A DNA stretch of 33,583 bases from Ramlibacter sp. (GTDB lineage: Bacteria; Pseudomonadota; Gammaproteobacteria; Burkholderiales; Burkholderiaceae_C). The stretch lies in NCBI GenBank assembly GCA_028291885.1, contig JAQGNJ010000038.1:1-33583 (forward strand), read 5' to 3'. The translations under genes were made by a program, and so were the position numbers. Below, piece by piece: positions 1 to 33,583 of the stretch. The notes beneath the pieces were generated by a model that saw only the letters and a program-made list of their open reading frames with translations, ran no database searches and was not told where the DNA came from. The stretch's first letter is position 1. Each line of letters starts with the position of its first letter.

Positions 1-116
1 TCGTCTCCTTGACAAACATGCGGCCGCCACGGCGGACCGCCTTGTGGCTCGGCACACCTGCGGTGCGCAATCCACGGTAGTCCTGGAGGCGAGCCTCCTC
101 AAGTTGTCAAGCCATC

Positions 117-290
117 TTGTCTAGAGGGCGCAAACACCGTGCAGCCACGAAGAGCGATATCTGCGTGATCTGCGGCGTCGGGGCTGCGGACACCGTTGAC
201 CACGTTCCACCCAAATGCTTCTTCAAGGGTGTGGAGAACGCGCAGCTTCGGACGGTTCCGGCTTGCCGTTCTTGCAACAATGGTGCTTCG
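117..290 (+). pseudogene. HNH endonuclease N-terminal fragment (truncated)
   Basis: From a TTG at 117 the frame encodes about 58 residues resembling the start of an HNH nuclease: a CVIC pair, then DHVPPK, then a second pair (CRSC) followed by NNGAS. In HNH proteins these cysteines bind a structural zinc and the Asp-His begins the beta-beta-alpha metal site. After NNGAS the frame becomes low-complexity shadow sequence across the next gene, so the rest of the domain is missing. The break lies just before the hydrolase start at 334, which suggests a deletion. Seen: cysteine pairs and DH motif. Inferred: truncation and loss of function. Confidence 0.55.
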
Positions 291-333
291 GTCACCTTCT
301 TAGCAGGTCGACGGCAAACCCAGGAATTTCGCC

Positions 334-888
334 ATGACGACAGCTCTCCTCATCATCGATGTCCAGCAGGGCCTGTGCGAAGGGCCAAACGACGCGTTCG
401 AGTCGCAGCAGGTCATCGCCCGCATCGACGAGGTGTCCGGCAAGGCCCGTGCCGCGGGTGCGCTCGTCATCTTCATCCAGCACGAGGGGAAGTCCGGATA
501 CCTCGAGTACGGCACGGACGCCTGGCAGCTTGCCCGCGGCCTTCACACCGAACCCACGGACTTGCGTGTGCGCAAGACCACCCCGGATTCCTTCCATCGC
601 ACGGAGCTGGAGGTTGTCCTGAAGCGGCACGCCGTGACTGATCTCGTCGTCTGCGGCATGCACACGGAGTTCTGCGTGGACACGACGACGCGCAGGGCGC
701 TGGCGCTCGGCTATCCGGTTGTCCTGGTGGAGGACGCGCACACGACCGCGGGCAACGAGCACCTGTCCGCTGCGCTGGTGATCCGGCACCACAATGCGAC
801 GCTCGCGAACATCAGCAGCTTCGGGCCAAGGGTTCGCGCCGTTTCCACCGGCGACTTGCGGATCGGCGGATCGGCGCTTGCGTCCTGA
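334..888 (+). CDS. Isochorismatase-family cysteine hydrolase
   Basis: A 184-residue protein of normal length for the isochorismatase-like hydrolase family, whose members hydrolyse amides or vinyl ethers (nicotinamide, ureidoacrylate, isochorismate) in the cytoplasm. The family triad is visible: Asp9 in LLIIDVQ, Lys81 in RVRKTTPDSF, and Cys114 in GMHTEFCVD, followed by TTRRA. The ATG at 334 starts directly on the conserved N-terminal strand. The substrate cannot be read from sequence: the neighbours are a broken HNH gene and a GFA-family protein, neither pointing to NAD or pyrimidine metabolism. Confidence 0.9.
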   Translation: MTTALLIIDVQQGLCEGPNDAFESQQVIARIDEVSGKARAAGALVIFIQHEGKSGYLEYGTDAWQLARGLHTEPTDLRVRKTTPDSFHRTELEVVLKRHAVTDLVVCGMHTEFCVDTTTRRALALGYPVVLVEDAHTTAGNEHLSAALVIRHHNATLANISSFGPRVRAVSTGDLRIGGSALAS

Positions 889-1035
889 GGCGATGAAGCG
901 CTCTGGCTCGGCCGCCTCGCAGGCTTCGTGCCGCCGATGGCTTGAGCTCAGGGATTGATCCAGACGAGCGCTCAGGCAGAATCGTTGCGGGCGGCGCGAG
1001 AGCGAAGCGGCGCGGTGTGGAACCGGGAGATCACG

Positions 1036-1383
1036 ATGAAGTACACAGGCAGCTGCCACTGCGGCAAGGTGGCGTTCGAGGTCGAAGGCGAGATCCAGGC
1101 CTTGACCGAATGCAATTGCTCGATCTGCTCGCGCAAGGGCGCGCTGATGTGGTTCGTCGCGCGCGACAGCCTCAAGCTCCTCACGCCCGACGAGAACGCC
1201 TCGACCTACCGGTTCAACAAGCACCTGATCCGCCACCGCTTCTGTGCCGCCTGCGGCATCCATCCGTACGGCGAGGGCGTCGACCCCAAGGGCAACCGCA
1301 TGGCCGCGGTCAACGCCCGTTGCCTCGAGGGCGTGGACCTGGCCTGCATCCCGGTGCAGCAATTCGACGGCCGCTCGATGTGA
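1036..1383 (+). CDS. GFA-family (CENP-V/GFA domain) zinc protein
   Basis: A 115-residue protein beginning MKYTGSCHCGKVAFE, the typical opening of the glutathione-dependent formaldehyde-activating (GFA) fold. Zinc ligands are visible as CHC (residues 8-10), CNCSIC (about 31-36) and FCAACG (about 71-76). Many small members have no proven glutathione or formaldehyde activity, so only the fold is assigned. The ATG at 1036 is chosen over an upstream in-frame start at 955 because it lies right before the conserved motif and follows a GGGAGA ribosome site. Its stop overlaps the GTG of the next gene in GTGA, suggesting translational coupling. Confidence 0.88.
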   Translation: MKYTGSCHCGKVAFEVEGEIQALTECNCSICSRKGALMWFVARDSLKLLTPDENASTYRFNKHLIRHRFCAACGIHPYGEGVDPKGNRMAAVNARCLEGVDLACIPVQQFDGRSM

Positions 1384-1799
1384 CCAGGCGGCTGGCGAAG
1401 CTGGCCTGGGCCAGCCCCTGTTCGGCCGTCGGCCTGGTGTTCGCGGCAGTCGTTCTCCTGCTCGGCGGCCGGGCACGCCCGGCCGGCGGCACGCTCGAAG
1501 TGACGTTCCGCGACAGCGAGGCGGCCCTCGGGCGGCTCGCGCGCTCGCTGCAGTTTCGCGCGATCACGCTGGGCCACGTGATCATCGCCGCCACCGGCCA
1601 GGAGCTCGACGGCCTGCGGGCGCACGAAAGGGTCCACGTCCAGCAGTACGAGCGCTGGGGCATTGCCTTCTTCGTTGCCTATGCCGCGTCCAGCCTCTGG
1701 CAACTGCTGCGGGGCCGCCGCGCCTACTGGGACAACCACTTCGAGATCGAGGCCCGCAGCCGCAGCGCCGGCCCGCGCGGCGGCAGCCGGAGTGCGTGA
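1380..1799 (+). CDS. Small membrane protein with HExxH zincin-like motif
   Basis: A 139-residue protein starting at GTG 1380, overlapping the GFA gene by four bases. I know no characterised function. Two hydrophobic segments are visible (about residues 13-30 and 93-110). Between them lies HERVH (82-86), an HExxH metal-binding motif, and after the second segment comes NHFEIEA with Glu122, placed like the third ligand of gluzincins. The tail is Arg/Ser/Gly-rich. A membrane-bound minimal metalloprotease, or a non-catalytic relative, is an inference. The overlap implies co-expression with the GFA protein. Confidence 0.7.
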   Translation: MTRRLAKLAWASPCSAVGLVFAAVVLLLGGRARPAGGTLEVTFRDSEAALGRLARSLQFRAITLGHVIIAATGQELDGLRAHERVHVQQYERWGIAFFVAYAASSLWQLLRGRRAYWDNHFEIEARSRSAGPRGGSRSA

Positions 1800-1993
1800 C
1801 CGATGTGACGGTGCAGGGCGCCGCTTCGCTCGGGAAAACCCGCTCCGGCGGGCCCCGGATTCCGTGAAACCATGACTTTTCCCTCTTGCGCACGGCGGTG
1901 CGGGAAAGCCGGTGACTCCATGCAGGATCAGCGAGGCAGTCCTTCCCAGCAAGACCGGCGCCGCGCCGGCCTGAAGTCGCTGTCGCTTGCGCC

Positions 1994-2914
1994 ATGACCT
2001 CTCCCGCACAAGACCCATGGCCGGCGTTGCCGCTGCAAGCGTGGCAGGAGACCCTTGCGACGCTGCACATGTGGACCCAGATCGTCGGCAAGATCCGGCT
2101 GGTGCAAAGTCCCTGGACCAACCATTCCTGGCACGTGGCGCTGTATGTGACCAGCCCCGGCCTCACCACCTCGCCGATCCCGCACGGCAACCGCAGTTTC
2201 CAGATCGACTTCGATTTCATCGGCCACGAGCTGGTCCTGCAGGCCAGCGACGGCCGGGAGGCGACCATGGCGCTGGAGCCGCAATCGGTGGCGGCGTTCT
2301 ACTCGCGCCTGATGCTCGAGATGGACCGCATGGACCTGCATGTGGAGATCCGCCGCAGGCCCTGCGAAGTCGCGGATCCGCTGCCCTTCGACCAGGACGA
2401 AGTGCATTGCGTGTACGACGCGGCCGATGCGAACCGCTTCTGGCGCGTGCTGGTGCAGTGCGACCGGGTGCTCAAGCGCTTTCGCGCCGGCTTCTCCGGC
2501 AAGTGCAGCCCGGTGCATTTCTTCTGGGGCGCGCCCGACCTGGCGGTGACCCGGTTCTCGGGCCGGCCGGCGCCCAGGCATCCGGGCGGCGTTGCGAACC
2601 TGGCGGACTGGGTGGTCCAGGAAGCGTATTCGCACGAGGTGAGCAGCTGTGGCTTCTGGGCCGGCGGCGGCCCGGTTGCCTACCCCGCCTTCTATTCCTA
2701 CGCCTACCCCGAGCCGCAGGGGTTTGCACAGGCCCGCGTGGAGCCTGCGCAAGCCTTCTACAGCAAGGAGCTGGGCGAGTTCGTCCTCGCGTACGACGCG
2801 GTGCGCGAGTCGCGGGATCCGGACGCGACCCTGCTGGCTTTTGCGCAATCGACATTCGACGCCGCGGCGGCGCTCGCCCGCTGGCCTGGAGCACCGCAAT
2901 GGATCCCTGGCTGA
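1994..2914 (+). CDS. DUF5996 family protein
   Basis: A 306-residue soluble protein matching DUF5996 as I recall it: an N-terminal WPALPLQAW stretch, TLHMWTQIVGKIRL, then aromatic-rich segments such as SPWTNHSWHV and PVHFFWGAPDLA, and a C-terminal EAYSHEVSSCGFW. Length and motif order fit full-length members. No enzymatic function is established and no catalytic residues can be named. There is no signal peptide or membrane segment. Its end overlaps the following small gene by 16 bases, so the two are probably co-transcribed. Confidence 0.8.
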   Translation: MTSPAQDPWPALPLQAWQETLATLHMWTQIVGKIRLVQSPWTNHSWHVALYVTSPGLTTSPIPHGNRSFQIDFDFIGHELVLQASDGREATMALEPQSVAAFYSRLMLEMDRMDLHVEIRRRPCEVADPLPFDQDEVHCVYDAADANRFWRVLVQCDRVLKRFRAGFSGKCSPVHFFWGAPDLAVTRFSGRPAPRHPGGVANLADWVVQEAYSHEVSSCGFWAGGGPVAYPAFYSYAYPEPQGFAQARVEPAQAFYSKELGEFVLAYDAVRESRDPDATLLAFAQSTFDAAAALARWPGAPQWIPG

Positions 2915-3267
2915 GCTTTCACGCGCCGACCTTCATCTACGTGAAGATCCCGGTCCCAGGCGGCATCGAAAGCGAAGACCGCAGCCTGGACGAAGCGATC
3001 GACCGCGCGCTGGCGGCCGGAGCATTGGGCTCGGTGCTAGGCTGGGGCAGCTCGCTGGGCGAGCGGACGGCCGACGGCTCGAGGCCGGTCGCCTTCCATC
3101 GCATCGACGTCCAGGTCGACGATCTGGATGCAGGGCGTGCGGCGCTGCACGGGCTGCTCCCGGGGCTGGGCGTCCCGGTCGCGACCGAACTGCACTACGT
3201 CGTGGACGACAGGCACCTGGTCGACGTCTACGAGGGGCCGGGCTGGCGTTTTTCGCAAGCGGCGTGA
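2899..3267 (+). CDS. Hypothetical protein (122 aa)
   Basis: From ATG 2899, 16 bases inside the end of the DUF5996 gene, the frame encodes 122 residues beginning MDPWLSFHAP. I do not recognise the family. It looks cytoplasmic and globular, with an acidic mid-section (RIDVQVDDLDAG) and a C-terminal VVDDRHLVDVYEGPGW. Overlap with the upstream gene, normal codon use and lack of low complexity support coding. Function unknown. Confidence 0.6.
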   Translation: MDPWLSFHAPTFIYVKIPVPGGIESEDRSLDEAIDRALAAGALGSVLGWGSSLGERTADGSRPVAFHRIDVQVDDLDAGRAALHGLLPGLGVPVATELHYVVDDRHLVDVYEGPGWRFSQAA

Positions 3268-3285
3268 CGATGACGACAGGCCCGC

Positions 3286-3291
3286 AATAAT
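3286..3291 (+). promoter_or_regulatory. Candidate -10 element for leaderless lysR start
   Basis: AATAAT lies six bases before the LysR ATG at 3298, and a GTGACG-like -35 sits near 3264-3269. Transcription would start at or beside the ATG. No Shine-Dalgarno precedes this start, which supports a leaderless message. Inference from spacing only. Confidence 0.4.
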
Positions 3292-3297
3292 CCGGCC

Positions 3298-4230
3298 ATG
3301 GAAACAAAGTGGCTGGAAGATTTCGTGAGCCTGGCGGAGACGCACAGTTTCAGCCGTTCGGCGCAGCTGCGGCACGTCACCCAGCCGGCCTTTTCGCGCC
3401 GCATCCAGGCGCTGGAAGCCTGGGCCGGCACCGACCTGGTGGACCGCAGCTCCTATCCGACGCGGCTGACTCCGGCCGGCGAGACGCTGTACGCCCAGTC
3501 GCTGGAAATGCTGCAGGCCCTGCAAAGCACCCGCGCCATGCTGCGCGGCTATTCGACGGCGGCCCAGGACGTGATCGAGTTCGCCGTCCCGCACACGCTG
3601 GCGTTCACCTTCTTCCCGGCCTGGGTGTCGAGCCTGCGCGAGAAGTTCGGGCCGATCAAGAGCCGGCTGATCGCGCTCAATGTCCACGACGCGGTGATGC
3701 GACTGGTGGAGGGCGGTTGCGACGTGCTGATCGCCTACCACCATCCTTCCCAGCCGCTGCAGCTCGATCCCGGCCGCTACCAGATGGTGACGCTGGGCCA
3801 GGAGGTGCTGTCTCCCTATTGCAAGGCCGATGCGGCGGGCCAGCCGCTGTTCCGGCTGCCAGGAAGCGCGAGCGAGCCGCTGCCGTACCTGGGCTACGCG
3901 CCGGGCGCCTACCTGGGGCGGGTGACCGAGCTGATCCTGAAGCTGGCCGGCACCGCGATCCACCTGGACCGGGTCTATGAAACCGACATGGCCGAAGGCC
4001 TGAAGGTGATGGCGCTCGAAGGGCACGGCGTCGCCTTCCTGCCGCACAGCGCCGTGCGCAAGGAGCTGCGCAGCCGCAAGCTGGCGAGCGCCGCGCCCGC
4101 CGGCATGACCGGGCTGGAGCTGACGATGGAAGTGCGCGCCTACCGCGAGCGGCCGATGGGCAAGGAAGCGCCCAAGGGCGCGGCGCAGGCGCTCTGGGCG
4201 TACCTTGCGCAGCATGCGGGCGCAAAATGA
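3298..4230 (+). CDS. LysR-family transcriptional regulator
   Basis: A 310-residue regulator. Residues 1-60 form the LysR winged helix-turn-helix (WLEDFVSLAE, then HVTQPAFSRRIQALE), followed by a linker helix and a periplasmic-binding-like effector domain. The QPAFSRRI variant of the usual QSALS motif resembles the YjiE/HypT branch, but that is only a resemblance. Its stop overlaps aspA in ATGA, and gltIJKL follows, so control of aspartate/glutamate catabolism and uptake is plausible. The effector is unknown. The start is probably leaderless. Confidence 0.92.
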   Translation: METKWLEDFVSLAETHSFSRSAQLRHVTQPAFSRRIQALEAWAGTDLVDRSSYPTRLTPAGETLYAQSLEMLQALQSTRAMLRGYSTAAQDVIEFAVPHTLAFTFFPAWVSSLREKFGPIKSRLIALNVHDAVMRLVEGGCDVLIAYHHPSQPLQLDPGRYQMVTLGQEVLSPYCKADAAGQPLFRLPGSASEPLPYLGYAPGAYLGRVTELILKLAGTAIHLDRVYETDMAEGLKVMALEGHGVAFLPHSAVRKELRSRKLASAAPAGMTGLELTMEVRAYRERPMGKEAPKGAAQALWAYLAQHAGAK

Positions 4231-5645
4231 GCGGCATGAGCACAACTTTCCGGATCGAGCACGACTTCCTGGGCGAAAAGCAGATCCCGGCCGACGCGTA
4301 CTGGGGCGTGCACACGGCGCGCGCGGTCGAGAACTTCCCGATCTCCGGCACCCGCATCTGCGCCATGCCCGACCTGATCGTCGCCTTCGCCCACGTGAAG
4401 AAGGCGGCGGGCCGCGCCAACAACGAACTCGGCGTCCTCGACGACAAGCGGCTGTTCGCGATCCTGTGGGCCTGCGAGCAGCTCGCGGCGGGCCGCTTTC
4501 ACGACCAGTTCGTGGTGGACGTGATCCAGGGCGGGGCCGGCACGTCGACCAACATGAACGCCAACGAGGTCATCGCCAACCTGGCGCTGGAAAGGCTGGG
4601 GTTCGAGAAGGGCCGCTACGACGTGCTCCACCCGAACGACCACGTCAATGCCTCGCAGAGCACCAACGACGTCTATCCGACGGCCGTGCGGCTGGCCCTG
4701 TGGTCCGGCATCGACCGGCTGCTGGTGTCGATGGCGACGCTGCGCGCCAGCTTCGAGGCCAAGGCCCTGGAGTTCGAGCGCGTGCTCAAGATCGGCCGCA
4801 CCCAGCTGCAGGACGCGGTGCCGATGACGCTGGGACAGGAATTTTCGACCTACGCCGTGATGCTCGAGGAAGACGAGGAGCGGCTGCGCGAGGCCCGCGC
4901 CCTGATCCAGGAGATCAACCTGGGCGCGACGGCGGTGGGCACCGGCATCAATGCGCCGCACGGCTACGCGGAGCTGGCCGTGCGCCACCTGGCGCAGGAA
5001 AGCGGCATCCCGGTGGTGAAGGCCAAGAACCTGGTCGAGGCGACGCAGGACACGGGCGCTTTCGTGCAGCTGTCGGGCGTGCTCAAGCGGGTGGCGACCA
5101 AGCTGTCCAAGACCTGCAACGACCTGCGATTGCTTTCGAGCGGTCCTCAGGCGGGCTTCGGCGACATCAAGCTGCCGCCGCGGCAGGCCGGCTCGTCGAT
5201 CATGCCGGGCAAGGTCAACCCGGTGATTCCGGAGGTGGTGAACCAGGTCGCCTTCGAGGTGATCGGCAACGACGTCACCGTGACGATGGCCTCGGAGGCG
5301 GGGCAGCTCCAGCTCAATGCCTTCGAGCCGATCATGGGCTGGAGCCTGTTCAAGAGCATCGAGCACCTGTCCAACGCCTGCCTCACGCTCAAGACCCATT
5401 GCGTCGACGGCATCGAGGCCAACCACGAGCTGCTGGCGCGCCGCGTGCGCGAGTCCGTCACCCTGGTCACGGCGCTCAATCCGATCATCGGCTACGAGAA
5501 GGCCGCCATGATCGCCAAGACCGCCATCGCCACCGGCCTGCCGATCGACGAGGTCGCGGAGTCGCTGGGCATCATGACCCGCGCTCAAGTCGAGGCCCTG
5601 CTGGTGCCCGAGAAGCTGACGCAGCCCTTGCGGCCGGAAATCTGA
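4227..5645 (+). CDS. aspA: Aspartate ammonia-lyase
   Basis: A 472-residue member of the fumarase/aspartase superfamily, which converts L-aspartate to fumarate and ammonia. The signature loop GSSIMPGKVNP lies at residues 322-332, with the catalytic serine in the SS pair. The aspartase-type QGGAGTSTNMNANEVIAN and NDHVNASQSTND blocks near residues 105-150 are present. Length fits AspA (about 470). Fumarase C shares the fold, but the adjacent glutamate/aspartate transporter favours aspartase. The first ATG (4227) overlaps the LysR stop; ATG 4236 is an alternative. The tetrameric enzyme is cytoplasmic. Confidence 0.9.
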   Translation: MSGMSTTFRIEHDFLGEKQIPADAYWGVHTARAVENFPISGTRICAMPDLIVAFAHVKKAAGRANNELGVLDDKRLFAILWACEQLAAGRFHDQFVVDVIQGGAGTSTNMNANEVIANLALERLGFEKGRYDVLHPNDHVNASQSTNDVYPTAVRLALWSGIDRLLVSMATLRASFEAKALEFERVLKIGRTQLQDAVPMTLGQEFSTYAVMLEEDEERLREARALIQEINLGATAVGTGINAPHGYAELAVRHLAQESGIPVVKAKNLVEATQDTGAFVQLSGVLKRVATKLSKTCNDLRLLSSGPQAGFGDIKLPPRQAGSSIMPGKVNPVIPEVVNQVAFEVIGNDVTVTMASEAGQLQLNAFEPIMGWSLFKSIEHLSNACLTLKTHCVDGIEANHELLARRVRESVTLVTALNPIIGYEKAAMIAKTAIATGLPIDEVAESLGIMTRAQVEALLVPEKLTQPLRPEI

Positions 5646-5693
5646 ACGGGCCCGCAGGCACAAAGCGTGCTTTTGGGAATGGCATGCAATCCG

Positions 5694-5736
5694 TCTAGGG
5701 ATTTGGAGGGTAAACACCCAATCTCCTGCCCCTAGA
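5694..5736. promoter_or_regulatory. Inverted repeat/candidate operator and promoter upstream of gltI
   Basis: TCTAGGG (5694-5700) pairs perfectly with CCCTAGA (5730-5736). Inside them is a second symmetric element, GGGT-AAAC-ACCC (5708-5719). The right arm runs into TAGAAT (5733-5738), a plausible -10 box about 40 bases before the gltI ATG. The layout suits a regulator binding over the promoter, for example the adjacent LysR protein. Symmetry is seen; function is inferred. Confidence 0.5.
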
Positions 5737-5776
5737 ATTTGCTGCTCAGCATCGACCGATCCTCACAGGAGATTTT

Positions 5777-6676
5777 ATGAAAAAGCATTTGTTGGCGTTC
5801 GCCCTGGCAGCCGCGGCAACCAGCGGCGCCTTCGCCCAGGCCGGCGACACGCTCGCCAAGGTCAAGGCCTCGGGCGAGATCACCATGGGCGTGCGCGATT
5901 CGTCGGGCGCCCTGTCCTATACCCTGGGCGACGGCAAGTACGCGGGCTTCCACTACGAGCTGTGCCAGCGCATCGTCGGCAACGTGGAAAAGGCCGTGGG
6001 CAAGAAGCTCACCGTCAAGTACCTGCCCGTGACCTCGCAGAACCGCATCCCGCTGGTGCAGAACGGCACGGTGGACATCGAGTGCGGCTCCACCACCAAC
6101 AACGCCACCCGCCAGAAGGACGTCGCCTTCGGCCTGACGACCTACGTGGAAGAAGTGCGGATCGCCGTCAAGGCCAACTCCGGCATCAACACGCTGGCCC
6201 AGCTCAATGGCAAGAAGATCGCCACCACGACGGGCACCACCTCGGTGCAGTTGCTGCGCAAGCACGAACGCGCGCAGAACGTGAACTTCAACGAGGTGTT
6301 CGGCAAGGACCACGCGGAAAGCTTCCTGCTGCTCGAGTCCGGCCGCGCCGACGCCTTCGTGATGGACGGCCAGATCCTGGCCGGCAACATCGCGACCTCC
6401 AAGAACCCGGCGGACTACAAGATCGTCGGCGAGGTGATCAGCGTCGAGCCGATCGCGATCATGCTGCGCAAGGACGACCCGGCTTTCAAGAAGGTCGTCG
6501 ACGATTCCCTGCGCGACCTGATGAAGAGCGGCGAGATCGCGAAGATCTACGACAAGTGGTTCGTCCAGCCGATCCCGCCCAAGAACACGCGCGTCGGCCT
6601 GCCGGCCAGCGAGGCGACCAAGGCGGCATGGGCCAACCCCAACGACAAGCCGCTGGAAGACTACCTGAAGAAGTAA
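5777..6676 (+). CDS. gltI: Glutamate/aspartate ABC transporter periplasmic binding protein
   Basis: A 299-residue family 3 solute receptor. A lysine-rich start and hydrophobic core end at AFA (residue 20), a classical signal peptidase I site. The mature part has GEITMGVRDSSGALSY and the conserved NGTVDIECGSTTNN segment, typical of GltI. It captures glutamate/aspartate in the periplasm for GltJKL. An AGGAG ribosome site (5767-5771) precedes the ATG. It is the first gene of gltIJKL, separated from gltJ by a stem-loop that probably lets the receptor be made in excess. Confidence 0.94.
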   Translation: MKKHLLAFALAAAATSGAFAQAGDTLAKVKASGEITMGVRDSSGALSYTLGDGKYAGFHYELCQRIVGNVEKAVGKKLTVKYLPVTSQNRIPLVQNGTVDIECGSTTNNATRQKDVAFGLTTYVEEVRIAVKANSGINTLAQLNGKKIATTTGTTSVQLLRKHERAQNVNFNEVFGKDHAESFLLLESGRADAFVMDGQILAGNIATSKNPADYKIVGEVISVEPIAIMLRKDDPAFKKVVDDSLRDLMKSGEIAKIYDKWFVQPIPPKNTRVGLPASEATKAAWANPNDKPLEDYLKK

Positions 6677-6694
6677 GAGCAGCGCAGCCCACAA

Positions 6695-6728
6695 AGACCC
6701 CGCCCCCGCTCTTGCCCGGGCGGGGTTT
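6695..6728 (+). terminator. Intercistronic stem-loop between gltI and gltJ
   Basis: CCCCGCCC (6698-6705) pairs with GGGCGGGG (6718-6725) around a 12-base loop, extended by AGA/TTT on the outside. Only a short T run follows, so it is more likely a partial attenuator or a 3'-end stabiliser of gltI mRNA than a full terminator. Confidence 0.6.
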
Positions 6729-6796
6729 GTGCTCCAAGGTGGCTCGACAACGCCGCCGGCGGCTGCGACAAGATCGATTTTGTTGGGGAACCCTCT

Positions 6797-7555
6797 ATGG
6801 CATGGGATTGGCAGGTTTTCTGCAAGAGCACCGACGAAGGCACGGTGCTGGCCACTTGCCTGGGCAAGGGCAGCGAGATCACGTACCTCGAATGGATGCT
6901 CCATGCCTGGGGCTGGACACTTTCCGTCGCTGCCTGCGCCTGGGTCATCGCCATCCTGGTGGGCGGCCTGGTGGGCACCCTCAGGACGCTTCCGGACAGC
7001 CCCTGGATCGTGCGCATCGCGAACGCCTGGGTGGAGCTGTTCCGCAATATCCCGATCCTGGTGCAGCTGTTCCTCTGGTACTTCGTCGCGCCCAAGATCT
7101 TCCCGCCGATGCAGGCGGTTCCCGGCTTCCTGCTGGTGGTGTTCGCGCTCGGCTTCTTCACCTCGGCGCGGATCGCCGAGCAGGTCCGCGCCGGCATCCA
7201 GGCGCTGTCGCGGGGCCAGCGCTACGCCGGCATGGCGGTCGGTTTCACCACCGCGCAAACCTACCGCTACGTCCTGCTGCCCATGGCGGTGCGCATCATC
7301 CTGCCGCCGCTCACCAGCGAGTCGATGAACCTGCTGAAGAATTCGTCGGTCGCCTTCGCGGTGTCGATCGCGGAGCTCACGATGTTCGCGATGCAGGCGC
7401 AGGAGGAGACCTCCCGCGGCATCGAGATCTACCTGGGCGTGACGGCGCTCTACGCGCTGTCGGCTTTCGCGGTGAACCGCGTCTTCGCCTTCATCGAGAA
7501 GAAGGTGCAGATCCCGGGCTTCATCGTCGCGGGCGGCATGGGCGGGGGCCACTAG
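6797..7555 (+). CDS. gltJ: Glutamate/aspartate ABC transporter permease GltJ
   Basis: A 252-residue inner-membrane permease of the polar amino acid (HisMQ-type) family. Several hydrophobic segments are visible, with VELFRNIPILVQLFLWYF near residues 80-97 and a coupling-helix EAA-type loop (RAGIQALSRGQRYAGMAVG) facing GltL. The N-terminus has the roughly 30-residue polar stretch typical of GltJ. It pairs with GltK to form the channel. Its stop is three bases before the gltK ATG. Confidence 0.92.
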   Translation: MAWDWQVFCKSTDEGTVLATCLGKGSEITYLEWMLHAWGWTLSVAACAWVIAILVGGLVGTLRTLPDSPWIVRIANAWVELFRNIPILVQLFLWYFVAPKIFPPMQAVPGFLLVVFALGFFTSARIAEQVRAGIQALSRGQRYAGMAVGFTTAQTYRYVLLPMAVRIILPPLTSESMNLLKNSSVAFAVSIAELTMFAMQAQEETSRGIEIYLGVTALYALSAFAVNRVFAFIEKKVQIPGFIVAGGMGGGH

Positions 7556-7558
7556 CGT

Positions 7559-8245
7559 ATGGGCAACCTGGACCTGACCTTCATCAACTGGGACGTCATC
7601 GGCAAGTTCGTCCTCAACGGCTTCTATTTCAGCCTCACGCTCACCGTCGTCGCCACGGTCGGCGGGATCCTGCTGGGGACGGTGCTGGCGCTGATGCGGC
7701 TTTCGGGCCGCAAGTTCCTGGTGCTCCCGGCGACTTTCTACGTCAACGGGATGCGATCGGTGCCGCTGGTGATGGTGATCCTGTGGTTCTACCTGCTGGT
7801 TCCGGGCCAGTTCTATTCGTACCTGCCCGGTGGCACCGGGAGCCGCGCCGAATATTCGGCGTTCATCACCTTCATCGCCTTCGAAGCCGCGTATTTCAGC
7901 GAGATCATGCGGGCCGGCATCCAGTCGATCCCGCGCGGCCAGGTGTACGCGGGCCAGGCCCTTGGCATGACCTACGGCCAGAACATGCGCCTGGTCGTGC
8001 TGCCGCAGGCTTTCCGCAACATGCTGCCGGTGCTGCTGACGCAGACCATCATCCTGTTCCAGGACACCTCCCTGGTCTATGCCATCGGCGCCTACGACCT
8101 GCTCAAGGGCTTCGTCACGGCGGGCAAGATCTACGGCCGGCCGGAGGAGGCCTACCTGCTCGCCGCCGTCGTCTATTTCGTGATCTGCTACGCCCTGTCC
8201 TTCATGGTCAAGCGACTGCAGATGCGCATCGCCATCATTCGGTAG
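7559..8245 (+). CDS. gltK: Glutamate/aspartate ABC transporter permease GltK
   Basis: A 228-residue permease of the same family as GltJ, with about five hydrophobic segments. [20 protein letters not shown] marks the conserved third segment, and the EAA-type loop [19 protein letters not shown] the ATPase contact. Length and position between gltJ and gltL match GltK. It begins three bases after gltJ and ends 13 bases before gltL, so all are on one transcript. Its exact partner role is inferred from gene order. Confidence 0.92.
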
Positions 8246-8258
8246 TCAGGAACAAATC

Positions 8259-9002
<744 letters not shown>

Positions 9003-9065
9003 ATACGGGACCAAGGACGCAGAAGACGCGCAGCTTGCGCAGACTCGCCTTCCGCTCCCGCTTTC

Positions 9066-10094
9066 TCAGCGCTTGCGCGCGGCGATGGACTTTTCGGCGG
9101 TGGTGACCAGGTCGGCGCCGATCTGGGTCTTCCACTTGTCGTAGACCGGACGGGTGGCCTTGACGAAGGCTTCGCGCTCGGCGGGGCTCAGTTGCGTGAC
9201 GGTCACGCCCATGCCGCCCAGTTCCTTGAGCAGGGGCTTGTCGGCCTCGGCGAGGCCCTTGCGGGAGAGGGCGACCTGCTCCTTCGCCGCGTCGAGCGCG
9301 GCCTGGCGCACGATGGCCTGGTCGGCCGGCGTCCAGGAGGCCCAGACCTCCTTGTTCACCACATAGATCAGCGGGTCGGCGATGTAGCCCCACATCGTCA
9401 GGTACTTCTGGCCCACGGTCGGCAGCTTGGAGGCGATGAAGATCGACAGCGGGTTCTCCTGGCCGTCCACCGCCTTGCTGGCCAGCGCCGGCTGGGCGTC
9501 GGCCCAGCTCATTTGCGTCGGGTTGGCGCCCAGGGCGGTGAAGGTGTCCAGGAACAGCGGCGAGCCGACCACGCGGATCTTCATGCCCTTGAGGTCCTCG
9601 GGCTTGCGGATCTCCTGCTTGCTGTTGGAGATCTCGCGGTAGCCGTTCTCGCCCCAGGCCAGGGGCAGCACGCCGGCCTGGTCGATCGCCTTGAACAGGT
9701 CCCTGCCGACGTCGCCGTGCGTCAGCGCGTCGACGGCGGCGTAGTCGGGCATGAGGAAGGGCATGGAGAACAGGTTCAGCTGCTTGACCTGGGGCGACCA
9801 GTTGATCGTGGAGCCCACGGCCATGTCGATGACGCCCTGGCGCAGCGCGGTGAATTCGCGGGTCTGGTCGCCCTGCACCAGCGAGACACCGGGATACAGC
9901 TTGATGTTGATGCGGCCCTGCGTGCGCTCGCGGACCTTGTCGGCCCACAGCTCGCCGCCCTTGCCCCAGGGGAAGGCCGTGCCCACCACCAGCGACATCT
10001 TGTATTCGGGCTTGTAGGTCTGGGCCGGCGCCATGGCCGAAGCCGCCAGGGCCGTCGCGGCGAGCGCGAACTTCAGGAAGGAACGTACTTTCAT
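9066..10094 (-). CDS. dctP: TRAP transporter substrate-binding protein DctP
   Basis: A 342-residue periplasmic receptor of the DctP family. It has a signal peptide (about residues 1-24, ending at MAPAQ), then FPWGKGGELWADKVRERTQGRINIKLYP in which the early helix is typical, and a conserved ligand-binding Arg in GMKIRVVGSPLF. TRAP receptors usually bind organic acids through this Arg; the actual ligand is not evident. A GAGGAG ribosome site precedes the ATG at 10094. It is third in a dctQ-dctM-dctP set and is convergent with gltL. Confidence 0.93.
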   Translation of the reverse strand: MKVRSFLKFALAATALAASAMAPAQTYKPEYKMSLVVGTAFPWGKGGELWADKVRERTQGRINIKLYPGVSLVQGDQTREFTALRQGVIDMAVGSTINWSPQVKQLNLFSMPFLMPDYAAVDALTHGDVGRDLFKAIDQAGVLPLAWGENGYREISNSKQEIRKPEDLKGMKIRVVGSPLFLDTFTALGANPTQMSWADAQPALASKAVDGQENPLSIFIASKLPTVGQKYLTMWGYIADPLIYVVNKEVWASWTPADQAIVRQAALDAAKEQVALSRKGLAEADKPLLKELGGMGVTVTQLSPAEREAFVKATRPVYDKWKTQIGADLVTTAEKSIAARKR

Positions 10095-10128
10095 GCTTTG
10101 AGTCTCCTCGGGTAAAAAAACGTCGGGT

Positions 10129-11427
10129 TCAGTAGCCCAGCCGCCGCGGCAGCCAGAGGGCGAGTTCGGGGAAGGCGATGACGAGCACCATCACGGCGAA
10201 CATCGAGACCAGCATCCAGCCGACCCAGCGCACGGTCTCTTCCATGCGCACGTTGGCGATGCGGCAGGACACCATCAGGTTCACCGCCAGCGGCGGGGTG
10301 AACTGGCCCAGCGCCACCTTGAGCGTGAGGATGACGCCGAACCAGACCGGGTCCCACTTGTAGTGCTGGACGATGGGCATCAGCAGCGGCACGAAGATCA
10401 GGAAGATCGACACGCCGTCCAGGAACATGCCCACGGTGACCAGCATCAGGATCAACAGCGCCAGCACGCCGTATTCGCCCAGGCCCGAGTTGACGATGGC
10501 CCGCGTCACCGGGTCGATCACGCCCAGGGTGGACAGCGAGTAGGCGAAGATGCCGGCCAGCGAAACGACCAGCAGGATGACGGCGGACAGCTCGCCCGAC
10601 TCGCGCAAGATGACGAAGAGGTCGCGCACCTTGATCGTGCGGTGGATCACCATGCCGACGAACAGGCCGTAGAAGACGGCGACGACGGCCGCCTCCGTCG
10701 GCGTGAACCAGCCGGCGCGCATGCCGCCCAGGATCAGCACCGGCGCCGCCAGGCCCCAGATCGCGTCGACGAAACTCCTGAGCAGGGGCGGGCGCGGCAG
10801 GCTGCTTTCCAGGTGGCCCATCCCGTGTTTGCGCGACAGCCAGACTGCCGGGACGATCAGGGCCACGCCGGCCAGGATGCCGGGGATCATGCCGGCGGCG
10901 AACAGCGCCGGCACGGACGCGCCCGGCACCAGGACCGAGTAGACGATGAAGGCGATCGAGGGCGGGATCAGGATGTCGGTCGCCGCCGCCGCGCCGACCA
11001 CGCTGGCCGAGAACGACGCCGGGTAGCCGGCCCGCGACATGGCAGCGATCATCACGCCGCCCACCGCCGCCGCGTTGGCGGGGCCCGAACCCGAGATGCC
11101 GCCCAGGAACATCGCCACCATGATCGCCACCAGCGGCAGCATGCCGGGGCCGCGGCCAACCAGGGCGATCGCGAAATTCACCAGCCGCAGGGCGACGCCG
11201 GACCGGTCGAAGATCGAGCCCACGAGCACGAACATCGGGATCGCGAGCAGCGGATATTTGCCCAGGCCGGCGTAGAAGTTCTGCGGCACGGCCAGCAGGC
11301 CGAACCACTGGGTATCCGCGTTCGCCAGCGCGATCGCCGCGGCGCCGGCCAGGCCCAGGGCCGCGCCGATCGGCACGCCCGCCAGCATCATGACGATGAA
11401 GGAGACGAACAGCAGGGTCGCGATCAT
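10129..11427 (-). CDS. dctM: TRAP transporter large permease DctM
   Basis: A 432-residue polytopic protein with about a dozen hydrophobic segments, normal for DctM, the subunit that carries solute using the sodium gradient. Visible hallmarks are AIPMFVLVGSIFDRSG, GGISGSGPANAAAVGG and DILIPPSIAFIVYS. The start at 11427 (MIATLLF) is preferred over a longer in-frame start at 11523 because the extra 32 residues are Arg/Pro-rich and lie inside dctQ. The start overlaps the dctQ stop in ATGA, so the membrane subunits are coupled. Confidence 0.93.
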   Translation of the reverse strand: MIATLLFVSFIVMMLAGVPIGAALGLAGAAAIALANADTQWFGLLAVPQNFYAGLGKYPLLAIPMFVLVGSIFDRSGVALRLVNFAIALVGRGPGMLPLVAIMVAMFLGGISGSGPANAAAVGGVMIAAMSRAGYPASFSASVVGAAAATDILIPPSIAFIVYSVLVPGASVPALFAAGMIPGILAGVALIVPAVWLSRKHGMGHLESSLPRPPLLRSFVDAIWGLAAPVLILGGMRAGWFTPTEAAVVAVFYGLFVGMVIHRTIKVRDLFVILRESGELSAVILLVVSLAGIFAYSLSTLGVIDPVTRAIVNSGLGEYGVLALLILMLVTVGMFLDGVSIFLIFVPLLMPIVQHYKWDPVWFGVILTLKVALGQFTPPLAVNLMVSCRIANVRMEETVRWVGWMLVSMFAVMVLVIAFPELALWLPRRLGY

Positions 11428-11963
11428 GGCGCCCGGCCTTCGCGGCTGCGCCGCACGAACAGGCCGAGAGCGCGCAGCGCGATGGCCAGCGAGACCACGG
11501 GCAGCCAGATCGAATACCACCACTGGGGAACGCCGATGCCGGGCGAGGTTTCGCCGAACTTGTAGTCGTCCCAGACGATGCGCACGCTCAGCACCGCGAT
11601 CACGCCGAACAGCAGGGCCACCATCAGGGCGCCGAACTGCGCCAGCCGCCGCCGCCGCGCCGGCGAGCCGGCCTCGGCGAAGTACTCGATGCGGATATGG
11701 CGGTCGCGGGCGACGGCGGCCGACCCGGCCACCAGCGCCAGCAGGATCATCAGGACCACCGAGAACTCCTCGGTCCAGGCGAACGAGGAGTTGGTGAAGT
11801 AGCGCACCAGCACGTTGGCGAAGGTGATCAGCGCCAGGGCCGCCATGATCAGGACGGTGAGCCAGTCCTCGATCGCCAGCGGGACGCGGGTCGCTTCGTC
11901 GGTGGTTTCGGGCGGGGGTGCGGCGTTGTCCAGCAGCGGGCCGGACTCGGGAGGATGGGACAT
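11424..11963 (-). CDS. dctQ: TRAP transporter small permease DctQ
   Basis: A 179-residue small TRAP permease with four hydrophobic segments after a polar proline-rich N-terminus of about 30 residues. Family marks are NVLVRYFTNSSFAWTEEFSV and the RDRHIRIEYF stretch between helices 2 and 3. It forms the membrane complex with DctM. A far longer in-frame reading upstream is shadow sequence antisense to pyrC; ATG 11963 gives the normal length. First gene of the TRAP operon, divergent from pyrC across 129 bases. Confidence 0.88.
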   Translation of the reverse strand: MSHPPESGPLLDNAAPPPETTDEATRVPLAIEDWLTVLIMAALALITFANVLVRYFTNSSFAWTEEFSVVLMILLALVAGSAAVARDRHIRIEYFAEAGSPARRRRLAQFGALMVALLFGVIAVLSVRIVWDDYKFGETSPGIGVPQWWYSIWLPVVSLAIALRALGLFVRRSREGRAP

Positions 11964-12080
11964 TGGGATTGCGGGGCCGGGGAGCGGGCTATGGTAGCGG
12001 ACGCTGCCGGGCGGGCTTCTACGTGCTTTCCTTGAGTGACTGCTGTCGGACGCGCCCGGCAGTCCGCTGCGGCATTCTGG

Positions 12081-12086
12081 GAAAAT
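12081..12086 (+). promoter_or_regulatory. Candidate extended -10 for leaderless pyrC
   Basis: TGG-GAAAAT lies six bases before the pyrC ATG (12093), matching an extended -10 (TGn plus hexamer). No Shine-Dalgarno is visible and no good -35 is seen. A tiny ATG-CGC-GGA-TGA frame (12085-12096) also overlaps the start. Inference from spacing. Confidence 0.35.
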
Positions 12087-12092
12087 GCGCGG

Positions 12093-13127
12093 ATGACAGA
12101 GCAAATCAAGATCACGCGCCCCGACGACTGGCACCTGCATGTGCGCGATGGACAGGCCTTGCAAGCCGTGGTGCCGCACACGGCGGCGCAATTCGGCCGG
12201 GCGATCATCATGCCGAACCTGAGGCCGCCGATCACGACGGCGGCGCAGGCTGCGGCCTATCGCGAACGCATCCTCGCCGCCGTGCCGCTGGGCATGAGTT
12301 TCGAGCCGCTGATGACGCTCTATCTCACCGACAACCTGCCGCCCGACGAGATCGTGCGGGCCCGTGAAGCGGGCGTCGTCGCGGTCAAGCTCTATCCGGC
12401 CGGCGCGACGACCAACAGCGACGCCGGCGTCACCGACATGCGCAAGACCTACGCGACGCTGGAGGCGATGCAGCGCGAAGGGCTGGTGCTGCTGGTGCAC
12501 GGCGAGGTCACCTCGCCAGAGATCGACCTGTTCGACCGCGAGGCCGTGTTCATCGACACGCAGCTGATCCCCTTGCGGCGCGACTTCCCCGAGCTGAAGA
12601 TCGTCTTCGAGCACATCACGACGCGCGAAGCCGCGCAGTACGTGCACGGCGCCGACCGCTTCACCGGCGCCACCATCACGGCGCATCACCTGCTGTACAA
12701 CCGCAACGCGATCTTCAGCGGCGGCATCCGCCCTCACTACTACTGCCTGCCGGTGCTCAAGCGCGAAAGCCACCGCGTCGCGCTGGTGGAGGCGGCGACC
12801 TGCGGCAGCTCCAGGTTCTTCCTGGGCACGGACAGCGCGCCGCACCCGGCGCATCTGAAGGAGCACGCGACGGGTTGTGCGGGCTGCTACACCGCGCACG
12901 CAGCCATCGAGCTGTATGCCGAAGCCTTCGACGCCGCCGGCAAGCTGGACCAACTCGAGGGCTTCGCCAGCCTGCACGGGCCGGCCTTCTACGGCCTGCC
13001 GCGCAACACCGGCACCATCACCCTGAGACGCGAAACCTGGACGGTGCCGGAAAGCTATGCCTTCGGCGAAGCGCAACTCAAGCCATTGCGCGGCGGCGAG
13101 ACGCTGGGCTGGAGGGTCGCGTCATGA
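12093..13127 (+). CDS. pyrC: Dihydroorotase
   Basis: A 344-residue class II dihydroorotase, close to the E. coli length (348), catalysing cyclisation of carbamoyl aspartate to dihydroorotate in pyrimidine synthesis. Zinc ligands are visible: His14 and His16 in WHLHVRDG, carboxylated Lys99 in AVKLYPAGATTNS, HGE and EHIT histidines, and the catalytic Asp in GTDSAPH. The start at 12093 (MTEQIKITRPDDW) is preferred over in-frame 12036 because the motif begins there. Its stop overlaps the next gene in ATGA. Confidence 0.95.
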   Translation: MTEQIKITRPDDWHLHVRDGQALQAVVPHTAAQFGRAIIMPNLRPPITTAAQAAAYRERILAAVPLGMSFEPLMTLYLTDNLPPDEIVRAREAGVVAVKLYPAGATTNSDAGVTDMRKTYATLEAMQREGLVLLVHGEVTSPEIDLFDREAVFIDTQLIPLRRDFPELKIVFEHITTREAAQYVHGADRFTGATITAHHLLYNRNAIFSGGIRPHYYCLPVLKRESHRVALVEAATCGSSRFFLGTDSAPHPAHLKEHATGCAGCYTAHAAIELYAEAFDAAGKLDQLEGFASLHGPAFYGLPRNTGTITLRRETWTVPESYAFGEAQLKPLRGGETLGWRVAS

Positions 13128-13906
13128 ACGTCGCTTTCCTGCTCGACGCCGACAACCTCTCCTCGGCTTCCGACATCGACCAGGTGTTCGGGCATTTCCG
13201 CCGGCTCGGGATCACGGTGACGGTGCGCCGCGCCTACGGCGGCCACGACAAGCTGGCCGGCATCAAGGACGTGCTGCGCCAGCACGCGGTCCGCTCTTTC
13301 GTCAACCAGGGCAAGGGCACGACGGATGCGGCCCTGGTCATCGACGCGATGGACCTGCTGCACCACGATGCCCTGCCCGGGATCGTGGCGATCGGCTCGA
13401 GCGACGCCGATTTCGCTCCGCTGGCGGTGCGGCTGCGCGAGGACGGGATCCGGATGATCTGTTTCGCCTTGCGCGACAAGGCGGACGCCGCGGCGCTGGC
13501 CCTGGTGTACGACGAGGTGGTCTACCTGGATGGCGCGGAGCGCGCCGAGCGCGCCGAGCGCCCCGAGCGTGCGGAGCCCGCGCCCCGGCCGGCCCGCAAG
13601 GCTGCCGCCGCCAAGAAAACGCCGGCGCGCGCTCCGGCCGCGAAGGCTGCGCCGGCGCCAAAGTCGGCCGGCCGGAAGGTCTTCGCAAGCGACGACGAAT
13701 TCGACGCCATCCTGGAAGCGGTGCCGGCGCTGCTCAGCGGCGAGCCGGTGCCGCTCAACGATGTCACCCGGCAGCTGCGGGACGCGAAGGTGCTGGGCCG
13801 AAGCGCGAAGTCGACCACCCTGCTCGGGCGGTATGCCGACGATTTCCGGCTCTCGCCCGAGCGCAACCCCGCTTATGTCCAGTGGAACAAGAGGGCGGGG
13901 CGCTGA
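13124..13906 (+). CDS. NYN (PIN-like) domain protein with C-terminal OST-HTH-like domain
   Basis: A 260-residue protein. Residues 1-136 form a NYN/LabA-type PIN-like nuclease fold, with acidic candidates Asp8 and Asp10 (LLDADN), Asp68 (GKGTTDAALVIDAMD), and Asp94/Asp96 (GSSDADF). A Glu-Arg-Ala repeat and an Ala/Lys/Pro linker (about 137-184) lead to a C-terminal module (DEFDAILEAV to YVQWNKR) resembling OST-HTH/LOTUS RNA-binding domains. Such proteins are thought to cut or bind RNA; the target is unknown. It overlaps pyrC by four bases. Confidence 0.85.
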   Translation: MNVAFLLDADNLSSASDIDQVFGHFRRLGITVTVRRAYGGHDKLAGIKDVLRQHAVRSFVNQGKGTTDAALVIDAMDLLHHDALPGIVAIGSSDADFAPLAVRLREDGIRMICFALRDKADAAALALVYDEVVYLDGAERAERAERPERAEPAPRPARKAAAAKKTPARAPAAKAAPAPKSAGRKVFASDDEFDAILEAVPALLSGEPVPLNDVTRQLRDAKVLGRSAKSTTLLGRYADDFRLSPERNPAYVQWNKRAGR

Positions 13907-14682
13907 GCGGAGGGCCGATCGACTGGAGCGCACCCTGGTTCGCGCCCTGGCGCGAAGCCGGCGAGCGCGTCGACAGCCGCACCGCCCAGGGGATGGCGCT
14001 GCACGACGCGCTGAACGCCGAAGGCCGCTCGCCCGTGCGCTTTGTCGAGCAGTCGTCGCTGCCCGCCGGCCAGGCCTACGAACACTTCATCTTCGGCAGC
14101 GGCCACTGCCCGGTGCGGCCCGGCCTGCACGATTTCTTCAACGGCATCTGCTGGCTGGGGTTGCCGTCGTCCAAGGCGCGGCTGAACGCGCTGCAGGCGG
14201 CGCAGATCGAGGCGCGCGGCGTCGGCTCGGCGCGCGGCCCGGTGCGCGACGCGATCACGCTGTTCGACGAGAACGGCGCGCTGCTGGACGCTCCGCAGCC
14301 CTTGTGGTCGGCGCTGCTGGAGCGCGACTGGCGCCTGCTGTTCGTCGAATTGCGGCCGCTCTGGAGCCAGGCGAGGCTGCTGGTGGTCGGCCATGCCCTG
14401 CTGGAGAAACTGGTCGCGCCGCGCAAGGCGCTCACCGCGCACGTCTGGCGGGCGCCGGTCGCCACCGATTCCATCCAGGCGGCCGATGCGCAGCTCGCGG
14501 CGCAGCTGACGGCGGCGCTGCTGGCGGACAAGCCGTTCACACCCCTGCCGCTGCTGGGAATTCCCGGCTGGTGGCCGGAAAACGCAGATGTTTCCTTCTA
14601 TGATGACGCCCAGGTCTTCCGGCCCCGCAGGGCGCCACACCCGATAAAAACTCCGTACCTGCATTCACCCGCGCATTCTTGA
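13882..14682 (+). CDS. DUF3025 family protein (start uncertain)
   Basis: A protein of about 260 residues with DUF3025 marks: [11 protein letters not shown] near the N-terminus, then [23 protein letters not shown] in which the FFNGxxWL core is diagnostic, and GIPGWWPEN near the end. Function unknown. GTG 13882 is the only standard start before the conserved block, but it has no ribosome site and overlaps the NYN gene by 25 bases. CTG 13903, sitting in CTGA on the NYN stop behind a GAGGGCGGGG purine tract, may be the true start. A later ATG would remove conserved sequence. Confidence 0.82.
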
Positions 14683-14743
14683 TTTCCGCTTGCCGGACCT
14701 CATCTGTGCGCTGGGGGAACTTCACAACCCTTTCGGAGAGTTC

Positions 14744-15610
14744 ATGAAACGTATCTTCCTGTTCGTAGTGACCAACCTTGCGGTGGTGGTGGTGCTGGGC
14801 ATCGTCTCCAGCCTGCTGGGGGTCAACCGCTACCTGACGGCCAACGGCCTGAACCTGGGCATGCTGCTCGGTTTCGCGCTGGTGATGGGTTTCGGCGGCG
14901 CGATCATCTCGCTGCTGCTGTCCAAGACCATCGCCAAGTGGAGCTCGGGCGTGAAGGTGATCAGCCAGCCGCAGAGCGCCGACGAGGCCTGGATCGTCGA
15001 GACGGTCCGCAGGTTCGCCGACAAGGCCGGCATCGGCATGCCCGAAGTCGGCATCTTCGAGGGCGAGCCCAACGCCTTCGCCACCGGCGCCTTCAAGAAC
15101 AACGCGCTCGTCGCGGTTTCCACCGGCCTGCTGCAAGGCATGACGCGCGAAGAAGTGGAGGCCGTGATCGGCCACGAGGTGGCCCACATCGCCAACGGCG
15201 ACATGGTCACCATGACGCTGATCCAGGGCGTGATGAACACCTTCGTCGTGTTCCTGTCGCGGGTGATCGGCTACGCGGTGGACAGCTTCCTGAGCAAGGG
15301 CGAGAACCGCTCCGGCCCGGGCATCGGCTACTTCGTCAGCACCATCGTGCTGGACATCCTTCTCGGCTTCCTGGCGGCGATCATCGTGGCCTGGTTCTCG
15401 CGCCAGCGGGAATTCCGCGCCGACGCCGGCTCGGCCAACCTGCTCGGACGCAAGCAGCCGATGATCAACGCCCTGGCCCGCCTGGGCGGCATGGTTCCCG
15501 GCGAGCTGCCCAGGGGCCTGCAGGCCATGGGCATCACCTCCGGCGTCGGCAAGCTGTTCTCCAGCCATCCGCCGATCGAGGAGCGCATCGCTCGCCTCCA
15601 GGCCGCCTGA
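14744..15610 (+). CDS. htpX: Membrane zinc metalloprotease HtpX
   Basis: A 288-residue M48B peptidase of the inner membrane that degrades damaged membrane proteins alongside FtsH. Hydrophobic segments occur at about residues 4-26 and 38-60, with two more after the active site. The zinc motif HEVAH (144-148) is followed by IANGDMVT, and [10 protein letters not shown] supplies the third ligand Glu. A GGAGAG ribosome site precedes ATG 14744; an upstream in-frame start at 14690 would add a non-conserved leader. A strong terminator follows. Confidence 0.95.
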
Positions 15611-15620
15611 GCCTGAAAAC

Positions 15621-15648
15621 AAAAAAGCCGCCTTCGGGCGGCTTTTTG
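15621..15648. terminator. Bidirectional intrinsic terminator after htpX
   Basis: GCCGCC (15627-15632), a TTCG tetraloop, then GGCGGC (15637-15642), with five T after and six A before. The A and T runs let it stop both htpX and the convergent ProQ gene. Confidence 0.9.
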
Positions 15649-15684
15649 TTGGCTTGGAGAAAGACGGCTGCCGGAAGTCCTGGC

Positions 15685-16359
15685 CTATCCCAGGGTCCGC
15701 GCGACTTCGGCGGGATCCATGCCGTACATCTCGGCGAAGGCCTCGACGCTCAGGCCGCTGGCCTGGTAGGCGCGGCTCAGGGCTTCGCGCTTGGCGGCGC
15801 GCTGCGCCAGTTGCGAGACAGCCTCGTCGACGAGGGCGTTCGCGGACTCGTCCTGCGTGCGCATCTGCGTCGCGTATTCCTGCGCAGGGATGCCCGAAGC
15901 CTCGATGGCCGACACCAGCCGCGCGACGACGCGCGGACGCAGGTCCTCCTTGGTGCGCTGCTGGCGGCGCCGGAAGACTTCCATGATCGCGTGATGCACG
16001 TGCTCGGGCGCCACCGGGCCGACCGGCTGGCCGTCCAGGTCGTGCCGCTGCAGGCCCGCGGCCACGCATTCGAGATACGGGGTGGACCGGGCATGCAGGC
16101 CCATCGCGACCTTGAGCTCATCGCGCTTGAATGCGTCGGGATGGCGGGTCATCAGGTCCTCGAACGCGCCGATCTTCAGTGGCTTGAACTGGGCGCCGAA
16201 CAGCTGCGGATACAGCTCGAACAGTTTCTCGAGCAGCGGATGGCCCGGCTTGCCGCGCGGCTGGCCCTTGCGCTGTTGCTGCTTGGGACGGGTCCTGGCG
16301 GGCGCGGGCGCCGGCGCGGCCGGCTGGCCTTCGGTGGGGGTGGAAACGGTGTCGGTCAT
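15685..16359 (-). CDS. ProQ/FinO-domain RNA chaperone
   Basis: A 224-residue protein. A Pro/Ala/Gln-rich basic N-terminus (about residues 1-40) leads into a ProQ/FinO domain (about 40-150), recognised by PLKIGAFEDL, then LHARSTPYLECVAAG and HDLDGQPVGPV. These proteins bind structured small RNAs and mRNA 3' ends. The C-terminal 70 residues are helical and end with a segment (GLSVEAFAEMYGMDP) I do not recognise. The start ATG 16359 overlaps the stop of the upstream oxidoreductase and lacks a clear ribosome site, so translational coupling is likely; the upstream amber codon could then lower its expression. Confidence 0.88.
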   Translation of the reverse strand: MTDTVSTPTEGQPAAPAPAPARTRPKQQQRKGQPRGKPGHPLLEKLFELYPQLFGAQFKPLKIGAFEDLMTRHPDAFKRDELKVAMGLHARSTPYLECVAAGLQRHDLDGQPVGPVAPEHVHHAIMEVFRRRQQRTKEDLRPRVVARLVSAIEASGIPAQEYATQMRTQDESANALVDEAVSQLAQRAAKREALSRAYQASGLSVEAFAEMYGMDPAEVARTLG

Positions 16360-18017
16360 TGGAGGGAAGGGGTTGGGATTCGGAGCGCGTCCTGGGCGAC
16401 GGCCTCGCCGACGCGGATGCCGTCGACGCCGGCCGACAGGATGCCGCCGGCATAGCTGGCGCCTTCGCCGGCGGGGAACAGGCCGCGCACGTTCAGGCTC
16501 TGGTAGTCGTCGCCGCGCGTGATGCGCAGCGGGGAAGAAGTGCGTGTCTCGACGCCGGTCAGCACCGCGTCGGGCATGTCGAAGCCGCGGATCTTGCGGC
16601 CGAACACCGGCAGCGCTTCGCGCAGGGCTTCGATGGCAAACGCGGGCAGCGCCTCGGCCAGGTCGCCCAGCTTGACGCCGGGCTTGTACGAGGGCTCGAC
16701 GGAACCGAGCTCGGTGGAGGCGCGGCCGGCGATGAAGTCGCCCACCAGCTGGCCCGGCGCCTGGTAGTCGCCGCCGCCGAGGGTGAACGCGTGGGATTCG
16801 AGTTGCCGCTGCAGGGCGATGCCGGCCAGCGGGCCGCCGGGGTAGTCGCCGGGCTCGATTCCCACCACCATGCCGGCGTTGGCATTGCGCTCGTTGCGCG
16901 AATACTGGCTCATGCCGTTGGTGACGACGCGGCCCTGCTCCGACGTGGCGGCGACCACCGTGCCGCCGGGGCACATGCAGAAGCTGTAGACCGAGCGGCC
17001 GTTGCTGGCGTGGTGCACCAGCTTGTAGTCGGCCGCGCCGAGCAGCGGGTGGCCGGCGTGGCGGCCCCAGCGGGCGCGGTCGATCACCCCCTGCGGATGC
17101 TCGATGCGAAAGCCGATCGAGAACGGCTTGGCCTCCATGAAGACGCCGCGCTCGTGCAGCATCTCGAAGGTGTCGCGCGAGCTGTGGCCCAGGGCCAGCA
17201 CGGCGTGGTCGGCGCGCAGCTCGCTGCTCTGGCCGGTGGCCTGGTCCAGGACCGTGAGCCCGCGCAGATGGCGGCCCTCGGGGCCGTCCTCGATGTGCAG
17301 GTCGGTCACGCGCTGGCGGAAGCGGATCTCGCCGCCCAGCGCGATGATCTGCTCGCGCATGCTCTCCACCACCTTCACCAGCTTGAAAGTGCCGATGTGC
17401 GGATGCGCGACGTAGAGGATCTCGGGCGGCGCGCCGGCCTTGACGAACTCGTTCATCACCTTGCGCCCGAGATGGCGCGGGTCCTTGATCTGGCTGTAGT
17501 GCTAGCCGTCGGAAAACGTCACGGCGCCGCCTTCGCCGAACTGCACGTTGCTCTCCGGCTCCAGCACGCTCTTGCGCCACAGTCCCCAGGTGTCCCTGGT
17601 GCGCTCGCGCACCGGTTTGCCGCGCTCCAGCACGATGGGCTTGAAGCCCATCTGCGCCAGCACCAGCGCGGCGAAGATGCCGCAGGGACCGAAGCCGACG
17701 ACGACCGGTCGCAGCGGCTGTGACGCCGGAGCGGCGACCGGCGCGCGCCAGATCATGTCAGGCGCCGGCGCGATATGGGGATTGGCGGCGAACTTCGCCA
17801 GCAGCGCCGGCTCCTGCGCCGGGTCGGCCAGCGCCACGTCGACGATGAAGACCGCGACCAGGTCGGCCTTGCGGGCGTCGAAACTGCGCTTGAAGACGTC
17901 GACGCGGGCGATCTCTCGGGGCGAAAGGCCCAGGATGCGGCAGGCGGCGGCGGTGAGGACCGGCTCGGGCTGTTCAGCCTCGGCCAGCGTGAGCTTGATT
18001 TCGGAGAGTCGGATCAT
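16356..18017 (-). pseudogene. FAD-dependent oxidoreductase interrupted by an in-frame amber codon
   Basis: The frame encodes 553 residues of a bacterial FAD-dependent dehydrogenase-like protein, broken only by TAG at 17504-17502 (codon 172). Before the stop are an N-terminal domain and a Rossmann motif VVVGFGPCGIFAA (about 106-118); after it the frame continues perfectly with QIKDPRHLGRKVM and ends with GLFPAGEGASYAGGI, the C-terminal FAD motif. The stop follows TFSDG, where a Lys would be expected. It could be a recent nonsense mutation, a sequencing error, or suppressed. A TATCAT-like -10 lies near 18059-18064. The downstream ProQ gene overlaps its true stop. Confidence 0.85.
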
Positions 18018-18077
18018 CGGTGCGGCGGCTTGTGTCGATCAAGCAGGCGGAGCGCCGATGATACCGGCTCGCGAAGA

Positions 18078-18147
18078 GCTGGGGTGCGCTGCGCTCACCG
18101 CCAGCCTACCGGCGTTTGCGTAGGCTGGCGGTGCAGCGCACCCCAGC
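18078..18147. repeat. REP-like inverted palindrome doublet
   Basis: Two GC-rich palindromic units face each other: 18078-18109 begins GCTGGGGTGCGCTG and ends CAGCCTAC, and 18120-18147 begins GTAGGCTGG and ends CACCCCAGC. The arms match as a large inverted repeat apart from a four-base insertion, with a ten-base loop. Each arm is itself an imperfect hairpin. It ends three bases before the cysK stop and may act as its terminator; layout resembles REP/REPIN elements. Confidence 0.65.
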
Positions 18148-18150
18148 CTG

Positions 18151-19065
<915 letters not shown>

Positions 19066-19110
19066 GGGAGGGGCTCCTTGGCGGACGGACGAAGCCGCCA
19101 TTGTGGCTGC

Positions 19111-19116
19111 GATAAT
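19111..19116 (+). promoter_or_regulatory. Candidate -10 box of rnpB
   Basis: GATAAT ends six bases before the expected 5' end of the RNase P RNA at 19123, as expected for a sigma-70 -10. No clear -35 is visible. It lies in the 57-base gap to the divergent cysK start. Confidence 0.6.
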
Positions 19117-19122
19117 GGCTGC

Positions 19123-19449
19123 GTGAAGCCCGCCAGACCGCCGCTGGTGCAATCGTGGAAACACGGCACTGGAGGAACGTCCGGACTGCACAGGGCAGCG
19201 TAGGAGGTAACACCTCTCCACCGCGAGGTGAGGATCAGAGCAACAGAGACGAGTCGCAGCGGGCAACCGCTGCGGGTGAAACGGGCAATCTCTACGCGCA
19301 GCAATACCAAGTAGGCACACGTTGACGGGGCCCCCGGAGTGTGCGGGTAGGTAGCACCGAGCTGTCTGGCGACAGACAGCCCAGAGTAATGGCGGTCACG
19401 CCGGGGGCGACCCCGGCGCCACAGAATCCGGCTTACCGGCGGACTTCAC
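19123..19449 (+). ncRNA. rnpB: RNase P RNA, bacterial class A
   Basis: The ribozyme that trims 5' leaders from tRNA precursors. The ends pair as helix P1: GTGAAG (19123-19128) with CTTCAC (19444-19449), plus the neighbouring CCGCC/GGCGG. Conserved core segments appear in the right order: GGAGGAACGTCCGGAC, the AGAGCAACAGAGA element, GGTGAAACGG, and AATCCGGCTTACCGG near the 3' end. Length of about 327 bases fits class A. No protein-coding frame is credible here. It diverges from cysK. Confidence 0.95.
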
Positions 19450-19458
19450 ACTTTTTTT
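19444..19458 (+). terminator. 3' end of rnpB with T run
   Basis: The 3' strand of helix P1 is followed by CAC and seven T (19452-19458), consistent with intrinsic termination or a processed end of the RNase P RNA. Confidence 0.6.
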
Positions 19459-19522
19459 ATCCTGGCGATGGATCCACCGCAAGGACATCGAGACCAGCAT
19501 GAGCGCCGTGCCGACGCGGCGG

Positions 19523-20230
19523 CTAGAACTTCTCGTGCCCCATCAGGTAGCGCCATTCGCCGACCGGCAGCTGGCCGAGCGGAACCTTGCCGATGCGGAT
19601 GCGCTTGAGCGCGAGAAGCTTCAGGCCGACGGCGTCGCACATGCCGGGCACATGCTCCGGCAACACGGCCTTCAGGGCAAAGCGCAGGCGGGTCTCGGAT
19701 TCGCCCGTGCTGTTCACGCTGACCTTGATCGGCGGCAGCGGCTGGTCGCGGAAGGTCAGGCCATGGCAAAGCCGCCGCACCTGCTGCGGCGTCACCTCGC
19801 CGGCCACCTGCGCGATCAGTTCCTGCTCGATCAGCGCCGCGTCCTCGGTCAGCTTGCGCAGGATGCGGCCGTCCTGGCTCAGGACCACCAGGCCGCTCGC
19901 TTCACGCGGCAGCGGCGTGGGGATCACCAGGTTGTTGAAGTGCCGCTTGAGCGCGCGGATGCCGGACGGATCGTCCCTGGTGCGCTTGTTCGGCAGCGCA
20001 TCGGGCCCGGCACCGGCGCTCTTGTGCAGCAGGATGGTGACCGGCGTGAGCGCCATCAGATTGGCCGACGGGTCGACGACGATGGCTTGCTCCTGGACAC
20101 GGAACTGCGGCTCCTCGATGACATGGCCGTCCACCGAGACCCAGCCGCCCTCGATGTACTGCTCGGCCTCGCGGCGCGAGCAGCCCTTGAGCTCGGCGAC
20201 GCGCTTGGCCAGCCGGACCGGCTCGCTCAT
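19523..20230 (-). CDS. RluB/RluF-type pseudouridine synthase-like protein with altered active site
   Basis: A 235-residue protein with an N-terminal S4 RNA-binding domain (residues 4-50: RLAKRVAELKGCSRREAEQYI) and a TruA/RsuA-type fold with LLHKSAG (about 68-73). The family's catalytic block R-L-D-x-x-[ST]-[ST]-G reads here T-P-L-P-R-E-A-S-G (105-113), putting Pro108 where the catalytic Asp belongs. The C-terminal motifs (LKLLALKRIRIGKVPLGQLPVGEWR) are well kept. It may bind RNA without catalysis, or be a divergent branch. ATG 20230 overlaps the stop of the upstream Nudix-MBL gene. Confidence 0.85.
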   Translation of the reverse strand: MSEPVRLAKRVAELKGCSRREAEQYIEGGWVSVDGHVIEEPQFRVQEQAIVVDPSANLMALTPVTILLHKSAGAGPDALPNKRTRDDPSGIRALKRHFNNLVIPTPLPREASGLVVLSQDGRILRKLTEDAALIEQELIAQVAGEVTPQQVRRLCHGLTFRDQPLPPIKVSVNSTGESETRLRFALKAVLPEHVPGMCDAVGLKLLALKRIRIGKVPLGQLPVGEWRYLMGHEKF

Positions 20231-21867
20231 GGATTGCCCTGCAGGGCTTCGAGCCGCTGCACGTGGGCCAGCATCGAGCGCTGCGCCATCGGCCACATGC
20301 GCGGCGGCAGGTCGTCGTACGCCAGCTCGACCCACTCTTCCATCGAGCCGCCGGGACGCGCCCGCATCGCGTTCAGCACCTTGGCCTCGCGCCTGAGGCG
20401 GTGCGCCTTCAGGTTCGCGATCGCCTGTCTGGCCGAGCCGAGCACATAGCCGTGCGCCGGCAGGATGAACTCGATCGCGTCGCGGTCGCAGGCGGCGCTG
20501 AGCACATCGAGCGAGTCCAGGTAGTCGGTCATGTTGCCGTCCGGCGGATCGACGATGGTCGTGCTGCCGTTCAGGATGTGGTCGCCGGAAAACAGCAGGC
20601 CGTCCTCCAGCAGCACCAGGCACAGGTGGTTGGCCGCGTGGCCGGGGGTGAGGATCACCTGCAGCGTGTGCTGCAAGCCGCCGCCGGTGATGGACAGGCG
20701 CTCGCCGTTCTTGAGTTCCTTGTCCGGCGTGAACTCGCTGGCCGGCCGCGCCGTCGGCAACGACGACAGGCCCAGGATGGGCGGCGGCGTCTTGCACATG
20801 GCCTGCAGCGGCTTGGCGCCGGGCGAGTGGTCCGAATGCGAATGCGTGCAGACGATCATGTGGATGTCGCCGCCTGCCGCGCGCCAGAGATTGCGCAGGT
20901 GCTCCGGATCGTTCGGACCGGGATCGATCGCGATGTAGCCGGTGTCCGGGTCGCCGACCAGGTAGCTGTTGGTTCCCGGCCCGGTCATCACGCCGGGGTT
21001 GGGCGCGGTGAGCCGCGTGACGTTCTTGAGCAGGCGCACCGGCTCGTTGGTGTTCCAGTCGAGGTGGTGGACGATCTGGCCGTCCGGACTCACCAGTTCC
21101 AGCTCGCCGTAGGGTGTCTCGTGCTCCATGAACCGCGCTTCGGCGCCGCGCAGCATGCCGGCGCGCGGGCAACTGGTCCACAGCGGGACTTCGCTAGCGC
21201 AGGCCTGCAGCACCTCGTCGACCGAGCTGAACCCGCCCAACCGTTCCAGCGTGCGGATGGTCGGGAAGATCATGAAGAACGAACCGGCCTTGTGGCGCGC
21301 GAGCGCGTCGGCCGGACGGACCCAGACCGGCTCGAACTGCTCGGCCTCGTCGGCGACCGGCGCCTGGCTGGCCGGCATGCGGGCGATCAGGAAAGGCACG
21401 TCGAAGCGGCGCGGCAGGTCGCGGTCCGTGATCCAGTGCGCCAGCACGTAGACCTCGTCGGCGGCCAGGGTCAGGCCGCGCGCTTCGCACTGGGCCGCGA
21501 ACGGCGCGTCTCGCTCAAGCGCCGCGATGTCGGAGTCGTCGGCAGGCCGGCCGTCGGCATGGCGGGCGAGCAGCACGCCGAGCTCCTCGAAGCTCTCGCG
21601 GATGGCCGCGATCGCCTGCGTCAGGTGCAGGTCGCCCTGGGTGGGGCGGCGCGCCGCGATCCCGTGGGCGTCCGTGTCGGCCGGATCGATGCCGCCGCCA
21701 GGAAACACATAAGCGCCAGGCGCGAAGCTGGCGGTCGCGGAGCGGCGCGTCATCAGCACCTCGATGCCGGCGCCGGCCGGAGCGTCGCGCAGCAGCAGGA
21801 CGGTGGCGGCGGATCGGGTCGCGGCGGGTTCGCGTTGCGGGTGGAGAAGTTGGGAAGAACGGACCAT
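20227..21867 (-). CDS. Nudix-metallo-beta-lactamase fusion protein
   Basis: A 546-residue two-domain protein. The N-terminal half is Nudix-like: FPGGGID (55-61) and, after an insertion, REsfEELG (90-97), which supply the metal-binding Glu residues. The C-terminal half is a metallo-beta-lactamase hydrolase with HSHSDH (342-347), then TPGHAANH, FSGDH and LPAHG ligands, close to the LACTB2/RNase Z-like branch. Substrates are unknown; a nucleotide or CoA-type Nudix substrate plus hydrolysis of a product is conceivable. Its start looks leaderless, and it overlaps the pseudouridine-synthase-like gene by four bases. Confidence 0.9.
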   Translation of the reverse strand: MVRSSQLLHPQREPAATRSAATVLLLRDAPAGAGIEVLMTRRSATASFAPGAYVFPGGGIDPADTDAHGIAARRPTQGDLHLTQAIAAIRESFEELGVLLARHADGRPADDSDIAALERDAPFAAQCEARGLTLAADEVYVLAHWITDRDLPRRFDVPFLIARMPASQAPVADEAEQFEPVWVRPADALARHKAGSFFMIFPTIRTLERLGGFSSVDEVLQACASEVPLWTSCPRAGMLRGAEARFMEHETPYGELELVSPDGQIVHHLDWNTNEPVRLLKNVTRLTAPNPGVMTGPGTNSYLVGDPDTGYIAIDPGPNDPEHLRNLWRAAGGDIHMIVCTHSHSDHSPGAKPLQAMCKTPPPILGLSSLPTARPASEFTPDKELKNGERLSITGGGLQHTLQVILTPGHAANHLCLVLLEDGLLFSGDHILNGSTTIVDPPDGNMTDYLDSLDVLSAACDRDAIEFILPAHGYVLGSARQAIANLKAHRLRREAKVLNAMRARPGGSMEEWVELAYDDLPPRMWPMAQRSMLAHVQRLEALQGNP

Positions 21868-21872
21868 GCAGC

Positions 21873-21878
21873 ATTATC
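21873..21878 (-). promoter_or_regulatory. Candidate -10 for leaderless Nudix-MBL gene
   Basis: On the minus strand GATAAT ends five bases before the ATG at 21867. There is no Shine-Dalgarno and no clear -35. Transcription would begin at or near the start codon. Confidence 0.45.
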
Positions 21879-21987
21879 CGCAGCACGCAATGCCCGGCCG
21901 GCGACTTCGGGAAAACCCGTCGGTGAAAGCCAGCTCACGCGCGCCCCGGCGCCGCTCCGATACTGGTTTCTTTTCGCGGAGATCCGA

Positions 21988-22974
21988 ATGAAGAGCAGGC
22001 GCTGGACAACTGTTGCCATCCTGGGGGGTGTGTTGGCCCTCGCGGCGCTGCCGCAGCTGGCGGGCGCGCAAGGCCAGGCCTGGCCCGCCAAGCAGCCGAT
22101 CAGGCTGGTGGCGGTGTTCCCGCCGGGAGGCTCGGTCGACCAGGTGGCGCGCATCCTCGCCGTTCCGCTGTCGCAGCAGCTGGGCCAGAGCGTCATCGTC
22201 GACAACAAGGGCGGCGCGTCGGGGTCCATCGGCACCGCGGCCGTCGTGAACTCGCCGCCGGACGGCTACACGTTCGCCGTGGTGTTCGACACCCACGGCG
22301 TCAATCCCGCCCTGATCCCGGGATTGCCGTACGACACCCGCAAGGACCTGGCGCCGGTGGTGCTGGTGGGGACCTCGGCGATGGTGCTCGCCACCCACTC
22401 GGGTTCCGAGTACAAAAGTTTCGGCGACGTCATCGCCGCGGCCAAGGCGAAGAAGCCGGTCAACTACGGCTCGATCGGCTCCGGCAGCCTGGGCCACCTG
22501 GCGATGACGCTGCTCGGTCGCAGCAGCGGGCTCGACTGGCAGCACGTCCCGTACAAGGGCGGCGGGCCGCTGATGAACGACGCGGTCGCCGGCCACATCC
22601 CGCTGACGATCGGCTCGGTCTTCGTGACCAAGCCGCACATCGACAGCAAGCGGCTGCGCCCGCTGGCCGTGACCACCAGCAAGCGCGCCGCCGAACTGCC
22701 GGACGTGCCCACGGTGGCCGAGAGCGGCTATCCCGGCTTCGACGCACCCGCGTGGTGGGCCGTGCTGGCGCCGGCCAAGACGCCGCCGGAGATCGTCCGC
22801 CGCATGAACGAGGAGTTGAACAAGGCGCTGAAGTCTCCCGACGTCGCCGCCCGCCTGGCCGGCCAGGGCATCACCGTCATCGGCGGCGCGCCGGATGTCG
22901 CCCGGGCGTTCATCGACAAGCAGGTCGACGTCTGGTCCCAGGTCGTGCGCGAGAACAACATCAAGGCGGATTGA
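21988..22974 (+). CDS. Bug/TctC-family tripartite tricarboxylate transporter receptor
   Basis: A 328-residue periplasmic receptor with a signal peptide ending near LAGAQ (about residue 28). Family marks are PIRLVAVFPPGGSVDQVAR and GGASGSIGTAAVVNSPPDGYT. Bug proteins are greatly expanded in Burkholderiales and bind carboxylates or related solutes; many, like this one, have no TctAB membrane genes beside them. A CGGAGAT ribosome site precedes ATG 21988. It is divergent from the Nudix-MBL gene; the ligand is unknown. Confidence 0.92.
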   Translation: MKSRRWTTVAILGGVLALAALPQLAGAQGQAWPAKQPIRLVAVFPPGGSVDQVARILAVPLSQQLGQSVIVDNKGGASGSIGTAAVVNSPPDGYTFAVVFDTHGVNPALIPGLPYDTRKDLAPVVLVGTSAMVLATHSGSEYKSFGDVIAAAKAKKPVNYGSIGSGSLGHLAMTLLGRSSGLDWQHVPYKGGGPLMNDAVAGHIPLTIGSVFVTKPHIDSKRLRPLAVTTSKRAAELPDVPTVAESGYPGFDAPAWWAVLAPAKTPPEIVRRMNEELNKALKSPDVAARLAGQGITVIGGAPDVARAFIDKQVDVWSQVVRENNIKAD

Positions 22975-22986
22975 AGACGGCTCCGG

Positions 22987-23076
22987 GAGCGGACTTCCGC
23001 AGGTAGAGGGGGGCAGAAGAAGGCAGCTGAAAGTGGAACACCCGCGACCTGGGCGATGCCCCGCGGATGTCCGCTC
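22987..23076. repeat. Paired short palindromes in inverted orientation (REP-like)
   Basis: GAGCGGACTTCCGC (22987-23000) and GCGGATGTCCGCTC (23063-23076) are inverted copies with one mismatch in 14, and each is a small palindrome. They sit in the gap between the Bug receptor and dapF and could fold into a hairpin enclosing about 60 bases. Element class uncertain. Confidence 0.45.
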
Positions 23077-23169
23077 TCCCGGCTTGGTCCAAAATGGCGC
23101 AAGTCATTCAGCAGGAGCCTCCTTGAAATATCCGTTCTTGCGCCGCGGCGTCCCTGGCCGGACGGCGGC

Positions 23170-24051
23170 ATGAAGGTCCGCTTCACCAAGATGCAGGGCG
23201 CCGGCAACGACTTTGTCGTGCTCGACGAAACGCGCGGCCTGCTCGATCTCAGCGCAAACCAGTACCGCCAGCTCGCCGACCGCCACTTTGGCGTCGGCGC
23301 CGACCAGATCCTGTCGGTGCGGCCATCGCCCGAGGCGGGCGTCGATTTCGAATACGCCATCCACAACGCCGACGGCGGCGAAGTCGAACAGTGCGGCAAC
23401 GGCGCGCGCTGCTTCGTGCGCTACGTCCGCGACAAGGGCCTGACCGCCAAGGACAAGGTCAGGGTCAGGACCATGTCGGGCGTGATCGAGCCGCGCCTGA
23501 ACCCGGACGGCCGCGTGACGGTGGACATGGGGCCGCCCGTGTTCGAGACCGCGCTGGTCCCGTTCGACGCCCAGGGCCTGTCGCCGCAAGCCACGGGGAC
23601 CTGGCAGACCTGGCCGCTCGCGCTTGCGTCGGCCGGCCATTCAGCTATTCTTTCTGTAGCGGTGCTGTCGATGGGCAATCCGCATGCGGTGCAGGTGGTC
23701 GGCGACGTCGACACCGCGCCGGTGCAAACGCAGGGCCCGCTGATCGAGAACCACCCGCGCTTTCCCAGGCGCGTCAACGCCGGCTTCCTGCAGGTGGTGG
23801 ACCGCTCGAACGTGCGCTTGCGGGTCTGGGAGCGCGGGGCCGGCGAGACGCTGGCTTGCGGCACGGGGGCCTGCGCCGCCGTGGTGGCCGGCATCCGGCT
23901 CGGGCTGCTGGACCGGCGGGTCGACGTTCGGACCCGCGGCGGCATGCTGACGATCGAATGGGCGGGCGACGAAGCTGCGCCGGTGCTGATGACGGGTCCG
24001 GCCGTGACCGTGTACGAAGGCGAGATCAACCTGATGGACGAGAACACATGA
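23170..24051 (+). CDS. dapF: Diaminopimelate epimerase
   Basis: A 293-residue PLP-independent racemase converting LL- to meso-diaminopimelate for lysine and peptidoglycan. Both catalytic cysteines are present: Cys75 in EQCGNGARC and Cys230 in LACGTGACA. The N-terminal [13 protein letters not shown] block fixes the start at ATG 23170 rather than in-frame 23056. A short AT-rich palindrome at 23643-23660 encodes an unusual [10 protein letters not shown] stretch in the loop before SMGNPHAVQ. Its stop overlaps the DUF484 gene in ATGA; dapF-DUF484-xerC is a conserved proteobacterial order. Confidence 0.95.
23643..23660. repeat. AT-rich mini-palindrome inside dapF
   Basis: AGCTATTCTTTCTGTAGC carries GCTA/TAGC ends and is much poorer in GC than its surroundings. 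It is in frame within dapF, in a surface-loop position. It resembles short repeats I associate with Comamonadaceae genomes; that link is recollection only. Confidence 0.4.
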
Positions 24052-24743
24052 AACCGAACGACGCCGTGAACCCGATCACCGAGGACGACATCGCCAATTA
24101 CCTGGCGAACACGCCCGACTTCTTCACCCGCCATTCCGAGCTGCTGGCGGCGGTGCACCTGACCAGCCCGCACAGCCACCGCGCCGTCAGCCTGCAGGAG
24201 CGCCAGGCCGAGATGCTGCGCGAGAAGATCAAGGCGCTGGAGCACCGGCTGATGGACATGGTGCGCCACGGCAACGAGAACGTGATCATCGCCGACCGGC
24301 TGCAGCGCTGGGCGCGCAACCTGCTGCAGGTGCGCTCCGGGCGCTCGCTGCCGGCGACCATCGCCACCGAGATCGAGAACCAGTTCATGGTGCCGCAGGT
24401 CGCGATCAAGGTCTGGGATGTCCACAGCCGCTACGGCCAGGAGGCCTTCGCCGAAGGCGTGAGCGAGGACGCGAAGAGCTTCGCCTCGTCCCTCACCCAG
24501 CCTTACTGCGGCGTCAACTCGGGCTTCGAGGCGGTGAACTGGCTGGACGACGGCGCCACCGCGTTGTCGCTGGCGCTGATCCCCTTGCGCGACGGCGCAG
24601 TCAACACCGCCGAACCGGCGTTCGGCATGCTGGTGCTGGCGTCGCCCGATCCGCAGCGTTTCCAGAGCGGCATGGGCACGGACTTCCTGGAGCGCATCGC
24701 CGAACTGGCGAGCGCCGCGCTCTCGCGCCTGCGCCACGAGTGA
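24048..24743 (+). CDS. DUF484 family protein
   Basis: A 231-residue DUF484 protein, the usual gene between dapF and xerC in proteobacteria. Marks are [20 protein letters not shown] at the N-terminus, the [14 protein letters not shown] coiled segment (about 49-62), and a GAF-like C-terminal part with [19 protein letters not shown]. No biochemical role is established. ATG 24048 overlaps the dapF stop by four bases. It is followed, five bases later, by the 59-bp tandem repeat that leads into xerC. Confidence 0.92.
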
Positions 24744-24747
24744 CGCC

Positions 24748-24866
24748 ATGAGCCGCCGGGCCGCCCCAAGGCGAATCCCGCAGCGCGTAGCGCGGAGGGT
24801 AGCCCAGTGACCCGCCGGGCCGCCCCAAGGCGAATCCCGCAGCGCGTAGCGCGGAGGGTAGTCCAG
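24748..24866 (+). repeat. 59-bp tandem repeat carrying SD and start codon upstream of xerC
   Basis: Two almost identical 59-base units (period set by CCGCCGGG at 24753 and 24812). Each ends with GGAGGGTAGCCCAGTGA or its GTCCAG variant, i.e. a Shine-Dalgarno followed by GTG. Starts fall at ATG 24748, GTG 24807 and GTG 24866 (xerC). The first two open 20-codon frames rich in Arg, each ending in TGA that overlaps the next start as GTGA. So the unit duplicates a translation-initiation module. Confidence 0.85.
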
Positions 24867-25804
24867 TGAGCGATGCCGCCGGCACGCAGCTGGTCGAGCG
24901 CTATCTCGAGCACGTGCGGGTCGAGAAGCGGCTCGCCCAGCGGACGGTGGAGCTCTACGCGCTGGACCTGCAAAAGCTCTGCGACTTCGCGGCCACGGCC
25001 GAAGTGGAACTGCTGCGCGTGCAGAACGCGCACATCCGGCGCTGGGTGGCGCAGATGCACGGCCGGGGCCGCAGCGGCCGCGGCATCGCGCTGATCCTCT
25101 CCGGCTGGCGCGGTTTCTACACCTGGCTGGGCCGCGAAGGACGGGTGCAGAGCAATCCCGTGCAGGACGTGCGCGCGCCCAAGTCCCCCAAGCCGCTGCC
25201 CAAGGCGCTTGGCGTCGACGAGTCGATGCAGCTGGCGGACTGGCACGACGAGGCCGCCGATCCCTGGCTGGAAGCGCGCGACGCCGCGATCGTCGAATTG
25301 CTTTACGGCTGCGGCCTGCGTGTCGGCGAACTGGTCGGCCTGGACGCGGTGGCGAGCAGCGCCGCGCGCGGCTGGATCGACATGCAGGCCGGCGAGGCCC
25401 ACGTGCTGGGCAAGGGCAGCAAGCGCCGCAGCGTGCCGGTCGGCCGCAAGGCGCTGCAGGCGCTGGGGCAATGGCTGCCACTGCGCAATGCTGCCGCGCC
25501 GGCGGCCGATCAGCCCGCCTTGTTCACGGGCCGCCACGGCACGCGCCTGACGGCGCAGGCCGTCTGGCAAAGGCTCAAGCAGCGCAGCATGAAGGCGGGC
25601 TTGGCGACGCCGGTCCATCCGCACATGCTGCGCCACTCCTTCGCCAGCCATGTGCTGCAGTCCAGCGGCGACCTGCGCGCCGTGCAGGAGCTGCTGGGGC
25701 ACGCCAACATCACCACGACCCAGGTCTACACGCGGCTGGACTTCCAGCACCTGGCCAAGGCGTACGACGCGGCGCATCCGCGCGCGCAACGCAAGCCCAA
25801 GTGA
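24866..25804 (+). CDS. xerC: Tyrosine recombinase XerC
   Basis: A 312-residue site-specific recombinase that, with XerD, resolves chromosome dimers at dif. An N-terminal SAM-like DNA-binding domain (about 8-95) precedes the catalytic domain with all active residues: Arg152 (GLRVGEL), Lys183 (GKGSKRR), His253 and Arg256 (HMLRHSF), His279 (LGHANI) and nucleophile Tyr288 (QVYTRLD). Length and dapF-DUF484 context favour XerC over XerD. GTG 24866 follows GGAGGG at the end of the second repeat unit and overlaps the TGA of a 20-codon mini-ORF, so its translation is probably coupled. Confidence 0.94.
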   Translation: MSDAAGTQLVERYLEHVRVEKRLAQRTVELYALDLQKLCDFAATAEVELLRVQNAHIRRWVAQMHGRGRSGRGIALILSGWRGFYTWLGREGRVQSNPVQDVRAPKSPKPLPKALGVDESMQLADWHDEAADPWLEARDAAIVELLYGCGLRVGELVGLDAVASSAARGWIDMQAGEAHVLGKGSKRRSVPVGRKALQALGQWLPLRNAAAPAADQPALFTGRHGTRLTAQAVWQRLKQRSMKAGLATPVHPHMLRHSFASHVLQSSGDLRAVQELLGHANITTTQVYTRLDFQHLAKAYDAAHPRAQRKPK

Positions 25805-25812
25805 GCGCCGGC

Positions 25813-26083
25813 TAGGGCCTGTTCACGCTATTTCCGGGGGCGCGAACGCGCTCAATCGGGCGTCAATCTAGGCGCACGCCGCCGCCCGCATCGACATGCG
25901 GGCAAGGCGGGTAACGACGAGTGGCGCCCGATTGGGCTCGTTCCCCTGCGGGGTTGCGGCCAAAAAGGCCATGCGCCGCGTTACGAAGCCTTGCCGGGGG
26001 GCGACCCCGGCGGCGTTTCGCGCCTTGCGCATGACCTTTTTGACGAGCAACGCGTCCCCCGGAAATAGCGTGAACAGGCCCTA
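25813..26083. mobile_element. MITE-like element, 271 bp, with 28-bp perfect terminal inverted repeats
   Basis: The ends (25813-25840 and 26056-26083) are perfect 28-bp inverted repeats beginning TAGGGCCTGTTCACGC. If the outer TA is the target duplication, it fits insertion at TA as in IS630/mariner-type transposition; an IS5-type target is possible too. No transposase frame is present. Inside are two nested stem-loops: CAATCGGGCG (25853-25862) with its complement at 25925-25934 around GCCCGCAT/ATGCGGGC, and an 18-base arm (25959-25976) with 26027-26044 around GCCGGGG/CCCCGGC. It lies between convergent xerC and the small minus-strand gene. Confidence 0.8.
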
Positions 26084-26422
26084 ATCTTCCAGCTGGTAGT
26101 CGATCGAGGGGCGGCCTCTGGCCTGGGCCGAGAGCTGCGTCCAGGCCTGGACCTCCTCGTCCGACGCGTGCCAGTCGCTGCCGTAGAGTTGCGGTCCGTG
26201 TTGATGCATGAAGAGCGCGACCCGGGCCGCGTCCGCTTCGCCGCGGTTCGCCAGCCAGGAGAAGTGATCGTAGGCCTCGGACCAGCGCATCGTCTGGTAG
26301 TGGCGGGCCGCTTCGGAGAAGCCCTCTTGCGGCGGGGCGCCGAGGGTGGAGGCGGCCGACGCGGTCCAGGGGGCGCCGATCCGGGCGACGGTGCACAGGC
26401 GTGAGGCGATGCAGGTGTTCAT
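26081..26422 (-). CDS. Hypothetical protein (113 aa, Sel1/TPR-like helical)
   Basis: A 113-residue protein starting at ATG 26422, behind AGGAG seven bases upstream; an in-frame start at 26449 is less well supported. Residues 40-75 (EAARHYQTMRWSEAYDHFSWLANRGEADAARVALFM) look like a single Sel1/TPR-type helical hairpin, and HGPQLYGSDW follows. Function unknown, though similar small proteins seem common in Burkholderiales. Its TAG stop is made by the last bases of the MITE-like element, so the insertion may have reset the C-terminus. Confidence 0.7.
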   Translation of the reverse strand: MNTCIASRLCTVARIGAPWTASAASTLGAPPQEGFSEAARHYQTMRWSEAYDHFSWLANRGEADAARVALFMHQHGPQLYGSDWHASDEEVQAWTQLSAQARGRPSIDYQLED

Positions 26423-26517
26423 GGCATGTCTCCTGGGGAGTGATGTCAAGACAATAGGCCGTCAGCCTGTCCGCGGCTGGCAAATAGCAGCCGCTTTCCC
26501 TGTGAAGAAATGGCGCG

Positions 26518-26668
26518 TCACCCTGCCGCCGGGACGGTCGTCGTTCCCACGTTGGCGCCCCGCTCGATCACCACCTCGGCGTCGAGCAGGCTGCGCGAGT
26601 GGTTCAGGTCGGACTGGCTGATCAGCACCGTCAGCCCGATGCCACGCAGTTGCGCCATCACTTCGGGC
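26518..26668 (-). pseudogene. ABC transporter ATPase C-terminal remnant
   Basis: About 50 codons (LPEVMAQLRGIGLTVLISQSD, then DAEVVIERGAN) match the last part of a branched-chain-type ABC ATPase: the helix before the switch strand, the strand itself (LTVLISQ) and the VIERG tail. Walker motifs are absent. It is joined directly to the broken solute-receptor gene upstream, consistent with a deletion that removed the rest of the transporter. Confidence 0.55.
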
Positions 26669-27603
26669 AGTCGTTGAGCGCCGACTTGGGCGACATCAGT
26701 CCATAGGCGCCGCGCGCGCCGAGGATCGCGCCGTTGGGCATCTTCTCGCCCAGGCCCGGCAGCACATGATCCGCCGCCGAGAACACCGGCTGCTGCTTCT
26801 GGAACACGCCGCGCGCCGGCCTGCAGGATGAAGGCCTGCAGGTCGCCGCCCCACAGGCTTGAGTGCAGGATGTCGGCCGGCTTGCTCAGGAGCGCGGACA
26901 CCTCGGTGCCGCACTGGCCGGCGCCGAACTTGGGCAGCAGGTCGGCGTCGAACTTCGCGCCCTTGTACAACTGCTCCATCGCCAGCGTGAAGTCCTTGCG
27001 GCTGTCCTGGCCCCAGGCGTAGTCCTGGTTGATCATGTTGTAGCGCTCGACCTTGATGTTGCGCGACTTCAGGTAGCGCGCCAGCGCCACGTTGTCCATC
27101 GGGGCGTGGGCGGCCGTGCGAAAGACGTAGTTGTACTTGCCGTCCTCGAAGATCCGGGGCGTGCCGCAGTCGCAGAGGATCAGGAATTTCTTCATCTCCT
27201 CGGCGACCGGCGCGACTGCCAGGCAGTCACCCGAGCCCACGTAACCGACCACCGCGTCGACCTTCTCGCGGTCGTAGAGATTGCGCAGCTCCTGCACCTG
27301 CTTGGTGGCGCCGCCGTTCTCGTCGACGTAGACCGCCTCGATCTTCATGCCGCCGAAGCCGACCTTGTTGTACGGCGCCGGCGCGGCGCCCTTGTTGAAG
27401 GCGTCGACCAGCACCTTGGCGCCGTTGACCGCCGGCACGCCGAAGCTTTCCGCCGCCTGTCCCGACAGGAAGCTGACGATGCCGATCCTGAAAGTCTCCT
27501 GCGCCATCGCGGGGAGCGCGGCCAGCGGGAGCGTGGCGGCGAAGATCGCCTTGCGCCAGGATGCAGGCGGCGACCGGCGGAAGGCGGGGGAGCGTGAAGT
27601 CAT
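26669..27603 (-). pseudogene. LivK-type ABC receptor, frameshifted and truncated
   Basis: Starts at ATG 27603 with AAGGAG behind it. It has a signal peptide (ending ALPAMAQ) and a good type I receptor fold: FRIGIVSFLSGQAAESFG, VGYVGSGDC, FRTAAHAPMDN. Near 26808-26822 the frame shifts in a GC-rich GCGCGCGGC run; family-like sequence (VFQKQQPVFSAADHVL, then NGAILGARGAYGLMSPKSALND) continues in another frame. It then stops where the ABC ATPase remnant begins, so about the last 80 residues are gone. Likely non-functional. Confidence 0.8.
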
Positions 27604-27606
27604 GGC

Positions 27607-28139
27607 AAGTCTCCTTCGCCAGCTGCGCGTCGTGGCCAGCGATGGCCCGCACGATGCGCCGATGGGCCTCGAGGTTGCGCCGCTCCCTCTGCGGCAGCGC
27701 CTGCTGCAGGCGCATCAGCGAGGGGCGGTACAGCAGTTGATCGGCTCCCGCGCCAGCATCAGCACGCGGTTGCCGGAGATCCTGGCCACCATTGCATGGA
27801 ATTCGATGTCGAGATCGGCGCGAGCCTGTTGTGGCCCCCCGGCCTTGTAATGGGCCGAGAGCCTGTCCAGGGCATGCTGACGTAGAGCCGCTTGGAACCG
27901 TCCCGCGCGATCAGGCCTTCCTGTTCGAGCTGGCGGATCGCTTCGCGCACCGTGGACCGGTTCACGCCGAACTGCAGTGCGAGGTTGTGCTCGGTGGGCA
28001 TGAGCGTGCCGGGCTTGAGGTCGCCGCGCACGATGCGCTGCTCGACGGCGCCGGACACGGCCTTGTAGGCGGGCGTGACCTTGACGCGCTCGAAGCGGGG
28101 TACTGCCCGAACTGTTTCGCTCACGGCTGAAGGGTTCAT
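27607..28139 (-). pseudogene. GntR (FadR/FCD) regulator, decayed
   Basis: From ATG 28139 comes an intact winged helix (LALQFGVNRSTVREAIRQLE, about 50-69), ending at GSKRLYVSMP. The FCD effector domain survives only as pieces in two other frames: LDRLSAHYKAGG to MLAREP (27739-27872), and LMRLQQALPQRERRNLEAHRRI (27606-27722). The linker and first FCD helices appear deleted and the C-terminus is missing. It lies upstream of the receptor relic and divergent from the cyclase gene, so it probably once regulated that set. Confidence 0.8.
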
Positions 28140-28320
28140 TGAGGTCCCCGGACTTTGTCCGACAAACCAACTGTGAGTTCGAAAGTTGCAGTTTTGCCTA
28201 GGGCTTTCCCGTGGTTCGCGGCGCGGCGGCGTGACTCGCCCGGACCCGGTCGCTACATTGAAATCGGCCCGGCCCGGCACGGACCGGGCGCCCCGACACC
28301 GTCACCCAGGAGGAGACCCC

Positions 28321-29274
28321 ATGAATGCAGATCCATCCCTTCGCCGCTGGCTGTTCGCCGCCACGCTGTGCGTCCTTGCCAGCGGCAACGCAATCGCGCA
28401 AGCCGACTGGTGCCGGTCGAAGTACGGTCCCGACGACGAGATCGGCGCGGCCAACCTGCTGACGCCGCAGATGGCCGCCGACGCCGCGCGCCTGGTGCGG
28501 ACCGGCAAGAGCTATGCGCTCGGTCTCGAGACCAACTCCGGGACCGCGGCCTATCCGCCGCGCAGCTGGTCGATCACGGTGGTCCAGCCGGGCCAGGCGG
28601 GCGGCACCACGCTGGGCCCGACCAAGACCACCTACAACGACGACATCTGGATGGGCTGGGTCGGCACCGGCTCGCAGATCGATGGCCTCGGCCATCTCGG
28701 CGTCGACAACGTCTACTACAACTGCAACAAGTCCGCGGACTTCGCGCTGGCCAGCGGGCTCAAGAAGCTGGGCATCGAGAAAGTGCCGCCTTTCGTCACC
28801 CGCGGCGTGGTCCTGGACATGGCGGCGTACTACGGGACGCCGCTGGTCAGGGAAGGCACGGCCTTCAACCGCAAGGAGATCGACGAGCAGGCGCAGCGCC
28901 AGGGCATCACGATCCGGCGCGGCGACGTGGTGTTGTTCCATACCGGCTGGCAGGCGCTGGAGGGCAAGGACAACAAGCGCTTCCTGGCCGGCGAGCCGGG
29001 CCTGGGCAAGGAAGGGGCGCTGTACCTCGCGTCCAAGGAAGTCGTCGCGGTTGGCGCCGACACCTGGGCGGTCGAGGCCATTCCCTTCGAGCAGGGCGTG
29101 GGCGTGTTCGAGATCCACCAGATCCTGCTCGCGCGCAACGGCATCTACATCCTGGAGAACATGAACACCGGACCGCTGGTGGCCGACCGGGCCTGGGAGT
29201 TCATGTTCGTGCTCGGCGCGCCGCGCATCACCGGCGGCGTGCAGGCCATCGTCAACCCGGTCGCGATCCGCTGA
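28321..29274 (+). CDS. Cyclase-family protein (kynurenine formamidase-like), secreted
   Basis: A 317-residue protein with a signal peptide (cleavage near AIAQA, residue 27) and the cyclase/KynB fold. The metal-binding motif of the family (H-x-G-T-H-x-D-x-x-x-H) reads here as GTGSQIDGLGH (115-125): Asp121 and His125 are kept but the central His is Gln119, as I recall for one subfamily. Members hydrolyse amides or esters, often periplasmic. The AGGAGGAG ribosome site fixes ATG 28321. Substrate unknown; the broken GntR and ABC receptor genes beside it suggest a former catabolic cluster. Confidence 0.87.
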   Translation: MNADPSLRRWLFAATLCVLASGNAIAQADWCRSKYGPDDEIGAANLLTPQMAADAARLVRTGKSYALGLETNSGTAAYPPRSWSITVVQPGQAGGTTLGPTKTTYNDDIWMGWVGTGSQIDGLGHLGVDNVYYNCNKSADFALASGLKKLGIEKVPPFVTRGVVLDMAAYYGTPLVREGTAFNRKEIDEQAQRQGITIRRGDVVLFHTGWQALEGKDNKRFLAGEPGLGKEGALYLASKEVVAVGADTWAVEAIPFEQGVGVFEIHQILLARNGIYILENMNTGPLVADRAWEFMFVLGAPRITGGVQAIVNPVAIR

Positions 29275-29282
29275 GGCGACAT

Positions 29283-29305
29283 CCCGGCGCGCTGTGCGCG
29301 CCGGG
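29283..29305. terminator. Perfect 10-bp hairpin after the cyclase gene
   Basis: CCCGGCGCGC (29283-29292), loop TGT, then GCGCGCCGGG (29296-29305). Very stable but without a T run, so it may protect the mRNA 3' end or act as a Rho-assisted stop. Confidence 0.55.
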
Positions 29306-29318
29306 TCCGTGGCGCAAG

Positions 29319-29324
29319 GACAAT
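29319..29324 (+). promoter_or_regulatory. Candidate -10 for leaderless rlmI
   Basis: GACAAT ends seven bases before the rlmI ATG (29332), with no Shine-Dalgarno between. Same layout as the other proposed leaderless starts in the window. Weak on its own. Confidence 0.35.
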
Positions 29325-29331
29325 AGGCGCC

Positions 29332-30513
29332 ATGAAAACACTGCGCCTCAAGGACGGCAAGGAGCGCTCGCTGCTGCGCCGCCACCCATGGATCTTCGAT
29401 TCCGCCATCGCCAGGGGCGGCGCCGATCCGGGCGAGACGGTGCGGGTCGAGTCGCACAAGGGCGAGTTCCTGGCCTGGGCCGCGTTCAGCCCGAGCTCGA
29501 AGATCCGCGCCCGGGCCTGGAGCTTCGAGCCGGCGCAGCGCATCGACGCCGCGTTTCTGGCGGCCAAGTGCGCCGCCGCGGTCCGCGCGCGCCGGCTGTT
29601 CGACATCCAGAGCGATTCCATGCGCCTGGTCCACGGCGAATCGGACGGCCTGCCGGGCCTCATCGTCGACCGCTATGGCGACACGCTGGTCGCGCAGTTC
29701 CTGTCGGCCGGCGTCGAGCGCTGGAAAGCCGTGCTGGCCGACGCGCTGCTGGCGGAAACCGGCCTGACCCGCCTGTATGAGCGATCGGACACCAATTCAC
29801 GGTCGCTCGAGGGATTGCCGCCGGTTGCCGGCTGGCTGCGCGGCGAGGGTCCGACCGGACTGACGATCCGCGAGCACGGCTGGCAGCTCACGCTGGACAT
29901 CGCGGCCGGCCACAAGACCGGGTTCTATCTGGACCAGCGCGACAGCCGGCACAAGTTCGCCGACCACGCCCGGCGTCTTCGCTTCCAGCGCGTGCTCAAT
30001 TGCTATTGCTATACCGGCGGCTTCAGCGTGGCGGCGCTGGCCGGCGGGGCGGCGCAGGTGACGTCGATCGATTCATCGGCGCCGGCGCTGGAGCGGGCGA
30101 GGGCGAACGTCGAACTCAATGGCTTCGACGCGGCGCGCGCCGAATTCCTGGACGCGGACGTCAATGCCTCGCTGCGCCGCTTCATCGAGGAAGGCCGCAG
30201 CTTCGACGCCATCGTGCTGGATCCGCCCAAGCTCGCGCCGACGGCGGCCCACGCCGAGCGCGCCGCCCGCGCCTACAAGGACATCAACCGGCTGGCGCTC
30301 AAGCTGCTCGAGCCGGGCGGCGTGCTCTTCACCTTCTCCTGTTCCGGCGGCATCAGCGCCGACCTGTTCCACAAGATCGTCGCGTCGGCCGGCGCCGACG
30401 CCGGCGTCGACGGTTACATCACCGAGCGCCTGGGCGGCGCCCCCGACCACCCCATGACGCTCGAATTCCCCGAAGGCGAGTACCTCAAGGGACTGGTCGT
30501 CGTGCGCAAATAG
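29332..30513 (+). CDS. rlmI: 23S rRNA m5C methyltransferase, RlmI family
   Basis: A 393-residue SAM-dependent RNA methyltransferase, matching RlmI (YccW, about 396 aa), which methylates C1962 of 23S rRNA. An N-terminal PUA domain (about 1-75, with RHPWIFDSAI) precedes the RlmI central domain (LPGLIVDRYGD) and a Rossmann domain with motif I (LNCYCYTGGFS), motif IV (VLDPPKLAP), and a Cys in FTFSCSGG. Exact target by homology only. Both ends look intact. Confidence 0.9.
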   Translation: MKTLRLKDGKERSLLRRHPWIFDSAIARGGADPGETVRVESHKGEFLAWAAFSPSSKIRARAWSFEPAQRIDAAFLAAKCAAAVRARRLFDIQSDSMRLVHGESDGLPGLIVDRYGDTLVAQFLSAGVERWKAVLADALLAETGLTRLYERSDTNSRSLEGLPPVAGWLRGEGPTGLTIREHGWQLTLDIAAGHKTGFYLDQRDSRHKFADHARRLRFQRVLNCYCYTGGFSVAALAGGAAQVTSIDSSAPALERARANVELNGFDAARAEFLDADVNASLRRFIEEGRSFDAIVLDPPKLAPTAAHAERAARAYKDINRLALKLLEPGGVLFTFSCSGGISADLFHKIVASAGADAGVDGYITERLGGAPDHPMTLEFPEGEYLKGLVVVRK

Positions 30514-30599
30514 GAAAAGGCGGATCCGCAAGTCCGTATTCCCCGCCGACTTGCAGACACCGCTAAACTGCCCACCCCCCGACGCTTTCTGGACGAACC

Positions 30600-31661
30600 A
30601 TGGCCCTCATCCCCGCAACCATCCTCACCGGTTTCCTGGGCTCCGGCAAGACCACGCTGCTCAAGCGCGTGCTGAGCGAAGCCCACGGCCAGAAGATCGC
30701 CGTGATCGAGAACGAGTTCGGCGAAGAGAACATCGACAGCGACATCCTGGTCACCGAGACCAAGGAGCAGATCATCCAGATGAGCAACGGCTGCATCTGC
30801 TGCACCATCCGCGAGGACCTGCGCGGCGCGCTGCAGCTGCTGGCGGCCAAGAAGCGCAAGGGCCTGCTCGACTTCGACCGCGTGATCATCGAGACCACCG
30901 GCCTGGCCGATCCCGGCCCGGTGGCGCAGACCTTCTTCATGGACGACGAGATCGCCGAGAGCTACCTGCTCGATTCCATCCTGACCCTGGTCGACGCCAA
31001 GCACGCGCCGCAGCAGCTCAACGACCGCCAGGAGGCGCGCCGCCAGGTCGGTTTCGCCGACCAGCTGTTCATCAGCAAGACCGACCTGGTGGCAAAGGAA
31101 GAAACCGAGGCCCTGATCCACCGGCTCAAGCACATGAACCCGCGGGCGCCGCTCAAGGCGGTGCACTTCGGCGAGGTCGGCCTCGACGAGGTGTTCGACC
31201 TGCGCGGCTTCAACCTGAACGCCAAGCTCGACATCGATCCGGACTTCCTCAAGGAGCAAGAGGAGCACGACCACGCCGCCCACGCCCATGACCACGAGCA
31301 TGGCGAGCACTGCGACCATCCCTCGCACGCCGGCGACGCGCACGGTCACCATCACCACCATGACGACGACGTGAAGAGCTTCGTATTCAGGTCGCAGCGG
31401 CCGTTCGATCCGGCCAAGCTGGAGGACTTCCTGGGCGCCATCGTCAACATCTACGGCCCGAAGATGCTGCGCTACAAGGGCGTGCTGAACATGAAGGGCA
31501 CCGAGCGCAAGGTGATCTTCCAGGGCGTCCACCAGCTGATGGGAAGCGACCTTGGCCCGCAGTGGGCGGCCGGCGAGACCCGCAACAGCAAGATGGTCTT
31601 CATCGGCATCGACCTGCCCCGGGAGATCTTCCTGCAGGGGCTCGAACAGTGCCTGTCATGA
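30600..31661 (+). CDS. CobW-family GTPase / metallochaperone with His-rich loop
   Basis: A 353-residue G3E GTPase of the CobW/YjiA type. Walker A is GFLGSGKTT (11-19); the metal-binding CxCC is CICC (65-68); the guanine-specificity motif is SKTD (159-162). A His/Asp-rich stretch (about 223-254, including five consecutive His) probably gathers zinc or a related metal, followed by the CobW C-terminal domain. Such proteins insert metal into client enzymes. No Zur-like operator was recognised upstream; a TAAACT -10-like box lies near 30563. Client unknown; dksA is next on the strand. Confidence 0.92.
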   Translation: MALIPATILTGFLGSGKTTLLKRVLSEAHGQKIAVIENEFGEENIDSDILVTETKEQIIQMSNGCICCTIREDLRGALQLLAAKKRKGLLDFDRVIIETTGLADPGPVAQTFFMDDEIAESYLLDSILTLVDAKHAPQQLNDRQEARRQVGFADQLFISKTDLVAKEETEALIHRLKHMNPRAPLKAVHFGEVGLDEVFDLRGFNLNAKLDIDPDFLKEQEEHDHAAHAHDHEHGEHCDHPSHAGDAHGHHHHHDDDVKSFVFRSQRPFDPAKLEDFLGAIVNIYGPKMLRYKGVLNMKGTERKVIFQGVHQLMGSDLGPQWAAGETRNSKMVFIGIDLPREIFLQGLEQCLS

Positions 31662-31696
31662 GCCAGTCCAAGCTTCGAATCAATTTCGCGGGAGGT

Positions 31697-31741
31697 GCCG
31701 CAGCGGCCTCGGTTTGAGGTAGGCTTGCGCGGTCTTTTTTT
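31697..31741 (+). terminator. Possible terminator after the CobW gene
   Basis: An imperfect stem (CGCAGCGGCCTC against GAGGTAGGCTTGCG) is followed by GCGCGGTC and seven T (31735-31741). The T run is clear, the stem is imperfect. It falls in the 297-base gap between CobW and dksA. Confidence 0.4.
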
Positions 31742-31861
31742 GGGGCGGGAGCCTGTGAATGTCTCGATTCTGCAACTTGCGTGTATCTGCCCTGGCGGGC
31801 TGCCGCTGTGGAGCCACGGGCGAGGCCCTTAACGCGGCGGTCGGGAACAGGGCAATCAGGG

Positions 31862-31867
31862 TATAAC
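31862..31867 (+). promoter_or_regulatory. Candidate -10 of dksA
   Basis: TATAAC lies eight bases before ATG 31876, the start of a short upstream frame leading to dksA. Five of six consensus bases match. No convincing -35. The expected transcription start falls at or next to that ATG. Confidence 0.5.
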
Positions 31868-31875
31868 TCGCATTC

Positions 31876-31962
31876 ATGAAGGCGAACCCCCACCAGAACA
31901 AGGCAGGCCGGCTGTTCCAGCCCAGGCCCACGCCGTCGCCGACGCGAGGAGACAGGACTTGA
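31876..31962 (+). CDS. Upstream leader ORF of dksA (28 codons)
   Basis: ATG 31876 opens a 28-codon frame (MKANPHQNKAGRL to RGDRT), basic and Pro-rich, ending at TGA 31960-31962. That TGA overlaps the dksA TTG start as TTGA. With the candidate -10 just before it, the frame could be read from a leaderless message and couple translation to dksA, whose ribosome site GAGGAG (31946-31951) lies inside it. It could also be chance. No known peptide. Confidence 0.35.
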   Translation: MKANPHQNKAGRLFQPRPTPSPTRGDRT

Positions 31963-32969
31963 AGCCCCAAACCAAGGCTGCGGCCAAAACCGTCAGGACG
32001 GCCGCCAAGGCAAAACCGGCACCGGCCAAGAAAGCCAAGGCGCCCGCCAAGCCCGCCGCGAAATCCAGGCCTGCCGCCAAGACAAAGCCCGCCGCCAAGG
32101 CACCCCCCAGGAAAACAAGCAAGCCAGCCGTGAAATCCGGACCGGCCGCCAAGCCGGCGGCCAAAGCAAAGACAGCGGCCAAGCCCGCAGTGAAGAAACC
32201 AGTGAACGTCAAGACCTCGCCCGCCCCCGCCAAATCGGCCCCCACGAAGGCCAAGGCTGCACCCGCGGGCAAAGCTGCCGCTTCCAAGACCAGCACGGCG
32301 CCCCAGGCGCCGGCTCCGGTTCGCCCGGACGCTCCCCGACCGATGCCGACAGTGCAGGCCGGGGCTCCGGCGCGCGCCACCAAGCCCTCCGCGCGACTGG
32401 CCCAGATCACGGTGCCGTCGATGGCGCAGTCCGTGGCCTCCACCGCCGCCAAATCAAGTTACACCCACACAATGCCTCCTACCGTCCTCCCCGCCCCGCC
32501 CATGGTGGCCATCAAGAAAGATCCCAAGCTCGCCAACAACTGGAAGACCAAGCCGGTCGAGCAGCTGACGGACGCCGAAGTCCTGGCCATGGCCGACTCG
32601 GAGTACATGAACGAGAAGCAGATGGCGTTCTTCCGCCTGAAGCTCGCGCAACTCAAGCAGGACATCCTCAATAGCGCCGGCGAAACGACCGAGCACCTGC
32701 GCGAGGACACCGTGATCGTCCCCGACCCGGCCGACCGCGCCACCATCGAGGAAGAGCACGCCCTGGAGCTGCGCACCCGCGACCGCGAGCGCAAGCTGCT
32801 CAAGAAGATCGAGCAGTCGATCGCCCGCATCGACGCCGGCGACTACGGCTATTGCGACGAGACCGGCGAGCCGATCGGCGTCGGCCGCCTGCTGGCGCGC
32901 CCGACGGCCACGCTGTCGCTGGAGGCGCAGCAGCGCCGCGAGCTCAAGCAGAAGATGTTCGGGGACTGA
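31959..32969 (+). CDS. dksA: DksA with long Ala/Lys/Pro-rich N-terminal extension
   Basis: A 336-residue protein. The C-terminal 150 residues are DksA, which binds the RNA polymerase secondary channel and works with ppGpp: coiled coil from about 200, tip motif DPADRA (256-261, with the key Asp-x-x-Asp-x-Ala), and the globular end IGVGRLLARPTATL. Of the four zinc cysteines only Cys299 remains. Residues 1-150 are histone H1-like PAAK/AKPA repeats, basic and disordered. TTG 31959 is supported by GAGGAG eight bases upstream and lack of another start; ATG at residue 172 would give a bare DksA. Confidence 0.9.
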   Translation: MKPQTKAAAKTVRTAAKAKPAPAKKAKAPAKPAAKSRPAAKTKPAAKAPPRKTSKPAVKSGPAAKPAAKAKTAAKPAVKKPVNVKTSPAPAKSAPTKAKAAPAGKAAASKTSTAPQAPAPVRPDAPRPMPTVQAGAPARATKPSARLAQITVPSMAQSVASTAAKSSYTHTMPPTVLPAPPMVAIKKDPKLANNWKTKPVEQLTDAEVLAMADSEYMNEKQMAFFRLKLAQLKQDILNSAGETTEHLREDTVIVPDPADRATIEEEHALELRTRDRERKLLKKIEQSIARIDAGDYGYCDETGEPIGVGRLLARPTATLSLEAQQRRELKQKMFGD

Positions 32970-33015
32970 GACCCCCCGGGGGCCGATCCGCGCACCGCAC
33001 TGACTGACGCCAGCA

Positions 33016-33583
33016 ATGTCCAAAGACGACAACGGTCTGCTGTCCAAGGTCGTCAAGTTCGTCCGCAACCCGACGACCAACTGGGCCGACCTCGACCAGC
33101 CCGAGACCGACCGCGAGAGCAACTACTCCAAGCAGATGCTCAAGGAGATGATCGAGCGCAAGCGGCGCAACGATTTCGTGCGCAAGCGCGAGTTCGACAT
33201 GCTGCGCAAGATGCGCCGCAGCGAGGTGATGGCCGGCCAGGACCCCCTGGCTCGCCCCTCGTTCTTCCAGAGCTCGATGCCGTCCAAGCCGGACGATCGG
33301 GCGACCACGCTCAAGAAGATCGACGAGATCGAAGCGCAGATGTCCATGCAGTGGTGGAAGACCAAGCATGGCGACTCGTCGCTGCGCAGCACCGGAAGCG
33401 CGGCGCTGCCGGCGTCGGCGCACGTGCCGCTCGAAAACGCGGGGCGGGTTCCGCTGCCGCCCAGCCGCCCGAATTCCTATACCCGCACGGCGCCGCAGCC
33501 GCTGGCGGCGACGCCGGTGCCGACCGAACCGCCGGCGATGCTGGGCTCGATCACGCCGCAGAGCCTGCAGCCGGGCGCGCCGT
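33016..33583 (+). CDS. Unknown protein, 5' part (runs off window)
   Basis: ATG 33016 opens a frame that stays open for 189 codons to the window edge. The first 75 residues are basic and helical (KMLKE-like helices, RKRRNDFVRKREFDML), followed by KKIDEIEAQMSMQWWKTKHGD and then a Pro/Ala-rich, probably disordered stretch. No signal peptide or membrane segment is seen in this part. I do not recognise the family; a C-terminal domain outside the window may define it. It lies 46 bases after dksA and is likely co-transcribed. Confidence 0.7.
   Translation, partial: MSKDDNGLLSKVVKFVRNPTTNWADLDQPETDRESNYSKQMLKEMIERKRRNDFVRKREFDMLRKMRRSEVMAGQDPLARPSFFQSSMPSKPDDRATTLKKIDEIEAQMSMQWWKTKHGDSSLRSTGSAALPASAHVPLENAGRVPLPPSRPNSYTRTAPQPLAATPVPTEPPAMLGSITPQSLQPGAP

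Follow-up and report, generated by a model that had tools for sequence, protein, structure and literature searches.

A dispersed non-coding palindromic element of Ramlibacter and related bacteria whose stems covary with almost no wobble pairing

Palindromic repeats that lack a transposase of their own are familiar from REPIN/RAYT systems, and covariation between paired positions is usually strong evidence for a functional RNA. Bacterial MITEs are small, and many are described as having TA ends and stable stem-loops (excerpts of PMC10969869 and PMC2229807). The ERIC, RUP and Correia/NEMIS repeats appear in the excerpted text of PMC2229807 as small, non-coding, multicopy elements that have terminal inverted repeats with TA and form long stem-loops in transcripts; CIR of Caulobacter appears there with two long inverted-repeat arms and a linker, and is set against repeats that pair end to end. 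The element analysed here, in a 33,583-nt stretch of Ramlibacter sp. DNA (the window), shares these traits of ERIC, RUP and Correia/NEMIS but is larger (about 270 bp against fewer than 200 bp in the same excerpt), carries two inverted arms with a common inner motif, combines variable ends with a conserved inner motif, often lies at stop codons and has matches in many families of its class. Its two arms and linker recall CIR, with the arms enclosed by a terminal stem. Compared with REPIN/RAYT, it is much larger and nested, and its presence does not track the Y1 transposase. Set beside these partial texts, the family fits the bacterial MITE kind, with ERIC, CIR and RUP as its nearest counterparts, and it is unusual even though the idea of an RNA made from one strand, raised in a first-pass annotation, is not supported. 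We found no description of the family in the literature searched; a subscription paper or the Polaromonas JS666 MITE study may contain one.

The features of the locus, and the RNA that served as a control, are as follows (window coordinates).
25813-26083, no strand assigned: whole element, 267 bp plus the TA/TA flank at both ends.
25813-25840, plus strand: left terminal inverted repeat, stem P1, starting TAGGGCCTG; 28 nt, 100% complementary to 26056-26083.
26056-26083, minus strand: right terminal inverted repeat, complement of 25813-25840.
25844-25862, no strand assigned: arm 1 outer stem, 5' side, partner of 25925-25943.
25925-25943, no strand assigned: arm 1 outer stem, 3' side, partner of 25844-25862.
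25870-25875, no strand assigned: inner motif AGGCGC on the left strand of the arm 1 internal loop, from column conservation.
25884-25903, no strand assigned: arm 1 inner hairpin, 8 bp, loop CGAC.
25911-25919, no strand assigned: conserved inner motif GTAACGACG (consensus GCAACGnCG) on the right strand of the arm 1 internal loop.
25943-25953, no strand assigned: linker mini-hairpin CCCC-TGC-GGGG, which joins the arms.
25959-25976, no strand assigned: arm 2 outer stem, 5' side, partner of 26027-26044.
25978-25984, no strand assigned: arm 2 inner motif GCGTTAC (consensus GCGTTGC), the right motif of arm 1 in reverse complement.
25993-26011, no strand assigned: arm 2 inner hairpin, 7 bp, GC.
26020-26027, no strand assigned: arm 2 inner motif GCGCCTTG, the left motif of arm 1 in reverse complement.
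26027-26044, no strand assigned: arm 2 outer stem, 3' side, partner of 25959-25976.
24866-25804, plus strand: tyrosine recombinase gene, which we take to be xerC (Phage_integrase 5e-39); its stop lies 8 nt ahead of the element.
26081-26449, minus strand: 122-aa ORF with no Pfam match, whose TAG stop is the right end of the element (CTA, 26081-26083).
19125-19451, plus strand: class A RNase P RNA (Rfam, 205.6 bits), the RNA control.

With its terminal inverted repeats, small size and non-coding status (the last taken from the ORF listing), the element has the traits of a MITE, and the window copy folds much as the first-pass annotation had drawn it. Checked letter by letter, the proposed arm 1 stem (25853-25862/25925-25934) is perfect, with 10/10 Watson-Crick pairs, and the arm 2 stem has 16/18, both exceptions being C.A on the plus strand and G.U on the minus strand. 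The inner hairpins of both arms are legible in the sequence, and the outer ends pair at 28/28 positions to close the expected cloverleaf. Arm 1 reaches further out than had been described, to 25844/25943; this outward part has one plus-strand wobble (T.G) and one mismatch of another kind, so that with these positions included the element overall does not favour the minus strand. The predicted minimum free energy is -192.5 kcal/mol for the plus strand (z = -13.99) and -192.7 kcal/mol for the minus strand (z = -14.27), with 0/200 shuffles as good in either case.

Copies of the element are widespread. Ten more places in its own genome, a 340-contig draft, hold full or partial copies; full copies in this genome measure 271 and 270 bp, forms without arm 2 measure 190, 187 and 187 bp, and a 105-bp form has lost most of both arms; besides these there are four partial copies (three at contig ends) and one end on its own. 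Other genomes contain end-only forms of 64, 56 and 51 bp and long forms of 312-351 bp with extra palindromic sequence within arm 2, and genome G030 contains a 160-bp perfect palindrome form. Among the long copies, L119, L120 and L122 have an additional palindromic insert inside arm 2, which is of the GGGGTCAGATTCCAA type in L120 and L122. By blastn, 23/60 genomes of the genus have matches. A covariance model built from 25 copies matches 40/59 genomes of the genus (E <= 1e-6), 66/150 genomes and 63/141 genera of the family, and 22/143 genomes of the class (E <= 1e-8 for both), counts that include the element's own genome and rest on rough E-values. Best-strand model matches are 260-274 nt long (42 loci), and the model hits both strands of most copies (83 matches at 42 loci) because the two arms are inverted versions of one module. 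The architecture is shared by 9/9 class-level loci, L245 included, which represent 9 of the 21 genomes that match besides the element's own.

The exact 23-base end occurs in 11 stretches of named genomes; 6 of them belong to Ramlibacter MAGs, 3 to a Burkholderiaceae MAG and 2 to one that is labelled Desulfovibrionaceae. Loci L057 and L059, shortened or end-only forms in the Desulfovibrionaceae-labelled MAG, reflect either wide transfer or a mis-binned contig. Plasmid and phage collections queried with the window copy gave no match, nor did the plasmid collection queried with a family-level copy. A class-level copy gave partial matches in 4 plasmid records (Azotobacter, Halomonas, Pseudomonas), and the three records examined, plasmids of Azotobacter chroococcum, Halomonas and Pseudomonas aeruginosa, hold a full-length model match. 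One single-contig genome has 17 near-identical copies (mean identity 0.959), and comparison of loci by flanks of 95 or 1495 bases gave no pair of copies from different genomes with both flanks in common. Loci L134 and L086, from different subfamilies and genomes, have right flanks that are 82% alike over 94 nt, a likeness that suggests independent insertions at one kind of site.

Comparison of copies bears out the proposal of a MITE-like element with a maintained fold: its copies are dispersed, and its stems are kept through compensatory change. Across 25 copies, with the structure taken from the same alignment, 97.5% of 2399 stem cells are standard pairs, 295 cells are changed on both sides against 76.7 in shuffles (0/500 as high), and both sides vary in 55/96 pairs (30.6 when shuffled). 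Helices 2, 5, 8 and 9, which belong to the inner arms, covary as strongly as the ends. Structures slid along the alignment pair only 33-43% of cells, a comparison that favours the unslid structure because it was derived from the alignment being scored.

We then counted pair changes over 116 copies in 8 sets by a strand-symmetric, tree-based procedure in which the structure was predicted without G-U. The count comprised 389 changes from one Watson-Crick pair to another, 71 to G.T (plus-strand wobble), 87 to A.C (minus-strand wobble) and 111 others. Set A contributed the 48 copies of standard size among 55 with both ends and 60 loci fetched, the second sample 17 of 20 loci fetched, and the family-level sample 51 of 60 fetched, all 60 of which entered the isolated-mismatch and stability counts. 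Pairs with fewer than 60% Watson-Crick cells and groups of fewer than four copies (G131, G190, G094 and G135, 9 copies) were dropped from the event count, and long-standing mismatches such as the arm 2 C.A enter only the per-sequence count of isolated mismatches. Taken together, the counts do not consistently favour RNA wobble on either strand: the difference between 87 and 71 events has p = 0.23.

A genuine RNA behaves otherwise. For RNase P, represented by 30 loci of the same genus out of 55 genomes with a match, a structure that allows G-U contains 277 G.T (11.2%) and 18 A.C among 2473 cells, against 143 G.T (3.1%) and 46 A.C among 4600 cells for set A read as the plus strand and 133 G.T (3.0%) and 26 A.C among 4407 cells for set A read as the minus strand. 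With G-U kept out of the structure, RNase P has 14 G.T and 3 A.C among 1823 cells and set A has 16 G.T and 36 A.C among 3976. Counted sequence by sequence on folds that exclude G-U, RNase P has 18 A.C and 10 G.T, so this form of the control is non-discriminating. Pairing in the element appears to be kept at the DNA level, almost only by Watson-Crick exchange.

The share of changes that are compensated is smallest in the youngest set (3/32 at 96% identity) and largest in the most diverged one (60/84 at 72%); the other sets, such as that at 77% identity with 154/228, fall between these extremes. Such a rise from one extreme to the other is as expected if mismatches arise freely and are resolved later. 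No orthologous pair was found among the copies compared, so in-place compensation was not seen, and selection in a moving lineage would look like in-place compensation. Template switching in DNA replication is described in excerpts of PMC8794818 as a source of multibase compensatory changes that keep stems perfect; that case is one of RNA genes, whereas the palindromic element here is dispersed and shows hardly any wobble. A natural family this large that covaries strongly and yet lacks the wobble pairing typical of RNA offers a test bed for the maintenance of hairpins at the DNA level, and it is a caution for RNA discovery by comparative genomics.

The element often lies at the ends of genes. 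Among 45 strong incoming ORFs in 70 loci, 29 stop exactly at the junction TAG, which consists of the TA flank and the element's first G; strong ORFs were defined by codon composition rather than annotation, and the count left out L245, whose locus is below the 3200-base limit. At L163, L172 and L208, incoming ORFs stop at the junction TAG on both sides. Many copies have TA at both ends, and the base ahead of TAG is C at 74, T at 23, G at 9 and A at 4 of the 110 ends with TAG (30 ends are without it). In genome G034 the junction TAG serves as the stop of a gene that, from its sequence, we take to be adk. Relatives of this gene stop at that codon in 22/29 cases (TGA 16, TAG 3, TAA 3), one stops a codon earlier and six stop 3 to 17 codons later; the ancestral stop cannot be told because most relatives have TGA, without TA. 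The adk relatives mark the insertion point, and their flanks diverge. Flanks were insufficiently syntenic in an empty-site comparison at xerC, in which minus-strand rows L145-L147 and L149 were not used.

The element is a dispersed, non-coding unit of nearly constant size with strict pairing, an inner motif and a frequent position at TAG stop codons, and we consider it probable that it is a non-autonomous mobile DNA element, mobilised in trans, with stems maintained as DNA. Insertion by a trans-acting mobiliser would take place at YTAR sites, at their TA. The element's first base is G, which together with TA would rebuild a TAG stop at either end, so that insertion into a TAG or TAA stop codon would be harmless. 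The stems may be maintained at the DNA level by either of two routes, which the data cannot separate: template switching in the hairpin at replication could copy or erase a mutation in one arm, or selection could act on the folded DNA strand in the moving lineage, with pairing needed to move. More tentatively, the element may be an inside-out mobile element that is recognised through its inner motifs, moves as folded DNA, homes to stop codons, rebuilds TAG and owes its palindromes to template switching. If this fuller version is true, covariation arises without RNA selection across many families of the class. Insertion into stop codons with a rebuilt TAG, if it occurs, would explain how a 270-bp repeat multiplies in compact genomes, and the mobiliser becomes a concrete target for search.

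Location at stop codons would also suit an RNA role on either strand, such as a bidirectional transcription barrier or an RNase III/mRNA-stability element between genes. Such a role needs both transcripts to pair perfectly and therefore allows no wobble, so that RNA selection acting on both strands would likewise leave no wobble preference; the architecture is strand-symmetric, and an ORF heuristic places 17 of 67 loci between convergent genes. The same heuristic nevertheless finds tandem genes on the two sides of 34 loci and divergent genes at 10, with 6 undecided, a barrier would seem to need less specificity than the size and inner motifs show, and the absence of shared insertions suggests a mobile element instead. 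We regard an either-strand RNA as unlikely.

The conserved parts of the element lie inside it. In an alignment of 28 representatives below 80% identity, fitted to the covariance model, the most informative columns include AGGCGC and GCAACG of arm 1, and their arm 2 reverse complements GCGTTGC and GCGCCT and the linker CCC..GGG are also highly informative, while the terminal stem is variable except for a moderately conserved TAGGGCCTG. Five copies (L173, L242, L246, L248 and L250) have ends quite different from those of other members. In a scan of copies by eye, the linker hairpin of L085 reads CCCGAAGGG and that of its close relatives CCCTTCGGG, its reverse complement, a possible loop inversion through template switching. 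The inner motifs, rather than the terminal repeats, are probably the recognition site of the mobiliser or of a host protein.

This pattern bears on a further alternative, an ordinary MITE of an undetected DDE insertion sequence, whose palindromes would persist solely through the need of the active lineage for matching ends. Like the bacterial MITEs of PMC2229807 and PMC10969869, as far as their excerpts describe them, the element is small and multicopy and has inverted repeats and TA ends; against this alternative, the terminal repeats are less conserved than the inner motifs, the inner arms covary as strongly as the ends, and in the single-contig genome G057 no two ends, with up to 2 mismatches tolerated, lie an insertion-sequence length apart. 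We consider it improbable. Searches aimed at the trans-acting mobiliser of the DNA element that we favour were negative within their scope. The end-pattern search found no autonomous copy in the four genomes it covered, which include one single-contig genome; nothing transposase-like stood out as an insertion-sequence partner among the places listed in six genomes, beside the 11 exact-end stretches of named genomes, or as a recurrent group among 523 protein fragments from the flanks of 70 loci. The largest group of neighbour proteins links five loci and reads, by our own reading rather than library annotation, like a signalling protein. The 11-mer with one mismatch is commoner than its reversed control in G057 only, 1/6 genomes, a nearly uninformative result. 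A link to the Y1 transposase was rejected: the gene is in 57/59 genomes of the genus and the element in 40/59, and G018 has 8 matches and no gene. Across the 59 genus genomes, the Y1 transposase-like gene is mostly present once per genome, with or without the element.

Very improbable is the reading from which the analysis departed, a structured RNA from the minus strand acting as a shared 3' UTR, terminator or small RNA, because the wobble preference it calls for is absent over 116 copies. The part of that reading that invoked selection for structure stands insofar as the fold is maintained by compensation; the minus-strand RNA is not supported. In its favour are the deep covariation, the two arm 2 mismatches that become minus-strand G.U, the frequency of the element at gene 3' ends, and set A, which leans to the minus strand in events (27 A.C against 14 G.T), in isolated mismatches (68 A.C against 32 G.T) and in stability. 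The other sets differ among themselves: events lean to the minus strand in G057B (13 against 8), to the plus strand in G194 (3 A.C against 8 G.T) and slightly to the plus strand in G089 (17 against 20), and isolated mismatches are 16 A.C against 34 G.T in G057B, while the family set has 88 and 69. The two strands have similar RNA folding energies, the minus one being the more stable in 34/48 copies of set A, 7/17 of the second sample and 34/60 of the family-level sample; the window copy itself folds equally well either way, and G.U makes up about 3% of set A cells against 11% in RNase P.

Gene context is similarly undecided as to strand. The suggestion of a shared 3' UTR is right about position, since many copies sit in or next to stop codons and so at 3' ends, but selection on a minus-strand RNA is not supported. 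Of 50 incoming ORFs in oriented loci, 28 enter at the 3' side (minus-strand transcript) and 22 at the 5' side (plus-strand transcript), so orientation toward incoming genes is not clearly biased. We found no promoter-like site in 25700-26500. Nor does the element look like an intrinsic terminator, which would be a GC stem with a U-run behind it: no terminator-like site overlaps it, the sole one lying outside at 26456-26468. At gathering score the element has no Rfam match, RNase P being the only match in the window. Rfam searches of four element loci gave sub-gathering matches only, the strongest being those of hairpin (microRNA) models to the palindrome L143. This locus (G030:C252:14795-15154) carries the ends and inner motifs of the element in a perfect palindrome of 160 bp that has almost no loop; it looks like one half copied back onto the other, and it could also be an assembly artefact.
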